Positions 1-64,000 of a stretch of 64,000 bases of DNA are shown here, piece by piece. Origin of the DNA: Propioniciclava flava (GTDB lineage Bacteria > Actinomycetota > Actinomycetes > Propionibacteriales > Propionibacteriaceae); assembly GCF_004126535.1 (NCBI RefSeq), contig NZ_PPCV01000008.1, positions 1 to 64,000 of the forward strand, in the 5' to 3' direction. Every line of letters begins with the position of its first letter. The first letter of the stretch is position 1. The notes under the pieces are model-generated. The model made no database searches, was not told where the DNA came from, and saw only the letters and a program-made list of their open reading frames with translations. The position numbers and the translations under genes were made by a program.

Positions 1-1
1 C

Positions 2-121
2 ATCAACGGGCTTATCGAGCTCCACCGCCGCATCGCCCGCGGCTTCCGGAACCGAGAGAACTACCGGCTACGCATGCTCCTCATCGGCGGCGGACTCACC
101 GTGCCCCCACCGCAGGTATGA
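2..121 (+). CDS. ISL3-family transposase, C-terminal 39 residues (cut by window edge)
   Basis: The window opens inside a reading frame that ends at TGA 119-121. The visible tail contains HRRIARGFRNRENYRLRML, which matches the conserved C-terminal end of ISL3-family DDE transposases. These enzymes cut and paste their own insertion sequence and usually run to about 400-440 residues, so only the last tenth is visible. Whether the rest of the gene is intact cannot be judged here. It sits at the outer edge of a tRNA-adjacent accessory patch. Confidence 0.75.
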   Translation: MNGLIELHRRIARGFRNRENYRLRMLLIGGGLTVPPPQV

Positions 122-128
122 AGAGCCC
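113..128 (+). mobile_element. Probable right end of an ISL3-type insertion sequence
   Basis: Immediately after the transposase stop codon comes AAGAGCCC. ISL3-family elements typically begin with GGCTCTT-like terminal repeats, so this is the expected inverted form of a right end. The left end lies outside the window, so neither the inverted-repeat pair nor the usual 8-bp target duplication can be checked. Confidence 0.45.
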
Positions 129-261
129 CTTTACTCAGGAGGGACCGGCGGTCCGTCGAGCCGACTCCTGAAGGGGTGATGCCGGGGAGGAAACCGCTCG
201 GGTCATCGGACTTTGGCTCTGTCACCAACTCGCGTGAAGGAGTTGACGAAGAGTCAGCTAC

Positions 262-1089
262 TCAGCGAGCGCTCCTCGACTCCGCCTCCGCCTCCGCCGG
301 GTCTGACAGGAAGACAATCCGTTTAGCGTCTTGCAAGCTGACGTAGGGGCTGCCCGCAGAGGTTTCCCCGAACTTACCTTCGACGAGAAAGTACCAGCCA
401 ATGAGATCGTCAATGTCCTGGACGCCCGCAGACTCAAGTGCATCTGGCGCCGCGTCCTTCCACACACGCACTGACGGCAGCTTTTCGTGTCGGAAGCCCG
501 CGTTGATCCAGTCCGCCTTCGTGGTCTTGATCTTGCCCCACACGATGCAGGTTTCTCCAGATAACTCAAAGTCATTTACATGATGACAACCGTCAGCGAC
601 GGTCGTACGAGTACCGTCGCTGAGCACTAACGGCATGCGATCCTCTCGAAACGTTGGCGAGTTGATGAGCTTCCGTAAGAGCGGACGTAGCCCGGTCGAT
701 CCCGCCCGTGTCGAGCGGTCATTTCCGTTGTGCTGATGTGTCCTTCCTGGGCTGCCTCCTGATCCCGGTTCATCTTTCGTCTTCGGCCGTTGCCTGCTGG
801 GCGTGTCGAGGCGGATCTTCATCTCCTCGCAGGTGTTGATGACCGCATCGACTTCCTCCAACTCCCGTTCAGCGACTTGTTCTTCAGACTCGGTCTTGAA
901 CTTGCAGCCGTCGAGATGATTGCCATAGAAGGTCGGGGCCTTACCGTCCTTGGAACGCTTCCGCCAATTCAACCCCACACCGCAAGCGGGATCAGGACAC
1001 GAGACGCGCCCGCGATAGGTCTGCCGGTCAGGCTCCCGAATCACCCAAGCATCAATATCTGCCACACCGTCAAGCTTCGCCCACCGCAT
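262..1089 (-). CDS. Hypothetical protein with a possible zinc-binding N-terminus
   Basis: The protein has 275 residues and I do not recognise its family. The N-terminal third carries C31-x4-C36-x21-H58-x3-C62, a spacing compatible with a small zinc site. A Glu-rich segment (residues 65-95) and a low-complexity Ser/Gly/Arg stretch follow. The C-terminal half (about 135-265) looks globular. A purine-rich GGGGG run precedes the ATG. It lies 13 bp downstream of the Imm5-like gene on the same strand, so the two probably form one transcript. Base composition is lower in GC than the core genes to the right, consistent with acquired DNA. Role unknown. Confidence 0.6.
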   Translation of the reverse strand: MRWAKLDGVADIDAWVIREPDRQTYRGRVSCPDPACGVGLNWRKRSKDGKAPTFYGNHLDGCKFKTESEEQVAERELEEVDAVINTCEEMKIRLDTPSRQRPKTKDEPGSGGSPGRTHQHNGNDRSTRAGSTGLRPLLRKLINSPTFREDRMPLVLSDGTRTTVADGCHHVNDFELSGETCIVWGKIKTTKADWINAGFRHEKLPSVRVWKDAAPDALESAGVQDIDDLIGWYFLVEGKFGETSAGSPYVSLQDAKRIVFLSDPAEAEAESRSAR

Positions 1090-1102
1090 AAGAGCCCCCT
1101 GT

Positions 1103-1678
1103 TCAGCCTTCAGTTACGCCCTGCGGGTGCCTAGCAAACGTGGGAGCGTCCGCCAACGCTGACTGAATCTCGCGGATCGTCACCGCCAGTACTCCCGAAG
1201 CCAAAAGACCGGTCCCCAGCGGCCCGGATGAGTTCTCCCCAAGCAGGGGCAGGCTCGACAGTGCCGCACGAACGTCGGGCATCATGTGGTCGATCTGCCA
1301 ACGAACCTCCTCACGACGCGCGGCCTCCTGGTCGTCCGCCGCAAGCGAGGCGGCCTTCGCTGCGTACGCAGCAGCACCGAGAGCATGAGCTCCCATATGG
1401 GCCACGCCCGAAGCCTGTCCGGCAGCTCGAGCGGCGGCTACCGATACGGGTGATTTCGCCGATTGAGCAGCACGACCAGCGTCGAATCGCCGTTTGATCT
1501 CGCCGGCGGCATCAAGCTCACCGTGACCGTAAGCACGGGTACGTTCGATCCCACCCCTCGCGCGATCATCTTCTGGAGCCTCGGCCTCGAACAACGGCAG
1601 AACGCGCTCCGCGCAGTCCGCTGCCCACAACGCGACGAGTCGCCGATTGGCGTCGTCGAGTGTCTGCGGGGAGGCCAT
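1103..1678 (-). CDS. Imm5-like putative immunity protein
   Basis: The protein has 191 residues, is mostly helical and very Ala-rich. Residues 14-40 read LVALWAADCAERVLPLFEAE followed by a DDR-containing segment. Residues around 85-120 carry AARAAGQASGVAHMGAHALGA-like helices. This layout is typical of actinobacterial proteins annotated as putative immunity proteins (Imm5-like). Such proteins are thought to neutralise polymorphic toxins, but no toxin gene is visible here, so it would be an orphan or would act against incoming toxins. It is the first gene of a two-gene unit with the hypothetical protein at 262-1089. The family call comes from sequence pattern only. Confidence 0.6.
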   Translation of the reverse strand: MASPQTLDDANRRLVALWAADCAERVLPLFEAEAPEDDRARGGIERTRAYGHGELDAAGEIKRRFDAGRAAQSAKSPVSVAAARAAGQASGVAHMGAHALGAAAYAAKAASLAADDQEAARREEVRWQIDHMMPDVRAALSSLPLLGENSSGPLGTGLLASGVLAVTIREIQSALADAPTFARHPQGVTEG

Positions 1679-1769
1679 GGTTCGATTATCTCAGCACGCG
1701 CGGAATCCTCCATTGCAAGACGCGTGGCAGCTCAAAAGCGTTTGATCGTAGTAGGAGCGGAAGCCCGTC

Positions 1770-2370
1770 GTGGCTGTGGTCTTCGCCTCGTCAGCGTTGA
1801 TCGAGATCCTCGCGTGGCAGTCGACGACGAGTTGTTCGACGACCGCAACCGGGATTGCGCGGCGCGTGCACTTGGTCATGCGGGTGCGCCGGCCGCTGCA
1901 CGAAGCCCAGTACGTCGGCCTCGCCAAGAAAGTCGAGCAAGCATTCGACGAGCGCTTCGCGGCTCGCTCCGACGAACTGGCAGAACTCGCTGCCAACCGC
2001 CGGCGGCTCGAAGATGAGTCCGACAAGCTCCTCGCCACACACTTCGCTGACGCCATCGACCTCACCACCCTGAAACGTCACCAGGACCGCATCCGCGCAG
2101 GCCTGGCCGATATCGACCGCCGCATCGAGAATGAACACGACCAAGATCAAGGCCCCCGCCGCCAGATCGCGAAGGCACTGCGGCTCTTGATCGACTGCCA
2201 ACGCCTCTACAAGAGCGCCGACGCCCACGGGAAACGCCTCGCGAACCAGACCTTCACCACCAGCATCGACATCAACGAAGACGAGGAGGCAACGATCCGC
2301 CTCGTGGAGCCGTTCGCCGTCACAACAGGCGAAAGCACCCATGTCAGGTGTTTGAGTATGTCTGAAACTG
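1770..2370 (+). pseudogene. Serine recombinase remnant, C-terminal region only
   Basis: From about 1890 to 2345 the frame encodes the coiled-coil and C-terminal part of a large serine recombinase: a heptad-like Glu/Arg/Leu helix, then LLATHFADAIDLTTLKRHQD, then QTFTTSIDINEDEE near the end. These match the segments found after the zinc ribbon in phage-type and transposon-type serine recombinases. The catalytic resolvase domain and the zinc ribbon are missing. The frame has no stop of its own and runs on antisense through the adjacent tRNA gene. It is therefore a decayed end of an integration enzyme, abutting the 3' end of tRNA-Ala. Confidence 0.7.
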
Positions 2371-2443
2371 TGGACCCAAGGGGACTCGAACCCCTAACCC
2401 CCTGCTTGCAAAGCAGGTGCGCTACCAATTGCGCCATGGGCCC
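2371..2443 (-). tRNA. tRNA-Ala (anticodon TGC)
   Basis: Read on the minus strand, the gene starts GGGCCCA and ends TGGGTCC plus discriminator A, giving a full 7-bp acceptor stem. The stem contains the G3:U70 pair that is the identity mark of tRNA-Ala. The anticodon arm has CTGCT-TTGCAAG-style geometry with TGC, and the T arm contains GGTTCGAGTC. The length is 73 nt and CCA is not encoded. In Actinobacteria this tRNA commonly lies near gyrA and the DLW-39 gene, which fits the neighbour at 2515. Confidence 0.95.
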
Positions 2444-2514
2444 CGGCGAGGGACGACTATACGCGATTGTGCCGGGCCCGGGCCACACGGGCGGCGCCTA
2501 TGCTCAGCGGACGA

Positions 2515-2637
2515 CTACAGGCGATCGGTGGCGGCGGACCAGGCTGCCGCCTCTGAGGCGCGGCGGGTCCGGTGAACGCGCCACGCGACTGCGAGGCCAG
2601 CCAGGGTCAGGACGCCGATCCATCGCACGATGCGCAT
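2515..2637 (-). CDS. DLW-39 family small membrane protein
   Basis: This 40-residue ORF begins MRIVRWIGVLTLAGLAVAW and ends in AAAWSAATDRL. It has one N-terminal transmembrane helix (about residues 4-20), a short basic segment (RVHRTRR), and a C-terminal W-x-x-ATD motif. That is the hallmark of the DLW-39 family, tiny actinobacterial proteins whose gene lies next to tRNA-Ala and whose function is unknown. Size, motif and position all agree. Confidence 0.8.
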   Translation of the reverse strand: MRIVRWIGVLTLAGLAVAWRVHRTRRASEAAAWSAATDRL

Positions 2638-2763
2638 GCCGCGAGTTTAGGCGACCCCGCGGTCAGGACTGGGGTCGCTCGTGGGGGTGTTCCGCTACGA
2701 CTCTCGTCTTCGCGGCGCCCGGGAAGGGGTGTGAGGGGGCTACGAGCTTCTAGGCTGGGAGCG

Positions 2764-3993
2764 ATGAGCACGAACGAGGTTTTGTTTCCCCCGGGAGCGA
2801 CCCAGCGCGACTGGGTGGCCGACGGGATCCTCGCCGTGACGGTCACCCTGCTCAGCATCGTCCCGTACTACGTGCAGGTCGGCTATGTGGAACTGTTCTC
2901 GCCGCTCACCATGTTCTCGGCGGCGATCACGCTACCGCTGGTGTTGCGCCGCCACTCCCCCCTGCTGACGCTCGCCTTGGTGTCCCTGGGCGGGACGATG
3001 CAGTTGTTCTTCTTGCCGATCCCCACCATTTCGCTGGTCTCGATCCCGATCGTGTCCTACAGCGTCGCCCGCTGGATCCCCGGACGCATGTCGCGCTCGG
3101 TCATTGTCGTCGGCGCGATCGCGTCCGTACTGGGCCCCCTGGCTTGGTTTGGCGCGTATGCGAGCAACCCGAACGCCGACATCCTGTTTTGGGGCGCCTG
3201 CCTGGGCGCCGTCCTGACCCCGTACGCGATCGGGCGCCGCTCCCGCGAAGTCGCAGAATCCCGGACGCGTCAGGTGCACGCCGCCGAAGAGCGCTACCGG
3301 CTGCTGCTGGCCGAACGAGAACAGCAAACCCGCCTGGCCGAGGCGTCCACCCGCGCCATGATCGCGCGCGAGTTGCATGACATCGTCGCCCACTCGCTGT
3401 CGGTGATGATCGTCCAAGCCGAAGGGGGACGCGCCGTCGCCACCCGCAAGCCCGACGTCGCCGTCGAAGCCCTCGACACTATCGCCGAAACCGGACGCGA
3501 AGCCCTCCACGAGATGCGGCGCATCGTCGGCGTCCTGCGCGCCGGCCCCACCGACGAACCACCCTCCTACGCGCCCGCCCCGACCCTGGAAGAGATCCCC
3601 GACATGGTGGCCCGCACCAGCGACCGGATCACCCTCGTCGTCGACGGCAACCCCCAACCCGTCTCCCAAGCCCTCGCGCTCACCGCCTACCGGGTCACGC
3701 AAGAGGCCCTCACCAACTTCCTTAAGCACGCCGGGTCCGAAGCGACCGCCGTCGCGACCCTCACCTACTCGGCGCGCTCCATCACCGTCGACGTGGTGGA
3801 CAATGGGGACGGCGTGGACGACCCCACCGACGGCGGCGGGAACGGCCTGCGCGGCATGTACGAACGCGTCTCCTCCATGGGCGGTTCGCTGTCCGCCGGG
3901 CCGCGCGACGACGGGCCGGGCTTCCGCGTCCATGCGGTGATCCCCATTGGGGACGCCGCCCGCACTGCCGCCAGAGAGGGAATGCAACGATGA
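2764..3993 (+). CDS. NarL/DesK-type sensor histidine kinase
   Basis: The 409-residue membrane kinase has four to five transmembrane helices (about 20-150), a short coiled coil (160-195), and a HisKA_3 dimerisation domain with phospho-acceptor His205 in ARELHDIVAHSLS. The HATPase domain has its N box near QEALTNFLKHAG and G boxes at DNGDGVDD and GGGNGLRGM. It phosphorylates the response regulator encoded next; the two genes overlap by 4 bp (ATGA). ATG 2764 is chosen because TAGGCT lies seven bases upstream, fitting a leaderless start. The longer upstream frame runs antisense through the DLW-39 gene. No transporter gene flanks the pair, so the stimulus is unknown. Confidence 0.9.
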   Translation: MSTNEVLFPPGATQRDWVADGILAVTVTLLSIVPYYVQVGYVELFSPLTMFSAAITLPLVLRRHSPLLTLALVSLGGTMQLFFLPIPTISLVSIPIVSYSVARWIPGRMSRSVIVVGAIASVLGPLAWFGAYASNPNADILFWGACLGAVLTPYAIGRRSREVAESRTRQVHAAEERYRLLLAEREQQTRLAEASTRAMIARELHDIVAHSLSVMIVQAEGGRAVATRKPDVAVEALDTIAETGREALHEMRRIVGVLRAGPTDEPPSYAPAPTLEEIPDMVARTSDRITLVVDGNPQPVSQALALTAYRVTQEALTNFLKHAGSEATAVATLTYSARSITVDVVDNGDGVDDPTDGGGNGLRGMYERVSSMGGSLSAGPRDDGPGFRVHAVIPIGDAARTAAREGMQR

Positions 3994-4655
3994 GCTCCGA
4001 CACAATCCGGGTGTTCCTGGCCGACGATCAGGCGCTCGTGCGCAGCGGCTTTCGCATGCTGATCGACTCCGAGGATGACCTTGCCGTCACTGGCGAAGCG
4101 CAGAACGGCGCCGACGCCGTCACGGCCCTCCTCGCCTCCCCCGCCGACGTCGTCCTCATGGACATCCGGATGCCCGTCATGGACGGCGTCGAAGCGACCC
4201 GCCGCATCGTCGAGGCCGGGATCGAAACCCGAGTGCTGGTGCTGACCACCTTCGACCTGGACGAGTACGCCTTCGCCGCGCTCAAAGCGGGGGCGTCCGG
4301 CTTCATGCTCAAGGACGCCCGCCCTGCCGACCTGCTCAACGCCATTCGCAATGTGGCCGCCGGGGACGCCGTCGTCGCGCCCTCCACGACCCGGCGGCTG
4401 CTGGATCACGTCGTCCCGACGCTGACGCCTACGCCAGGTGAGCATGATCCGCGCCTCGCGCTCCTCACCGAACGCGAGCGTGAAGTGTTGCTGGAGGTAG
4501 CGGGCGGGTCAACGAACGCTGAGATCGCCAAGACGCTGTACATGGCCGAAGGAACCGTCAAGACCCATATCGGGCGCCTGCTCACCAAGCTGCAGGCCCG
4601 CGACCGGGTCGGCCTGGTCCTCTTCGCCTACGAGAACGGCCTGGCGGGGCGCTAA
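3990..4655 (+). CDS. NarL/LuxR-family response regulator
   Basis: The protein has 221 residues. The receiver domain (1-125) has acidic residues D12/D13, phospho-acceptor Asp58 in LMDIRMP, and Lys in MLKDARP. The LuxR-type helix-turn-helix lies at about 155-215 (LTEREREVLLEVAGGSTNAEIA, then GTVKTHIGRLLTKL). The start overlaps the kinase stop, so the two are translationally coupled. It should be a DNA-binding transcription regulator activated by the partner kinase; targets are not evident from the neighbourhood. Confidence 0.93.
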   Translation: MSSDTIRVFLADDQALVRSGFRMLIDSEDDLAVTGEAQNGADAVTALLASPADVVLMDIRMPVMDGVEATRRIVEAGIETRVLVLTTFDLDEYAFAALKAGASGFMLKDARPADLLNAIRNVAAGDAVVAPSTTRRLLDHVVPTLTPTPGEHDPRLALLTEREREVLLEVAGGSTNAEIAKTLYMAEGTVKTHIGRLLTKLQARDRVGLVLFAYENGLAGR

Positions 4656-4694
4656 CGCATCGGCGAGGCTGTCGCGGGACACCCGACACGGCCC

Positions 4695-5396
4695 TCACCC
4701 CGCCAGTTCGTCGAGCAGTTCGGGGGCGATCGCGCGCAACGCCCGCACCCCCTGGGAGCAGCGCTGCCGTACCGCTGCGGCGGATGCCCCCAAGTGCACC
4801 CCGGCAGCCGTGCTGCTGCGACCTTCCACGTACACGCTGTGCAGGGCTGCCCGGGTGCGCGGGGTGATTGCCCCCAGGGCGACGCCGACACTCAGCACGC
4901 GCTCCGCGTCACCCCACGGTTCGACCTGCCCCTGACGCCACGGGGTGAAGTCAGCCTCCCACCCGGGCAACTCTGCGCCCTGTTGCCGCCCCAGGGATTT
5001 CACCGTTTTGAGAGTGTCGAGAACGAGGTTGGCGGCCACCCGTTGACGCCTGCGCGCCACGGGGTAGGAAACCACACGTTCCCACATCGCCCCGAGGTAG
5101 TCCGGCAGCGAGGCGACAGAATCGGCCGCAGCCATGCGGACCAGTTTCCCCAGGAACGCCTGGATCACCACCCGGCCAGCCAGGGACTCACCCGCGCGCT
5201 GCAAGCTCAGGAGGCCGACCAGCACGGCGTCGGGATCGGCGGTGATCGCATCGAGGACGCCTGCAAGGCCGTCCGTGACGGCGTGCCGGCCGCACGCGAG
5301 GCGCCAGCGTGCGGGGAGGGCGGAGTGCTCAGCGCACAGAGCGACCCACTCGCGGTTCAGTGCGGTGAGGGTGGGGGTGAGATGGTGACGGGTCAT
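4695..5396 (-). CDS. Hypothetical protein with sigma-70 region 4-like C-terminus
   Basis: The 233-residue protein is all-helical. The C-terminal part (about 170-225) reads LGAITPRTRAALHSVYVEG, then a segment with SSTAAGVHLGASAAAVRQRC. This has the spacing of a sigma-factor region 4 helix-turn-helix (alpha-helix, turn, recognition helix with VRQR). The N-terminal half resembles no domain I can name and lacks a recognisable region 2. It could be a sigma-like regulator or a DNA-binding protein of an old mobile element. It starts at ATG 5396 and stands alone, convergent with the response regulator. Confidence 0.6.
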   Translation of the reverse strand: MTRHHLTPTLTALNREWVALCAEHSALPARWRLACGRHAVTDGLAGVLDAITADPDAVLVGLLSLQRAGESLAGRVVIQAFLGKLVRMAAADSVASLPDYLGAMWERVVSYPVARRRQRVAANLVLDTLKTVKSLGRQQGAELPGWEADFTPWRQGQVEPWGDAERVLSVGVALGAITPRTRAALHSVYVEGRSSTAAGVHLGASAAAVRQRCSQGVRALRAIAPELLDELAG

Positions 5397-5704
5397 GACC
5401 CGACCCTGTCAACGAGGTGTTGTCCGACGTGTTGACCGCCCACGCTGCGGTGTTGTCCGCTGCTGTCCTGGGCCTGGAAATTCACCACGTGGGGGGCGCA
5501 GGACACCGACCAAGGTTGCGAAATGAACACGACCAACCCCACATGATTGCAGCTAACGAGACGCTGACATAATCTCGCTTCTAGCCCGGGGGGCTGCTGG
5601 TTGGGGTGCCGCAGTCCCTCGGCGCCGTACTGTTCGGGCCACATCGCTGAGAGCCCACCGCGTCCCCACCAACACCACCGGCGAGGCGCCCTGAATGACG
5701 CCGA
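5397..5704. other. Intergenic region without a recognisable gene
   Basis: These 308 bp separate two minus-strand genes. The left part has a loosely repeated TGTTGTCCG motif (near 5420 and 5450). The middle (about 5510-5580) is less GC-rich than its surroundings and contains CATAAT near 5567. No protein, RNA gene or strong hairpin could be supported. It may hold the promoter of the gene ending at 4695. Confidence 0.4.
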
Positions 5705-6121
5705 CTAGGTGCCCGCGCCGCGCTCCAGCATCCGTTGCAGGAAATCGGTGAGATCGCCCGATTCGCCATCGCGACCACCACGCCCCACCACGAGCTCAGG
5801 CAGCGACGGCTGCAGCTTGACCCCACGCAACCACCCCCACGTGGAGGACGGCACCGTGAGGACGTACCACTGGCCCGCCTCCCCGATCGCCACCGACTTC
5901 TTGGCGTTCACGTACCAGCCCACCTTGTCGGTGCGGACGCGGCGCCCATCGAGTTGGGTCGCCATCAGCGGCTCCGGCGCGAGCCCGCGCTCCCGCGCGG
6001 ACGCGACGAACCCGTCGATCAGCACCTGGGCCGCCTGCGCCTCGCCGCGCTTGCCCGCCTCGGCCATGGCGGCCATGCGCAAGGCGTCCGCACGGCGCTG
6101 CTCGGGTGTCGATGAGGTCAC
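5705..6121 (-). CDS. Conserved hypothetical protein
   Basis: The 138-residue protein is predicted cytoplasmic, with no signal or membrane segment. The N-terminal half is helical and Ala/Glu-rich (residues 1-55). The C-terminal half looks like a small beta-rich fold with VRTDKVGWYVNAKKSVAIGE and WYVLTVPSSTWGWLRG, then a Gly/Arg-rich linker and a final helix (DLTDFLQRMLERG). The pattern resembles uncharacterised actinobacterial proteins of similar size; I do not know a function. The start is GTG 6121. Confidence 0.6.
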   Translation of the reverse strand: MTSSTPEQRRADALRMAAMAEAGKRGEAQAAQVLIDGFVASARERGLAPEPLMATQLDGRRVRTDKVGWYVNAKKSVAIGEAGQWYVLTVPSSTWGWLRGVKLQPSLPELVVGRGGRDGESGDLTDFLQRMLERGAGT

Positions 6122-6158
6122 AGGCGCAGCCTACGCGAGCTCACGACGCGACCTGGGC

Positions 6159-6758
6159 TTACAAGGACCCCGGATCCAGCAAGGACGCGAAATCGGGCAC
6201 GTCGGCGAACTCGTCGGCGTAGTCCGTGGCCGGACGCGCCTGCACCAACTCCGCGAACGCGCGCCCCGCGGCGGCGATCCGTCGGGCCAGGCCCGATTCG
6301 CCCGAACCCCAGTCGTCGGTCGCGGCGAAGACGGGAAGCGGCGCCACCGTCGCCTTCAGGTAGAAGAACAGCGGCAGCATCGCGTTGTCGATCGCCAGGC
6401 TGTGCCGCGCCGAGCCCCCCGTCGCAGCCAGCAGCACCGGACGCCCGGCCATCACGCCCTCATCCAGCAGGTCGAAGAACAGCTTGAACAGCCCGTTGAC
6501 GCCCGCATTGAGCACCGGCGACACCGCAATGACGCCGGACGCCTTCCCGACCAGATCGAACGCGTCCTGCAACGCCCGGCTGGGCACATGCGAGGTGTAG
6601 AAGTGCGCCAAATCCACCGCCACGTCCCGCAACTCGAGGACCTTGATCTCGCTACGGACGCTTTGCGCCTCGACCGTCGCTGCGGCGAGCCGATCGCCCA
6701 GCATCCGCGAGGAGGACGGCGTCCCCATGCCTGCGCTGATCACCAGCAGGTAACTCAT
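6159..6758 (-). CDS. NAD(P)H-dependent FMN reductase, CE1759 family
   Basis: The 199-residue flavodoxin-like protein begins MSYLLVISAGMGTPSSSRML, where the SxGxxxxSSSR loop is the FMN phosphate-binding site. It continues with VIAVSPVLNAGVNGLFKLFFDLL and LLAATGGSARHSL, typical of the NADPH-dependent FMN reductase family. The ATG shares its A with the TGA of the upstream luciferase-like gene. It probably supplies reduced FMN to that monooxygenase, as is usual for CE1758/CE1759 gene pairs. Confidence 0.88.
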   Translation of the reverse strand: MSYLLVISAGMGTPSSSRMLGDRLAAATVEAQSVRSEIKVLELRDVAVDLAHFYTSHVPSRALQDAFDLVGKASGVIAVSPVLNAGVNGLFKLFFDLLDEGVMAGRPVLLAATGGSARHSLAIDNAMLPLFFYLKATVAPLPVFAATDDWGSGESGLARRIAAAGRAFAELVQARPATDYADEFADVPDFASLLDPGSL

Positions 6759-7933
6759 CACGCCTCCTGCACCAGGCTCGACGCCTCGGCTTGCTCGTAG
6801 GGCGATTGCCCGGTCACGTCGTCGGCGCCGACCGGCACATGGGCCTCAGCCAGCGTCCCGGCCGCGCGGGCCGCCGCCACCCTCGACGCGTGGGTGGGCG
6901 CCTCGGGAATGTGCGCCGGACGGCCCTCGTCGAAGCCCTTGCGCAGGTCGGGCAGGATCTCGCCGAGCAGGTCGAGTTGCTCCAAGACGGTCTTCAGCGG
7001 AAGCCCGGCATGGTCGATGAGGAACAACTGACGCTGGTAATGGCCGACCGCATCCCGGAAGGACAGCGTCCGCTCCAGAACCTGCTGCGGGGAGCCGACG
7101 GTCAGCGGTGTTTGGGCCGTGAAGTCTTCCAGGGATGGGCCGTAGCCGTAGACCGGAGCGACATCGAAGTAGGGCCGGAACTCGTTGACAGCGTCTTGGC
7201 TGTTGCGACGCATGAAGAACTGGCCGCCCAGCCCGACGATCGCAGTATCGGCGGCGCCGTGCCCGTAGTGCTCGTAGCGGCGGCGGTACAACTCGACCAT
7301 CCGCTTGGTGTGATCCATCGTCCAGAAGATGTTGTTGTGGAAGAAACCATCCCCGTAGTAGGCGGCCTGTTCGGCGATCTCGGGGGTGCGAATCGAGCCG
7401 TGCCACACGAACGGCGGGATCGCATCGAGGGGGCGCGGCGTGGAAGTGAACCCCTGCAAGGGCGTGCGGAACTTGCCCTGCCAGTCGACGACGTCCTCGG
7501 TCCACAGGCGGCGCAGCAGCGCGTAGTTCTCCACGGCCAGCGCGACGCCCTGGCGGATGTCCTTGCCGAACCAGGGGTACACGGGGCCGGTGTTCCCGCG
7601 TCCCATCATCAGGTCGACGCGTCCGTCGGAGAGATGCTGCAGCATCGCGTAGTCCTCGGCGATCTTGACCGGGTCGTTGGTCGTGATCAGCGTGGTGGCC
7701 GTCGACAGCAGCAAACGGCTGGTCTGGGCGGCGATGTAGCCCAGGGTTGTCGTCGGGGAGGACGAGAAGAAGGGCTCGTTGTGGTGCTCGCCGAGGGCGT
7801 AGACGTCCAGGCCGACATCCTCGGCCTTCTTGGCGATCGCGACGGCGGCCTTGATCCGCTCATGCTCCGACGGGGTCCGCCCCGTGGTCGGGTCGGTCGT
7901 GACGTCACTGACCGAGAAGATGCCGATCTGCAT
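6758..7933 (-). CDS. LLM-class flavin-dependent monooxygenase, CE1758 family
   Basis: The 391-residue TIM-barrel enzyme starts MQIGIFSVSDVTTDP and contains ALGEHHNEPFFSSSP (active-site region), LSDGRVDLMMGRGNTGP and PPFVWHGS, all typical of bacterial luciferase-like monooxygenases. It should use FMNH2 and O2 on an unidentified substrate. Start 7933 is preferred over the longer frame because AGGAG precedes it at good spacing. A perfect palindrome (7946-7963) sits directly upstream. It forms a one-base-overlap operon with the FMN reductase. Confidence 0.88.
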   Translation of the reverse strand: MQIGIFSVSDVTTDPTTGRTPSEHERIKAAVAIAKKAEDVGLDVYALGEHHNEPFFSSSPTTTLGYIAAQTSRLLLSTATTLITTNDPVKIAEDYAMLQHLSDGRVDLMMGRGNTGPVYPWFGKDIRQGVALAVENYALLRRLWTEDVVDWQGKFRTPLQGFTSTPRPLDAIPPFVWHGSIRTPEIAEQAAYYGDGFFHNNIFWTMDHTKRMVELYRRRYEHYGHGAADTAIVGLGGQFFMRRNSQDAVNEFRPYFDVAPVYGYGPSLEDFTAQTPLTVGSPQQVLERTLSFRDAVGHYQRQLFLIDHAGLPLKTVLEQLDLLGEILPDLRKGFDEGRPAHIPEAPTHASRVAAARAAGTLAEAHVPVGADDVTGQSPYEQAEASSLVQEA

Positions 7934-7945
7934 AACCCACTCCTG

Positions 7946-7963
7946 TAGTTGAAAGCTCAACTA
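7946..7963. promoter_or_regulatory. Palindromic operator upstream of the flavoprotein operon
   Basis: TAGTTGA-AAGC-TCAACTA is a perfect 7+7 inverted repeat starting 13 bp before the monooxygenase start codon. TAGTTGA/TCAACTA half-sites are common operators of MarR-family repressors. The position would block initiation or early elongation. No MarR gene is visible in the window. Confidence 0.6.
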
Positions 7964-8028
7964 CCCTACGACGCGTTGCCCGGATCCATTCCCGCCGGGC
8001 CCGCACGCAGCGAGCCCGACACATCACC

Positions 8029-8898
8029 TCAACAGGTAAACGGACCGTCGGCCGTGGCCGGACCATCGATCCGGCACAACTCCAGGCCGCGCGCCTCCAG
8101 ACCCTTCTTCATCTCGGCGATCGCCTGAACGTTGAACGCGTGCCACTGCATGTGCATCAAGACGGTCTCCCCCGCCTGCGCGTACTGGACGACCTCCTGC
8201 ACGACCTGATCCTGCGGCTTACCGCGCCAATCCTCCGTGTCGAAATCCCACAGCCAGATCTGCATCCCCATCAACTCGATGACCTGCTGGACGTGCTTGT
8301 TGGTCGCGCCATACGGCGGCCGCACCCACGCACCCTGCACCGACGGCGGGCTCAACTGCTTGCGGATCGCGGCGTCCGAGATCTTCGTGAACTGCGGGTG
8401 ATTGACGCTGTGCGAATAGACGAACATGCCGTGTTGGCGGGCGAAATCGACATTGATCTTTCCCTGCTGCACGCAGTTACCCAGCGCAAAGAGAACAACC
8501 CTGACCCCGAGCGCCTCAACCCCGGTCACCGTCTCCTTGAACTCATCCAACGAGCGAGGGCAGTCATCGAAGGTCAAAACGATGCGGTCGGTCGTGTTCG
8601 GGCTGTGCGTACGCCCCTCCTCGGGGCCGGGGAGGCGTTGCTCGATCGGCTTTCCGGTGACGTAGTCCGACGGCCATGGTGTCGGCAACCCCGTGACCAG
8701 CGGTACCGACGATGGCGTTGGGACCGGCTCAGGGGAAGGCGACTGGTCCGGTGAGGCCGAGGGCTCCGGCTCGGTCGCTGATGGGGAGGTGAGAGGAGCA
8801 GTCGGACTCGACGGCTGCACCTGCGCGCACGCGGTCAGCGCGAGCAGCAACGAGGCAACAAGGGCGGTCGCGCGGGACGTGGCCTGGGGAAGAAGCAT
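8029..8898 (-). CDS. Polysaccharide deacetylase-type lipoprotein
   Basis: The 289-residue protein starts at ATG 8898. Its signal peptide ends in a lipobox (LLLALTAC), so it should be anchored outside the membrane. A long Ser/Pro/Glu linker (about 30-75) follows, then a NodB-homology domain with TFDDCPRS (motif 1, catalytic and metal Asp), SHSVNHPQF (metal His), RPPYGATN (motif 3), WDFDTEDW (motif 4) and VLMHMQWH (motif 5). It probably removes acetyl groups from peptidoglycan or another surface polysaccharide. The spacing of the motifs is compact but complete. Confidence 0.85.
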   Translation of the reverse strand: MLLPQATSRATALVASLLLALTACAQVQPSSPTAPLTSPSATEPEPSASPDQSPSPEPVPTPSSVPLVTGLPTPWPSDYVTGKPIEQRLPGPEEGRTHSPNTTDRIVLTFDDCPRSLDEFKETVTGVEALGVRVVLFALGNCVQQGKINVDFARQHGMFVYSHSVNHPQFTKISDAAIRKQLSPPSVQGAWVRPPYGATNKHVQQVIELMGMQIWLWDFDTEDWRGKPQDQVVQEVVQYAQAGETVLMHMQWHAFNVQAIAEMKKGLEARGLELCRIDGPATADGPFTC

Positions 8899-9097
8899 GA
8901 AATATCCTCGGATCGACTCAGCCCTTCCATCTTCGCCCGCCTGGCAGCAGAACCCAAGTCCGTGCACCCCTTAAGCGACTTTCGACCATGAGAGAGGGCC
9001 TCGGATCCCGCTTTTCGGCCACGCCGTGTCGCGGTCGGCGCACGCCTGGGGCGGCTCAAGGGCGAAATACCCGCCCCTCGCGAGGCAGGATGGAGCC

Positions 9098-9871
9098 ATG
9101 GCTGATTCCCTGGACCTTGCTCGCACCCTGGTGGCCGATTCCTCCCGCATCCTGGCACTGACAGGCGCCGGGCTGTCGACCGCCTCCGGCATCCCCGACT
9201 TCCGAGGGCCACAGGGACGCTGGACCCACGACCCTGAGGCCGAGAAGATTTCCACACTCTCGTACTACCTTCACGACGACACTGTGCGGCGCGCAGCATG
9301 GCAAACCCGGCTGACCTCCCCCGCGCGCACGGCACAGCCCAATCCCGGCCATCGGGCGCTCGTGGACCTGGAACGCTCCGGACGCTTGGCGGGCATCGTG
9401 ACCCAGAACACCGACGGCCTCCACCTGGCCGCCGGGTCGGATCCCTCGCTCGTGTTCGAGGTGCACGGAAACGCTCGTCGCTGGCGCTGTGAGGAATGCG
9501 GCGCCGGAGGGCCGATGGACGAGATGCTGGCGCGCGTCGAGGCAGGCGATCCCGATCCGCGATGCCCCGCGTGCGGCGGCATCACGCGCGCCACCGTCAT
9601 CTTGTTCGAGGAGCAACTCCCCGGCGATGTGCTGGACGCCGCCATCGACCTCGCCGAACGGTGCGACCTCGTCCTTGCCCTGGGGACATCACTCACGGTC
9701 CACCCCGTCGCCGGGCTCGTCCCGTACGCCGTGGGTCACGGCGCACCCCTCATCATCGTGAACGCCGAAGAGACGCCCTACGACCACCTCGCCACCGCGA
9801 TCGTGCGCGATCCGCTGGAAGAGGTGCTGCCGGCCCTGGTCTCGGGCCTGACACCGGCAGCCGACGCCTAA
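9098..9871 (+). CDS. cobB: SIR2-family NAD-dependent protein deacylase
   Basis: The 257-residue sirtuin has the NAD loop TGAGLSTASGIPDFRG (residues 21-36), TQNTDGLH, catalytic His in FEVHGNARRWRC, and a four-cysteine zinc site (CEEC and CPAC). It removes acyl groups from lysines using NAD. ATG 9098 is chosen because CAGGAT ends six bases upstream, fitting a leaderless promoter. The 17-nt string GGCAGGATGGAGCCATG here is identical at the S9 peptidase start (20311-20327). Confidence 0.92.
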   Translation: MADSLDLARTLVADSSRILALTGAGLSTASGIPDFRGPQGRWTHDPEAEKISTLSYYLHDDTVRRAAWQTRLTSPARTAQPNPGHRALVDLERSGRLAGIVTQNTDGLHLAAGSDPSLVFEVHGNARRWRCEECGAGGPMDEMLARVEAGDPDPRCPACGGITRATVILFEEQLPGDVLDAAIDLAERCDLVLALGTSLTVHPVAGLVPYAVGHGAPLIIVNAEETPYDHLATAIVRDPLEEVLPALVSGLTPAADA

Positions 9872-9881
9872 GGCACCAGGT

Positions 9882-10427
9882 TCAGCGGTTCCACCCCGAC
9901 AGCCACACCCGCGAGGAGTGGTCCAGCCCGAGGTTGTCGCGTAGCTCGCCCTCGCCGATGCCGGGGATAGCGACGCTCAACGTGTCACCCTGCCCACCAC
10001 CCTGCCACGACAAGACCGCCTGGGCGGAGGATCGCCCCGGCAGAAGCAACGGGGTGAGGTGCGTGTCGGCGGGGTCCAGACTCAGGAAGTCCGTCATGCC
10101 TTTGCGGCCACCGAGCCACAGCGTCGGCTCGCCCACCTCCACGGGGGAATCCGAGCAGTTGAAGACCGTGAGCAGCACGCGAGTGTTGTTCGAGCCACGG
10201 TCGATCGGCGAGAAGTCGATCAGGGGTTGCCCCGATTGCTGGCAGGTAGGCGACCACTCACCCTTACGTTGGGTCAGGACGGGAGGCCCGTTCTCCGCGG
10301 GCGGCACGTACGCGTGCGGCTCCGGTGGGGGCGGTGGCGATTCAGGATGGGGCCCCAGGATAAAGACCGCGCCCGCGGCAGCCACGAGCGTCGCAGTCGC
10401 CACCGTGATCCGGGTGAGAACGTGCAT
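9882..10427 (-). CDS. Secreted or membrane-anchored hypothetical protein
   Basis: The 181-residue protein has one N-terminal hydrophobic segment (about 5-25) with no clear lipobox, then a Pro-rich linker (28-45). The beta-rich domain includes CQQSGQPLIDFSPIDRGSN and LLTVFNCSDSPVEVGEPTLW. The two cysteines and the alternation of strands resemble DUF4232-type extracytoplasmic domains, but the match is weak. Function unknown. It is convergent with the sirtuin gene, whose stop lies 10 bp away. Confidence 0.55.
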   Translation of the reverse strand: MHVLTRITVATATLVAAAGAVFILGPHPESPPPPPEPHAYVPPAENGPPVLTQRKGEWSPTCQQSGQPLIDFSPIDRGSNNTRVLLTVFNCSDSPVEVGEPTLWLGGRKGMTDFLSLDPADTHLTPLLLPGRSSAQAVLSWQGGGQGDTLSVAIPGIGEGELRDNLGLDHSSRVWLSGWNR

Positions 10428-10519
10428 GGTTCATTCGACCATGTGAGCCGACCCCGGCGCGTCACCCTACGGTGCCGACAACGCTCGCCTCACTGCGACC
10501 CAGGTGAGCGACGGGCGCC

Positions 10520-11629
10520 TCAGGCGTCCAACCAGGCGCCCCGCCACAAGACGCGCTGCACCGACCAGGACGCGTCCAGCACGACCGCGTCCGCGCGGCT
10601 GCCGGGCGCGAAGCTCCCCACCGACGACAAGCCCACATACTGGGCCGGGCGACTGGTCGCCGCGCTCAGGGCGACCTCGGGGGCCACTCCCGCGGCGATG
10701 ACGTTGGCCACCGCACGATCCAGCGTGAGCGTCGAACCGGCGATGGTGTCGGTTCCGGCGATGTGGGCGACGCCGCCGCTGACATCCACCGGCAGGTCAC
10801 CCAGCACGTAGGCGCCGTCGGCGCAGCCGGTGGCCGCCATCGCGTCGGTGATCAGCACGACCCGGTCGTTGATGTGCATGACCCAGGCGACCAGTTCGGG
10901 GCGCACATGGACGCCGTCCGCGATGAGTTCTGGCCACACCCGCGCGTCCTCCAGCAGCGCCAAGACGGGCCCGGGCGCGCGATGTTTGAGCCCCGGCATC
11001 GCATTGAAGAGGTGCGTGGCGCCGGTCGCTCCGGCGTCGATGGCGGCGAGTGTTTGCTCATAGGTGGCCGCCGTGTGCCCGATGGCAGCGACCGCCCCCC
11101 GCTGAACGATCGCGGCGATTGCCGCCAGGGCACCCTCGCGCTCGGGAGCGATCGTGACCATGCGGACCGTCCCCCGGCCCGCATCCAGCAGACGCTCGAC
11201 GTCGGCTTTGAGCGGATCGCGCAGCTTGTCGACCGGGTGAGCCCCCTTGTAGTCGGGGCTCAGCCACGGCCCTTCCAGGTGGATGCCCGCCAGGTCACCC
11301 GCCTCCACGAGGGGGGCCAGGCGGCGGATCTGCCCGTCGAGTTCGTCCAGCGATTGGGTCACCAAAGAGGCCACGACGGACGTCGTCCCATGCGAGCGAT
11401 GCAAGGCCGCCGCTGTCGCCGGGTCCTGTGCGAACGCGGCGCCTCCCCCACCGTGGTTGTGGACGTCGACGTAGCCGGGCGCCAGCGTCACGTCACCCAA
11501 CTCGATGACCTCGCCGGGGCTCTCCTCGGGGGCGCCGACCGCGACGACCGCCTCGCCCTCCACCACAAGCTCGCCCGGGGTGAGCATCTGGGTTCCGGTG
11601 AACACTCGGGCGGCGCGCACTCGCAACAT
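10520..11629 (-). CDS. nagA: N-acetylglucosamine-6-phosphate deacetylase
   Basis: The 369-residue amidohydrolase converts GlcNAc-6-phosphate to glucosamine-6-phosphate and acetate. It shows the HxH metal motif in DVHNHGGGG, the metal Glu in GIHLEGPWLSPDYKGAH, GHTAATYEQ, THLFNAMPGLKHR and catalytic Asp in LITDAMAATG. The start at ATG 11629, preceded by AGGAACC, begins with the family's usual small beta domain. The longer open frame upstream lacks family similarity. The pathway partner nagB lies about 51 kb away in this window, so the pathway is split over two loci. Confidence 0.93.
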   Translation of the reverse strand: MLRVRAARVFTGTQMLTPGELVVEGEAVVAVGAPEESPGEVIELGDVTLAPGYVDVHNHGGGGAAFAQDPATAAALHRSHGTTSVVASLVTQSLDELDGQIRRLAPLVEAGDLAGIHLEGPWLSPDYKGAHPVDKLRDPLKADVERLLDAGRGTVRMVTIAPEREGALAAIAAIVQRGAVAAIGHTAATYEQTLAAIDAGATGATHLFNAMPGLKHRAPGPVLALLEDARVWPELIADGVHVRPELVAWVMHINDRVVLITDAMAATGCADGAYVLGDLPVDVSGGVAHIAGTDTIAGSTLTLDRAVANVIAAGVAPEVALSAATSRPAQYVGLSSVGSFAPGSRADAVVLDASWSVQRVLWRGAWLDA

Positions 11630-11782
11630 GGGACGGTTCCTTACTCCTGGCCGACGGGCTGCGGGAGGCGCAGGCCGTCCCACCCTTGTCAGCCTAGTCC
11701 GCAGGCACCTCCCCTGCCCGGCCACCCCAGCCGAGACCGGGGGTCGATGGGGGTCGGCTGGGCCCCGACCTACGCTGGAGGC

Positions 11783-12520
11783 ATGAGCGCCCAGGTCGTC
11801 TTCGTTCACGGAATCCGGACCTCGAGGACGATGTGGCGTCGCCAAGTCGCCCACCTGGAGGAGGCGGGCATCGGCGCCCGCAGCCTGGACCTGCCCGGGC
11901 ACGGCACCCGCCTCGACGAGGCCTTCACGCTGGACGCAGCCCTCGACACCATCGACTCCGCCGTCCGCGAGGCCGCCCAGGACGGCCCTGTCCTGCTGGT
12001 GGGCCACTCGATGGGCGGGATCTTGTCGACCGCCTACGCAGGCATGACGCCATCAGCGCCGCTGGGCGCCCTCATGGCCGTGTCGTGCACGTCGGTGCCG
12101 CGCGGCGTCGGGCTGGCCGCCTACCGCGGGGTGCTCCGCGCGGTCGACCGGCTGCCCTCACGCGGGTTGGGCCTGACCCGGCTGATCCTGGCCGCGACCC
12201 TGCCCGCCGATACGCGCGGCGACTTCGCCGCAGGCGGCTACGCCCTCGACGCCCAAGACGCCGCCCTCGCCAGCCTCGCCCACCTCGATCTGCGCTCCGC
12301 CGTGCGCCAACTCACCGTGCCCGCCTGGTTCGTGAACGGGCAGTTCGACCAGTTGCGCGCCCACGAATGGGCGTTCCGACGCTGGGCGCCGCAAGCGAGG
12401 TTCACCATCGTGCCGCGCGCCTCGCACCTGGTGACGGCGATGCGCCCCGACACGTTCAACGCCTTGCTGGACGAGGCCCTGGCGGCGCTGACGCCCGCCG
12501 AGGTCTCCCCGGCGTCCTAG
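11783..12520 (+). CDS. Alpha/beta hydrolase
   Basis: The 245-residue hydrolase begins MSAQVVFVHGIRTSRTMW, with the HG oxyanion motif. Catalytic Ser is in VGHSMGGIL, the acid is probably Asp in NGQFDQL, and His is in PRASHLVT near the C-terminus. The substrate is unknown; esterase or lipase-like activity is plausible. TACGCT lies six bases before the ATG, a leaderless layout. Its last 4 bp overlap the end of the convergent ldh gene. Confidence 0.85.
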   Translation: MSAQVVFVHGIRTSRTMWRRQVAHLEEAGIGARSLDLPGHGTRLDEAFTLDAALDTIDSAVREAAQDGPVLLVGHSMGGILSTAYAGMTPSAPLGALMAVSCTSVPRGVGLAAYRGVLRAVDRLPSRGLGLTRLILAATLPADTRGDFAAGGYALDAQDAALASLAHLDLRSAVRQLTVPAWFVNGQFDQLRAHEWAFRRWAPQARFTIVPRASHLVTAMRPDTFNALLDEALAALTPAEVSPAS

Positions 12521-13470
12521 TAGCCCAGGTCGGCGGCCACCGTCCGCATCTGCAAGGCGGACGCCTCGAACGAGGCCCATTCCTCCTCGTCGAAGCGGGT
12601 TTGCTTGATCGGGACGGCACCCGAGGCGTCCACGATGGAGGGCACCGACAAAGCGACCCCGGAGACCCCACGGAAGTCGTCGAGCACGCAACTGACCGGC
12701 AGTACCGCCCGCTGATCGCCGACGATGGCCTCCACGACGCGCGTGGTCGACAGGCCGACTGCGTAGTTCGTTGCCCCCTTGCCCTTGATGACCCGGTAGG
12801 CGGCGTTGCGCACGTTGAAGGCGATCTGATCGAGCTCGTCGCGGGTCAGCGCGGGGCGCTCGGGGTCGCGCCAGTCCAGCAACGGCACGTTCCCGATCGT
12901 CGCACTCGACCACAGCGGGAACTCGCTGTCCCCGTGCTCGCCCACGATGGAGGCGTGCACCGACGACGTCGAGACCCCGACGCGCTGCCCCAACGCCCAG
13001 CGCAGGCGAGAGGTGTCCAGCATCGTCCCGGACGCGAACACGCGCTCCAGCGGCAGGCCGCTGACCTCTTGCGCGATGACGGTCAGCACGTCACACGGGT
13101 TCGTGACGATCACGAAGATCGCGTCCGGCGCCGCCTGCACCAGCTTGGGCATCAGGTCGCTGATGATGCGCGCGTTCGTGGCAGCCAGGTCGAGTCGCGA
13201 CTGGCCCGGACGCTGCTTGGCGCCCGCCGTGATGACGACAACCTGCGACCCCTCCGCCACACTCAGATCGCTGCCACCCGACAGGTCCGTGTCGCCCACG
13301 AACTGGGTTCCGTGGGCGAGGTCGAGCACCTCAGCCTCCACCTTCTCGGCGGCAATGTCGTACAGCGCGATGCGCCGTGCGGCACCGCGAATCAGACTCG
13401 CATAGGCGATGGACGTGCCGACGCTGCCGGCGCCGACGACGGTCAGCTTGGAGTTCTCGATCGCGGTCAT
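12517..13470 (-). CDS. ldh: L-lactate dehydrogenase
   Basis: The 317-residue enzyme interconverts pyruvate and L-lactate with NADH. The NAD fold has GAGSVGTS, and the catalytic region has GTMLDTSRLRW and GEHGDSEFPLW with the proton-acceptor His. VVITAGAKQRPGQSR matches the mobile loop with the substrate Arg and Gln, which favours lactate over malate dehydrogenase. ATG 13470 is preceded by AAAGGTG. It is divergent from the MscS gene. Confidence 0.93.
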   Translation of the reverse strand: MTAIENSKLTVVGAGSVGTSIAYASLIRGAARRIALYDIAAEKVEAEVLDLAHGTQFVGDTDLSGGSDLSVAEGSQVVVITAGAKQRPGQSRLDLAATNARIISDLMPKLVQAAPDAIFVIVTNPCDVLTVIAQEVSGLPLERVFASGTMLDTSRLRWALGQRVGVSTSSVHASIVGEHGDSEFPLWSSATIGNVPLLDWRDPERPALTRDELDQIAFNVRNAAYRVIKGKGATNYAVGLSTTRVVEAIVGDQRAVLPVSCVLDDFRGVSGVALSVPSIVDASGAVPIKQTRFDEEEWASFEASALQMRTVAADLGY

Positions 13471-13634
13471 GGGGCACCTTTCCGGGGCGGTCGAAGGACC
13501 AGAGTGGACGTCAGAGGCGTCACCCCCCACACGATCCGGCGTGAGGTGGCACCGCTTCCATCCTCCCGCGTCCCTCGGGTACCAGGTGGGCCGTCCCGAA
13601 AGCGGGCGCGTGCCGCGTCGGCCACAATGGGGAC

Positions 13635-14537
13635 ATGACGCCCCTCATCACCGCGACCTGGCCCGAGACGGCTATCGAGATCGGCGTCGTGCTGCTGGTC
13701 GCGATCGTGGGGCGCTTCATCCTGCGTCGCGCGATCCGCACGGGAGTGCGCGCCTCCATCAAGGCGGGCGACCATCCAGAACCCACCTCGTCGGCGGCAA
13801 CCAACCGGTTCCTCGGGAAGCTGTCGGGCGCCCTCAACGGACGCCACGAGGCCCGCGTCAAGACGGTCGGGTCGGTCCTCAGCAACGCGGTCGACGTCGT
13901 GCTCGTGGTTCTGGTGATCTTGACGGTCCTGCGCATCCTCGGCGTCCCCCTGGAGCCGGTGCTCGCGGCGTCCGGGATCGGCGGCGTCGCGCTCGCCTTC
14001 GGCGCGCAATCCTTAGTCAAGGACTACATCTCCGGTATCTTGATGATCTTCGAGGACCAGTTCGGCGTCGGTGACCTGATCGACACCGGCGAGGTCGTCG
14101 GCACCGTGCAAGAGGTCGGTCTGCGGATCACCAAACTGGTGGACTCCTCCGGGGAGGTGTGGTTCGTCCGCAACGGTGAGATCACGCGCGTCGGGAACCG
14201 CAGCCAAGGCTGGTCCACGGCCACGATCGACATCCCCATCGCGCCCAACCAGAACACCACCAAGGCCATCGAGGTGCTCGGCACGGTGGTGGACAAGGTG
14301 TTCTCCGACGAGCAGTACGCCGACGTGCTGTTGGAGAAGCCGTCGGTGCTGGGCGTCAACAAGGTGACCCCGGGGGTCATCACGTTGACGATCCTGGCTA
14401 AAACGGCCCCCGATCAGCAGTGGGCCGTCCGCCGTGACCTGCTCGCGACGTCGTTGTCGGAGTTGCAGCGGGCCGGGATCCGTGCCGCCCCGCCGGAGAT
14501 GATCGCCGCCTCCCAGCCGACGCCGCCCGCGTCCTAA
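13635..14537 (+). CDS. mscS: MscS-family mechanosensitive channel
   Basis: The 300-residue membrane protein has an N-terminal helix (about 8-28), a basic linker, and TM helices around 80-125. The pore-lining segment is GIGGVALAFGAQSLVKDYISG, where the Gly/Ala-rich TM3 pattern is diagnostic. The MscS beta domain follows (FGVGDLIDTGEVVGTVQEVGLRIT), then a C-terminal alpha/beta domain. It releases solutes on osmotic downshock. CACAAT sits six bases before ATG 13635, fitting a leaderless start. Confidence 0.92.
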   Translation: MTPLITATWPETAIEIGVVLLVAIVGRFILRRAIRTGVRASIKAGDHPEPTSSAATNRFLGKLSGALNGRHEARVKTVGSVLSNAVDVVLVVLVILTVLRILGVPLEPVLAASGIGGVALAFGAQSLVKDYISGILMIFEDQFGVGDLIDTGEVVGTVQEVGLRITKLVDSSGEVWFVRNGEITRVGNRSQGWSTATIDIPIAPNQNTTKAIEVLGTVVDKVFSDEQYADVLLEKPSVLGVNKVTPGVITLTILAKTAPDQQWAVRRDLLATSLSELQRAGIRAAPPEMIAASQPTPPAS

Positions 14538-14614
14538 GCCACCGAACCGGGCCCGTGTCCGTGCGGGGTGGGCAATCTAGGAAACCCCAAGCCAACACGC
14601 CTTCGCTGGACTAG

Positions 14615-14778
14615 CGTGCCGTCGTCGGTCGCATCACCCACGATGCAAGGGAACCCGGTGAGAATCCGGGCCTGACACGCAGCGGTATGGGCGAGGACGG
14701 CAGCACGACGCCACTGGAGACATCTGGGAAGGCGCTGCCGCACCACTGACCCCGAGGCCGAAGACCTGCCGACGACGA
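14615..14778 (+). ncRNA. Cobalamin riboswitch
   Basis: The leader shows the conserved B12 aptamer blocks in order: AGGGAACCCGGTGAGAATCC (14648-14667), CTGACACGCAGCGG (14671-14685), GCCACTGG (14710-14717), TGGGAAGGC (14725-14733) and GAGGCCGAAGACCTGCC (14754-14770). The boundaries are estimated. The binding-protein start codon lies about 90 bases after the aptamer. Adenosylcobalamin binding normally shuts such operons off, so the downstream transporter should be expressed when B12 is scarce. Confidence 0.93.
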
Positions 14779-14865
14779 TCATGGCCTTTGCCACGTGTGA
14801 CCTGGCTGCCGGTTCCCTCGTGGCCGGTCCGCGCGCGGCGAGGCCCGAACACGAAGGGCACCACC

Positions 14866-16449
14866 ATGCCGACAGACCGGACGCGACTCTCCGGGCTCAG
14901 AGGCCGCATTACGACCTTCCTCCTCGCCGCCGTCCTCCTGGGCACGACGGCCTGCAGCCAGGCCCCCGGCGCGACCCCGGGACCCGCCGATGCGCCCGCC
15001 AGCTTGCGGATCGCGACAGGGTTCGCCATCGACAACGTCGACCCGATCGACAATGGCTTTTGGGGCAACGAGTTCGGCTTCAGCGAACTCCTCATGCACG
15101 CCACCTCCAACGGTGATCCCGAGCCGTGGCTGCTGAAGTCCCTCGACAACGTGGACGCACTCACCTGGAAGCTGACCCTCAAGGATGGCATCCGCTTCCA
15201 GAACGGACGCACGCTGGACGCCGGCGCCCTGGCCGACGTCATGAACTACCAACTGCAGAACACGGCGTCGTTGGCTCCGCTCAAGGCATCGACGCTGACC
15301 GTCACGGGGCCGCTAGAGGTGACGTTCACCACGCCCACCCCCGCCCCGAACCTGCCGTTCACCCTCGCGGAGAAGTCCAAGTTCGTCATCTTCGACCGGG
15401 CCGCCTACGAACCCGCCAAGGGCAACCCGTCCGCGATCATCGCCGCCCAGATGTACACCGGCCCCTACCGCGTCGAATCCCTGGACGCCCAGCACCTCGT
15501 CCTGCCCGCCAACCCCGACTATTGGGGCGGCAAACCTCCCCTGGAGAAGGTGACGGTCTCCTTCATCACCGATGAGCAGTCCCGCATCCTCGCCGTCCAA
15601 AACGGTGAAGCCGACCTCGCTCTCTACCCGCCCACCCAGGCCGCGAAGAACCTGACGGGACGCAACGACTCGTTCTGGCGGAGCGGCACCCCCAAGGGAC
15701 CGACCTTCCAACTCCAACTCAACGAGAAGCGCGCAAAGATGGCCGACCGCAACCTGCGTCAGGCAGTGCTGTCAGGCATCGACTACACCGCCCTGGCCGA
15801 CGACGTGATGGGGGGCCTCTATGAGCCCTCGACGGGCATGTACGCCCCCGAGGCGTCCTACGCCCTCGAGACGCAGCACACCGATCTCACCGCAGCCAAG
15901 GGTGCGCTCGCCGCGTCCGGCTACCAGGCTGACGCGTCCGGCCTGGCGACCAAGGACGGACAGCCGCTCGAACTGACCGTGCTCACCTACCCCACCCAGC
16001 CCGACTCGAACACGCTGGCCCTGGCGATCCAGGCGCAACTGAAGACGATCGGGATCACGGTGAAGATCAGCCAGGTCCCGGAGATGATCACCGCGACCCG
16101 CGACCCCAACACCGAGTGGGACATGGCGATCGCCGGGAACGGGACCACGTCGCTGGCTGGGGATCCGATCGCCCCGCTGCAGAGTTACTTCATCACCAAG
16201 GGCTCCCGCAACGTGTACGGCCTGGCCGATCCGGAACTTGATGCGCTGGTCGCCAAGGTCGCGGTCGCGATGAACACGACCGAGCGCGACGACCTGCTGC
16301 GCCAGATTCAGCGCAAGGTCGCCGACGGCGCCTACATGGGCTTCCTCGGCATGCGCTCCCCCAGCGTCGTCGCCGCCCCGGCGTGGCGTGACTACCAGGT
16401 TTCCAACACCAACCAGTGGGTCGACGCGCACACTGCCCCCACGCGCTGA
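14866..16449 (+). CDS. Family 5 solute-binding lipoprotein of a B12-switched ABC importer
   Basis: The 527-residue protein has a signal peptide ending in the lipobox LLGTTAC (about residues 20-30), so it is tethered to the outer face of the membrane. The body is a family 5 (OppA/DppA/NikA) binding protein, with WKLTLKDGIRFQNGRTLDAG near residue 95 and YTGPYRVESLDAQHLVLPAN mid-protein. Family members bind peptides, nickel or metal-metallophore complexes. The cobalamin riboswitch upstream points to a cobalt or corrinoid-related ligand. ATG 14866 follows GAAGGG. It is the first gene of a tightly packed operon. Confidence 0.9.
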   Translation: MPTDRTRLSGLRGRITTFLLAAVLLGTTACSQAPGATPGPADAPASLRIATGFAIDNVDPIDNGFWGNEFGFSELLMHATSNGDPEPWLLKSLDNVDALTWKLTLKDGIRFQNGRTLDAGALADVMNYQLQNTASLAPLKASTLTVTGPLEVTFTTPTPAPNLPFTLAEKSKFVIFDRAAYEPAKGNPSAIIAAQMYTGPYRVESLDAQHLVLPANPDYWGGKPPLEKVTVSFITDEQSRILAVQNGEADLALYPPTQAAKNLTGRNDSFWRSGTPKGPTFQLQLNEKRAKMADRNLRQAVLSGIDYTALADDVMGGLYEPSTGMYAPEASYALETQHTDLTAAKGALAASGYQADASGLATKDGQPLELTVLTYPTQPDSNTLALAIQAQLKTIGITVKISQVPEMITATRDPNTEWDMAIAGNGTTSLAGDPIAPLQSYFITKGSRNVYGLADPELDALVAKVAVAMNTTERDDLLRQIQRKVADGAYMGFLGMRSPSVVAAPAWRDYQVSNTNQWVDAHTAPTR

Positions 16450-16452
16450 TCC

Positions 16453-17400
16453 ATGGCAGGACGTGTCCTTCGGCGGTTCGGTGCCGCACTGGCGACCCTC
16501 CTGGCCGCCAGCATTCTGGTGTGGGTCATGCTGATGGCCGCACCGACCGACCCCGTCGAAGGCATCCTGCGCGCCCGCGGAATCCTCGAACCGGATCCCT
16601 ATCAGGTCGCCGCCATGCGCACCGAACTCGGGCTGGACGACCCGCCCGTCCTGCGCTATCTGCGCTGGTTGGCGGCCTGGTTCCACGGCGACTTCGGTGT
16701 GTCGTGGAAGTCGGGGCGCCCGGTGGCCGAGGAGATCGCTCAACGTCTCCCGGCTACCGCGCTCCTCACCGGCGTCAGCATGCTGATGGCCGTGGTGGCG
16801 TCCGTTCTGCTGGGCGTCACCGCGGCCTCGTGCCATCGCCGCGCATGGGACACGGTGGTGCGTGTCATCACGCTGGCCCTGGTCATTGTCCCCAGCTTCT
16901 TGTTTGGGCTGCTCGTCCTCAACACCGTCGTGCTGCGCCTCAAGTGGGGACGCGTCGTCGCCGACGGGACGTGGCTGACCGTCTGGTGGCCCGCGCTCAC
17001 CCTCGCCTGTGGCGCCATCGGCTACTGGTCGCGGGTGCTGCGGGCCTCCGTCTTGGAGGCCCTGTCGGCCCCGTACCTTCTCGTGAGCCGGGCGCGGGGG
17101 GCGTCCCTCACGCGCCAGGTGTTCGTCCACGCCCTCCCCAACGCGCTTCCCCCGTGGCTCACGATCGTCGCGCTCGGCGCGGCAGGTCTGCTGGGTGGGG
17201 CCCCCATCGTGGAGGCCGTGTTCACCTGGCCGGGGGTGGGCGCCTACACGGTGCAGGCGATCAGCGCGGGCGACGCCCCGGTCGTGCTGTTCTACACGAT
17301 GGTCGCCATCACGACCTTCATCGTGGTGAGCCTCCTCACCGACGTGCTGGTGACCGTGCTGGATCCCCGCCTCCGCACCCCGACGGCGGTGGCGTCATGA
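16453..17400 (+). CDS. ABC importer permease, DppB/NikB type
   Basis: The 315-residue protein has six predicted membrane helices; the first (about 9-30) reads ALATLLAASILVWVMLMAA. The EAA-like cytoplasmic loop is in the segment SRARGASLTRQVFVHALPNA, followed by GGAPIVEAVFTWPGVGAY. This matches the first permease of Opp/Dpp/Nik transporters. It starts 3 bp after the binding-protein gene and its stop overlaps the next start (ATGA), so all are co-translated. Confidence 0.92.
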   Translation: MAGRVLRRFGAALATLLAASILVWVMLMAAPTDPVEGILRARGILEPDPYQVAAMRTELGLDDPPVLRYLRWLAAWFHGDFGVSWKSGRPVAEEIAQRLPATALLTGVSMLMAVVASVLLGVTAASCHRRAWDTVVRVITLALVIVPSFLFGLLVLNTVVLRLKWGRVVADGTWLTVWWPALTLACGAIGYWSRVLRASVLEALSAPYLLVSRARGASLTRQVFVHALPNALPPWLTIVALGAAGLLGGAPIVEAVFTWPGVGAYTVQAISAGDAPVVLFYTMVAITTFIVVSLLTDVLVTVLDPRLRTPTAVAS

Positions 17401-18269
17401 GCGCCATGACGACGGACGCCGCCCCCGCAGAACGCGGCAGCCACGCCGGGCTGGTTCACCGGTTGCTGCACCACCGCGGGTTCGTCACCGGACTGGTCGG
17501 CGTCCTCATCCTCCTGACCGTGGCCCTCGTCGGACCGCTCCTGGTCGGCGACCCCGACCTCACCCGGTTCACCCAACAACTCACCCCTCCCTCGGCGGCG
17601 TTCCCGCTCGGCACCGACTCGGCCGGGCGCGACGTCATGGCGCGGACCGTCTACGGCGCCCGCGTCTCCCTACTGGCAGCGCTCGTCGTGTTCGCCATCA
17701 CCACCACCCTCGGGATCGGGGTGGGCGTCACCGCAGCCCTGGCGGGCGGACGCATCGACGCCTTCCTGTGCCGCTGCTGCGACGTCATGCTCGGCCTACC
17801 GTCGCTGGTGATGGCGCTGGCCATCGTCGGGGCGTTGGGGCCGGGGCTCATCAATCTCGTCGTGGCCATGTCGATCACCGGGTGGGCGGGCCTCGCCAAA
17901 CTGTGCCGCACCCTCGCCCTGGACTGCCGCCACCGTGGCGACGTCATCGCCGCCCGCATGGCGGGGGTGAGCCCGGCCCGGATCGCGGTCGGCCACATCC
18001 TCCCCTCCGTGCTCATCTACGGGCTCATCTCGGCCACCTTGGGGCTCGGTGAGACGGTCCTGGGCCTGGCGGGGATGTCATTTCTCGGGTTGGGCGTCCA
18101 ACCCCCCACCGCCGAATGGGGAAGCATGCTCAACGCCAGCCGCATCGACCTCGCCGTGGCGCCGTGGCTGCTGATCGGTCCAGGGCTGGGGCTGGTCCTC
18201 GTCGTCACCAGCGTCACGTTGATCAGCGACGCCTTGCGCGACTGCGCCGACCTGAAGGAACTGTCGTGA
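17397..18269 (+). CDS. ABC importer permease, DppC/NikC type
   Basis: The 290-residue protein has an N-terminal cytoplasmic tail and about six helices. It carries PLGTDSAGRDVMARTVYGAR (the signature near the N-terminal periplasmic region of DppC/NikC) and an EAA loop in ARMAGVSPARIAVGHILPS. GMSFLGLGVQPPTAEWGSML near the C-terminus is also typical. ATG 17397 overlaps the previous stop, and the 3' end overlaps the ATPase start (GTGA). Confidence 0.93.
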   Translation: MSAMTTDAAPAERGSHAGLVHRLLHHRGFVTGLVGVLILLTVALVGPLLVGDPDLTRFTQQLTPPSAAFPLGTDSAGRDVMARTVYGARVSLLAALVVFAITTTLGIGVGVTAALAGGRIDAFLCRCCDVMLGLPSLVMALAIVGALGPGLINLVVAMSITGWAGLAKLCRTLALDCRHRGDVIAARMAGVSPARIAVGHILPSVLIYGLISATLGLGETVLGLAGMSFLGLGVQPPTAEWGSMLNASRIDLAVAPWLLIGPGLGLVLVVTSVTLISDALRDCADLKELS

Positions 18270-19765
18270 CACCCCCCGCCGTGCAGGTCGAGGATCTCTG
18301 CGTCACCTACCCGAACGGGCACCGGGGCGCGATCGGCGTCACGTTCGCCGTCGACGAGGGCGAAAGCGTGGCTCTCGTCGGCGAATCGGGGTGCGGGAAG
18401 ACCACGACCCTGCGCAGCATCCAGGGCCTGCTGGGCGCGCGGACGCGGATCACCGGCACCATCCGGATCGCCGACGTCGACGTCGACGTGCTCACGCTCC
18501 GACCACGGGAACGGCACCTGCTGACCGCCCGCCGCCTCGGCTACGTCTCCCAAGACCCCTACGGCGCTTATGATCCGCTGCGGACCGTCGGCCATCACGT
18601 CCGCGAACCGCTCCTCATTCAGGGACGCCGCCCCGACGCCGCCGACCTGACCGCCCAGTTGACGGCCGTCGGGATCCCGGAGGCGGCCACGCGCCTAGGC
18701 CAGCACCCCCACCAATGGTCCGGCGGGATGCTGCAACGCGCCACCATCGTGGCGGGCACCCAACTCTCCCCGCTGGTGACCCTCGCCGACGAGCCCACCA
18801 GCGCGTTGGACGCCGACCTGGCCGACAACGTCCTCAGCACGCTGCGTGCGCGCAGCCGGGCCGTGCTGTTCGTCACCCACGACCTCGCCTTGGCCGCCGC
18901 GCATGCCGACCGGATCCTCGTCATGCATGAGGGCCGCATCGTCGAGGAGGGCACCGCCGCGACGGTGCTGCGGCAGCCACGCCACGACCAAACCCGCCTG
19001 CTCCTGGCTGCCAGCATCCGGGCACCGCGGCTCGTCCGGACGCCTCCCCGGACGCCGACCGTCGCGTCCGCGTCGGGGGTCACGAAGCGCTACCGCAGCG
19101 GGACGGGCACCCTCACGGCGGTCCAGCCCGCCGACCTCAGCATTCACGCAGGTGAGATCGTGGGCGTCGTCGGGCCGTCCGGCTCAGGCAAATCGACCCT
19201 CCTGCGGATGGTCTCCGGCATGGAGCCCCCCGACAGCGGGACGCTCACCTGGAACGGTCAGGCGTCCGCCGGGCCCACGCCCGGCTCGGTGATGCCGATC
19301 TCGCAGGATCCGCTCAGTTCCTTGGATCCGCGCTGGCCGCTGTGGCGCAGCATCACCGAACCGCTCACCGTCACGCGGCGTCTGGGCAAAGCTGAACGGA
19401 TCCGTCTGGCCCGCGAGGCACTCACCCAGGTCGGGATCGGGCACCTCGACCCCCTCGCCCGCCCTCGGCAACTGTCGGTCGGGCAGGCGCAGCGCGTCGC
19501 GATCGCGCGGGCGCTCATCGCGCGTCCGGCCCTCATCGTGGCCGACGAGCCGACCGCCAGCCTGGACGTGCGCACCGCCCAAGCCATGATGGCGCTGCTG
19601 CGCGACCTCGCCGATCGCCACGGCGTCGCCCAGTTCATCGTCAGCCACGACGTCGCCTTGCTGGGCACCATCGCCGACCGCCTGCTCACCATGACCGACG
19701 GCCACCTCGACGCCGCGGCCGACCCGCGCGCACACGCCGACGCACCACGACAGGAGCCCTCATGA
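18266..19765 (+). CDS. Fused double ATPase of the B12-switched importer (DppD-DppF type)
   Basis: The 499-residue protein joins two ABC domains that are separate proteins in most Opp/Dpp/Nik systems. Domain 1 has Walker A GESGCGKTT, signature WSGGMLQR and Walker B ADEPTSALD. Domain 2 has GPSGSGKST, signature LSVGQAQR and ADEPTASLD. H-loops are present (VTHD, VSHD). Domain 2 appears shortened between Walker A and the Q-loop. GTG 18266 overlaps the permease stop. The typical C-terminal oligopeptide extension with its Cys-rich cluster is not evident. Confidence 0.93.
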   Translation: MTPPAVQVEDLCVTYPNGHRGAIGVTFAVDEGESVALVGESGCGKTTTLRSIQGLLGARTRITGTIRIADVDVDVLTLRPRERHLLTARRLGYVSQDPYGAYDPLRTVGHHVREPLLIQGRRPDAADLTAQLTAVGIPEAATRLGQHPHQWSGGMLQRATIVAGTQLSPLVTLADEPTSALDADLADNVLSTLRARSRAVLFVTHDLALAAAHADRILVMHEGRIVEEGTAATVLRQPRHDQTRLLLAASIRAPRLVRTPPRTPTVASASGVTKRYRSGTGTLTAVQPADLSIHAGEIVGVVGPSGSGKSTLLRMVSGMEPPDSGTLTWNGQASAGPTPGSVMPISQDPLSSLDPRWPLWRSITEPLTVTRRLGKAERIRLAREALTQVGIGHLDPLARPRQLSVGQAQRVAIARALIARPALIVADEPTASLDVRTAQAMMALLRDLADRHGVAQFIVSHDVALLGTIADRLLTMTDGHLDAAADPRAHADAPRQEPS

Positions 19766-20292
19766 TGCCCGCAGCATCCCCGGCGGCAGCGACGACGCTG
19801 CACACGATCCTGGATCGCCTCTCGGACGCCGAACGCCCGTTCTTCCTCCTCGGTGAGGACGCCTCGCCGGTGAACGCTGAGGCCATCATGGACGGCGACG
19901 GCGTCGAGGAACTCGGGGCCACCCTGGACGCGGTGATCGGCGTGTTGGCGTCCCGGCTGGGACGCGGTGAGCGTCGCCTGTGGGCGCTGGCCGTCGACTC
20001 CCTCACCAATCGGCTGCTGTGGCTAGGTGCCGCGACCGGCCAACTGGGGCGGGCTCAGGCCATGGCGGTCGACCTGGTGGCGGCGCTGGATCGCCCGGGC
20101 GTCCCCGCGCCCCGGTTCACCACGTTGCGCGACCTGCCCGAAGGGGTCCGTGATGTCTGGGTCCGGCGCGGTTCCTGCTGCCTGGTCTCGCGCGTGCCCG
20201 GTCACGGAAGCTGCGCCGACTGCCCGCGCCAGACGCCCGCCGAACGTGAGGCTCGCCTGCGGGAAAGGGCCCTGACAGGCGGGGATCACTGA
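19762..20292 (+). CDS. FhuF-like [2Fe-2S] protein at the end of the B12-switched operon
   Basis: The 176-residue protein has no signal peptide or membrane helix. The N-terminal 130 residues are helical. The C-terminus carries Cys139-Cys140-x10-Cys151-x2-Cys154 (CCLVSRVPGHGSCADC), the exact spacing of the [2Fe-2S] ligands in FhuF-type ferric-siderophore reductases. FhuF itself is about 260 residues, so this is a short relative. The start overlaps the ATPase stop by 4 bp, tying it to the importer. Reductive release of an imported metal complex in the cytoplasm is the likely role; the substrate is inferred. Confidence 0.78.
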   Translation: MMPAASPAAATTLHTILDRLSDAERPFFLLGEDASPVNAEAIMDGDGVEELGATLDAVIGVLASRLGRGERRLWALAVDSLTNRLLWLGAATGQLGRAQAMAVDLVAALDRPGVPAPRFTTLRDLPEGVRDVWVRRGSCCLVSRVPGHGSCADCPRQTPAEREARLRERALTGGDH

Positions 20293-20324
20293 CCGTGCCT
20301 GGCGTCACGGGGCAGGATGGAGCC

Positions 20325-22364
20325 ATGACCGTAACGCCCTTCCACGACCTTGACGCCTTCATCGCCCTGCCACGCCAAGGGGGTCTCGCGCTGAGCCCCG
20401 ACGGGACGCGCCTGGCGGCGGTCGTCGCCACGCTCGACCCGACGGCGACGCGCTACGTCAACGCCGTGTGGGAACTCGATCCGGCAGGCGAACGCCCCGC
20501 ACACCGGGTGACGCGCAGCGCCAAGGGCGAATCCGGCATCGTGTACGCACCCAACAACGACCTGTACTTCCTCAGCGCCCGCCCCGACCCGGAAGCAACC
20601 GAGTCCGACGACGCCGCCGCCCTGTGGGTGGTGCCCGGGGTCGGTGGCGAAGCGCGCCGCGTCCTGGCGCGTCCGGGCGGCGTGGACGCCGTCGCGGTCG
20701 CCTCAGCGTCGGGGGCGGTGGTCGTGACGGCTGGCGTCCTGCCGGGTGCCGATCAGGCGTCCGACGCCGAAGCGCGCGACGCCGAACTGCGCAGCCTGCG
20801 CAAGGACAAGAAGGTCGCCGCGATCCTGCACACCTCCAGCCCGGTGCGATTCTGGGATCACGATCTGGGCCCCGCCACCCCGCACCTGTTCGCCCTCACC
20901 CTCGGCGAAGGCGCCGACACCAGCGCCAGCCTGCGCGACCTGACACCGGGCATCGGCGCCGACCTGGTCACCGCCAGCACGTTCGTCGCCCCCGACGGCT
21001 CCTTCGTCCTGACCACCCGGACGCTGAGCGGAGCCCGCGGCTCACACCGGGAAGCGCTCACTCGCGTGGACGCCGACGGCACGCGCCGCGACCTGCTCGT
21101 CCCCGACGAGACGACCTCCTACAGCGCGGGCCCGGTCAGCCCTGACGGGCGCCGCGCCGTCGTCCAGGTCGAACGCGTCGGGACGCCGCAGCGTCCGCCG
21201 TCGTGGACGGTGCACACCCTCGACCTCAGCACCGGGGAACTGGCGCCGCTGGCGTCCGGCTGGGATCACTGGTGCACCCCGCTGGCCTGGCTTCCCGACG
21301 GCAGCGGCGTCCTGGTGCACGCGGACGCCGAGGGGCGCTCCCCGCTGTTCATCCTGGAGGCCTCCGGTGCGGCCCCGCGCCAGCTCACCACCGATGACGC
21401 GGCCTACTCCGACGCCGCGATCAGCCCCGACGGCGCCACCGTGTACGCGGTCCGTTCCAGCTACGCGTTCCCCGCCGAAGTCGTGCGCATCGACGTCGCC
21501 ACGGGCGCGACGACCCGCCTGCCCAACCCCGTCGGGCGTCCGGAACTACCTGGGCGCCTCACCGAGATCGCCACCACCGCCGACGACGGCCAACGCATCC
21601 GCGCCTGGCTGGCTCTCCCGTCCGACGCGGACGCGGCGCATCCGGCACCGCTGGCGTTGTGGATCCACGGCGGTCCGCTCAGCTCATGGAACTCGTGGAG
21701 CTGGCGCTGGAACCCCTGGAATCTGGTCGCCCGCGGCTACGCCGTCCTGCTGCCCGACCCGGCCCTGAGCACCGGATACGGCGAGGAGTTCATTCAGCGC
21801 GGCTGGGGTGCCTGGGGTCAGGCCCCGTTCACCGACCTGATGGCGATCACGGACGCCGCCGAGGGGCGCGGCGACATTGCCGGCGACAAGACCGTCGCCA
21901 TGGGTGGCTCGTTCGGTGGCTACATGGCCAACTGGATCGCCGGACACACCGACCGGTTCGCGGCCATCGTCACCCACGCGTCCTTGTGGGCGCTGGACCA
22001 ATTCGGCCCCACCACGGACGCGCCGTTCTTCTGGGAGCAAGAGATGACCCCGGAGATGATGGCCGCCAACTCTCCGCATCGCAGCGTGGGCGCCATCACG
22101 ACGCCGATGCTCGTCATCCACGGCGACCGCGACTATCGCGTCCCCATCGGGGAGGGGTTGCGGTTGTGGTGGGAGCTTCTCAGCGCGTCCGGGCTGCCCG
22201 CCGGCGAGGACGGCACGAGCCCGCACCGGTTCTTGTACTTCCCCAACGAGAACCATTGGGTCTTGTCGCCGCAGCATGCGAAGGTCTGGTACGAGGTGGT
22301 GCTCGGGTTCCTCGACGAGCACGTTCGCGGCATCCCGGCGACCCCACCCGAGACGCTCGGCTAG
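20325..22364 (+). CDS. S9-family serine peptidase (acylaminoacyl-peptidase/prolyl oligopeptidase type)
   Basis: The 679-residue protein has an N-terminal beta-propeller with repeated SPDGTRLA-like blades (about 1-410) and a C-terminal alpha/beta-hydrolase domain. Catalytic Ser is in GGSFGGYMANW, Asp in IHGDRDYRVP, and His in NENHWVLSP. No signal peptide is seen, so it should be a cytoplasmic oligopeptidase. ATG 20325 lies six bases after CAGGAT, sharing its 17-nt leader with cobB. It follows the riboswitch operon by 32 bp and may have its own promoter. Confidence 0.92.
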   Translation: MTVTPFHDLDAFIALPRQGGLALSPDGTRLAAVVATLDPTATRYVNAVWELDPAGERPAHRVTRSAKGESGIVYAPNNDLYFLSARPDPEATESDDAAALWVVPGVGGEARRVLARPGGVDAVAVASASGAVVVTAGVLPGADQASDAEARDAELRSLRKDKKVAAILHTSSPVRFWDHDLGPATPHLFALTLGEGADTSASLRDLTPGIGADLVTASTFVAPDGSFVLTTRTLSGARGSHREALTRVDADGTRRDLLVPDETTSYSAGPVSPDGRRAVVQVERVGTPQRPPSWTVHTLDLSTGELAPLASGWDHWCTPLAWLPDGSGVLVHADAEGRSPLFILEASGAAPRQLTTDDAAYSDAAISPDGATVYAVRSSYAFPAEVVRIDVATGATTRLPNPVGRPELPGRLTEIATTADDGQRIRAWLALPSDADAAHPAPLALWIHGGPLSSWNSWSWRWNPWNLVARGYAVLLPDPALSTGYGEEFIQRGWGAWGQAPFTDLMAITDAAEGRGDIAGDKTVAMGGSFGGYMANWIAGHTDRFAAIVTHASLWALDQFGPTTDAPFFWEQEMTPEMMAANSPHRSVGAITTPMLVIHGDRDYRVPIGEGLRLWWELLSASGLPAGEDGTSPHRFLYFPNENHWVLSPQHAKVWYEVVLGFLDEHVRGIPATPPETLG

Positions 22365-22511
22365 CCCCAGCCCCGGCGTCGGTCTGTCTGCGGATGACGG
22401 GCAGACCGGCGCGCGGCAGGGTCGTGGGCGGGCATGGTAGCGGCCCGGCCTGTGCTCGCGCGGAGATGGGCAGTGCGTCGGATCTCAGGACGCGCTACTA
22501 GGCTGACGGGC

Positions 22512-25070
<2,559 letters not shown>

Positions 25071-25122
25071 ACTGACGCTACCCACCGGCGTCCGGGCTCA
25101 CGCGCCCAGCATGCCGACACTC

Positions 25123-25170
25123 TGAGGCCAGGGGCCGCCCGGATCATTCTCCGGGCGGCCCCTGGCCTCA
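25123..25170. terminator. Perfect 20-bp hairpin between convergent glgP and EamA genes
   Basis: Two exactly complementary 20-nt arms (25123-25142 and 25151-25170) flank an 8-nt loop. There is no U-tract, as usual in high-GC Actinobacteria. Being symmetric, it can end transcription from both sides. Confidence 0.85.
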
Positions 25171-25233
25171 GTTCAGACGCATCTCACGGCTGTCTCTTCG
25201 CTATCTCAGCGGCGTCTCAATTGGGTTGACCCC

Positions 25234-26136
25234 TCACGCGTCGTCGTCGGCTCCGGCCTCCGGGTCGGCCACTGGTTGCCGCCGCGCGCTGCGCACCACT
25301 CCGATGGAGGCCGCCACCACGCATCCCATGGCCACCAGCTCGACCGGGCGGAGAGTCTCCCCCAGCAGGATCAGCGCTGCCAGCGCTGCCACGGCGGGTT
25401 CTAGGCTCATCAAGATGCCGAAGATCCGCGGCTCGATCCGGCGCATGACCCCCATTTCGATGCCATAAGGGACGACCGAGCTGAACAAACCGACCGCAGC
25501 GCCGACGAGCCACACGTGGGGGGAGGGTGCCGGGAAAGCACCGGCAACCAGCATCAGGGGGGTGACCCCGGCGAACCCGATGCCGAACGCGACGGCGACA
25601 CCGTCCACCCCTGCCCAGCGGCGTCCGGTCGGGCCCGCGAGCAGGATGTACCCCGCCCACAGGGCTCCCGCTGCGAGGGCCCAGGCGACGCCGACCGGGT
25701 CCAGCACGCCGGGAGAGAATCCCAGCAACGCCACGCCCAGCGCGGCCAATCCCACCCACAGCAGGTCACGGAAGCGGCGTGAGAGCGCGACGGAAACCCC
25801 TAGCGGGCCCAGGAACTCCAAGGTCACCGCCATCCCCACAGGAATCCGCTCGATGGCGAAGTAGAAGGTGACGTTCATGGCGGCCATACATGCGCCGTAT
25901 CCGGCAACCCAGCCCCAATCGGACGCTGAGCGTCCGGTGAGCCGGGGACGCGTCACAGCCCCAAGAATGAGCGCGGCCGCACCCAGGCGCAGCCAGGCAA
26001 CCGTGAGGGGTTGCGCAGCGCTATAGAGATCCTTCGCGATCGAGGAGCCAATCTGCACGGTCGCAATGGAGATGAGGAGCATCACGATCGGCGCCCCAGA
26101 TAGCCGGGCTGCCCCTGCCCGCACCCACTGCTTCAC
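25234..26136 (-). CDS. EamA/RhtA-family transporter
   Basis: The 300-residue drug/metabolite-superfamily protein has ten predicted membrane helices in two EamA repeats. Signature segments are AMNVTFYFAIERIPVGMAVTLEFLGPLG in repeat 1 and SSVVPYGIEMGVMRRIEPRIFGILMSLEPAVAAL in repeat 2; the latter resembles RhtA, a threonine/homoserine exporter. Substrate unproven. It starts at ATG 26136 and is divergent from the iron-box gene. Confidence 0.88.
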   Translation of the reverse strand: MKQWVRAGAARLSGAPIVMLLISIATVQIGSSIAKDLYSAAQPLTVAWLRLGAAALILGAVTRPRLTGRSASDWGWVAGYGACMAAMNVTFYFAIERIPVGMAVTLEFLGPLGVSVALSRRFRDLLWVGLAALGVALLGFSPGVLDPVGVAWALAAGALWAGYILLAGPTGRRWAGVDGVAVAFGIGFAGVTPLMLVAGAFPAPSPHVWLVGAAVGLFSSVVPYGIEMGVMRRIEPRIFGILMSLEPAVAALAALILLGETLRPVELVAMGCVVAASIGVVRSARRQPVADPEAGADDDA

Positions 26137-26256
26137 GCGCTAATCACTTCCCTTGGTGTCGCACTCTGCCCCGACCAGGGTCGCAGTTCCCGCGGCAGCG
26201 AACCAGTGGCCCGGCACCCGTCTCACCTGGCGTCCACATGGACGCGACGAACGGCA

Positions 26257-26275
26257 AGAGCTTAGGCTAACCTAA
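26257..26275 (+). promoter_or_regulatory. DtxR/IdeR-type iron box
   Basis: AGAGCTTAGGCTAACCTAA matches 16 of 19 positions of the DtxR/IdeR consensus (TWAGGTTAGSCTAACCTWA). Overlapping it is the perfect repeat GCTTAGG-CTAA-CCTAAGC (26260-26277). It lies about 80 bp before the gene at 26357, so that gene should be repressed when iron is plentiful. It may also affect the divergent EamA gene, 120 bp away. Confidence 0.85.
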
Positions 26276-26356
26276 GCAGCGAATACAGCAAGGCGACCGT
26301 TGTGTAATTCGAGGCGAGCCCGACGACGGTCCCACCGAACTCGAAGGGGGTACGGC

Positions 26357-27175
26357 ATGTCGATGTCGTACGACACGTGGACGATGCCGACCTGCGACGC
26401 TCGCGTCCGCTCACTCGTGATGCGGATGCTGTCCGGTGCGGCTGCGGCGTCGCTGTACGCCTACCGTATGGAGGAAGCCCTGGAGACGGTGACCCACGGG
26501 CTCATGCCCGACGGCAGCCTCGTCGTGGCAGCAGCACCCACTGAACTCCTCAGTACCGTCCCGGCGGGCTTCGCCGTCGATGTGCGGGTCGATCTCCTCA
26601 AGCAGTCCCCCGACCCGATGGTGTCCCTGGTGGCGGCGTCCACGCACCTACTCGGAAGCCTGACGTGGGCTTCGCGAGCCGAGACCATCGCGCACATCGA
26701 GGCTGGCGCCTTACCCCCCATGGTCGAAGCCATGCTGACCGCACCCGGCGCACGCCTGGGCTTCGTCGACATGGAGAAGGTCGTCCTGCATGACCTGACC
26801 GGCGCGACACCCATCCCGCTCGAAGCACTCGAGGGGGCAGTGACGCTCATCGAGGACCCCTACGCCGCCTTCGATCTCGTCGCCCGCCACGACAACACCA
26901 CGCTGAAGGATCTGTGCTGGGCGGTGATGGTCGGCACGGTTCCCGGTTTCGCGATCCAGAAGGCCCCGCTGCCCCACGTGTGTTCCCCTACTGCGGACCA
27001 GGTGTTCTGCGTCGACGTGGACCCGACGGGCATCACGGTGATGCTGGTGGGCCGCCACGAGACGCTGATCGCCTACGCCCGCTTCGCCACGCCCGCCACC
27101 TCTCACATCGAATTGACCGCGCAGGTCGACCGCCTCATGGCCGACGCCACCCCGCGCGACGCCCTGGCCTGCTGA
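26357..27175 (+). CDS. Iron-box-controlled hypothetical protein
   Basis: The 272-residue cytoplasmic protein begins at ATG 26357 after GAAGGGGG. It alternates beta-rich and helical segments (for example GSLVVAAAPTELLSTVPAGF, ASTHLLGSLTWASR and GARLGFVDMEKVVLHDLTG). The pattern is loosely like split-barrel proteins involved in haem use (HugZ-type), but I cannot claim membership. The iron box upstream implies a part in iron or haem acquisition. A strong hairpin closes the gene, so it is monocistronic. Confidence 0.6.
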   Translation: MSMSYDTWTMPTCDARVRSLVMRMLSGAAAASLYAYRMEEALETVTHGLMPDGSLVVAAAPTELLSTVPAGFAVDVRVDLLKQSPDPMVSLVAASTHLLGSLTWASRAETIAHIEAGALPPMVEAMLTAPGARLGFVDMEKVVLHDLTGATPIPLEALEGAVTLIEDPYAAFDLVARHDNTTLKDLCWAVMVGTVPGFAIQKAPLPHVCSPTADQVFCVDVDPTGITVMLVGRHETLIAYARFATPATSHIELTAQVDRLMADATPRDALAC

Positions 27176-27191
27176 CACTCACCGCCAGCAG

Positions 27192-27231
27192 ACGCACGTG
27201 GGCCCCGCCATCAGGCGGGGCCCACGTGCGT
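27192..27231. terminator. 18-bp hairpin terminator after the iron-box gene
   Basis: Perfectly paired arms 27192-27209 and 27214-27231 with a 4-nt ATCA loop. It separates the plus-strand gene from the convergent DUF1540 gene and may serve both. Confidence 0.85.
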
Positions 27232-27264
27232 GTTGCAGGTCGGATGGAACCGACGTTCGAGGCG

Positions 27265-27540
27265 TCAGGCGACCTCGTAGGACTGGCACTGCGCGGCGTC
27301 AGCGATCGTGATGGACGCGTTGGTGCACATCAGGTCGGCGTTGTGGACGCACTCAAGGCGCTGGCAGGCCCCGACATGGCCGTCGGCCTTCGGCAGGCCG
27401 CCGCGTGCATCGAGGGTCACAAACGTGACGCAGGTCGGCTTGTCGGTGCCGGCGATGGTGACGCCGAAGGCCGAACAGCCGTCGTGGTTGTAGGCGCAGG
27501 AGGTGGTGGCGCAGGACGTGACGCTGGTGATGGTGCTCAT
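27265..27540 (-). CDS. DUF1540 protein with two Cys-rich repeats
   Basis: The 91-residue protein starts MSTITSVTSCATTSCAYN after an AGAGGAAC ribosome site. Two similar units each have CxxxxC, then Cys about 6-8 residues on (SCATTSCAYNHDGCSAFGVTI, then CQRLECVHNADLMCTNASITI), and a further Cys follows each unit. This is the DUF1540 pattern, thought to bind a metal. Function is unknown; family members are small and sometimes linked to sporulation or stress. The start was chosen at the ATG after the ribosome site, rather than the long upstream frame. Confidence 0.8.
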   Translation of the reverse strand: MSTITSVTSCATTSCAYNHDGCSAFGVTIAGTDKPTCVTFVTLDARGGLPKADGHVGACQRLECVHNADLMCTNASITIADAAQCQSYEVA

Positions 27541-27632
27541 GATCGGTTCCTCTCGTGGACTCACCATGAGCCTAAGTGACCCGCCCCGGGAATACCAGGA
27601 TTTAAATGCCGAGACTTTCCTTGACTTAATCC

Positions 27633-27661
27633 AAAGTAATTCGACATCCACCTTTTGCCAA
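27633..27661 (-). promoter_or_regulatory. Candidate promoter of the DUF1540 gene in an AT-rich island
   Basis: Read on the minus strand: TTGGCA (27656-27661), a 17-bp spacer, then TACTTT (27633-27638). It lies in a roughly 100-bp stretch (27590-27690) that is strikingly AT-rich for this chromosome. The predicted start would give a leader of about 85 nt. Confidence 0.5.
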
Positions 27662-27832
27662 ATAGGGTGTTTGCTAAAGGCGCTCGGGCTAGCCACGCCC
27701 CGCCCACACCCAGCGGCCGCGTCGGCGGCCACGCGCATCCGCGCCGACGGCTCAGCCGTCGATCCGCGCGGTCTTGGTGTAGCGGTCCTTGCCGACGTCC
27801 ACCTCCGTGAATGACAGCTTCCACGAGGGCTG

Positions 27833-28093
27833 TCATCCCGGAACCGGCAGTTCCTCCACGACCTGATCGCCACGGACGCCCAAGATCGTCCCGTGCCGAC
27901 CATCGGCAACGAGGACGTGGCGCGTGCTGACGGCATCCGCAATGTCCATGGTCGTGTCGAGCGCCCCACCGGAGACGATCTCATCGACAAGCGCCACCAG
28001 GATGGAGCGTCGCTTCTTGCGCGTCAGAGAATAGACAACGACACCTTCTGGGCGGCGGCTCGAAATGACCTCGAGAATCGGATCAGCCTTCAC
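27833..28093 (-). CDS. Small hypothetical protein ending at a suspicious TGA
   Basis: The 86-residue protein starts at GTG 28093 after GAAAGGAAG. It contains DPILEVISSRRPEGVVVYSL, a basic patch (TRKKRR), and LVADGRHGTILGVRGDQVVE. I do not recognise the family. After its TGA (27835-27833) the same frame stays open for 26 more codons to a second TGA at 27752, with G or C in 25 of 26 third positions. A perfect 8-bp hairpin spans the first TGA. This could be a nonsense mutation, readthrough or chance. Confidence 0.5.
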   Translation of the reverse strand: MKADPILEVISSRRPEGVVVYSLTRKKRRSILVALVDEIVSGGALDTTMDIADAVSTRHVLVADGRHGTILGVRGDQVVEELPVPG

Positions 28094-28155
28094 GGTCTTC
28101 CTTTCGTCGGGATTCGAGAATGACCCTACCGGTTCATCCCGACGAATTTCGCCGA

Positions 28156-29604
28156 TCAGGAATGTGGCGGTGTCGATTCTGGGCGGGCAGCCCACCAGGC
28201 GAGTAGTTCTTCCCGGGCGCGTTCGGGGCCCAACGGGCCCTCGTCCATGCGGCGCTCCAGCAAGAATGCGTAGGCCTGTCCAACGACGCGTCCAGGCTTG
28301 ATGCCGAGAATCTCCATGATCTGCGTGCCGTCGAGGTCGGGACGCATGGCGTCCAGCTCTTCCTGGGCCGCCAACTGGTCGATACGCCATTCGAGTTGTT
28401 CGTAGGCCGTGCGCAATCGGTTCGCCTTGCGCTGATTGCGGGTGGTGCAATCGGCGCGGGTGAGAATGTGAAGGCGCTCCAGCTGATCCCCCGCATCGCG
28501 GACGTAGCGGCGCACCGCCGCGTCCGTCCAGTCGGCGTCGGCGTAACCGTGGAAGCGCAGGTGAAGCTCCACGAGCTTCGCCACTGCTTTGATGTCGTCG
28601 GTCGGATACCGCAGCGCGGTGAGTCGCTTCTTGGCCATTTTCGCGCCCACCACGTCGTGGTGGTGGAACGAGACTTTGCCGCCGCCCTCGAACCGTTTCG
28701 TGGCCGGTTTGCCCACATCGTGCAGAACGGCCGCGAGCCGCCCCACCAGGTCGGGCGCATGGCCGCGAGCCTTCTCCAAGGCAATCGACTGCTCCAGCAC
28801 CGTCAACGTGTGCTGATAGATGTCCTTGTGGCGACCGTGCTCGTCGACCTCACGCACGAGAGCAGAAAGTTCCGGCACAACATGGTCGGCCAAGCCAGTG
28901 CGCACCAGAAGGTCGAGGCCCTCCCGTGGCGCGTCCGACAGCAGCAGCCGCGACAACTCGTCGCGAACCCGCTCTGCGGAGATGATCTGGATGCGATCGG
29001 CCATCTCCGTCATCGCGGCCACGACCTCAGGAACAGGGATGAACCGCAGTTGGCTCGTGAACCGGGCTGCCCGCATCATCCGCAACGGATCGTCCCCAAA
29101 GGACACCTCCGGCGGGGACGGCGTCCGCAGCACGTGATCGGCCAAGTCCTCCAGGCCGCCGTGCGGGTCGGCGAAGGCGCCCGTGACGACGGAGAGCGCC
29201 ATCGCGTTCACGGTGAAGTCGCGACGCACCAGGTCGGCGGTCAGATCGTCGCCGAACTCCACCGTCGGCTTCCGCGATGACGGATCGTAGGAATCGGCAC
29301 GGTAGGTGGTCACCTCGACCACGTCGTCGTGGAAGGAAGCGCCGATCGTCCCGAATGCGCGACCGATGTCCCACGTCGCCGGAGTCAGCGACGACAGGAT
29401 TGACTCGATAGCGTCAGGGCGAGCGTTCGTCGTGAAGTCCAGATCGTGCACCCCGCGCCCCATGAGCGCGTCGCGCACCGGCCCCCCGACGAGGTGCAGG
29501 TCGTAGCCGGACGCCGCGAAAGCGTCCGCAACACGCCGGATGGTCGGGGTCGCCGCCACGGCATCCTCAAGCGCCTGGCGCTGGTCTACGGAGAGGGAAG
29601 CCAC
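28156..29604 (-). CDS. cca: CCA-adding tRNA nucleotidyltransferase
   Basis: The 482-residue enzyme adds or repairs the 3' CCA of tRNAs, needed here since the tRNA-Ala gene lacks CCA. The head domain has LVGGPVRDALMGRGVHDLDFTT (nucleotidyltransferase motif with catalytic Asp pair). RRDFTVNAMAL and RMMRAARF follow, then an HD domain (AAVLHDVGKPAT). GTG 29604 is preferred since TAAGCT lies eight bases upstream and the family start fits. It is divergent from the DUF6049 gene with overlapping promoters in only 32 bp. Confidence 0.93.
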   Translation of the reverse strand: MASLSVDQRQALEDAVAATPTIRRVADAFAASGYDLHLVGGPVRDALMGRGVHDLDFTTNARPDAIESILSSLTPATWDIGRAFGTIGASFHDDVVEVTTYRADSYDPSSRKPTVEFGDDLTADLVRRDFTVNAMALSVVTGAFADPHGGLEDLADHVLRTPSPPEVSFGDDPLRMMRAARFTSQLRFIPVPEVVAAMTEMADRIQIISAERVRDELSRLLLSDAPREGLDLLVRTGLADHVVPELSALVREVDEHGRHKDIYQHTLTVLEQSIALEKARGHAPDLVGRLAAVLHDVGKPATKRFEGGGKVSFHHHDVVGAKMAKKRLTALRYPTDDIKAVAKLVELHLRFHGYADADWTDAAVRRYVRDAGDQLERLHILTRADCTTRNQRKANRLRTAYEQLEWRIDQLAAQEELDAMRPDLDGTQIMEILGIKPGRVVGQAYAFLLERRMDEGPLGPERAREELLAWWAARPESTPPHS

Positions 29605-29636
29605 GGGGATTGAGCTTAGCGGCCTACGATGGGGCG

Positions 29637-31556
29637 GTGACTGCGAACCGGCCCGGGCCACCCCGCCGCCGATTCTTCGGGGCGTTGATGGGCCTGGTGC
29701 TTGTGGTGGCGACGGTGATCCTCGGACCGACCGCCCAGGCCGCCGACCCCCTGGCCACCGTGAGCCTCACTCAAGCCGAGTTGATCGACGGAAAGCTCCG
29801 CCTCGCCGGGAACCTCACCAACACCGGCACCGTGTCGCTGCGGTCCTTGTCGGTACAACTATGGCGCTCCCGCGCCCCCCTCGCCTCCCGTGACGCCGTC
29901 ACGAAAGCCCTCACGGAAAAGACCACCACCGACGGGCAACTCAGCCGCGTCCCGTCCGCCACCCTTGCGCTGACGACCGGCAACGCGACCCTCGACCCCG
30001 GTCAGTCGAGCACCTTCGCCGTCGAGGCCACCCCCGCCGAACTCGGGCTCGCCCCGGCCGCCTCCTATTGGGTGGGCGTCGACGTCACCGCCCGCCTGGT
30101 GAACGAGCCCGCCCTGCGCACCCTCGCTACACCCCGCACGCTGGCCACGGTGCCCTCCGGGACCATCCCCATCGCCTCCGTGGTGGAACTGTCGAGCCGC
30201 CCCCACCAGATCAAGCAGAACCTCTTCCCTGACGAGAGCCTCGCCGAGGAACTGTCGACCGGACGCCTGCACACGTTGCTGACCGCAGCACTCACCCGCG
30301 CCACCGACTGGTACATCGACCCCAGCCTGCTCGTCGAAGTACGCGACATGGCCGACGGCTATCGGGTCGGCCCTGACCGCGTCGAAGGGACGGGTGCCGC
30401 CGCCGCGCAGGCGTGGCTGGACCAGTTCGCGACGCTCGACCCGGCGCGCGGCATCAGCGGGCTCTTCGGCACCCCCGACCTCTCCTCCGCCGACGCCTCC
30501 CCCTTCCCCGAACTGCAGGCGGACGCGGTGACCGCTGGGAATGACGTGGACGCGCGCGCCTCCGACTCGGGCCTGCTGCTGGTCTCCCCCGACGAGACCA
30601 CGCTGCGCGACGTTGCCGGTCTGGGACGCACCGTGTTCGCTCTCGGCATCCGCCCTCCGCAAACCGTCAACGCCACGTCTGGTGTCACGGTCGCGGAGGT
30701 CGACCAGCCCACCCTCGCGCCGAGCGCGCTACTGCCCGACACCCCCCTGAATCGACGCAACACGTTGGCTGCCGTCGCACAGGCGACTGGGGGGCAGATC
30801 CGCTGGATCCGCACCGAGGCCGATCTGGGAGCCGACGTGGACCCGCCACGAGCCTTCCCCCGGGCGCCCGTCTCGTCCGTTCTGTCCGCAGCCCCTGGCG
30901 CATGGACGCCGTCCAATCAGGCCCGCACCGGCGTGGTGACGCCCGACGTCCGCGCGACGCTCACCCGCCTGGGACAGGAGCTACGGGCGTACGGGGCGAT
31001 GTCCCCCACCTCGAAGATCGGCGACATCGCAGATGCGCAGGTCGCCCGTGGGGCGTCCTTGTGGTGGAGCGACGACGCCGCCCGGCAAGAAGCCTGGTTC
31101 GCCGCGATTGAGGAGCGCATCGCCAGCACGGGCGGCGCCCCCGTCAGCCTCGACGCCATCCCTCGGTTCTCGATGACGGGCGCCACCAGCGACTTCCCCG
31201 TCACCGTCACCAACCACCTCACCGACCCCGCCACCGTGCGCGTGGTGGTGTCGACCGACAACCCTCAGCGGATCCGGTTCGCTGAACCCGACCCGGTGAC
31301 GGTGAACCCGGGGGCGTCCAACACGGTCACGCTGGCCGCGTCAGCATCCGGCGCCGGAGTGGTGACCGCTCGCGTGCACCTGGAGTCCCTGACCGGTGAG
31401 CAGTTGACCCCCGACACCACCATCACCGTGGACACCAGCGACGTCGGCACCATCGGGTGGGTGCTGGTCATCGTGTCCGGGGTCGTGCTCGTGTTGACCA
31501 CAGCCCTGCGCATCCGCCAGGTCCGCGCGCGGCAAAAGGCCCTCAGCGATGGCTGA
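29637..31556 (+). CDS. DUF6049 family secreted protein (Rv3909-like)
   Basis: The 639-residue protein has a signal peptide ending near PTAQAAD, a large extracellular region rich in beta strands, and a C-terminal membrane helix (about IGWVLVIVSGVVLVLTTAL) with a basic tail. It matches the gene found beside MurJ in Actinobacteria (mycobacterial Rv3909). It probably works at the cell wall with the fused MurJ, whose ATG overlaps its 3' end. GTG 29637 is exactly six bases after TACGAT, indicating a leaderless mRNA. Confidence 0.85.
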   Translation: MTANRPGPPRRRFFGALMGLVLVVATVILGPTAQAADPLATVSLTQAELIDGKLRLAGNLTNTGTVSLRSLSVQLWRSRAPLASRDAVTKALTEKTTTDGQLSRVPSATLALTTGNATLDPGQSSTFAVEATPAELGLAPAASYWVGVDVTARLVNEPALRTLATPRTLATVPSGTIPIASVVELSSRPHQIKQNLFPDESLAEELSTGRLHTLLTAALTRATDWYIDPSLLVEVRDMADGYRVGPDRVEGTGAAAAQAWLDQFATLDPARGISGLFGTPDLSSADASPFPELQADAVTAGNDVDARASDSGLLLVSPDETTLRDVAGLGRTVFALGIRPPQTVNATSGVTVAEVDQPTLAPSALLPDTPLNRRNTLAAVAQATGGQIRWIRTEADLGADVDPPRAFPRAPVSSVLSAAPGAWTPSNQARTGVVTPDVRATLTRLGQELRAYGAMSPTSKIGDIADAQVARGASLWWSDDAARQEAWFAAIEERIASTGGAPVSLDAIPRFSMTGATSDFPVTVTNHLTDPATVRVVVSTDNPQRIRFAEPDPVTVNPGASNTVTLAASASGAGVVTARVHLESLTGEQLTPDTTITVDTSDVGTIGWVLVIVSGVVLVLTTALRIRQVRARQKALSDG

Positions 31557-34500
31557 TCCGGCCGCCCCGTCGGCGTCACGACGGCTCCTCAACGCCACCG
31601 CGGTGATGGCGTCCGGCACCATGGTCAGCCGGGTGCTGGGGTTCCTGCGCGCCGGCCTGCTCGTGATCGCGCTCGGGTCCGCATCGCCCCAAGCGGACGC
31701 CTTCTCGCTGGCGACACTCGTCCCGAACTCGTTGTACATGCTGTTCGCGGGCGGCGCCCTCAACACCGTGCTCGTGCCCCAGATCGTGCGTCACACGCAC
31801 CAAGACGACGACGGCGGCGAGGCCTTCATCAATCGCATCATCACCGCGTTCGTCGTGCTGCTGGCCGCCGTAACCATCCTGGCAACGATCTTCACCCCCC
31901 AGGTGCTGAGCCTGTGGAGCAACAGCCTGTGGCGCTCGGAGCCGATGGCACCGCTGTGGCACCAACTCGTCTTCATGGCGACCCTGACGATGCCGCAGTT
32001 GTTCTTCTTCGGAGTGTTCTTCCTTCTGGGGCAGGTGCTCAACGCCCGCGACCGCTTCGGCCCGATGATGTGGGCGCCCATCGTCAACAACGTGGTCGCC
32101 ATCATCGTCCTCGGGCTCTACCTGAGCTTGTGGGGCACCAGCACCAACCCCAGCCAGGCTTTCACCGACCAGCAGGTGCTCCTGCTCGGCCTCGGATCGA
32201 CGCTCGGCATCGTCGTGCAGACCGCCGTCCTGATCCCCAGCCTGCGCGCCACCGGGCTGACGTTCCGGCCCCGGTTCGACCTGCGCGGGCAAGGGCTGGG
32301 CGAAACGTTCCACCTGGCCAAGTGGATGCTCGGCTACGTCTTGCTCACCACGCTGGGGCAGGTGGTCGTCACGAACCTGCTCAGCACCGCCACGGCCCAA
32401 CAGGCCGGTCCGGGCGCAGGCCTGACCTCCTACAGCACCGCCTACCTCGTGTGGATCCTCCCCCACTCCCTCCTGACGGTGGCGCTCGCGACCGCGATGC
32501 TGCCCTCGGCGTCCCGTCTGGCGGCGGCGCACGACCTGGGCGGCGTCGCCGCGGAAACCATGCGGACGATGCGCCTAGCGCTCACCTTCCTCGTCCCCGC
32601 TGCCGTCGCTTTCCTCGTCTTGGGTCTGCCGTTCATGCGGATCGCGTTCGGCCACGGCGCCAACGCCGATACCTGGCCTTTCCTCGGGTGGACGCTGATG
32701 GCCTTCGCGCTCGGCCTGGTCCCCTACACGATCCAGTACGTGTACCTGCGGGGCTTCTACGCACTGGAGAACACCCGCACGCCGTTCCTCCTCCAGGCCG
32801 CCATCACGGCAGCCAACATCGTGGCCGCGTTCATCGCCGCGAATGTGTCGGATGACCCCACCACCGTCGCGCCCCGCCTGGCGCTGGCCTATGCGTTCTC
32901 CTACCTCGTCGGCGCCTGGTTGACCCATGTGACGCTGCGCAAGCAACTCCCCATGTTGTCGGCTGCCCCCCTCGTCCGGCTCCTGACGCAACTGTTCCTG
33001 GCCGTCTTACCGGGTGCCATCGTGGGCGGCGCGGTCTCATGGTGGACCCGCGACGCCTCCCTGCTGGTCACCCTGGCCGGGCTCGCCGGATCGGTGGTGG
33101 TGGCCGGTGCCGCCTTCTTCGGGATGGCCCGGCTCATGCACATTCCCGAGGCCACCCAGTTGCTCGCCATCCTGAGCCGCCGCTCCGGCGTTGCACCGGA
33201 CGCGACGGGCGACGCCCACCCTGGGGACGCCGAGCCGAGCGGCGAGCGCGACGGCGTCATGCTCGCCTACCCGGATCCCTCCCTCCCCGCGACCGGGGTT
33301 CCCGATTTCGATCCGCGCAACACACCCGGGGAGTTGCTGGATGGCCGCTATCGGCTCGATGAGCCGCTCAGCCGCCGCGGCTCGACCGTCACCTGGCGTG
33401 CGTTCGACCTGAAGCTGGGGCGGCCGGTGCTGCTCCACATTCTCGACGCGAACGACCCGCGAGCCCTCGACGTTCTCGACCAGGCACGCCGGGCCGCCCC
33501 CGCCATCGACAACCGGTTCCTGCGCGTCTGGGATGCCGTCTTGGACGAGACGGGCGAGGGCAGCTATGTGGTGTGCGAGTACGCCCCTGGCCGCTCGCTG
33601 GAGTTGCTGTTGCGTGACGGGCCGCTGTCGGACCTGGAGGCGGCCTGGCTGGTGCGGGAGTTGGCTTCTGGTCTGGCGGGCATGCACGACCAGGGCCTCT
33701 ACCACCGGGCGCTGAACCCCGACACCGTCATCATCACCGCCACGGGGAACCCGAAGATCGTCGGCTTCCTCGTCGAGCACGCCCTGCATCCCGACACCGA
33801 GGACGGGATCGATCCCGAGAGCCGCGATGTGACCGGGCTGGGTGAACTCCTGTACGCCACCTTGACCGGACGCTGGCCGGGCCCCGCCCACTACGGGTTA
33901 CGCGCGGCAGCGACCGACAGGTTCGGCCGTCCCGTCTCTGCTGCAGCCTCCTCGACCCGGGTTTCGGTGGAGGTGTCCGATATTGCCGATCGGATCCTGG
34001 CTCGCTCCTCCCTCGGCAGCGCCACCCCCCTCACGACCGCCATGGACGTCGCCGAAGCCCTGTCGGCGATCCTGGGCGGCGCGGACGCGGCCTATCTGCT
34101 GGAGCAGCGCCTCCAGGGCCCGATCGAACTGGTGCGGCTCCCGCCCAGCACCCCTGCGCCGCTTGCTCCCCCGGCGGCCCCCAATGCACCGGCGAGCGCG
34201 ACGCGGCTGAGCGTGAGCCAGGATGTCCCGGCGCAGCCCGGTGTCGCGTCGCGTCCCCCGGTGTACGGGTCACGCCCGTCGGCGGGCGATGAGCCGGTCG
34301 AGGACGATCTCGGCGAGCCCACCGGTGCGCTGCACCACCGCGAGGACGCGGTGCCCGCCTCCCCCTGGGCACAGCCGAGTGACGAAGCCACCAACGCCTT
34401 GTGGGCCGACGTAGAGGAGAGCGCCAGCGTCCCTGGGCAGGCGTTCACGCCGATCCCCCCGCCAGCCCCGCAGTTCAAGGTCTCCGAGCAGGCCCCATCG

Positions 34501-35094
34501 GAGGACCCGTCACGCCGCTGGGTCGTCGTTCTGGCGTGCCTGTTCGTGCTGTCGCTGATCGTCGGCCTGGTCGGGGTCTTCGTCAATCAGTACAACCGCC
34601 AGTCGGCCCTGCCACCCGCACCGCAGGCGGCCTACGTCCTCGTCGGAGCCCGCGATTTCGACCCCCAGGCGGACGGGGGCGACGGGCGCGAGAACCCCGA
34701 TCTGGCCCCGTTGACCGTGGACGGGAACACGGCGACCGTCTGGACGACCGAACGCTATGGCCGCTCCGCCACCTTCAACGGTCGCAAACCGGGTGCTGGA
34801 ATTATCGTCGACCTCGGCGAGCCCAAGCCAGTGTCGTGGGTGGTCCTGACGTTGGGGGACGCCCCCACCGGCGGAGAGATCCGTGTCCCCAACCAAGCCG
34901 ACGCGGCAGAACCGCCGATGGACTCCCTCTCGTCGTGGCGCCAGGTGACCACGTTCCAGCCGTCCACCGGGCACGTTCAACTGCACCTGCCGCGCACGGT
35001 GACCACCCGCTACGTGCTGGTGTATCTGACGACCCTGCCCCGTTCGGGAACGAACTACCAGGGGACGATCGCGGAGATCAGCGTCACCCCGTGA
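31549..35094 (+). CDS. murJ: MurJ lipid II flippase fused to a pseudokinase and extracellular domain
   Basis: The 1181-residue protein joins four parts. Residues 1-520 are a 14-helix MurJ/MviN flippase exporting lipid II. Residues about 594-845 are a protein-kinase-like domain lacking the catalytic HRD (HRALNPDT), the DFG motif and the usual VAIK lysine, so it is a pseudokinase. Residues 845-985 are a Pro/Ala-rich linker, and 990-1011 a membrane helix. The C-terminal 160 residues form a discoidin-like outer domain (DLGEPKPVSWVVLTLG). In mycobacteria the pseudokinase of this protein is phosphorylated and recruits FhaA. It overlaps the DUF6049 gene by 8 bp. Confidence 0.93.
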   Translation: MADPAAPSASRRLLNATAVMASGTMVSRVLGFLRAGLLVIALGSASPQADAFSLATLVPNSLYMLFAGGALNTVLVPQIVRHTHQDDDGGEAFINRIITAFVVLLAAVTILATIFTPQVLSLWSNSLWRSEPMAPLWHQLVFMATLTMPQLFFFGVFFLLGQVLNARDRFGPMMWAPIVNNVVAIIVLGLYLSLWGTSTNPSQAFTDQQVLLLGLGSTLGIVVQTAVLIPSLRATGLTFRPRFDLRGQGLGETFHLAKWMLGYVLLTTLGQVVVTNLLSTATAQQAGPGAGLTSYSTAYLVWILPHSLLTVALATAMLPSASRLAAAHDLGGVAAETMRTMRLALTFLVPAAVAFLVLGLPFMRIAFGHGANADTWPFLGWTLMAFALGLVPYTIQYVYLRGFYALENTRTPFLLQAAITAANIVAAFIAANVSDDPTTVAPRLALAYAFSYLVGAWLTHVTLRKQLPMLSAAPLVRLLTQLFLAVLPGAIVGGAVSWWTRDASLLVTLAGLAGSVVVAGAAFFGMARLMHIPEATQLLAILSRRSGVAPDATGDAHPGDAEPSGERDGVMLAYPDPSLPATGVPDFDPRNTPGELLDGRYRLDEPLSRRGSTVTWRAFDLKLGRPVLLHILDANDPRALDVLDQARRAAPAIDNRFLRVWDAVLDETGEGSYVVCEYAPGRSLELLLRDGPLSDLEAAWLVRELASGLAGMHDQGLYHRALNPDTVIITATGNPKIVGFLVEHALHPDTEDGIDPESRDVTGLGELLYATLTGRWPGPAHYGLRAAATDRFGRPVSAAASSTRVSVEVSDIADRILARSSLGSATPLTTAMDVAEALSAILGGADAAYLLEQRLQGPIELVRLPPSTPAPLAPPAAPNAPASATRLSVSQDVPAQPGVASRPPVYGSRPSAGDEPVEDDLGEPTGALHHREDAVPASPWAQPSDEATNALWADVEESASVPGQAFTPIPPPAPQFKVSEQAPSEDPSRRWVVVLACLFVLSLIVGLVGVFVNQYNRQSALPPAPQAAYVLVGARDFDPQADGGDGRENPDLAPLTVDGNTATVWTTERYGRSATFNGRKPGAGIIVDLGEPKPVSWVVLTLGDAPTGGEIRVPNQADAAEPPMDSLSSWRQVTTFQPSTGHVQLHLPRTVTTRYVLVYLTTLPRSGTNYQGTIAEISVTP

Positions 35095-35097
35095 CCC

Positions 35098-35992
35098 TTA
35101 GGCGACGGCGTCCGCGAGCGCTTCGCTGAACTGGGCCAGTCCCTCCAGGTTGGAGTTGTCCAGCGTGGCCGCCTCCAAGAGCCCGTAGCGAGGCGTGTCG
35201 ATGAAGCACTGAACCATGACACCCAGCGACATCGTGCCGCACACCACGGTGCCTTGGCGGCGCTCCGTGGCATCCTTCAAGCTCCCCCTCGCTGTCGCCA
35301 TGTCTGGCTCGCTGGAGGTCGAGGCCAGGATCATTTGCAGACGGCTCCCGGTGGCGGCCTGATAGACCACGCCGTCCTTGTCTGAGGCCGATGGGAGCAC
35401 GGTCCACCCGTTGACCTTGGCCGGCGCGACCTGGCCGTCGAAGGGCGTCGCTACCTTGCCGGCTCCGCTGGTGGGCAGCGGGCCCACGGTGGGCTCGTCG
35501 GTGGGTGGCGGCGTGCGCGGCACGCTGGGGATCCGTGTCGTCGCAGTGGGCGTCGGAAGGGAACCTCCCCGAGGTGCCATGACGATGAAGAAGATTCCGA
35601 GGGCCGCGACGAGCACACCGACGACGACGATGATCACGAGCGCGGCGTTTCCTCCGCCCCGGCGCGGGGGTGGAGGCGGAGGCCATGAGCCGCCCGGCAC
35701 GGGCCCCGTGGCGGGCGCGCCCGGCCCCGACCACGCCTGGCCTCCTGGCGTCCACCCCTGGCTGGCCTGCGGTTGACCGCCGGGCGGCTGCTGGCCCCAC
35801 GGCTGACCGCCCTGGGGCCGCCCCTGGCCTGATTCGGGTTGCCCCCAGGCGGGAGGTTGCTGGCCAGGCCAGCCTCCGGATGCACCATTGCCCTGCTGCG
35901 GGGAGGGCTGCTGCGGGGCAGGCGGCTGCTGCGGCGGCTGCCCACCCTTGGGGGGACGGCGTGGGGCGTTGCCAGTACTGCTGGTCGCTCAT
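35098..35992 (-). pseudogene. Pro/Gln-rich membrane protein gene broken by a frameshift in a G6/C6 tract
   Basis: The expected start MSDQQYWQRPTPSP (ATG 35992) is in one frame. The clearly coding remainder, a Gln/Pro/Gly-rich cytoplasmic stretch, is in another: QPPQQPPAPQQPSPQQG, then GGSWPPPPPPRRGGG, a membrane helix (ALVIIVVVGVLVAALGIFFIV) and an outer domain with FDGQVAPAKVNGW. The switch lies at six G residues, 35950-35955; removing one restores a single frame. The alternative is a shorter 200-residue protein from GTG 35700. Cause: sequencing error, phase variation or mutation. The layout resembles DUF4333- or septum-type actinobacterial membrane proteins; function unknown. Confidence 0.75.
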
Positions 35993-36142
35993 CGGTGCTC
36001 TCCTGACCGCCGGACGGGGAGCGCGAGGCGTGCGCTCATCAACGGGCTGACGTGGGGTGGCGGGACGCGGGCGTCCAGACGGGCTGACTGTATCGGCTCG
36101 GCTCCCTCAGCGGGGAGTGCCCAACCACCCCGCGTGGTCGCA

Positions 36143-36169
36143 GGGAATGCCCCCAGGCCTCGCGTGGTT
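36143..36169 (+). promoter_or_regulatory. SigR/SigH-type oxidative-stress promoter of trxB
   Basis: GGGAAT (36143-36148), 18 bp, then GTT (36167-36169) exactly matches the GGAAT-N18-GTT consensus of SigR (Streptomyces) and SigH (mycobacteria), whose classic targets are thioredoxin genes. It overlaps two imperfect CGCGTGGTYGYAGGG repeats at 36131 and 36161, spaced exactly 30 bp apart. A second, housekeeping-like TAATCT lies at 36186. Confidence 0.8.
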
Positions 36170-36222
36170 GTAGGGGTGAGGCCGCTAATCTGGCCGCACC
36201 ACCCAGTTTGAGGAACACAGTC

Positions 36223-37200
36223 ATGAGCGACGTCCGCGAAGTCATCATCATCGGCTCCGGCCCTACCGGCTACACCGCAGCGGTCTACACCGCGCGCGCC
36301 AACCTGGCCCCACTGCTGTTCACCGGGGCCGTCGAGGCTGGCGGTGCGCTGATGAACACGACCGAGGTCGAGAACTTCCCCGGCTTCCCCGAGGGCATCA
36401 TGGGCCCCGACCTGATGATGAACATGCGCGCACAGGCGGAGCGCTTCGGCGCCGAACTCGTCGAAGAGGATGTCGTCGAGGTGGATCTGACCGGCCCGAT
36501 CAAGGTCGTCAAGGACGCCAATGGCGATGAGTACCGCGCGAAGGCCGTCATCTTGGCGATGGGGTCGGGGTACCGCCGCCTCGGCGTCCCGGGTGAGGAC
36601 CGGCTGTCTGGCAAGGGCGTCTCGTGGTGCGCGACCTGCGACGGTTTCTTCTTCCGCAACAAGGGCATCGCGGTGATCGGTGGCGGCGACTCCGCCGTCG
36701 AGGAGGCCACGTTCCTGAGCCGGTTCGGTGAGACGGTCACCATGATCGTCCGCCGCGACGCGTTGCGCGCCAGCAAGATCATGGCCGCCCGCGCCGAAGC
36801 CGACCCGAAGATCTCGATCGTGTGGGATTCCGTGGTGGAGACCATCAACGGCGACAACACGGTCAGCTCGATCACCGTGCGCAACGTGAAGACCGACGAG
36901 ACGACCGAACTCCCCGTGCAGGGCGTGTTCGTCGCCATCGGGCACGATCCGCGCTCGGCGCTGGTTCGTGGCCAGGTCGATCTGGACGACGCCGGCTACG
37001 TGCTCGTCAAGCCGGGTTCGCAGGAGACCAACTTGCCGGGCGTGTTCGCCGCGGGTGACCTGGTCGATCACACGTACCGGCAGGCGATCACTGCGGCGGG
37101 CACCGGCTGCGCCGCCGCTTTGGACGCCGAGCGTTACCTGGCCTCGTTGGGCGACGTCACCGCCGCCGAGGGCCTGGCCGCCGCGCTGGCGAACCTCTGA
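36223..37200 (+). CDS. trxB: Thioredoxin reductase
   Basis: The 325-residue flavoenzyme transfers electrons from NADPH through FAD to thioredoxin. It shows the FAD motif [16 protein letters not shown] (residues 11-26), [10 protein letters not shown], the redox centre CATC in [16 protein letters not shown] motif [10 protein letters not shown], and the C-terminal FAD motif [13 protein letters not shown] 36223 follows TTGAGGAACA. The upstream SigR/SigH-type promoter ties it to thiol stress. Its partner trxA lies 2.3 kb downstream, separated by the HEAT and MerR-HEAT genes, which is not the usual adjacent arrangement. Confidence 0.95.
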
Positions 37201-37221
37201 TCCCCCGCATCTGCGGCCGCG

Positions 37222-37254
37222 GACGCCCCCACCGGAGATTCCGGCGGGGGCGTC
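37222..37254 (+). terminator. Hairpin after trxB
   Basis: GACGCCCCCACCGG and CCGGCGGGGGCGTC pair over 14 positions with one mismatch and a 5-nt loop, 21 bp after the trxB stop. It isolates trxB from the next transcript. Confidence 0.75.
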
Positions 37255-37338
37255 TCCGCGTCCCACCCATCGGCTGGGGCATCTCCGCGTCCGAGGAGTC
37301 GGCACCCACGCAGGCCAACGCCGCTCCGACAAGGCCAT

Positions 37339-37369
37339 TTGACCTTGACGTCGCGTCAATCCTTATGGT
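37339..37369 (+). promoter_or_regulatory. MerR-type promoter with 19-bp spacer and dyad, before the HEAT gene
   Basis: TTGACC (-35, 37339-37344) and TATGGT (-10, 37364-37369) are 19 bp apart, the over-long spacing typical of MerR-activated promoters. The spacer carries the dyad TTGACG-TCG-CGTCAA (37345-37359). The predicted start is about 18 nt before the HEAT-gene ATG. A MerR-family gene lies 0.8 kb downstream, convergent. Confidence 0.82.
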
Positions 37370-37393
37370 TCAGGCTTAGGAGGTCACATCATC

Positions 37394-38140
37394 ATGACGA
37401 ACACCATTGATCAACTCATCACCCAGCTCTCCGACATCGACGGCACCAACCGTCGGCATGCGGCGCTCGCGCTGGGCCGCGAGCAGGATCCCAGCGGCAC
37501 CACCGCGTCCGCGCTGGTGGAGCGCCTGGCGACCGAAGCCGACTCCTGCGTCCGCGAGGACCTCACCTGGGCGACCGTGCAGCACATCGTCACGGCGCTG
37601 CCGCAGGTGCTGGGGATGCTGACCGCTGACGAGGCGGACACGCGCCGCACCGGCGCCCACGTCCTGAGCAAGGTCGGCGATCCCGCGCACTTCGAGGCGC
37701 TGGCCCCGCTGGTCGCCGACGAGCACGCCGATGTCGCGATCAAGGCCTACCGGGCCGTCGCGAACACCGGCCGCCCCGAGGCCCTCACGGTGCTGGCGAG
37801 CAGGCTCGGCGACGGTGACGCCCTCCAGCGTGACGCGCTGACCGGCGCGTTCGCGCGCTTCGGTGAGGCGGCCGTCCCCGCCCTGATCGAGGCGCTGGGC
37901 TCCCCGGAGCGCGACGTGCGCGAGCACGCCGCCGACGCCCTGGGCCACCTCGGCGCCGACGCGATCACCGCGACGGACGCCCTGGCTGGGCTGGCGTCCG
38001 ACCCGGATGCCGATGTGCGCCTGGCCGCCGTCGCCGCCTTGGGTCAGTTCGGCCCCGACGCCGCACCCGCCCTGGAGGGGTTCCGCTCGGATGCCGACCC
38101 GCGCATCACGGTTACCGTGACGAGGCTGGTCCGGGCCTGA
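37394..38140 (+). CDS. HEAT-repeat protein under a MerR-type promoter
   Basis: The 248-residue protein consists of about seven tandem two-helix HEAT repeats of roughly 31 residues, with recurring patterns such as DADVRLAAVAALGQFG, ERDVREHAADALGHLG and EADTRRTGAHVLSKVG. There is no signal peptide, membrane helix or enzyme motif, so it should be a cytoplasmic binding scaffold. AGGAGG lies 10 bp before ATG 37394. Its repeats resemble those in the convergent MerR-HEAT protein, suggesting common origin. Function unknown. Confidence 0.88.
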   Translation: MTNTIDQLITQLSDIDGTNRRHAALALGREQDPSGTTASALVERLATEADSCVREDLTWATVQHIVTALPQVLGMLTADEADTRRTGAHVLSKVGDPAHFEALAPLVADEHADVAIKAYRAVANTGRPEALTVLASRLGDGDALQRDALTGAFARFGEAAVPALIEALGSPERDVREHAADALGHLGADAITATDALAGLASDPDADVRLAAVAALGQFGPDAAPALEGFRSDADPRITVTVTRLVRA

Positions 38141-38163
38141 TTCACGAGCCCGCCATCGCGACC

Positions 38164-38200
38164 GACGGTCCCGCGTCCTGAGCTAGGACGCGGGGCCGTC
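38164..38200. terminator. Bidirectional hairpin between the HEAT and MerR-HEAT genes
   Basis: Sixteen-base arms (38164-38179 and 38185-38200) pair with one T-G type mismatch around a 5-nt loop. The genes converge here, ending at 38140 and 38216. Confidence 0.8.
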
Positions 38201-38215
38201 GCCGTGCGGTCACCT

Positions 38216-39319
38216 CTACTCGCGAGGACCAGAGCCCTCGGCCCTCGGTGCGGTCCGTGCCAGGAGCGTGGTGGCCACAGCACCGCTACGTCCCCCCAGA
38301 AGCGTTGCCGCACCGAACGCATCCATGATCGGGGTGGTGGCGGGCAGGGACGCCAGTGCCATGAGCGCTGCGACGCGCACCTCTTCGTCGTCGTCACGGG
38401 TGGCCGCGATCAGGGCGTCGGCCGCGCGCGGGTCTTCCAGCAGGCCCAGCGCTTCGGCGGCGTCCGCGCGGGTGGCGGATCCGGGGGCGCCAAGGGCCGC
38501 AACGACGGGCGAGAATGCGTCCGCACCGAGCCCGCCCACGGCTGTTACCGTCGCGCCCCGCTGAGAAGCCGAGCCACGCCCGAGCACCGCCGCCAGCGCC
38601 GCGGACGCCCTCGCACCACCGAGTTGCCCCAGCGCGTGGGCCGCCTTCGCGGCGACCTCCGGCACGGGATCCTCCAGCAGGGACGCCAGCGCGTCCACGG
38701 CCCGCGGGTCGCGCAACTTGCCCAGGGCGTGCGTCATCTGCGTCCGGACGCCGGGGTCCGGGTCCGCCAGGTGCGCCACGAGTGCAGACAAGGCCGTTTC
38801 GCCGCGCCGCACCAAGGCCCACGTGGCCGCTTCGCGGACGCCGGGCTCGGGGTCACCGCGCAACAGGTCGATGAGGTCGTCGGTGGTGATCGCGTCGGGG
38901 AACTCCAGTGCCGCTCGGAACCGCACGACTCCGTCGGGGTGCCGGACGCGTTCGCTCAGTTCGACGGCGGCCAGCACGTCGTCCCAGTCGTCGTGCGAGG
39001 CCGCCTGCAAGGCATGAAGGCGCTGCAGGAGCGCCTGCTCGGCGGCGATCCGCTCTTCCACGGCCTCGATGTGCTCCCGCAGCGTGGTCTGGGGGTCGAG
39101 GCCGTCCGTCAGCGCTGCAGCGATCTCGGTGAGCCCGAGGCCCAGCGACTTGAGGTGCTGGATGGCCAGGAGGCGGCGCACATCGTCGAGGGTGTATTGC
39201 CGGTAGTCACCGCCGCTGCGTCCGCTGGGGATCAGCAGGCCGAGCGCGTCATAGTGCCGCAGCGTCCGCGTCGTGAGCCCCGTCCGGCGGGCGACCTCGC
39301 CGATCTGCATCCACTCCAT
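38216..39319 (-). CDS. MerR-family regulator fused to HEAT repeats
   Basis: The 367-residue protein has an N-terminal MerR winged helix (residues 4-72: IGEVARRTGLTTRTLRHYDALGLL, then YRQYTLDDVRRL). A coiled coil (about 80-125) follows, then about six HEAT repeats (150-345), for example DPEPGVREAATWALVRRG and DPRAVDALASLL. HEAT repeats stand where other MerR proteins carry an effector-binding domain, so they may sense a protein or nucleic-acid partner. The target is probably the MerR-type promoter at 37339. TAGGCT six bases before ATG 39319 suggests a leaderless transcript. Confidence 0.9.
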   Translation of the reverse strand: MEWMQIGEVARRTGLTTRTLRHYDALGLLIPSGRSGGDYRQYTLDDVRRLLAIQHLKSLGLGLTEIAAALTDGLDPQTTLREHIEAVEERIAAEQALLQRLHALQAASHDDWDDVLAAVELSERVRHPDGVVRFRAALEFPDAITTDDLIDLLRGDPEPGVREAATWALVRRGETALSALVAHLADPDPGVRTQMTHALGKLRDPRAVDALASLLEDPVPEVAAKAAHALGQLGGARASAALAAVLGRGSASQRGATVTAVGGLGADAFSPVVAALGAPGSATRADAAEALGLLEDPRAADALIAATRDDDEEVRVAALMALASLPATTPIMDAFGAATLLGGRSGAVATTLLARTAPRAEGSGPRE

Positions 39320-39499
39320 GCCAGGAGCCTAATCGCGGCGCCCCGCCACGCCACCCCCTGCGACGCCGAGATCACGCCCGCTCGGCACCGCTCGCCCGGG
39401 AAGAACGGCGTCAGTGCGGGCGTTTAGGATGTGACCGAACCGATCGATCAGAGCGCGCGCTCCCCGTGGGGGCGCGGCACCACACAAGGAGTGAGAATC

Positions 39500-39823
39500 A
39501 TGGGCGCTGTCCCCGCCGTCACCGACGCCTCGTTCGATCAGGACGTGCTGAAGTCCTCCAAGCCCGTCCTGGTGGACTACTGGGCCGACTGGTGCACCCC
39601 CTGCAAGCAGATCGCGCCGATCATCGAAGAGTTGGCCGCCGAGCACGGCGACAAGATCACCTTCGTGAAGCTCGACACCAACGACAACACTGCCGTCCCC
39701 ACGCAGTACGGGATCATGAGCATCCCGACGCTGCAGTTGTTCGTCGACGGCCAGGTCGCCACGCAGATCGTGGGGGCGCGTTCCAAGGGCGCCATCCTCA
39801 AGGCGCTGGACGCCTACCTCTGA
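39500..39823 (+). CDS. trxA: Thioredoxin with WCTPC active site
   Basis: The 107-residue thioredoxin starts at ATG 39500 after AAGGAG. The active site is WCTPC (Cys32 and Cys35), where the standard form is WCGPC. The rest is standard: VDYWADWC, FVKLDTNDN, the cis-Pro in MSIPTLQLF and a C-terminal helix. It reduces protein disulfides with electrons from TrxB. TTAGGAT near 39424 may be its promoter, and a hairpin follows. Confidence 0.93.
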   Translation: MGAVPAVTDASFDQDVLKSSKPVLVDYWADWCTPCKQIAPIIEELAAEHGDKITFVKLDTNDNTAVPTQYGIMSIPTLQLFVDGQVATQIVGARSKGAILKALDAYL

Positions 39824-39845
39824 GCGCTCCGCCCATCACAGTTCG

Positions 39846-39876
39846 CGATGGCCGCCCCTATAGGGGGCGGCCATCG
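39846..39876. terminator. Hairpin after trxA
   Basis: CGATGGCCGCCCCTA pairs with TAGGGGGCGGCCATCG with one extra G in the right arm; the loop is minimal. It lies 23 bp after the trxA stop. Confidence 0.75.
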
Positions 39877-39927
39877 TCCTTCCCACCGAAAGACGCGCGG
39901 GTCTGCATCCTGATCCGCGCCCCCGCA

Positions 39928-40636
39928 TCATGCGGCTGGCGGGACGCTGCGGAAGGCTGGCGTGCTCCGCACCTCGCCGCCCACACCGCACCCGAGCACA
40001 TCGACGTGCTGCTGGGTTGCGGGCAACTGCAAGGTGTCGACACCGCCCGCAAGAATGGCCGTCGCCCACATTCCGGCCGTCACCGTGTCGGGGGCCAGGA
40101 CGCTGAACTGGCGCAGCGTCCCGGCCGAACCGTCCACTGTGGGGCGCAGGGAGAGGGTCGCACCCTGCCCGTGCCACGGCGCCCTCACCGTGACGAGCGC
40201 TCGCATCCCGCCACGGTGGCCCAGAGGCGCCTCACCGTTGCCTTCTCCGGGTGAGGAGTCCGCTTGCTTCCTCGAACGCCAGAAACCGTGCCAGCCCCGC
40301 CAGATCGAGACGACCGTCCCGACGCCGGGGCGTCCACGCGTTGCGCGTCCGGAAGCGCCAGGCGGTGGCCAGGTCGTAGACGGCTCGAAACTCCGGTGAG
40401 GCGTCCCGGGCCGACAGTGCCCCACAAGCCACCCGCTGCGCCTCCCCGCCACGGCGCCACGGGCTGAAGCGCTGGTCGGCGTCCTGAAAGACGCCCCTGA
40501 TCGCGGCCTCCACCGTCGGCGCGACAGCGGCGGGAGTGGTGAGCGTCACCACGGCGCCCAGGGCAGGAAACCGGAGCCGCGCGAGGTGGTCCTCCCGGGC
40601 GGGTCGAAGGACCGCAGCGGTGCTGGTCGGCGTCAT
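39928..40636 (-). pseudogene. Degenerate, frameshifted ApbE-like (FAD:protein FMN transferase) gene
   Basis: The N-terminal part (ATG 40636) reads FPALGAVVTLTTPAAV, then QDADQRFSPWRRGGEAQRV, SPEFRAVYDLATAWR, and DGRLDLAGLARFL, following the ApbE pattern. The frame then stops at 40232, and the ApbE-like C-terminus continues in another frame (RGGMRALVTV, then FSVLAPDTVTAGMWATAILA). The shift lies near 40240-40260. In addition the essential D-x-x-G-x-x-KG motif is altered (Lys and Gly lost), so even a repaired protein would probably be inactive. Likely a decaying paralogue, or a divergent protein with a sequencing error. Confidence 0.65.
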
Positions 40637-40728
40637 GGGGCCAGATTCCGCCCGTTTCCTATGGGCACGCTGTGTGTCACCCCAGCTTCCGCTCTGACTG
40701 GGCCTGCCCGGGATGAGACGATAGGAGG

Positions 40729-41430
40729 GTGGTGCCCGATATCTGGGGCGCGCTGGTCGCGTCATGGCAATTGGTCGGTGACGTGCTGTGGCGCGAAGCC
40801 GACATCACCGACCGGCTCGGCAGCATCGACTTGTTCTGGTCGTCGGTGGGCGTGGCCGCGCTGGCCTTGCTCTCCATCGGGCTCGGACAAAGCGGCGTGC
40901 TCTTCCTCAACCGGGTGCGCGGCCTACGCGCCGTCATCTCCGGCAGCCTCGCCTTAGCCTTGCTCATCGGTTTTCGCCTTCTGGACGCGGTCGTGACGTG
41001 GGGCGTCGCCCTCGCGGTCACTCGGCGCCCCCTGCCGTTGGTGACGATCCTCACGGTGTTCCTGCTCTCCTTAGCGCCCCACGTGTTCAACGCCCTCACC
41101 TTCGTGCCGTTCGTCGGGCTCGGCTTGGCTCGCGTCCTCGAACTGTGGTCGTTCCTGGTGCTCTTCGTCCTCCTCGCGGCCGCGTACACCCTGCCCGGCT
41201 GGTTGGCGCTGCTGATCACAGGCTCGGGCTGGTTGCTGATGCAGGTACTCGCCCGCGTCCTGGCGGCCCCCCTCGGCTGGGTGTCCTCACGGCTGTGGAC
41301 GCTGGCAACCGGCGAACCCATGATCGTGACGGGCGCCAACATCTTGACCAGCGGCCCGTTCGTTCCGGTGTCGGCCTCCGAACACCCCCTCCCGGGAGCC
41401 TCCGCCCCCGCAACAGGAGAGCGCGCATGA
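40729..41430 (+). CDS. Multi-pass membrane protein of unknown function
   Basis: The 233-residue protein has five to six hydrophobic helices (for example VGVAALALLSIGLGQSGVLF, LVTILTVFLLSLAPHVF and LWSFLVLFVLLAAAYTL) with a short polar C-terminus. No family recognised. The start is GTG 40729 or 40732. Its stop overlaps the ATG of the anchored hydrolase gene (ATGA), so the two proteins are probably co-translated and may work together in the membrane. Confidence 0.7.
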   Translation: MVPDIWGALVASWQLVGDVLWREADITDRLGSIDLFWSSVGVAALALLSIGLGQSGVLFLNRVRGLRAVISGSLALALLIGFRLLDAVVTWGVALAVTRRPLPLVTILTVFLLSLAPHVFNALTFVPFVGLGLARVLELWSFLVLFVLLAAAYTLPGWLALLITGSGWLLMQVLARVLAAPLGWVSSRLWTLATGEPMIVTGANILTSGPFVPVSASEHPLPGASAPATGERA

Positions 41431-42446
41431 TCGGGTGGCTCCTCGGCGGCCTGGTCGCCCTGCTGGTGGCGTTCGCTCTCCTCGCACCGCTGGAATCGCT
41501 GCGCTGGTGGTCCTCGCAGGGATCCGTCCAAACCCGCCGCACTCTGGCCCTCACCACCAAGCAGCCCTCCACGCCACCCGCCACCACCGACGCCCCAGGC
41601 GCCAGCCCCCAGCCGGAGCGCTACGTGGTGTATCTGTCCGGGATCGGCGTCGTCGACGGCGAAGGCATCTCGCTGCGGGAGCAGGCCGTGTGGCATCGCG
41701 TGCAGAAAGACCTGCCGCAGGTGCGCGTCATCGCCGAAGTGTTCCCCTACGCGGCCAACGACCGCAGCCTCCTGCAACGAGCCACCTCAGGGATGTGGAC
41801 GTGGCTCGACAAGCGCCGCTACCGCCACCGCGAAAGCGTCGCGCCCTACCTCATCAACCTGCGCAACGTGCTCCAGGTACTCGTCTCCGCCGATCCTCGC
41901 TACGGGCCGACGTTCAACGCGGGCTTGTCCTTGGCGATCTGGGACGCCCTGCGCGAGCACGGCTACGTTCCGGGCAGCGGCGTCCCGGTGACGTTGGTCG
42001 GTTTCAGTGGCGGCGGTCAGATGGCCGTCGGGGCGGCATCCTTGCTGTCGCTGCTGGGCGTCCCGGTCAGCGCCGTCTCCATCGGGGGCGTGTTCGGGGC
42101 CGACCCCGGCTTCGATCACCTGCAGCACTTCTGGGACATTCGCGGCGGCCGGGATCGCCTTCGGCTGTTGGGGCCGCTCGTGTTCCCCGGACGCTGGCCG
42201 TTCACGCCAAGCTCGCCGTGGCATCGCGCCATGAAGGACGGCCGCGTCACCATTTATGACGGCGGGCCCGTCGTCCATGAGGGGCGCAACAGCTATTTCG
42301 AAGGACGCCGCGTCGGCAGCGACGGCGTCATGCCAGCGGACCGCCTCGTCGGGATCCTCGACACGATCCTCGGCTCTCCCGTCCCGCAGACACCGTTACC
42401 GCCTCCCTGCGATCGGACGCCCCCGCGTCACGCCACCCGCCGCTAG
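41427..42446 (+). CDS. Membrane-anchored alpha/beta-hydrolase-like protein
   Basis: The 339-residue protein has an N-terminal membrane helix (about 3-24), a Thr/Pro linker (45-70), then an alpha/beta-hydrolase-like domain. YVVYLSGIG forms the first strands, and VTLVGFSGGGQMAVGAASLL holds a nucleophile elbow with G-F-S-G-G. A candidate His lies near the end (VHEGRNSYF), but the acid is unclear. The catalytic domain should lie outside the cell if the helix acts as a signal anchor. Substrate unknown. Confidence 0.7.
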   Translation: MIGWLLGGLVALLVAFALLAPLESLRWWSSQGSVQTRRTLALTTKQPSTPPATTDAPGASPQPERYVVYLSGIGVVDGEGISLREQAVWHRVQKDLPQVRVIAEVFPYAANDRSLLQRATSGMWTWLDKRRYRHRESVAPYLINLRNVLQVLVSADPRYGPTFNAGLSLAIWDALREHGYVPGSGVPVTLVGFSGGGQMAVGAASLLSLLGVPVSAVSIGGVFGADPGFDHLQHFWDIRGGRDRLRLLGPLVFPGRWPFTPSSPWHRAMKDGRVTIYDGGPVVHEGRNSYFEGRRVGSDGVMPADRLVGILDTILGSPVPQTPLPPPCDRTPPRHATRR

Positions 42447-42539
42447 GCCGCACGGCCCGGCCCTCCCGCAGACGCGGGCCTGGATGCACAATCCGTCATG
42501 CGCGACGCGGACTCGCCCGCTCCGTCGGGACGGACGGCG

Positions 42540-43823
42540 TCAGGGTTGGAGCGGGTGCAACGGCAGTACCGTGCGCGGTGCCGGGCTGGGGATCAGCGGC
42601 TCTCGCTTGGGCACGTGCGCGCAGAACGGCTCTTCGGCGAGGTAGTCCCCCGTCATGGCGTAGGCGCGCGCCCGGGAACCGCCGCAGGCGTCCCGGTAGC
42701 CGCACACCCCGCACTTGCCCTTGAGTTGCGTGCGATCGCGTAGCGCCTGGAACACCGGCGAGTTGCGGTAGATCTCGATGATGTCGTCGTCGCGGATGTT
42801 GCCCGCCGCCACCGGAAGGAAGCCGGAGGGGTAGACGTCCCCGACGTGGGAGATGAACACGAACCCGTCGCCGTCGTTGACGTTGCGGGCACGCCCGATG
42901 CCATCGGATTGCGAGTAGTGCATGCCCCGCGTCATGACCTCGCTGACGTCCTCGTCGGCGCCCTCGCGGACCTCGGCGCGCTTGCGCTGCATGACGACAC
43001 GGGAGTACTGCGGCGCCGCCGTGGCCTTGATGTCGAAGGGGGCCGTCTTGGACAGGTCGTAGAGCTGGTGGAACACCGACTCGAACTCGTCAGCCGACGC
43101 CACATCCTCGGCTTTCGCCCGGCCCATCGGCACCAGGAAGAACACCTCCCAGAACACGACACCGAGCGTGGTCATCAGTTCGGTCATGGCGTGCATGTCG
43201 TCGATGTTGGCCTTGCGGATCACCGTGTTGACCTGAGTGGACAGGCCAACCTCCTGGGCTTCGCGCAGGATCCGCAGCCCATGATCGAAAGAGCCCTTGA
43301 CTTGGCGGAACTCGTCGTGGATCGCGGCATTCGAGCCGTCCAGGGAAATCGCCACACGGGTCAGGCCGACGTCACGCAACTGGATCAGCAGTTCTTTGGT
43401 GGCCAACGATGTGGTGGCCGGCGTGATGCCCATCCGCATGCCCAGGTTGGCGCCGTACTCGACGAGTTCGACGATGTCGGGACGCTTGAAGCAGTCACCG
43501 CCGGAGAACACGAACACGATGGGGCCGAACTCGCGCAGCCGCTTCATCATCGCCTTGGCTTCAGCGGTGGTCAGTTCGCGGTCGTCACGCAGCGGCTGAG
43601 CGCTGGCACGGCAGTGCTTGCAGGCCAGGTCGCAGGCTTGCGTGGTCTCCCAGATGGCGATGAAGGGGGCCGAGTCGAAGTCGAGGTGGCGCCGCGACGG
43701 CGCCGAATGGGGGTGGCCGCCCGGATGCCCGCCGGGGTGACCACCGCGAGCCCCGGGGTGACCCCCCGGGTGGCCTGGTCGAGCGGCGTCCGCGGGGCGA
43801 TCAACGAGGTCGGTCATAACCAT
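42540..43823 (-). CDS. Radical SAM/SPASM protein (TIGR04053-like) with His-rich N-terminus
   Basis: The 427-residue protein has the radical SAM cluster motif Cys64-x3-Cys68-x2-Cys71, GGDCFKRPD (the GGE-like SAM site) and a C-terminal SPASM domain with Cys ligands in KCGVCGYRDACGG and FCAHVP. The fold matches the AhbD/PqqE/NirJ group, which modify haem precursors or peptides. Residues 17-40 hold six histidines in HPGG-type repeats, like a metal-binding tail. No peptide precursor gene was found nearby. Start is ATG 43823 or 43817. It is divergent from the VanY-like gene across a palindrome. Confidence 0.87.
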   Translation of the reverse strand: MVMTDLVDRPADAARPGHPGGHPGARGGHPGGHPGGHPHSAPSRRHLDFDSAPFIAIWETTQACDLACKHCRASAQPLRDDRELTTAEAKAMMKRLREFGPIVFVFSGGDCFKRPDIVELVEYGANLGMRMGITPATTSLATKELLIQLRDVGLTRVAISLDGSNAAIHDEFRQVKGSFDHGLRILREAQEVGLSTQVNTVIRKANIDDMHAMTELMTTLGVVFWEVFFLVPMGRAKAEDVASADEFESVFHQLYDLSKTAPFDIKATAAPQYSRVVMQRKRAEVREGADEDVSEVMTRGMHYSQSDGIGRARNVNDGDGFVFISHVGDVYPSGFLPVAAGNIRDDDIIEIYRNSPVFQALRDRTQLKGKCGVCGYRDACGGSRARAYAMTGDYLAEEPFCAHVPKREPLIPSPAPRTVLPLHPLQP

Positions 43824-43827
43824 GACA

Positions 43828-43849
43828 TTACTACGACGCTCGGTAGTAA
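43828..43849. promoter_or_regulatory. Palindrome between the divergent radical SAM and VanY-like genes
   Basis: TTACTAC (43828-43834) and GTAGTAA (43843-43849) form a perfect 7+7 inverted repeat with an 8-bp centre. Each arm also contains a TAGTAA that could act as a -10 box in its outward direction. It looks like an operator covering both promoters; the regulator is unknown. Confidence 0.55.
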
Positions 43850-43873
43850 ACGGGGCGCCCATAGACTTGCCCG

Positions 43874-44599
43874 GTGAAACGGCGAGCATTCCTGGCGGCC
43901 GGGGGTGTGATGCTGCTCACGGGCTGTAGCAGCACCCTCCACCCCGCCAGCACCCCCGATGCGACGGCCACCGATCCCGTCGACAGCCCCTCCGATCCGC
44001 CCGCGTCCCCCACGCCCACCCCCGCAGCGCCACCCCCCGACGAACGCACCGGGGACGGCCTCGACACGCCGTACGCCGTGGACGGGATCGTCGTCGTCAG
44101 CCCCGCCCACCGAGTCTCCGCGGCCTACGTACCTCCCTGGGCGCAGCGCCCCGACGGCATCCATCCGGACGCGGCAGCCGGCTTCGCCGCGTTGGTTGCT
44201 GCCGCCCAGGCGGACGGGCTCGCGCTCAGTCTCCGCTCCGGCTATCGCACCTACGCCGACCAGCGGGCCAGCTTCGAGCGGGCACTGCGCACCTACCCCG
44301 AGGAGACCGCGCGACGTTACTACGCCGAACCGGGTGCCTCCGAACACCAAACAGGGCTGGCGCTCGACGCCTGGGACGGCACCAATCGGGGCTCCGCCTT
44401 CGCTCAAACACCCCAAGCAGCGTGGCTGGCCACGCACGCCACGACGCACGGCTTCATCGTCCGCTATCCCCTCGGCAAGACCGCGATCACGGGCTACGCC
44501 TGGGAGTCCTGGCATCTGCGGTGGGTGGGCACCGAGGTAAGCGCGGCGTTCACGTCCGACCCGTCGTTGACGTTGGAAGAGTTCCTCGGGTTAGCCTGA
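43874..44599 (+). CDS. VanY-type D,D-carboxypeptidase lipoprotein (M15)
   Basis: The 241-residue protein starts at GTG 43874 with MKRRAFLAAGGVMLLTGC, a signal peptide with lipobox and a KRR start reminiscent of Tat signals. A Pro/Ser linker (25-60) follows. The peptidase domain has LRSGYRTYADQ, the zinc motif SEHQTGLALD and ESWHLRWVG. It trims terminal D-alanine from peptidoglycan stems at the cell surface. Confidence 0.88.
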   Translation: MKRRAFLAAGGVMLLTGCSSTLHPASTPDATATDPVDSPSDPPASPTPTPAAPPPDERTGDGLDTPYAVDGIVVVSPAHRVSAAYVPPWAQRPDGIHPDAAAGFAALVAAAQADGLALSLRSGYRTYADQRASFERALRTYPEETARRYYAEPGASEHQTGLALDAWDGTNRGSAFAQTPQAAWLATHATTHGFIVRYPLGKTAITGYAWESWHLRWVGTEVSAAFTSDPSLTLEEFLGLA

Positions 44600-44602
44600 G
44601 GC

Positions 44603-45535
44603 ATGGACGTCGACCGCCTCCTCAGCGACACCTCCCAGCGTCTTCGCGCCCGCAACGAACGCATGACGCCCGTGCGGCGGGCGGTGGTGCTGTGCCTGGC
44701 CGAGAGCGCTGAACCGCTCCCGCTGTCCGTCATCGTCGCCGACGCGACCGCCGCAGATCCGGGGCTGTCAGCCGAGGGGGTCGCGCATGCCGTGTCCATG
44801 TTCGTCGACATGGGGATCGTGAGCCGCCACGGCGACGGCGACGCCGCCCAGTACACCCTTCACCCGGCCGCCTGCGCCGGGGCCGGGAGCCCGCAGCAGC
44901 TACTCGACGTCCCCCTGGTGACGATCTTCGAGGAGTACGGGGCCGGCGCGGAGGCCATCGGCCAGCAGGTCGCAGACCGCCTCGGTATCCCGTTCATCGG
45001 CCAGTCGATCAGTTCGGAGACGTTCGAGGCGGCTGCTCAGCGCGATGCCGTGGAGGCGAACTTCTTCGAACGGTTCCTTCGTTCGTTCACCCCGATGCCG
45101 ACCGATGCCGACCTGGTGTGGGATCTGGCCTCCCGAACCGATCACGAGATCGTCACCGAGAACACCGAGTCGCTGCTGTGGCTGGCCGCCGAGGGTGCCG
45201 TCATCGTCGGGCGCAACGCCACGAAGATCCTGCAGCGCGAGCCGCAGGCCCTGCACGTGAAACTCACCGGTCCGGTGGAGTCGCGGGTCGCCTACGCGTC
45301 CGCCACCACAGGGATCTCGCTGGAGCAGGCCCGCCGACGCCAGGAGCGCGAGGATCGCGTCCGCGCGGATCTGGCACGGCGCCTGTACCGCTGGGATCCC
45401 ACGCAATCAGGGCTGTTCGACCTCACCGTCAACACAGCCTCCTTCACCGACGCCCACGCCGCCGACCTGATCGTGGCCGCCTTCCGCAACGCCGTCGAGG
45501 ATTTCCCCCACGCGCCAAGGACCCCGCAGGCCTGA
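44603..45535 (+). CDS. Fur-like winged helix fused to a cytidylate-kinase-like domain
   Basis: The 310-residue protein has two parts. Residues 8-93 follow the DNA-binding half of Fur regulators: LRARNERMTPVRRAVVLCLAE, then a segment VAHAVSMFVDMGIVSRHGDG, but without the metal-binding dimerisation half. Residues about 100-300 follow the Cytidylate_kin2 family: VTIFEEYGAGAEAIGQQVAD, LGIPFIGQSIS, GRNATKILQ and QEREDRVRADLARRLYRWD. The P-loop lacks the classic GK, as in that family. It may be a nucleotide-responsive regulator. ATG 44603 lies 3 bp after the VanY-like stop. Confidence 0.78.
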   Translation: MDVDRLLSDTSQRLRARNERMTPVRRAVVLCLAESAEPLPLSVIVADATAADPGLSAEGVAHAVSMFVDMGIVSRHGDGDAAQYTLHPAACAGAGSPQQLLDVPLVTIFEEYGAGAEAIGQQVADRLGIPFIGQSISSETFEAAAQRDAVEANFFERFLRSFTPMPTDADLVWDLASRTDHEIVTENTESLLWLAAEGAVIVGRNATKILQREPQALHVKLTGPVESRVAYASATTGISLEQARRRQEREDRVRADLARRLYRWDPTQSGLFDLTVNTASFTDAHAADLIVAAFRNAVEDFPHAPRTPQA

Positions 45536-45549
45536 AGCCCGCGGGGTCC
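45519..45549. terminator. Hairpin overlapping the end of the Fur-kinase-like gene
   Basis: GGACCCCGC (45519-45527) pairs with GCGGGGTCC (45541-45549) around a 13-nt loop that contains the stop codon. The next gene converges, so it could serve both. Confidence 0.6.
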
Positions 45550-45565
45550 CTGTGCGTGCGGTGGT

Positions 45566-46765
45566 TCAGTCCTTCAGGACAGCCGCGATCGACTCGCTCA
45601 CATAAGCGATGTTGCCCTCGTTCAGGGCGGCGACACAGATCCGGCCCGTGTCGGTGCCGTACACCGCGTACTCGGAGCGCAACCGCTGCATCTGTTCCTT
45701 GGTCAGGCCAGAGAAGCTGAACATGCCGACCTGATCGGTGATGTACTCCCGCCCCTGCACACCCGCAGCGACCAGGCCCTCCACCAGTGCGGTGCGCATC
45801 TGCTTGATGCGATCCCGCATCTGACCAAGTTCCTCGACCCACTGGGCACGCAGTTCGGGATCCCCCAGCACCGTCTCCACGATGGCGGCACCGTGCGTGG
45901 GCGGGTTGGAGTAGTTGGTGCGGATCACGATCTTGAGTTGCGACAGGACGCGGGCGGCCTCGGCGGCGTCCGCACACACCACCGACAGCGCCCCGACCCG
46001 CTCCCCGTACAGCGAGAAGCTCTTGCTGAACGAGGTGGACACCAGGAACGAGCCGACGCGCTCGGCGAAGGCGCGCACGACGGCGCCGTCCTCCTCGATG
46101 CCTTGCGCGAACCCCTGATAGGCCATGTCGAGGAATGCGGTCAGGTGGCCGTCGACGACAGCGTCGATGACGCGCTGCCAGTCGGCCGGGGCGAGGTCGT
46201 AGCCCGTCGGGTTATGGCAGCAGGCGTGCAGCACGACGATGGTGCCCGGCGCCGCCGCCCGCAGATCGGCAATCATGCCGTCCACGTCGACGCCCTTGGT
46301 TTGCGCGTCGTAGTAGCGGTACTTCTCCACGGTGAACCCGGCGCGGGTGAACAGCGCCTGATGGTTCTCCCAACTCGGGTTCGAGATGAGCACCTTCGCC
46401 TCCGGGGAGACCTGGCGCAGCAGATCGGCGCCCAGCTTCAGCGCACCCGTCCCGCCGAGGGCCTGCGCGGTGATGACCCGCCCGGCCGCCAGCAGCGGCG
46501 AACCCGCCCCGAACACCAGTTCCTTGACCTCGGTGTCGTAGGTGGGCAGACCATCAATGGCCTGGTAGCCCTTCGCCGTCGGCGTGGCCACCATCCGCTG
46601 CTCGGCCGCCTCCACGCAGCGCAGGAGGGGGAGCTTGCCGTTGGCGTCCTGGTAGACCCCCACGCCCAAGTTCACCTTGCGCGGGTTGGTATCGGCCTTG
46701 AACTGCTCGGTCAGCCCGAGGATGGCATCCGGCGGGGCCTGCTCCACCCCAGAGAACAGCGACAT
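45566..46765 (-). CDS. aspC: Aspartate/aromatic aminotransferase (class I, AspC-type)
   Basis: The 399-residue pyridoxal-phosphate enzyme moves amino groups between aspartate (or aromatic amino acids) and 2-oxoglutarate. It shows NPRKVNLGVGVYQD near the N-terminus, HACCHNPTGYDL, AYQGFAQG, and the Schiff-base Lys in STSFSKSFSLYGERVG. RTNYSNPPTHGA carries conserved substrate-arm residues. Sequence alone does not settle AspC versus TyrB specificity. ATG 46765 begins MSLFSGVEQAPPD, the normal start of this subfamily. Confidence 0.92.
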   Translation of the reverse strand: MSLFSGVEQAPPDAILGLTEQFKADTNPRKVNLGVGVYQDANGKLPLLRCVEAAEQRMVATPTAKGYQAIDGLPTYDTEVKELVFGAGSPLLAAGRVITAQALGGTGALKLGADLLRQVSPEAKVLISNPSWENHQALFTRAGFTVEKYRYYDAQTKGVDVDGMIADLRAAAPGTIVVLHACCHNPTGYDLAPADWQRVIDAVVDGHLTAFLDMAYQGFAQGIEEDGAVVRAFAERVGSFLVSTSFSKSFSLYGERVGALSVVCADAAEAARVLSQLKIVIRTNYSNPPTHGAAIVETVLGDPELRAQWVEELGQMRDRIKQMRTALVEGLVAAGVQGREYITDQVGMFSFSGLTKEQMQRLRSEYAVYGTDTGRICVAALNEGNIAYVSESIAAVLKD

Positions 46766-46892
46766 GGGAAATCCACCTTTCCGTTTGACCCAGACTATCG
46801 GCCACCTCCACCGTGACCCCAGCAGTAACCACGCGCAAGGGGTGAGCGGGCTAGTGTGGACCGAGCCAGCCCCCGTTCACAGCAAGGACGCC

Positions 46893-47558
46893 ATGGACCG
46901 CCCACCGACCTCGAACGTCTCGGTCGACGCCTTGACCCTGCGCTTCAACCCCGCGACGCGCGACGTCGAGTTCGCCGTCGTCCGTCGCGTGACGCAGCCC
47001 TATGCCGGACGCCTCGCCCTCCCCGGCGTGACGCTGTGGGAAGGCGAACGCCTCGCCGACGCCGCGGTGCGCGCCGTCACACGCAAGCTGGGGTTGTCGT
47101 TGCGCGATCAAGGCCAGCTCACCGTGTTCGACGAACCGGCGCGCGACCCGCGCGGGGCGACCCTGTCGGCGCTGCTGTGGGCCGTCGCCGAGGACGGTGA
47201 CGCCACCCCCGGCGTCGAGTGGCACTCCTTCGACGATGTGCCCCCGCTCGCGTTCGACCACAATCAGATGATCACCGTTGGCCGCCCCCTGCTGGTGGAC
47301 CGACTGTGGCGCAATGAGGCGTTCACGCGTGCCCTCACCGGCCCGGCGTTCCCGGTGTCGACGGCCGTCGCGATCACCCAGTCCCTCGTCGGGTCGGCGC
47401 CCGACCGCGGGAATCTCAACCGCCGCCTTGCCGCGATCACCGGTTTGCGGGTCAGCGATCGCAAAGTCGTGCTCGGGCGCGGACGCCCCGGTTCGCTGTG
47501 GGAATGGCACGACGCCCTCCCCACACCCGGCACGCCTTCACTACCCTCCCAGGAGTGA
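46893..47558 (+). CDS. NrtR-like Nudix-domain transcriptional regulator
   Basis: The 221-residue protein has a Nudix-fold N-terminus (about 8-135; ALTLRFNPATRDVEFAVVRR, then GRLALPGVTLWEGERLADAA). The Nudix box is degenerate: RAVTRKLGL stands where catalytic REUxEExGU is expected, so it should bind but not cleave its ligand. The C-terminus (about 145-215) is a winged helix ending GRGRPGSLWEW, as in NrtR regulators of NAD metabolism, which sense ADP-ribose. ATG 46893 is used. Its target genes are not evident here. Confidence 0.78.
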   Translation: MDRPPTSNVSVDALTLRFNPATRDVEFAVVRRVTQPYAGRLALPGVTLWEGERLADAAVRAVTRKLGLSLRDQGQLTVFDEPARDPRGATLSALLWAVAEDGDATPGVEWHSFDDVPPLAFDHNQMITVGRPLLVDRLWRNEAFTRALTGPAFPVSTAVAITQSLVGSAPDRGNLNRRLAAITGLRVSDRKVVLGRGRPGSLWEWHDALPTPGTPSLPSQE

Positions 47559-47587
47559 CCCTCGGATCGTCCGCGCCCACCGCAGAG

Positions 47588-48619
47588 TCAGGCGCGGAAG
47601 AACCGCACCCAGTTGGGCCCCTCGCCCGTGGCGAGTTCCTGGCCCACCTGGAGTGAACCGTCCGCCCCAACAGCAACCACGGCGACGCCGTCTGCGGCCT
47701 CACCGGCGATGACCGCCAGGTCGCCGTCGGGCGATACGGCAAAACCGCGAGGCTGCTTCGGGGTGGGGGCATAGGCCAGCACCTGCCCCAGGACGCCGTC
47801 CGCGCCCAGTTCGACGCTGGCCACGGTGCTGGCGGTGCGCTCGGTCGCCACCAGCAGCGATCCCCCGCGGGCGACGTGGAGGTCAGCTCCCCAGATGAGG
47901 TGCTCGGCGGCCGGATCGGCCCCGAACCGGCTGTGGGCCAGGCCCGCGGCCGGGTCGGCGATCACGACGGACTCGCGGGCGCTGAGCGTCCCGTCCTCAG
48001 CGCGCGCATAGCGCATCACCTCGCCGGAGAACTCGGTGACGAGGTACGCCGACGTCGCATCGTCGGACACGACGAGGTGCCGTGGCCCCGAGCCCTGCGG
48101 AGCAGCCGCCGTGGACGGCGTGAGCGCACGCAGGCCAGCGTCGGCGTCCAGGGCGTACTGAGCGATCAGGTCCGCCCCCAGGGAGACGAAGTAGGCGTTC
48201 AGCCCGGCCGGATCCGTGACGACGCAGTGCACGTTGGGGAACTCGACGCGTCCGGTCGCAGCGCCCAGCGTCCCCTCGCTGATCGGCCACACCGCACCCC
48301 AGCCGCCGTGATAGGACGCCCCCAACAAGGCGGTTCCGCCCCTGGTGAGGCTCAGGTAGGCGAGCTTGTCGGGCAGGTCGGTGCGGGCGATCTCGTTGAG
48401 AGCACCGGTCGCCGGTTCGAGCGTGAGCGTCAGAATCGCCGGACGGGGCGCGCTGGTGGCGGCGTACACCAGGCGGCGCTCCTGGTCGACGGCGAAGGTG
48501 CCGCACCCCTGGCCCACGAACGTGGTCTGCACCGGGGTGAGCTCGCCCTCGGCCAGCCGCAGCACGCTGATGGTGCCGCCTTGAGAGTTGCCGACCAGGA
48601 CCAGGGACGCGTTCGTCAT
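47588..48619 (-). CDS. Lactonase-family beta-propeller protein (6-phosphogluconolactonase-like)
   Basis: The 343-residue protein has seven repeated blades typical of the YbhE/Pgl lactonase family, with FVGQGCGTFAVDQERRLVYA, PNVHCVVTDPAGLNAYF and GSGPRHLVVSDDATSAYLV. It may hydrolyse 6-phosphogluconolactone, though many homologues are untested. The start is ATG 48619: TACGAT lies seven bases upstream, so the mRNA is probably leaderless. No signal peptide. Confidence 0.82.
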   Translation of the reverse strand: MTNASLVLVGNSQGGTISVLRLAEGELTPVQTTFVGQGCGTFAVDQERRLVYAATSAPRPAILTLTLEPATGALNEIARTDLPDKLAYLSLTRGGTALLGASYHGGWGAVWPISEGTLGAATGRVEFPNVHCVVTDPAGLNAYFVSLGADLIAQYALDADAGLRALTPSTAAAPQGSGPRHLVVSDDATSAYLVTEFSGEVMRYARAEDGTLSARESVVIADPAAGLAHSRFGADPAAEHLIWGADLHVARGGSLLVATERTASTVASVELGADGVLGQVLAYAPTPKQPRGFAVSPDGDLAVIAGEAADGVAVVAVGADGSLQVGQELATGEGPNWVRFFRA

Positions 48620-48664
48620 GGTCCCCATCGTAGGAGGAGGCGCGCCCCGCTCAGGCGCGGTGGA

Positions 48665-49609
48665 TCACGGGGCGTTGAACAGGGCGCTGACCGACTCGCC
48701 GGTGTGGATGTGGTGGATCGCCTTGGCGAAGGCGGGGGCCACCGTCAAGACGGTCAGCTTCGGATCCCGCTTCTCGTCGGCGATCGGCACCGTGTTCGTG
48801 CACACGATCTCGGTGACCGCCGGGATGGCCGCGATCCGCTGCACGGCGCCGTTGGACAGAATGCCGTGCGTGCAGGCGACCTTGACCGACCCGACGCCCT
48901 CATCGGCGAGCAGTCGCAGCACCTCCAAGATGGTGGAGCCGTTGGCGATCTCGTCGTCCAGCACGATGACGTCCTTGCCCTTGACGTCGCCGATCATGCT
49001 GGTGATGCGCACCTGATCGTTCTCGAATCGCTGCTTGGCGCCCGCCGCGACGGGCGTGCCCAGCATGCGCGAGAACGTGGTGGCCGTCTTGGCGTTACCC
49101 AGATCGGGGGACACGACGATCGTGTTGGACAGGTCATCTTGACGGAAGTGCTCGGCCAACTCGTTGAGCGCGTGCAACTGATCGACCGGGACACGGAAGA
49201 ACGCCTGCACCTGCGGCGAGTGCAGCGTCATCGTCAAGACACGGTCGGCGCCCGAGGACTTCAACAGATCCGCCACCAGACGTCCGCCGATGGAGATGCG
49301 CGGGGCGTCCTTCTTGTCGGAACGCGCGTAGGAGTAGTGCGGCATCACCGCCGTGATGCGTCCGGCGGATGCCCCCCGCGCGGCGTCGATCATGAGCAGG
49401 AGTTCCATCAGGTTCTCCTGCACCGGCGCGACCAGCGGCTGGACGATGAACACGTCGCGCTGGCGACAGTTCGTGAGCAACTGCGCTTCGAGGCAGTCGT
49501 TGGCGAACCGCTGAATCCTCGACGGCTTGAGTTCGACACCAAGTTCGGCACACATCTCAGTGGCGAACTCCACACCGGCGGTACCGGCGAAAACCGCAAT
49601 CTCGTTCAT
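48665..49609 (-). CDS. prs: Ribose-phosphate pyrophosphokinase
   Basis: The 314-residue enzyme makes PRPP from ribose-5-phosphate and ATP for nucleotide, His and Trp synthesis. It shows FANDCLEAQLLTNCRQRDVF near the N-terminus, MPHYSYARSDKKDAPR (flexible ATP/phosphate loop region) and the PRPP motif VIVLDDEIANGST. In many Actinobacteria prs sits beside glmU; here it is not, and the helicase gene ends 61 bp upstream. Some canonical residues differ (SDKKDAPRISIGG), suggesting a divergent paralogue. Confidence 0.88.
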   Translation of the reverse strand: MNEIAVFAGTAGVEFATEMCAELGVELKPSRIQRFANDCLEAQLLTNCRQRDVFIVQPLVAPVQENLMELLLMIDAARGASAGRITAVMPHYSYARSDKKDAPRISIGGRLVADLLKSSGADRVLTMTLHSPQVQAFFRVPVDQLHALNELAEHFRQDDLSNTIVVSPDLGNAKTATTFSRMLGTPVAAGAKQRFENDQVRITSMIGDVKGKDVIVLDDEIANGSTILEVLRLLADEGVGSVKVACTHGILSNGAVQRIAAIPAVTEIVCTNTVPIADEKRDPKLTVLTVAPAFAKAIHHIHTGESVSALFNAP

Positions 49610-49669
49610 CGTGTGCGCAATGCTCCCGTGGTCGGAGAAGGTGACTCGCTGACTATAAACCGTGCGCGC

Positions 49670-51628
49670 TCAGTAGCGCTTCTCGCGGCGCTCGCGGCCA
49701 CCACGTTCGCGGTCGCCTCGGCCACCACGATCAGACCAGTCGCCGCGCCCCTTGCCCTTGCCGCCCTTGTCATGGCGAGGTCCACCCCGATCCGGACGCA
49801 ACTCGATGAGCTGACCTGAGATCCGGGTGCGCGCCAGCTTGCGCTGCACTTCATCAGACAAATGCGCCGGAAGGTCGACCAGCGAATGATCCGCGCGAAT
49901 GTCGATCCGCCCGAAATCTTCCCGCCCCAGCCCGCCTTCGTTCGCGAGCGCACCCACGATCTGCCGCGGCGTGACGTGCTGACGACGCCCGACCGAGATC
50001 CGGTAGGTCGCCAGGTTGCTGTCGCCGCCGGAGCGGCGCGGACGGTCACCACCGCGTGCGGGGCGGTCGTCGCGTTCCTCACGCTCCTTGCGCCCGCCGC
50101 GGAACTGCTCGGGAGCGAAGTCGGCCTTCGCGTCCAGCAGCAGGGGCTCCTCGCCCTGCATGACGGCGGCCAGCGCCGCGGCCACGTCCACCTCGGGAAC
50201 GTCGAACTCGTTGACGTAGTGGTTCACCACGTCGCGGAAGAAGTCGATCCGCGTGTCGTTGCCCAGCGCCGCCGTGATCGCCTCGTCGAAGCGGGACAGG
50301 CGGGTGGCGTTGATGTCTTCCACGCTGGGCAGCGGCATGGCGGTGAGCGTCTGGCCGGTGACGCGCTCGATGGCGCGCAACTGGTGGCGCTCGCGGGGGG
50401 TGACGAACGAGATGGCGTCGCCGCTGCGTCCCGCACGGCCGGTGCGCCCGACGCGGTGCACATAGCTTTCGGTGTCGGTGGGGATGTCGAAGTTCACCAC
50501 ATGGCTGATGCGGTCGACGTCGAGGCCGCGGGCGGCCACATCGGTCGCGACGAGGATGTCGAGCTTGCCGCTCTTGAGCTGCCCGATGGTGCGCTCGCGA
50601 GCGGCCTGGGGCAGGTCGCCGTTGATGGCGGCCGCGGACCAGCCGCGTGCCCGCAGCTTCTCGGCGAGCGTTTCCGTCTCGTTCTTGGTGCGGACGAACA
50701 CGATCATCCCGTCGAAGTCCTCGACCTCAAGGATGCGCGTGAGGGCGTCCATCTTGCGCGGGTAGGAGACGACCGCGTAGCGGTGGGAGACGTTGGTGGC
50801 GGTCGCCGTCTTGCCCTTGACCATCACTTCGAGCGGGTCGACCAGGTAGGTGCTGGCCAGCGACCGGATCTGACGGGGCATGGTGGCGGAGAACAACGCC
50901 ACCTGCTTGTCCGAGGGGGTGTCGGCCAGGATCTTCTCGACGTCCTCAGCGAAGCCCATGTTGAGCATCTCGTCGGCCTCATCGAGCACGAGGAACCGCA
51001 ACTCCGACAAGTCGAGGGTGCCGCGCTCCAGGTGGTCGATGACGCGTCCAGGGGTGCCCACCACCACGTCGACGCCGCGGGCCAGCGCAGCCAATTGGAC
51101 GCCGTAGCCCTGGCCGCCGTACACGGGCAGCAGACGCACCTTCAGGTGCGCGGCGTACGTTTCGAACGCCTCACTGACCTGAAGCGCGAGTTCGCGGGTG
51201 GGAGCCAGCACGAGCGCCTGCGGGTGCTTGTGCTTGCGTTCGAGCCGCTGCAGGATCGGCAGCGCGAAGGCGGCGGTCTTGCCGGTACCGGTCTGGGCGA
51301 GGCCGACGACGTCACGGCCAGCCAGCAGTGCGGGGATCGTTTCGGCCTGGATCGGGGAGGGCTTCTCGTAGCCCAACTCCTTCAGCGCCTTGAGGATCTT
51401 CGGCTCTAGGCCGAGAGCAGCGAACCCGTCGTCGGGTACCTCAGGGGCCTCCGCGTCGTGATCGGGCTCCGGCTCCGGCTCCGGCTCGGGAGTGTGCTGC
51501 GGCTCCGGTTCGGGAGCGGGTGGCGTCGCAGCATCCGCCTCACCCGCGATGCCGGGATGATCGATCTCGGGCAGGTCGGCAGAGGGCTCGTTCGGCAAGG
51601 CGGCATCGGGCGCAGGCTGGTCAGTCAC
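49670..51628 (-). CDS. deaD: DEAD-box RNA helicase (DeaD/CsdA type)
   Basis: The 652-residue helicase has an acidic Pro/Glu N-terminus (residues 1-70 with PEPEPEPEPD repeats). The helicase core follows: Q motif near YEKPSPIQAETIPALL, Walker A AQTGTGKT, VLDEADEML, SAT motif and HRVGRTGRAGRSG. A DbpA-like RNA-binding domain lies at about 555-625 (YRISVGRRQHVTPRQIVGALANEGG), ending in an RG-rich basic tail (GRGDWSDRGGRGDRERGG). It remodels structured RNA, for example during ribosome assembly or cold stress. Confidence 0.94.
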   Translation of the reverse strand: MTDQPAPDAALPNEPSADLPEIDHPGIAGEADAATPPAPEPEPQHTPEPEPEPEPDHDAEAPEVPDDGFAALGLEPKILKALKELGYEKPSPIQAETIPALLAGRDVVGLAQTGTGKTAAFALPILQRLERKHKHPQALVLAPTRELALQVSEAFETYAAHLKVRLLPVYGGQGYGVQLAALARGVDVVVGTPGRVIDHLERGTLDLSELRFLVLDEADEMLNMGFAEDVEKILADTPSDKQVALFSATMPRQIRSLASTYLVDPLEVMVKGKTATATNVSHRYAVVSYPRKMDALTRILEVEDFDGMIVFVRTKNETETLAEKLRARGWSAAAINGDLPQAARERTIGQLKSGKLDILVATDVAARGLDVDRISHVVNFDIPTDTESYVHRVGRTGRAGRSGDAISFVTPRERHQLRAIERVTGQTLTAMPLPSVEDINATRLSRFDEAITAALGNDTRIDFFRDVVNHYVNEFDVPEVDVAAALAAVMQGEEPLLLDAKADFAPEQFRGGRKEREERDDRPARGGDRPRRSGGDSNLATYRISVGRRQHVTPRQIVGALANEGGLGREDFGRIDIRADHSLVDLPAHLSDEVQRKLARTRISGQLIELRPDRGGPRHDKGGKGKGRGDWSDRGGRGDRERGGRERREKRY

Positions 51629-51694
51629 GTGAGAACGGTAGTCGCTGAGGGGTGCTCAGCACGACCCTGCCCCGCCGAAGTGGCTCAGGTTCGC

Positions 51695-52162
51695 CTAGAT
51701 GCGTCCGCCCAGAGCCCGCACGACCTCGAGAAACTCGGCGGTCGCGAGCCGCTCGCGAGGGTCCGCCCCCGTGGCCCTGCCCAAGCGGTCGATGTAGTCG
51801 TAGCTGAGGACGCCGTGCAGGTCGCCGGTCTCCGGCGTCCACAGCCACAGCGCCCCGCCCGCACCACCCTCCAGCGGCCGAGCGTGCACCTCACTGGCGT
51901 GGACGGTGAAGGGGGCGCCTCCCGCATCGTCTGGCCGGAATGTGAGAAGGTCACCGACCACCGTGAGCCGCCCGAAGCCCGCCTGGACGGCCCGCGTCCC
52001 CGGACGCCAGAACTGGGCGTCGAAGCTCTGCGGACCCGCCGCAGCAATCTGCTGAGGATGGAGACGGTTGACGCGCGGGAGCCCGCGCCGCGACACAACG
52101 ATCGCGATCACCGCCGCCAGCGTCACCGCCATGACGACGGCCATCAAGAAGACCAAAGACAT
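51695..52162 (-). CDS. Small membrane-anchored hypothetical protein
   Basis: The 155-residue protein has one N-terminal membrane helix (MSLVFLMAVVMAVTLAAVIA) and a soluble C-terminal domain. WRPGTRAVQAGFGRLTVVGDLLTFRPDD looks like a small PH-like beta domain. Similar one-helix proteins with this layout (DUF2550-like) occur in Actinobacteria; family membership is not certain. The start is ATG 52162 or the preceding GTG. It lies 5 bp downstream of the peptide transporter gene, so they may be co-transcribed. Confidence 0.6.
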   Translation of the reverse strand: MSLVFLMAVVMAVTLAAVIAIVVSRRGLPRVNRLHPQQIAAAGPQSFDAQFWRPGTRAVQAGFGRLTVVGDLLTFRPDDAGGAPFTVHASEVHARPLEGGAGGALWLWTPETGDLHGVLSYDYIDRLGRATGADPRERLATAEFLEVVRALGGRI

Positions 52163-52167
52163 CACCG

Positions 52168-53706
52168 TCAGGCTACGGTACGGGCGCCGTCTGCTGCCCG
52201 ACGCTTCATCTCCTCAATGTCGGCCATCTTGCGCTGCGTCCACGGCACCAGAGCGAACAGGCCCGCCGCGCACACCAGCGTGACCCCGCCCAGCACGTAG
52301 TAGAAGGTCGCATCGCTGAGGTTCGCGGTCGCCTTGATGGTGAGCGCTGCGACGCCCTGACCGGCCGCAGTAGCCAGGAACCACAACGCCATCGCCTGAC
52401 TGGCGAAGGCCTTCGGCGCCAGCATCGTGGTCGCCGAGAGACCGACCGGGGACAGGAAGAGTTCAGCGATGGTCTGCAGCACGAAGACGAGCGCCAACAC
52501 GTAGAACGGGGCCAAGGACGTGCCGCCCGGCCAGGTGGCGAACGCGCCGCCCATGGCGAGCGCCGAGATGCCGATGAGCAGCACGGCGAAAGCGAACTTG
52601 GCCGCAGTGTTGGGGAAGCGGCCCGCTCGAGCGGTGAAGAACGCACCGATGAGCGGCGCCAAGAGCACGATGCCCAGCGGGTTGATCGACTGGTACAGCG
52701 AGGGATCGATGCTGACGGACCCCAGGTCGAGTTGCGTGTTGCTGGCGGCGAAGGTCGCCATCTTCCCGGCGGCCTGTTCGAAGATCATGAAGAACAACAT
52801 GGCGCCGAACCACAGCGGAATGTACGCCTTGACGTGGCTGCGCTCGTTGGCGGTCACGCGGGGGCTGCGGAGCATGGCCGTGAAGTAGCCCACCGACGCC
52901 AGAATCGAGATGGTGGCGACGGTGTCCACGATGGCTGCGGGGAAGTCCCCCTCCAGCATGAGGAACAGGCCGAACAGCAACCCGGCGCCGGCCAGGATGC
53001 CCAGGCTGACCCACCCCAGGCGACGCCGCCCCTGCGCCGAGAGCGGAGCGGGAACCTGCGAACCGATCCCGTGCAGTGCCTTGCGGCCGATGAGGAAGGC
53101 CGTCAACGCTGCGGCCATGCCGACCGCGGCAGCGGCGAAGCCCGCGTGATAACCCCACTGCGAGCGCAGGAACGCCACCACCAGCGGGGAGAAGAAACTA
53201 CCCAGGTTGATCGACATGTAGAAGATCTGGAACCCGGCATCGCGTCGGGGATCCTCCTCGTCGTACAGCTCACCCACCATCGTGGACAGGTTGGGCTTGA
53301 TGAAGCCGGTACCGAGGGCGACCAGGCAAATCCCCAGCCACGCCGTCGGGACGGTCGGCAGCGACAAGCAGATGTGCCCGCTCATGATGATGACGCCGCC
53401 CCACAGCGTCGCCCGCCACGGCCCGGTGACCCGGTCGGCAATGAACCCGCCCGGGATGGCCAGCAGGTAGACCGCCGCACCGTAGGTGGCCACGACGGCC
53501 TGCCCGGTCGACTCGGGCAACCCGAGCCCACCACGCGAGAAGGTATCGACGAGGAAATACAGGAGAATGGCCCGCATGCCGTAGTAGGAGAACCGCTCCC
53601 ACATTTCCACCTGGAATAGCCAGCCGAGCCCGGCGGGATGGCCGAAGAACCCTCGATCCTTGGCTGAGTGGGCTGACGAAGGGGTGTCCTGACTGGGCAC
53701 TGACAT
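52168..53706 (-). CDS. POT-family proton-dependent oligopeptide transporter
   Basis: The 512-residue MFS protein has about 14 membrane helices. The N-terminus contains FQVEMWERFSYYGMRAILLYFL with the E-x-x-E-R-F-x-Y-Y motif of POT transporters, and LGTGFIKPNLSTMVGELY and YMSINLGSFFSPLV follow. It imports di- and tripeptides with protons. ATG 53706 is preceded by TAGGAGATTGCAGC. The preceding open frame is non-coding. Confidence 0.93.
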   Translation of the reverse strand: MSVPSQDTPSSAHSAKDRGFFGHPAGLGWLFQVEMWERFSYYGMRAILLYFLVDTFSRGGLGLPESTGQAVVATYGAAVYLLAIPGGFIADRVTGPWRATLWGGVIIMSGHICLSLPTVPTAWLGICLVALGTGFIKPNLSTMVGELYDEEDPRRDAGFQIFYMSINLGSFFSPLVVAFLRSQWGYHAGFAAAAVGMAAALTAFLIGRKALHGIGSQVPAPLSAQGRRRLGWVSLGILAGAGLLFGLFLMLEGDFPAAIVDTVATISILASVGYFTAMLRSPRVTANERSHVKAYIPLWFGAMLFFMIFEQAAGKMATFAASNTQLDLGSVSIDPSLYQSINPLGIVLLAPLIGAFFTARAGRFPNTAAKFAFAVLLIGISALAMGGAFATWPGGTSLAPFYVLALVFVLQTIAELFLSPVGLSATTMLAPKAFASQAMALWFLATAAGQGVAALTIKATANLSDATFYYVLGGVTLVCAAGLFALVPWTQRKMADIEEMKRRAADGARTVA

Positions 53707-53902
53707 GCTGCAATCTCCTAGAGTTCCGACCGTTCCCACCCCGGGGTAGGGGGCGCCTCGACGCGAGGGGAATGGGTCCAACTCCCCCACATTAGACCCG
53801 TGGAGTCAGATTCTCGGTCATTTCCTCAGGAGTGCGACGACGGGGCCCGGGCTCCTCGCCCAGACCCCGCCCTCTGCGACGCCGTGGCGTCTGGATCGTG
53901 CT

Positions 53903-54700
53903 CTAGCGGGTCAGCGACACCGACGCCTCATCGGTGTTACTGCGGAACGCGAAGGACTCCTGGAAGTACAACTGCACCGACTCCGCGTCATGGGAGAGGT
54001 AGCCGATCGAGAGGTCTTGGCCCAGTTGCAGGTCGAAGTCGCCACCACGGGTCGTCACCACGACGGCGCCCCGGATCGCGGGCGCCCAGATGATCTCCCC
54101 GTCGACGAGGCGATTGAGGTGGTCCAGGATCGGCACACCATGATCGGACGTTTCGCTGACGAGCGTGTACAACTCCGCACCCAGCAGGACCGAGTAGGGC
54201 CCCTCGACCCCGGCAAGGCGCAGTTGCGACAGGGCCGAGGAGATGGCCTCAGGCACATCAACGGCATCCTGGGGAACCGGCACCACGGTGTTGGAGGAGG
54301 AGGGCCGGATCCCGCGGATCCCCGCAGCGGAGTAGCCATCGAGGATGGCGCGGTCTTCGGCGTAGGCGATGCGCTGCGCGGCCTCCTTCAGCGGTTCCCA
54401 ATCGGCGTCCTGGCTGCCTCGCTCGACGCTGTCGATCTCGACGCGCGACAGGGTGAACGGGACGCGCAACTGGACGACCGGAGCGACCCGGTACAGCCGC
54501 GACTCGACGCCGTCCGTCGGCGCTGCCACGTCTTCCAGGCGCCCCAGGGCCACGGCGGAGAAGTCACTGCCGTGGGGACCGGACACGTCGACGACGCGGC
54601 GCGCGGCAATGTTGCGCTGGAAGGTGCGCTTGGCTTCCTCCTCGATGTCGCGCCAGGCGGCGTCCGAGATCGGGGCGAGCGAACGGTGCAGGTTATTCAT
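53903..54700 (-). CDS. Family 1 encapsulin shell protein
   Basis: The 265-residue HK97-fold protein builds a protein nanocompartment. It matches family 1 encapsulins (linocin M18 group): MNNLHRSLAPISDAAWRDIE at the start, ARRVVDVSGPHG, RVPFTLSRVEIDSVERG, DRAILDGYSAAGIRGI and LSIGYLSHDAESVQLYFQES at the C-terminus. Its ATG overlaps the stop of the DyP gene, which encodes its cargo. Together they form a sealed peroxidase compartment. Formerly such proteins were misnamed bacteriocins. Confidence 0.95.
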   Translation of the reverse strand: MNNLHRSLAPISDAAWRDIEEEAKRTFQRNIAARRVVDVSGPHGSDFSAVALGRLEDVAAPTDGVESRLYRVAPVVQLRVPFTLSRVEIDSVERGSQDADWEPLKEAAQRIAYAEDRAILDGYSAAGIRGIRPSSSNTVVPVPQDAVDVPEAISSALSQLRLAGVEGPYSVLLGAELYTLVSETSDHGVPILDHLNRLVDGEIIWAPAIRGAVVVTTRGGDFDLQLGQDLSIGYLSHDAESVQLYFQESFAFRSNTDEASVSLTR

Positions 54701-55728
54701 CAGTGGTTCCTTCCAAGATCGCCGATGCCCAGCGAACCGCTGGCATCGACCGGTGCGGATGAGGTGAGAGCGGGAGCATCCGCGTCCCCGGCCAGGTGCG
54801 GCGCGGGCGGCGGCGACTCCAAAAAGTCGATCGAGGGGCAGAAGAAGGTGGTGCCGGTCACGGCGGTCGAGAAGTCGAGGATCCGGTCGTAGGTGCCCGG
54901 CGGGTTCCCGATGAACATGTTGCGCAGCATCTCCAGCGTGATGTCCGGGTCGGCCGCATAGGCGATGTAGTAGGTGCCGAACTCGCCCGAACCGAGTTCC
55001 CCAAACGGCATGTTCGCTCGGAGGATCTCCCGGGGCGTGCCGTCGGGGGCGTCGTCGAGCGAGTTGAGGGCCACGTGGGAGTTCGCGGGCTTCACGTCGT
55101 CGGGCATCTCGATGTCGTCGAGCTTGGTACGCCCGATGACCCGCTCCTGCTGGCCGGTGCTCAGCGCGTTCCAGGCCGCCATGTCGTGGAGGTACTTCTG
55201 CACCATCACGTAACTGCCGCCCGCCACCTGCGGGTCGGTGTCGTCGATGATGGCGGCCCGCACCGCGTCCTCATCTTCGGGATTCTCGGTGCCGTCCACG
55301 AAACCGAGGAGATCGCGCTGCTCGTAGAACCGGAAGCCGTGCGTCTCGTCGACCACCTCCACGGCATCGCCGAGGCGGGCCAGGATCTGGGCGCCCAACT
55401 CGAAGCACACCCCCATGGCCTCGCTGCGCACGTGGAACAGCAGGTCACCGGGCGTCGCGGGTGCCGCATGCCGCTCCCCGACAGGAGGGTCGAAGGGGGT
55501 CAGTTTGGCGGGGCGTGGACCGCTGTAAAGCCGATCCCAGGCGTCTGAACCGATGCCGACGACGACATCGAGGCGATTCTCCGGCGTCCGGAAGCCGACG
55601 GATCGGCGGACCGCTTGGAGATCTTGGAGCGCGTCACGCACGGCATCCTCGCCACCTTCACGGAGGGTCACAACGAGGAAGAGCGCCGCGCCGGTCAGCG
55701 GATGAACGATTCCTTGAGGGCGTGTCAC
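54700..55728 (-). CDS. DyP-type haem peroxidase with encapsulin-loading tail
   Basis: The 342-residue peroxidase has the GFVDGTENP motif, the proximal haem His in KPANSHVAL, and IGNPPGTYDRILDFSTAVTG near the end of the fold. The C-terminus after a Pro/Ala linker ends SGSLGIGDLGRNH, the loading peptide (consensus GSLGIGSL) that docks cargo in encapsulin. Start GTG 55728 is chosen: TACGGT lies seven bases upstream, and it begins MTRPQGIVHPLTGAA, the family's usual opening. Its stop overlaps the encapsulin start. Confidence 0.93.
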   Translation of the reverse strand: MTRPQGIVHPLTGAALFLVVTLREGGEDAVRDALQDLQAVRRSVGFRTPENRLDVVVGIGSDAWDRLYSGPRPAKLTPFDPPVGERHAAPATPGDLLFHVRSEAMGVCFELGAQILARLGDAVEVVDETHGFRFYEQRDLLGFVDGTENPEDEDAVRAAIIDDTDPQVAGGSYVMVQKYLHDMAAWNALSTGQQERVIGRTKLDDIEMPDDVKPANSHVALNSLDDAPDGTPREILRANMPFGELGSGEFGTYYIAYAADPDITLEMLRNMFIGNPPGTYDRILDFSTAVTGTTFFCPSIDFLESPPPAPHLAGDADAPALTSSAPVDASGSLGIGDLGRNH

Positions 55729-55914
55729 AAACCCCACCGTAGTCGAGACGCGACACGAATCGATGCATCGCGCACGAGTCATCCCAGAGGGAGAGCCGCG
55801 CCCCTTGTGGGCCTGCGCAAGGCCCACGCCCTGGCCGGGAGTGGGTCGGGCATGGTCCCCGCGTGGGCCTGGAGGCCCTGGGGCGGGCAGGCGGGGGTGC
55901 GGGAGGGTCGTCCC

Positions 55915-58191
55915 ATGAGTAGGCGTGTGGAATCACCGGCTGGGCGTCGGCAGCGAGAACGTGGCAATGCGGGTTTGGGCTACATCGCCATTGCCCTGAT
56001 CGCCGCACTCGTCTGCTCGTCCGTCGTCACCACCGTTCCGATGGCCCGCGTGACCGCCACGGTGCGCTGCGCGGTCGACTCCATCGTGAACCTGAAGTGG
56101 ATGATGGACGGCTGCGTCGATGCTGCGCGCACCGGCAATCCCGGGCAGCCCACCACCCCGGGGAATCCGACCACCCCACCCGGGGGAACTCCGTCCACGC
56201 CTCCCGATCCCAACGGAGGCCATCCACCCACATCGTGCGACGACCCCGTGTACGGCCCCTACAACGCCCTCCCCGACCGCATCGTCGGCCAGAGCAAAAG
56301 CGTCAACCATGTGACGACGGACGCGAATCCGCGGATGGTTCGCTTCGACTGCGTCTGGTACTACATCCCGACCGATTGCGGCGCGCCACCGTCGGGCTGG
56401 AGTGAGGGGCTCACGCCCAACGCGGGAGTGGACATCGCCCCCTTCCGCTCATGCGTCACCTCGGGGCGCGGCGAGGCGACACCGAAGGAATCCGACAACC
56501 CTGAGTGCAGCAACACGATGCCAGCCGGTATGCAGCCGGGCCAGGCGGATGGCGCACGCGTCCAGATCGGGTGCGCCATCTACGTGGTGCCCCAGGAATG
56601 CTCCGCGCAGTGGAGTTCCTACGTGGACGCCGACAGCGGCGCAGGTCACCTCTCGGGGGCCGCGCCCACCGTCACCGCCGGCGTTGACCTGGCCAAGTGC
56701 ATTCTGAATACCTACAACAAGCTGGAAGCCGACTGCGCCGTTTGGTCGCAAGGGAATACGGCAACCAAGACAACGCAGATCCTGTTCTGGAAGTGGAGCA
56801 AGAGCGACGGCATGGTGGTAGAGAAGCTCGGCGACGGCCGCTACAAGGTGACGCTGGCTCATGGCAAGGGAAAGGGCGCGGGGATCGAGTTCAACCTCTC
56901 GGCAGGCAACGCTACGGCGTCTGCGGGCCTGTGGGGAATGAGCGGCGTAGACCAGACCGACGTGTACGAGTTCGCCAACGAAACCGATGCCCAGGCCTGG
57001 CTTGACTGGTACAAGGAGTACGACGCCGCTGACAAAACGGTCGCCGACCTAGACCGGAAGTACGGCTGCTACAGCAAGAAAACCTGTACCTCCAAGCGTG
57101 ACAGCGGTCCCACCTGCATGCGCTATGGCATGTGTGACAACGGCCACATCAACTACCCGGAATCGGCACGGACGCTGCGCGACCTCCAGCAGCGCGAGCC
57201 CGATCACAAACGCGCCTCGCAAGGGTGGGCCGACACGACCGAGGTCACCGTCGATCTGTCGGTGGGCGCGAAGAGCGGCAAAGGCAAGGGTGAAGGCGAG
57301 AAGAGCGGTGCGACCCCTAGCCTCGAAGCCAGCCTCTCCTACTCACACTCCAGCAAGAGCGCGGTCTCCCAGGTGACCCGTCCCGACGGCAGCCATTCGG
57401 CGAGCTGGTCCACCTCGTCGATGAACGGTATCGCCGCACTGGTGAGCTTCGGGCTGGCGAGCCCGACTGCACTGGAGGGCGTCGGCAAACTGCAGGGGAA
57501 CTTCGCCAAGGAGTGGAAGGGCGGGACGACCATCACCGCCACGTGGGACAAGGACGGGACGCTGACGGCCTTGTCGTATCGGCTCGACAAAGAGGCACTG
57601 ACCAGCGTGAAGAAAGGTATCTCCCTGGGGGCGAACTACGGGTTGCTTGGCGCATCCGTGTCGCTGACTCAGACCGATTCGGACGGGACTGCGACCGTCC
57701 TTGAGAACCGAATCGATTTCACCTTGCACCCTGAGCTCCGGGAGCAATACCAGACGATCGCGGATGAGTCGTTCCCAGGTGGCAGCCGAGGAGCCCTCGA
57801 CGGCAATCACGTCCGCTTCAGCGTCCAGGAATCCGAGGAGCAACTCGAGAGCCTGCAGGAGGCCGCCAAGCAGGGGGCAACCCGGAGCCTGGAATACGAG
57901 GTCGACAAGAGCGAGACCACCAAGGAGGTCGGAGTGACGTTCGGGGGGCTTGTGCTCGCCAAGGCGAACTGGACGACGACTTCTGATGAGCGCAACCTCA
58001 GCTCATCCAGCCTGGAAGTCACGGACGTCAACGGGACCAGGCAGACCGTCGACCCGGCCCCGAAGTGTTATCTCCCCACCTTCGACAAGCCCGAGGACTA
58101 CTACCCCGGATCCAGCTCGAACGTCTCGACGAGTAGCCACCCCTACGACCAAGGTTACGACTTCAGCCACTCCACCACGCCGATCGACTGA
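55915..58191 (+). CDS. Large secreted or surface protein of unknown function
   Basis: The 758-residue protein starts at ATG 55915 after GGAGGG. A hydrophobic helix (GLGYIAIALIAALVCSSVV, about 21-40) preceded by Arg and Gly resembles the class III pilin-like leader of Tad-exported actinobacterial proteins. A Pro/Thr/Gly linker (about 70-100) follows. Cysteine-rich units recur (FDCVWYYIPTDC, then QIGCAIYVVPQEC). The C-terminal half (about 430-750) is Ser/Thr/Lys-rich, with repeats such as SVGAKSGKGKGEGEKSG. Codon use is less GC-biased than neighbours. Family not recognised. Confidence 0.75.
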   Translation: MSRRVESPAGRRQRERGNAGLGYIAIALIAALVCSSVVTTVPMARVTATVRCAVDSIVNLKWMMDGCVDAARTGNPGQPTTPGNPTTPPGGTPSTPPDPNGGHPPTSCDDPVYGPYNALPDRIVGQSKSVNHVTTDANPRMVRFDCVWYYIPTDCGAPPSGWSEGLTPNAGVDIAPFRSCVTSGRGEATPKESDNPECSNTMPAGMQPGQADGARVQIGCAIYVVPQECSAQWSSYVDADSGAGHLSGAAPTVTAGVDLAKCILNTYNKLEADCAVWSQGNTATKTTQILFWKWSKSDGMVVEKLGDGRYKVTLAHGKGKGAGIEFNLSAGNATASAGLWGMSGVDQTDVYEFANETDAQAWLDWYKEYDAADKTVADLDRKYGCYSKKTCTSKRDSGPTCMRYGMCDNGHINYPESARTLRDLQQREPDHKRASQGWADTTEVTVDLSVGAKSGKGKGEGEKSGATPSLEASLSYSHSSKSAVSQVTRPDGSHSASWSTSSMNGIAALVSFGLASPTALEGVGKLQGNFAKEWKGGTTITATWDKDGTLTALSYRLDKEALTSVKKGISLGANYGLLGASVSLTQTDSDGTATVLENRIDFTLHPELREQYQTIADESFPGGSRGALDGNHVRFSVQESEEQLESLQEAAKQGATRSLEYEVDKSETTKEVGVTFGGLVLAKANWTTTSDERNLSSSSLEVTDVNGTRQTVDPAPKCYLPTFDKPEDYYPGSSSNVSTSSHPYDQGYDFSHSTTPID

Positions 58192-58197
58192 CCGGCT

Positions 58198-59541
58198 TCA
58201 GGGGGCGATCAGCGAGGCGACCATCACCAGCGGCAGCGAGATGAGCGAGGCCATGGACGTCACAGTGGTCATCGTCTTGAGCGAGCCTTGGGTGGACAGG
58301 CCGAGCAGCGATTTGAACATCCAGAAGAAGTTGCTGTTGACCTGGAGGGCGAACAGCGAACCGGACGCGATGGCGAGCCCGAGCACCACCGGGGAGACGA
58401 CGATCTGGTCGAGGATCGGAGCGATGATGCCCGCGGCGGTGATCGCCGCCACCGACACCGAACCGATCGCCAGGTGCAGCAGGGCCGCGATGAACCAGGC
58501 CAGCAGGATGGACGCGATGATCGGGGTGCCCGCCCCGACGCTGAACAGGCCACCCAGCAGTTTGGCCAGCCCCGTCGCCTTGATGACGGCGCCCAGCGAG
58601 CCGCCCACGCCGGTGACGAGCAGGATCTCACCGGTGGTTTGCAGGCCTTCGCTGAAGGCGGTCGCTGTGCGGTCGGTCCCGACGAAGCGACGGGCCATGA
58701 CGTAAGCACCGACGAGGCCGAGGAACAGCGCGATGTTGGCGTCGCCGAGGAACGCGATCACCGGGTTGTCGATCCCGGCCAGCTCGCACAGTGCCCCGGT
58801 GGCGATCATGAGCAGCGGCACCACGATGGGGGCCAGGCACAGCGCCAGGGAGGGGCGGCGCTGCGGGCTGACCTCGTCACCGGCTTCCTCGATCTCTTCG
58901 GCATTGGAGACCTCTTCGTCCTTGGCGGGCTTCCACCAGCCGTGGTTCAGCATGCGTCGGAACAGCCACGTCGTGACCACTGCGGTCACGGGGCCGATCA
59001 CGATGCCGTAGATCAGGTAGGTCCCCAGTTGGACGTGCAGCAGTCCCGCGATCGATATGGCGGACAGCCCTGGCACGACGAACACGTAGCCGCAGAAGAT
59101 GCCGGTCCCCAAAGCTCCGGCCAGCCAGGCGAGCCCGTTCTTGCCGAGGAACTTCGCCGACGAACGGGCCACGGGGGCGGCGAGGACGACCTGCACGTCC
59201 ACGTAGATGGAGGGGGCGATGGTGCTCAGCGCGACGGTGAGCGCGTACGGCAGCCGGTTGGGCGGGACGACCTTGACCAGCGCCTCGACCATGACCTTGA
59301 ACGCGCCGACCGCATGGAGGAGCGCCCCCATCAACACGCCAAAACCGATCAGTAGCCCGATCTTCGTCATGATGTCGCCGAAGCCCGCCGTGATCGCGTC
59401 GACGGTCTCGGCAAAGCCGATCCCCGAAGCCAGGCCCAGGTAGAGACAGCCGATCACCAGGGCGATAATCGGATCGACCTTGGCTTTGATGATGAGCAGG
59501 ATGATCGCGACGATCGCGATGCCGGTATGCAGAGCAATCAT
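58198..59541 (-). CDS. GntP-family carboxylate/sugar-acid permease
   Basis: The 447-residue membrane protein has 12-14 helices, starting MIALHTGIAIVAIILLII. It matches the gluconate permease/CitMHS ion-transporter group (GNTP fold): FGDIMTKIGLLIGFGVLMGALL and VLAAPVARSSAKFLGKNGLAWLAGALG. A charged cytoplasmic loop (about 228-250) splits the halves. Divergent from a DcuS/CitA-type two-component pair, which should control it. Substrate could be gluconate, citrate or a C4-dicarboxylate. Confidence 0.85.
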   Translation of the reverse strand: MIALHTGIAIVAIILLIIKAKVDPIIALVIGCLYLGLASGIGFAETVDAITAGFGDIMTKIGLLIGFGVLMGALLHAVGAFKVMVEALVKVVPPNRLPYALTVALSTIAPSIYVDVQVVLAAPVARSSAKFLGKNGLAWLAGALGTGIFCGYVFVVPGLSAISIAGLLHVQLGTYLIYGIVIGPVTAVVTTWLFRRMLNHGWWKPAKDEEVSNAEEIEEAGDEVSPQRRPSLALCLAPIVVPLLMIATGALCELAGIDNPVIAFLGDANIALFLGLVGAYVMARRFVGTDRTATAFSEGLQTTGEILLVTGVGGSLGAVIKATGLAKLLGGLFSVGAGTPIIASILLAWFIAALLHLAIGSVSVAAITAAGIIAPILDQIVVSPVVLGLAIASGSLFALQVNSNFFWMFKSLLGLSTQGSLKTMTTVTSMASLISLPLVMVASLIAP

Positions 59542-59623
59542 GGTTCCACTCCGTTGAGGTGTGAGCCACGCCGGTGTGGCCCGGGGCTCAGCCTCCCCCT
59601 CGGCGCCGGGACCGGGCATCCTT

Positions 59624-61240
59624 ATGTTCATAGTGTTCACGGCCCCCCGCAGTGTCGCCTCGCACGTGATGACCGTGCTGGGCGTCGTCGCCGTGCTCGT
59701 GGTGGGGGTATCGGTCGCGTTGGCGACCTGGCAGGCGTCCTCCCAGGTCGAAGCCGCCGCTGCGGATCAGGTGACCCATGTGGCGCGCACAGTGGCAGCA
59801 TCCGATGAGGTTCGCAACGCGCTCACGGCGGGCGCGCCGACCCCGGCGCTCACGGATTTCGCTGAGCGGACGCGGGCCGCGACCGAAACCGATTTCGTGG
59901 TCGTGATGACACCGGCAGGCGTCCGCTTCACCCATCCCAACCCCGACCTGGTGGGCGGACGCTTCCTCGGGACGACGGACGCAGCCCGCACGGGCGGGGT
60001 GGTGGTGGAGGACTACACCGGCTCGCTGGGGCCCTCGACGCGCGCGGTCGTCCCCGTCCTGGAGGATGGCCGCGTCATCGGGCTGGTTTCGGTGGGAATC
60101 GCGCGCGCCAAGGTCTCGCAGGCGTTGGCGGACTTGTGGCCGCAGATCGTCCTGCCGGGGCTGATGGCCGCGCTCGTCGCCGGGACGGGCGCCTGGCTCA
60201 CGGCCCGGCAAGTGCGCCGGGAGACGCTAGGCCTGAATGCGAGTGAGGTGGCTCGGTTGCACGACCACCACGACGCGTTGCTGCACGCGATCCGGGAGGG
60301 GCTGGTCATCACCGACAACGAAGGGCGCATCCAGGTCGTCAACGACGAGGCGATTCGGCTGCTGAATCTCCCCTCGGACGCCGTCGGCGTCCACGTGAGC
60401 GACCTGGGGCTGTCGCGCGACCTCGCCGACCTGCTGACGTCCGCACGCCAAGAAGTGGACGTGCCGTATGCGACCGGGGCGAGGCTGCTGCTCGTGTCCA
60501 GTGATGCTGTCGTGCGGCAGGGACGCCGCACCGCGACGTTGACGACGCTGCGCGACCGGACCGAACTCGAGTCGCTCACAGGACGCCTCAGCGCAACCCA
60601 GGGGCTCGCGGACGCCCTGCACGCCCGCAGCCATGAAGCCGCCAACCGGATGCACACCGTGGTCACGCTCATCGAACTCGGCAAACCCGAGGAAGCTCTC
60701 TCGTTCGCCACAGGGCAGTTGACGGGGGAACGGCTGGCGGATGCGGCGGTCCTTGCGGCGATCGACCCGCCCGTCATCGCCGCGCTGCTGTTGGGGAAGA
60801 CAGCCGAGGCGGCGGAGCGGGGCGTCCGGCTCACCCTCGACCCCGACGCCCACCTGCCCGTCATTCCCGGCGTGGAGTCGGCCCTGGTGACGATTCTGGG
60901 AAACCTGATCGACAACGCGGTAGAAGCGTTGAGCGGACGCAGCGGAGCAGCGATCGTGGTGGACGCGCTCGCGTCCGAGGAGGAGTTACTCGTGACGGTC
61001 AGCGACAATGGCCCCGGCGTCCCCGTGGCGGACGCGGAAGCGATCTTTTCCCGGGGGTTCACCACCAAACCGGGAACCGAGCCGGGTGGTCGGGGTATCG
61101 GATTGACGCTGGTCCGCCAAACTGTCACCGCGCTGGGTGGTCAGATCGCCGTGTCCGAGCCGCCGGGCGCGACGTTTGTGGTGACGCTGCCCACCACCCC
61201 CCAGGGTGCGGGCTTGAGGGAGGGAGACGCTCGTGACTGA
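59624..61240 (+). CDS. DcuS/CitA-type sensor histidine kinase
   Basis: The 538-residue kinase has an N-terminal helix (about 15-35), an extracellular sCache/PAS sensor (VVVMTPAGVRFTHPNPDLVGG, the R-x-TH carboxylate-site pattern), a second helix (about 175-195), a cytoplasmic PAS domain (IREGLVITDNEGRIQVVNDEA), an SpoOB-type H-box with His in HARSHEAANRMHTV, and an ATPase (LGNLIDNAVEAL, DNGPGVP and GRGIGLTLV). It should sense an external carboxylate and phosphorylate the next gene's product. ATG 59624 is the best start; a GTG at 59633 is possible. Confidence 0.9.
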   Translation: MFIVFTAPRSVASHVMTVLGVVAVLVVGVSVALATWQASSQVEAAAADQVTHVARTVAASDEVRNALTAGAPTPALTDFAERTRAATETDFVVVMTPAGVRFTHPNPDLVGGRFLGTTDAARTGGVVVEDYTGSLGPSTRAVVPVLEDGRVIGLVSVGIARAKVSQALADLWPQIVLPGLMAALVAGTGAWLTARQVRRETLGLNASEVARLHDHHDALLHAIREGLVITDNEGRIQVVNDEAIRLLNLPSDAVGVHVSDLGLSRDLADLLTSARQEVDVPYATGARLLLVSSDAVVRQGRRTATLTTLRDRTELESLTGRLSATQGLADALHARSHEAANRMHTVVTLIELGKPEEALSFATGQLTGERLADAAVLAAIDPPVIAALLLGKTAEAAERGVRLTLDPDAHLPVIPGVESALVTILGNLIDNAVEALSGRSGAAIVVDALASEEELLVTVSDNGPGVPVADAEAIFSRGFTTKPGTEPGGRGIGLTLVRQTVTALGGQIAVSEPPGATFVVTLPTTPQGAGLREGDARD

Positions 61241-61916
61241 GGTGCGTGTCCTCATCGTCGAAGACGAGGCTCTGGTGGCCGACGCCCACCGCGACTACGT
61301 GGAACGCGTCGAAGGCTTCGTCGTCGTCGGCGTGGCCGAAACGGTCCAGGAGGCGGTGCGGGCGCTGGCCCACCAGCCAGTCGATCTGGTGCTGCTCGAT
61401 CTGAACCTGCCCGACGGCAGCGGCCTGGAGGTGCTGCAGGGCGTCCGGGCGGCCGGGCGTCCCGTCGACATCATGACCATCACTGCCGCCCGCGAGGTCG
61501 AGCCGGTGCGGACTGCGGTGACGCTGGGCGTCGTGGGGTACCTGCTCAAGCCCTTCACCTTCGCGGACCTGCGCGACCGCCTGGAGGCCTATCGCCGCTA
61601 CCGGGACGGGCTCGCGGGCGCACCCTCCGCCAGCCAGGCCGCCGTCGACGCCATGTTTGGTGAACTGCGGCGTCCCACCGATCCGGGCAACGCCCCTAAA
61701 GGGCTGGATCGGGGCGTCTTGGAAGAGGTCATCGCGCTGCTCCGCGACGCCGGCGCGACGGGACGTTCGGCGTCCGAGGTGGGCGTCGCGGTCGGGTTGT
61801 CGCGCGTCACCGCCCGCCGCTATCTGCAGTACCTGACCGAACAGGGCCGCGCGCTGCGCTCGCAGCGCCTCGGTGGTTCCGGACGCCCGGAAGTCCTGTT
61901 TACCTGGCGGGTGTGA
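61233..61916 (+). CDS. DcuR/CitB-type response regulator
   Basis: The 227-residue protein has a receiver domain with VEDEALVADAH and phospho-acceptor Asp in VLLDLNLPDGSG, and Lys in YLLKPFTFADL. The C-terminal winged helix (GRSASEVGVAVGLSRVTARRYLQYL) is of the CitB/DcuR kind. GTG 61233 follows AGGGAG and overlaps the kinase stop. It likely regulates the divergent GntP permease. Confidence 0.92.
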   Translation: MTEVRVLIVEDEALVADAHRDYVERVEGFVVVGVAETVQEAVRALAHQPVDLVLLDLNLPDGSGLEVLQGVRAAGRPVDIMTITAAREVEPVRTAVTLGVVGYLLKPFTFADLRDRLEAYRRYRDGLAGAPSASQAAVDAMFGELRRPTDPGNAPKGLDRGVLEEVIALLRDAGATGRSASEVGVAVGLSRVTARRYLQYLTEQGRALRSQRLGGSGRPEVLFTWRV

Positions 61917-62033
61917 GGCTGCCCCCTCCTTCACCCGTGAAATGCGGCGATCTATCGACGAAGGAATGCGGCGATGCCATGAGGAAGGCCCATCGTCGGG
62001 AGAATCACAGGCACACACCCGAAGGGACGTCCC

Positions 62034-62261
62034 ATGAGCTTCAACACCGCCGAAAACCCTCTTCTGCTCACCATGCTCGGTTTGTGGGCGCTGGGAATCA
62101 TTGCGGCCGTGGTGATGGCTGGCCGCGTTTCGACGGCGAAAGCGATCAGCCTCACTTTGGTGGCCCTTTTTGCTCCCCTTGTGGGGTCGATCATCGTCGT
62201 CGGGTTCTGGTGCGTGGACGCTGTGCGGCGGCGGCTGCCTCCCGCCCCCTCACGAGTCTGA
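62034..62261 (+). CDS. Small two-helix membrane protein
   Basis: The 75-residue protein has two hydrophobic helices (about 10-30 and 38-62) and an Arg-rich C-terminus (DAVRRRLPPAPSRV). The layout is PLDc_N-like, as in many tiny Actinobacterial membrane proteins; family uncertain. ATG 62034 follows GAAGGGACGTCCC. An 11-base direct repeat AATGCGGCGAT occurs twice in the 117-bp leader (about 61939 and 61963). Confidence 0.6.
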   Translation: MSFNTAENPLLLTMLGLWALGIIAAVVMAGRVSTAKAISLTLVALFAPLVGSIIVVGFWCVDAVRRRLPPAPSRV

Positions 62262-62331
62262 TCCTCAGCGCGACCGCCTCATCGTCAGCGCGCCGCTCGG
62301 CCTCACGACCGCGCGGCGCGTCGGCGGGCCC

Positions 62332-63123
62332 TCAGTCGGCGAATCGCTGCCAGGCGGGCTTGTGAGCGTAGGTGTGCGCGTAGTAGTCACGCAGGGTCAG
62401 CGTGGAGGCGGCGGCCTCGTCGATCACGACGGTCACGGTGCGGTGGAGTTGCAGCACCGATCCGGGGCACATCGCGCTGACCGGGCCTTCAATGAGGCCC
62501 GCGACGGCGTCCGCCTTGCCTTCGCCCTGGGCGACCAGCACGACGGCGCGGGCGTCCATGATGGTGCCGAGGCCTTGGGTGAGGCAGTGGCGCGGCACAT
62601 CGTCCAGCGTCGGGAAGAACCGGGCGTTGTCGCGGCGGGTCTGCTCGTTGAGGGTCTTGATCCGGGTGCGGGAGGCCAGTGAGCTGGTGGGCTCGTTGAA
62701 GCCGATGTGGCCGTTCGATCCGATCCCGAGGATTTGCACGTCGACGCCGCCCGCCGCCTTGATGGCCGCTTCGTAGTCCTCACAGGCCTGACGCAGATCC
62801 TGAGCGCTGCCCTGGGGGACGTGGACGCGGGCCGGGTCGAGGCCCAGGGGCACGGTGACGGTCTCGTTGATGATGGACGCGTAGCTTTGCGGGTCGGACG
62901 CCGGAAGGCCGACGTATTCGTCCAGCGCGAAGGCGGAGGCGCCACTCAGGTCGAGGTCGCCGCGCTGCACGCGGGCGGCCAGGTGCCGGTAGAGCGCCAG
63001 CGGCGAGGAGCCGGTGGCGACACCAAGGACGGCCGGGCCTTCCTTCTGGCTCGCCACCTGGGCGACACGGGCGGCAGCAACCTCGCCAGCCTCGTCGGCG
63101 GTGGAGCAGATCACGATTTCCAT
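62332..63123 (-). CDS. nagB: Glucosamine-6-phosphate deaminase
   Basis: The 263-residue enzyme converts glucosamine-6-phosphate to fructose-6-phosphate and ammonia. It shows VLGVATGSSPLALYRHLA, ASAFALDEYVGL (catalytic Asp), GIGSNGHIGFNEP with the catalytic His, and SLASRTRIKTL. It is downstream of a GntR-family regulator on the same strand; a small GCGGGTG-CTGA-CACCCGC hairpin (63138-63155) lies between them. nagA is elsewhere (10520). Confidence 0.95.
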   Translation of the reverse strand: MEIVICSTADEAGEVAAARVAQVASQKEGPAVLGVATGSSPLALYRHLAARVQRGDLDLSGASAFALDEYVGLPASDPQSYASIINETVTVPLGLDPARVHVPQGSAQDLRQACEDYEAAIKAAGGVDVQILGIGSNGHIGFNEPTSSLASRTRIKTLNEQTRRDNARFFPTLDDVPRHCLTQGLGTIMDARAVVLVAQGEGKADAVAGLIEGPVSAMCPGSVLQLHRTVTVVIDEAAASTLTLRDYYAHTYAHKPAWQRFAD

Positions 63124-63172
63124 GGGTTGTCCTTTCGGCGGGTGCTGACACCCGCGTGCTGATCGGCCTGAT

Positions 63173-63892
63173 TCACGAGTGGAAGCGGCGGCCGTCGAGA
63201 TCCATGTGGATCCGGTAGCGGTCGCCGCGGTAGTAGGAGGTGACGTGCTCCACGGGCACGCCCTGGGCGGTGGAGCGGCGCTGGAACACCAGCGTCGGCG
63301 TCGTGTCGGGGAGGGCCAGCAGTTCGACGAGTCGCGGCGTGGGGGTTTGGGCCCACAGGGTCTGCGCGGCGGCGTCGATGACGCGGCCGTACTGGTCGGC
63401 CAGCAGCCGGTACAAGGAATCGGTGAGGTCGTGGGCGTCGAGGTCGGGGAAGAGCGCCTCGGGGTACCAGCCAGTCTCCAGCGCCATGGGTTCGTCGTCG
63501 GCTAGGCGCAGGCGTTCGACCTGCCAGGCGCGTTCGCGCGCCCCCAGGACGAGCGCGGAGGCGACTTCCGGCGGGGGAACGTGGGCTGCCAGCGTGAGGA
63601 CGCGGGTGCTCGGGGTTGCCCCGCGGCGCCGCATGTCGTCGGTGAAGGACGCCAGGTGCAGGTGGGATTCGAGTCGAGGGCGCACGGCAAACGTGCCGAG
63701 CCCTTGGACGCGTTCCAGCATCCCGTCCGCGACCAGACCGCCCACGGCGGCGCGCACGGTGGCCCGCGAAACCCCGTAGTCGGCTGACAGTTGACGTTCG
63801 GAGGGGATCGCCTGGCCGGGCGTCGCCATACCCAGGATGAGCGCCCGGAGCTGCTGATGCTTCGGGGTGGCCCCGGTCAGCGTTGCGACCAC
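63173..63892 (-). CDS. GntR/HutC-family repressor (NagR/DasR-like)
   Basis: The 239-residue protein has an N-terminal GntR winged helix (SERQLSADYGVSRATVRAAVGGLVADGML) and a C-terminal UTRA effector domain (LLALPDTTPTLVFQRRSTAQGVPVEHVTSYY, YRGDRYRI). It probably represses amino-sugar genes and is released by glucosamine-6-phosphate or GlcNAc-6-phosphate, as in NagR and DasR. GTG 63892 follows GGAGGGGG. The palindrome 63917-63932 lies 25 bp upstream, suggesting self-regulation. Confidence 0.87.
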   Translation of the reverse strand: MVATLTGATPKHQQLRALILGMATPGQAIPSERQLSADYGVSRATVRAAVGGLVADGMLERVQGLGTFAVRPRLESHLHLASFTDDMRRRGATPSTRVLTLAAHVPPPEVASALVLGARERAWQVERLRLADDEPMALETGWYPEALFPDLDAHDLTDSLYRLLADQYGRVIDAAAQTLWAQTPTPRLVELLALPDTTPTLVFQRRSTAQGVPVEHVTSYYRGDRYRIHMDLDGRRFHS

Positions 63893-63916
63893 GACACCCC
63901 CTCCACAGCGGTCCTT

Positions 63917-63932
63917 ACTGGTACGTACCAGT
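63917..63932. promoter_or_regulatory. DasR/NagR-like operator
   Basis: ACTGGTACGTACCAGT is a perfect 16-bp palindrome. Its outer half-sites ACTGGT/ACCAGT match the DasR-responsive element (ACTGGTCTAGACCAGT type). Placed just before the GntR gene, it suits autoregulation. Confidence 0.8.
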
Positions 63933-63967
63933 GTGCTCACTGCGGCCCCCGCGGGCAACCCGCTCGC

Positions 63968-64000
63968 TCACCACAGGTCGACGTTGTACTGATCGAAGAT
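63968..64000 (-). CDS. C-terminal tip of a gene running off the window
   Basis: The last ten residues read IFDQYNVDLW before TGA (63970-63968). Next to nagB and its regulator, with short C-terminal residues like those of sugar ABC binding proteins, it could be an amino-sugar binding protein, but ten residues cannot prove it. Confidence 0.4.
   Translation of the reverse strand: MFDQYNVDLW

Follow-up and report, generated by a model that had tools for sequence, protein, structure and literature searches.

The gene at positions 44603–45535 (plus strand) of the window, the 64,000-nucleotide stretch of the Propioniciclava flava genome that we analysed, encodes a 310-residue protein (P0001) in which a winged helix derived from a Fur-type metal regulator is joined to a Cytidylate_kin2-like (PF13189) domain. 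This fusion is real, recent and narrowly distributed, and its origin is well supported. The winged helix occupies residues 1–87 (44603–44863) and is followed by a linker for which model confidence is partly low (residues 88–103; 44864–44911) and by the kinase-like domain (residues 104–299; 44912–45499), which matches PF13189 over residues 106–279 at 96.6 bits against a curated cut-off of 28. On the N-terminal half the Pfam FUR model (PF01475) remains sub-threshold (12.6 bits, cut-off 23.1), and phmmer matches this half to Magnetospirillum Fur (4ray/4raz, E about 4e-7). The C-terminal metal-binding and dimerisation domain of Fur is absent, and the PF13189 domain stands in its place. An earlier note, made from the letters alone, had read residues 8–93 as a Fur winged helix with a Cytidylate_kin2-like domain substituted for the metal domain; phmmer, AlphaFold2 and Foldseek agree on the winged helix, with a border that lies closer to residues 87–103 than to 93, and the PF13189 score bears out the substitution.

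The ATG of the fusion gene lies 3 bp after the stop codon (44597–44599) of vanY (43874–44599, plus strand), which encodes a VanY-type D-Ala-D-Ala carboxypeptidase; the short gap to a peptidoglycan carboxypeptidase gene was thus correctly noted, and the two genes are probably carried on one transcript. Divergent from them is a radical SAM/SPASM gene (TIGR04053; 42540–43889, minus strand), a conserved neighbour that anchors synteny at this locus. The product of this gene has a histidine- and glycine-rich N-terminus (HPGGHPGARGGHPGGHPGGHPH), similar in sister genomes, that possibly binds metal.

For structural analysis the Fur and kinase-like halves were aligned and folded separately, as a joint alignment placed Fur rows against the C-terminal half. 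The AlphaFold2 model of residues 1–96 has winged-helix topology at a pLDDT of 90, so the predicted N-terminal fold is the one that had been proposed from the sequence, and the best Foldseek matches to this model are Fur-family structures (4rb3/4rb1, E about 4e-6, TM 0.7). A confident winged helix is also seen in the full-length AlphaFold2 model, in which only two alignment rows cover the N-terminal half. With the full-length model as query, the PF13189 structures 3hdt and 3fdi rank first, and the next matches for the kinase-like fold are CMP kinases and shikimate kinase.

G006, another species of the genus whose genome is a single contig, carries an intact ORF for the same fusion (323 aa, 73% identity), and the order of the genes around it is unchanged. 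The fusion is therefore not an assembly error, and the ORF is confirmed as real. Searches of approximately 770 different genomes, in sets for genus, family, order and class that overlap, identified two carriers of the fusion in each of the first three sets (13 genomes for the genus, 199 for the family and a sample of 393 for the order) and one carrier, the window's own genome, in a sample of 395 for the class; no further genome among the roughly 770 carries it, and the count of genomes that the earlier note had called for is therefore two. A search of viral contigs revealed no relative, and a scan of GTDB contigs returned only a stand-alone kinase-like copy. That the gene is a pseudogene, or that it results from an error of annotation or assembly, might be argued from this narrow distribution and from weak constraint on its N-terminal half, but given that it is intact in G006, at the identity and in the gene order described above, and that dN/dS between the two fusion species is 0.16 (0.10–0.25) over the kinase-like half, we consider this explanation highly improbable.

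Comparison with sister genomes indicates how the fusion arose. In G012 a full-length Fur-family gene, in which both the VYR and the CxxC motif are present, begins 10 bp after vanY and is followed by convergent CbiM/EcfT/EcfA genes. The order in G005 is radical SAM gene, vanY, Fur gene, ECF genes, 5'-nucleotidase gene and stand-alone kinase-like gene, with the Fur and kinase-like genes on the same strand and separated by about 6 kb, and in G002 it is radical SAM gene, vanY, 5'-nucleotidase gene and kinase-like gene. In a maximum-likelihood tree of kinase-like domains the two fused domains group together (100/98), and their clade is sister to exactly the stand-alone copies of G002 and G005 (100/99). 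The N-terminus of the fusion is homologous to the Fur genes of sister genomes (39% over 82 aa for the G006 half, E 9e-10); in a tree of the short N-terminal halves, which is too weak to place them further, the two fusions group on a long branch, consistent with rapid change once the genes had fused.

The simplest account of the fusion, and one that is well supported by these gene orders and trees, is a deletion (or an equivalent rearrangement) between the Fur and kinase-like genes. The ancestor of the window's species and G006 would have carried vanY, a complete Fur-type metal regulator gene, ECF metal transporter genes, a 5'-nucleotidase gene and a stand-alone Cytidylate_kin2 gene, and the deletion would have removed the metal and dimerisation half of Fur together with what lay between the two genes, leaving the winged helix and the kinase-like protein in a single reading frame; the order of losses at the locus is one that we infer.

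We then asked which features of Fur are retained in the winged helix. In Magnetospirillum Fur the residues that read DNA are Lys15, Tyr56 and Arg57, and a Y56A mutant binds DNA weakly whereas an R57A mutant does not bind (PMC4506495). By alignment the equivalents in the fusion are Arg20, a conservative change, Ala61 and His62. The recognition helix (residues 57–70; 44771–44812) thus reads VAH (V60-A61-H62) in both fusions, whereas each of the 11 intact Fur rows keeps VYR, which contains the base-reading Tyr-Arg of helix 4. The net charge of the helix is −2; among intact Furs it ranges from 0 to +2. Residues that contact the minor groove or the backbone are kept (K15 as Arg20, T17 as Thr22 and R20 as Arg25). 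The earlier note had made conservation of the recognition residues a point on which its reading would turn, and on this point it fares only half well: a winged helix is predicted, but the Tyr and Arg are replaced in both fusions. Because mutants at these positions of a characterised Fur bind DNA little or not at all, the case for DNA binding is weakened, and sequence-specific binding by the winged helix of the fusion appears doubtful.

Measures of constraint, which are wide since just two fusion sequences exist, give a dN/dS of 0.71 (0.40–1.28) for the winged-helix half, as compared with 0.16 for the kinase-like half and 0.37–0.60 for the same N-terminal half in intact sister Furs; the excess of the fusion over the latter is itself not significant. 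There are no indels in the winged helix between the two fusion species, the helix segment GLxAEGVAHA is almost unchanged, and protein identity is 0.58 as against 0.475 in a neutral simulation, under a simple mutation model, at equal DNA distance (P = 0.001). In the same simulation, retention of the hydrophobic positions was not above neutral (P = 0.40). The kinase-like half is strongly constrained and the winged-helix half weakly, yet the latter is not free of constraint or simply decaying.

One reading of these data is that the fusion is a one-component regulator of transcription whose DNA specificity is new: the changed recognition helix (EGVAHA) would bind DNA, and the kinase-like domain would take the place of the metal domain as dimeriser and ligand sensor. 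The confident winged-helix model, the retention of Arg20, Thr22 and Arg25 in the L1 loop, a recognition helix that is among the best-conserved N-terminal parts between the two fusion species, and a winged-helix identity above neutral expectation speak for this reading, as do the precedents of NrtR, NadR and BirA, in which an enzyme-like sensor is combined with a winged helix. A gene at 46827–47558 is also in keeping with it, being weakly similar to NrtR, an ADP-ribose-responsive repressor; the similarity of this Nudix-type protein is 29.9 bits, below the model's cut-off of 400, and the gene is a candidate for a second enzyme-like regulator near the fusion. The loss of the VYR Tyr and Arg with the net negative charge of the helix, the behaviour of R57A, the weak constraint on the winged helix and the outcome of the operator search described below count against it, and we judge a regulator of new specificity to be somewhat unlikely.

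No operator specific to the fusion was seen near the gene. The divergent promoter between the radical SAM gene and vanY contains the dyad TACTACGACGCTCGGTAGTA (43829–43848), which can be written TACTACGAC-N5-GTAGTA, and the form TACTACGACnnnnnGTAG (core TACTACGAC-N5-GTAG) lies upstream of the radical SAM gene in eight genomes of the genus, some of them with neither Fur nor fusion. We therefore rejected this dyad, the only conserved one found, as the fusion's own operator. Across whole genomes its sites number 10, close to the 7 obtained with a reversed-pattern control, and a Nur-box-like pattern occurs in the window at chance level. The same core also precedes feoAB in G007 (L098), where an IdeR-like box lies next to it, and a pntA-like gene in G006 (L097); in both cases the gene names were read from sequence.

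In the kinase-like half, alignment to the CMP kinase 3akc puts Ala116, within the P-loop-like stretch EEYGAGAEA (residues 110–118; 44930–44956), at the position of the Walker A lysine, and this position holds A, M, G, L or V in all of 42 aligned sequences and never Lys. Binding of CMP, CTP or ATP is therefore an assumption, and ordinary P-loop catalysis by this half is unlikely. Four residues (Gly113, Gly203, Arg254 and Asp273) do not vary, and Arg204, Arg228, Arg246, Asp251 and Asn277 hardly do; the Arg/Asp cluster of the LID-like stretch (45338–45364) is kept, with R246 in 39, D251 in 41 and R254 in all 42 rows. A phosphate-binding site may be retained. An active small-molecule kinase, acting on a nucleotide or another substrate and carrying an irrelevant N-terminal leader, would accord with the near-invariance of Asp251, Arg254, Arg204 and Asp273, with the CMP kinase and shikimate kinase folds that match after the PF13189 structures, and with related stand-alone copies that adjoin a 5'-nucleotidase gene on its downstream side. 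With no lysine at the Walker A place in any row, and with true CMP-kinase models scoring far below cut-off (18.2 bits against 102.1 for the NCBIfam equivalog TIGR02173), we think such an enzyme quite unlikely. In two genomes (L039, 3363–5946; L041, 7564–10166) the gene immediately after a 5'-nucleotidase gene is a stand-alone Cytidylate_kin2 gene, an adjacency that may hint at a nucleotide-related role.

The relatives of the domain hint at a function other than catalysis. In many genomes of the same bacterial family, MFS_2 sugar transporters bear a C-terminal Cytidylate_kin2 domain that forms their cytoplasmic tail, confirmed by Pfam in two (L006 and L027) and assigned by open frame and sequence, as MFS_2 (GPH-type) plus Cytidylate_kin2, in L012, L056, L058, L059, L060, L062, L063, L064 and L067; in the tree, whose root lies on a long outgroup branch, stand-alone as well as fused copies nest in a set that begins with these transporter-linked copies. 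The transporter LacS has a regulatory IIA tail, and the Cytidylate_kin2 domain is placed likewise. These relatives suggest that the PF13189 domain is a regulatory, ligand-binding module. Searches of the literature turned up no work on the function of PF13189 or of a fusion of this kind, and we found no known ligand for any PF13189 protein.

Taken together, the evidence for a one-component regulator with sequence-specific DNA binding is mixed. The proposal of the earlier note, that DNA binding is linked to nucleotide binding in a new type of one-component regulator, was right as to fold and domains, but VYR is lost and the Walker A lysine is lacking, and nucleotide sensing by the kinase-like half is unproven. 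The kinase-like domain is most likely today's working part, a module that would bind a phosphate-bearing ligand and regulate without ordinary P-loop catalysis. The winged helix would have been retained for its fold and because translation of the gene starts in it, its Fur-box reading lost, and may now be a relic or serve backbone or protein contacts. We put at about an even chance this picture of a young chimeric gene with a working kinase-like module and a winged helix that no longer reads the Fur box. That the Fur winged helix was instead re-aimed, the metal domain being swapped for a lysine-less kinase-like sensor to give a one-component regulator that does not depend on metal and responds to a nucleotide or a phosphorylated sugar, we hold to be unlikely; were it true, the immediate ancestors of such a regulator would remain readable in sister genomes.

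The fusion has been caught soon after it arose: its two parent genes still exist apart in sister species, so that whether a domain swap brings or costs DNA binding is open to direct test. The fusion shares its winged helix and L1 loop with the Fur-type regulators found beside ECF (CbiM-type) transporters in sister genomes, and descends from such a gene; relative to the Fur family, of which Magnetospirillum Fur (4rb1/4rb3) is by Foldseek the nearest solved structure to its winged helix, it lacks the metal and dimerisation domain, has VAH for VYR and carries a new C-terminal domain. With the PF13189 proteins 3hdt and 3fdi it shares the whole C-terminal domain, including the lysine-less P-loop-like stretch and the LID Asp and Arg residues, to which it adds the Fur-derived winged helix. 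The MFS_2 transporters bear an added module of the same domain clade, whose partner is a membrane transporter there and a winged helix here; that PF13189, a poorly known kinase-like domain, is attached to sugar transporters and in one case to a DNA-binding fold hints that its role is regulatory and not that of a kinase in metabolism. In NrtR, NadR and BirA an enzyme-like domain is likewise joined to a helix-turn-helix and senses its ligand; their domains are unrelated to those of the fusion, and their DNA binding and ligands are proven, whereas the fusion is known from its sequence and models.
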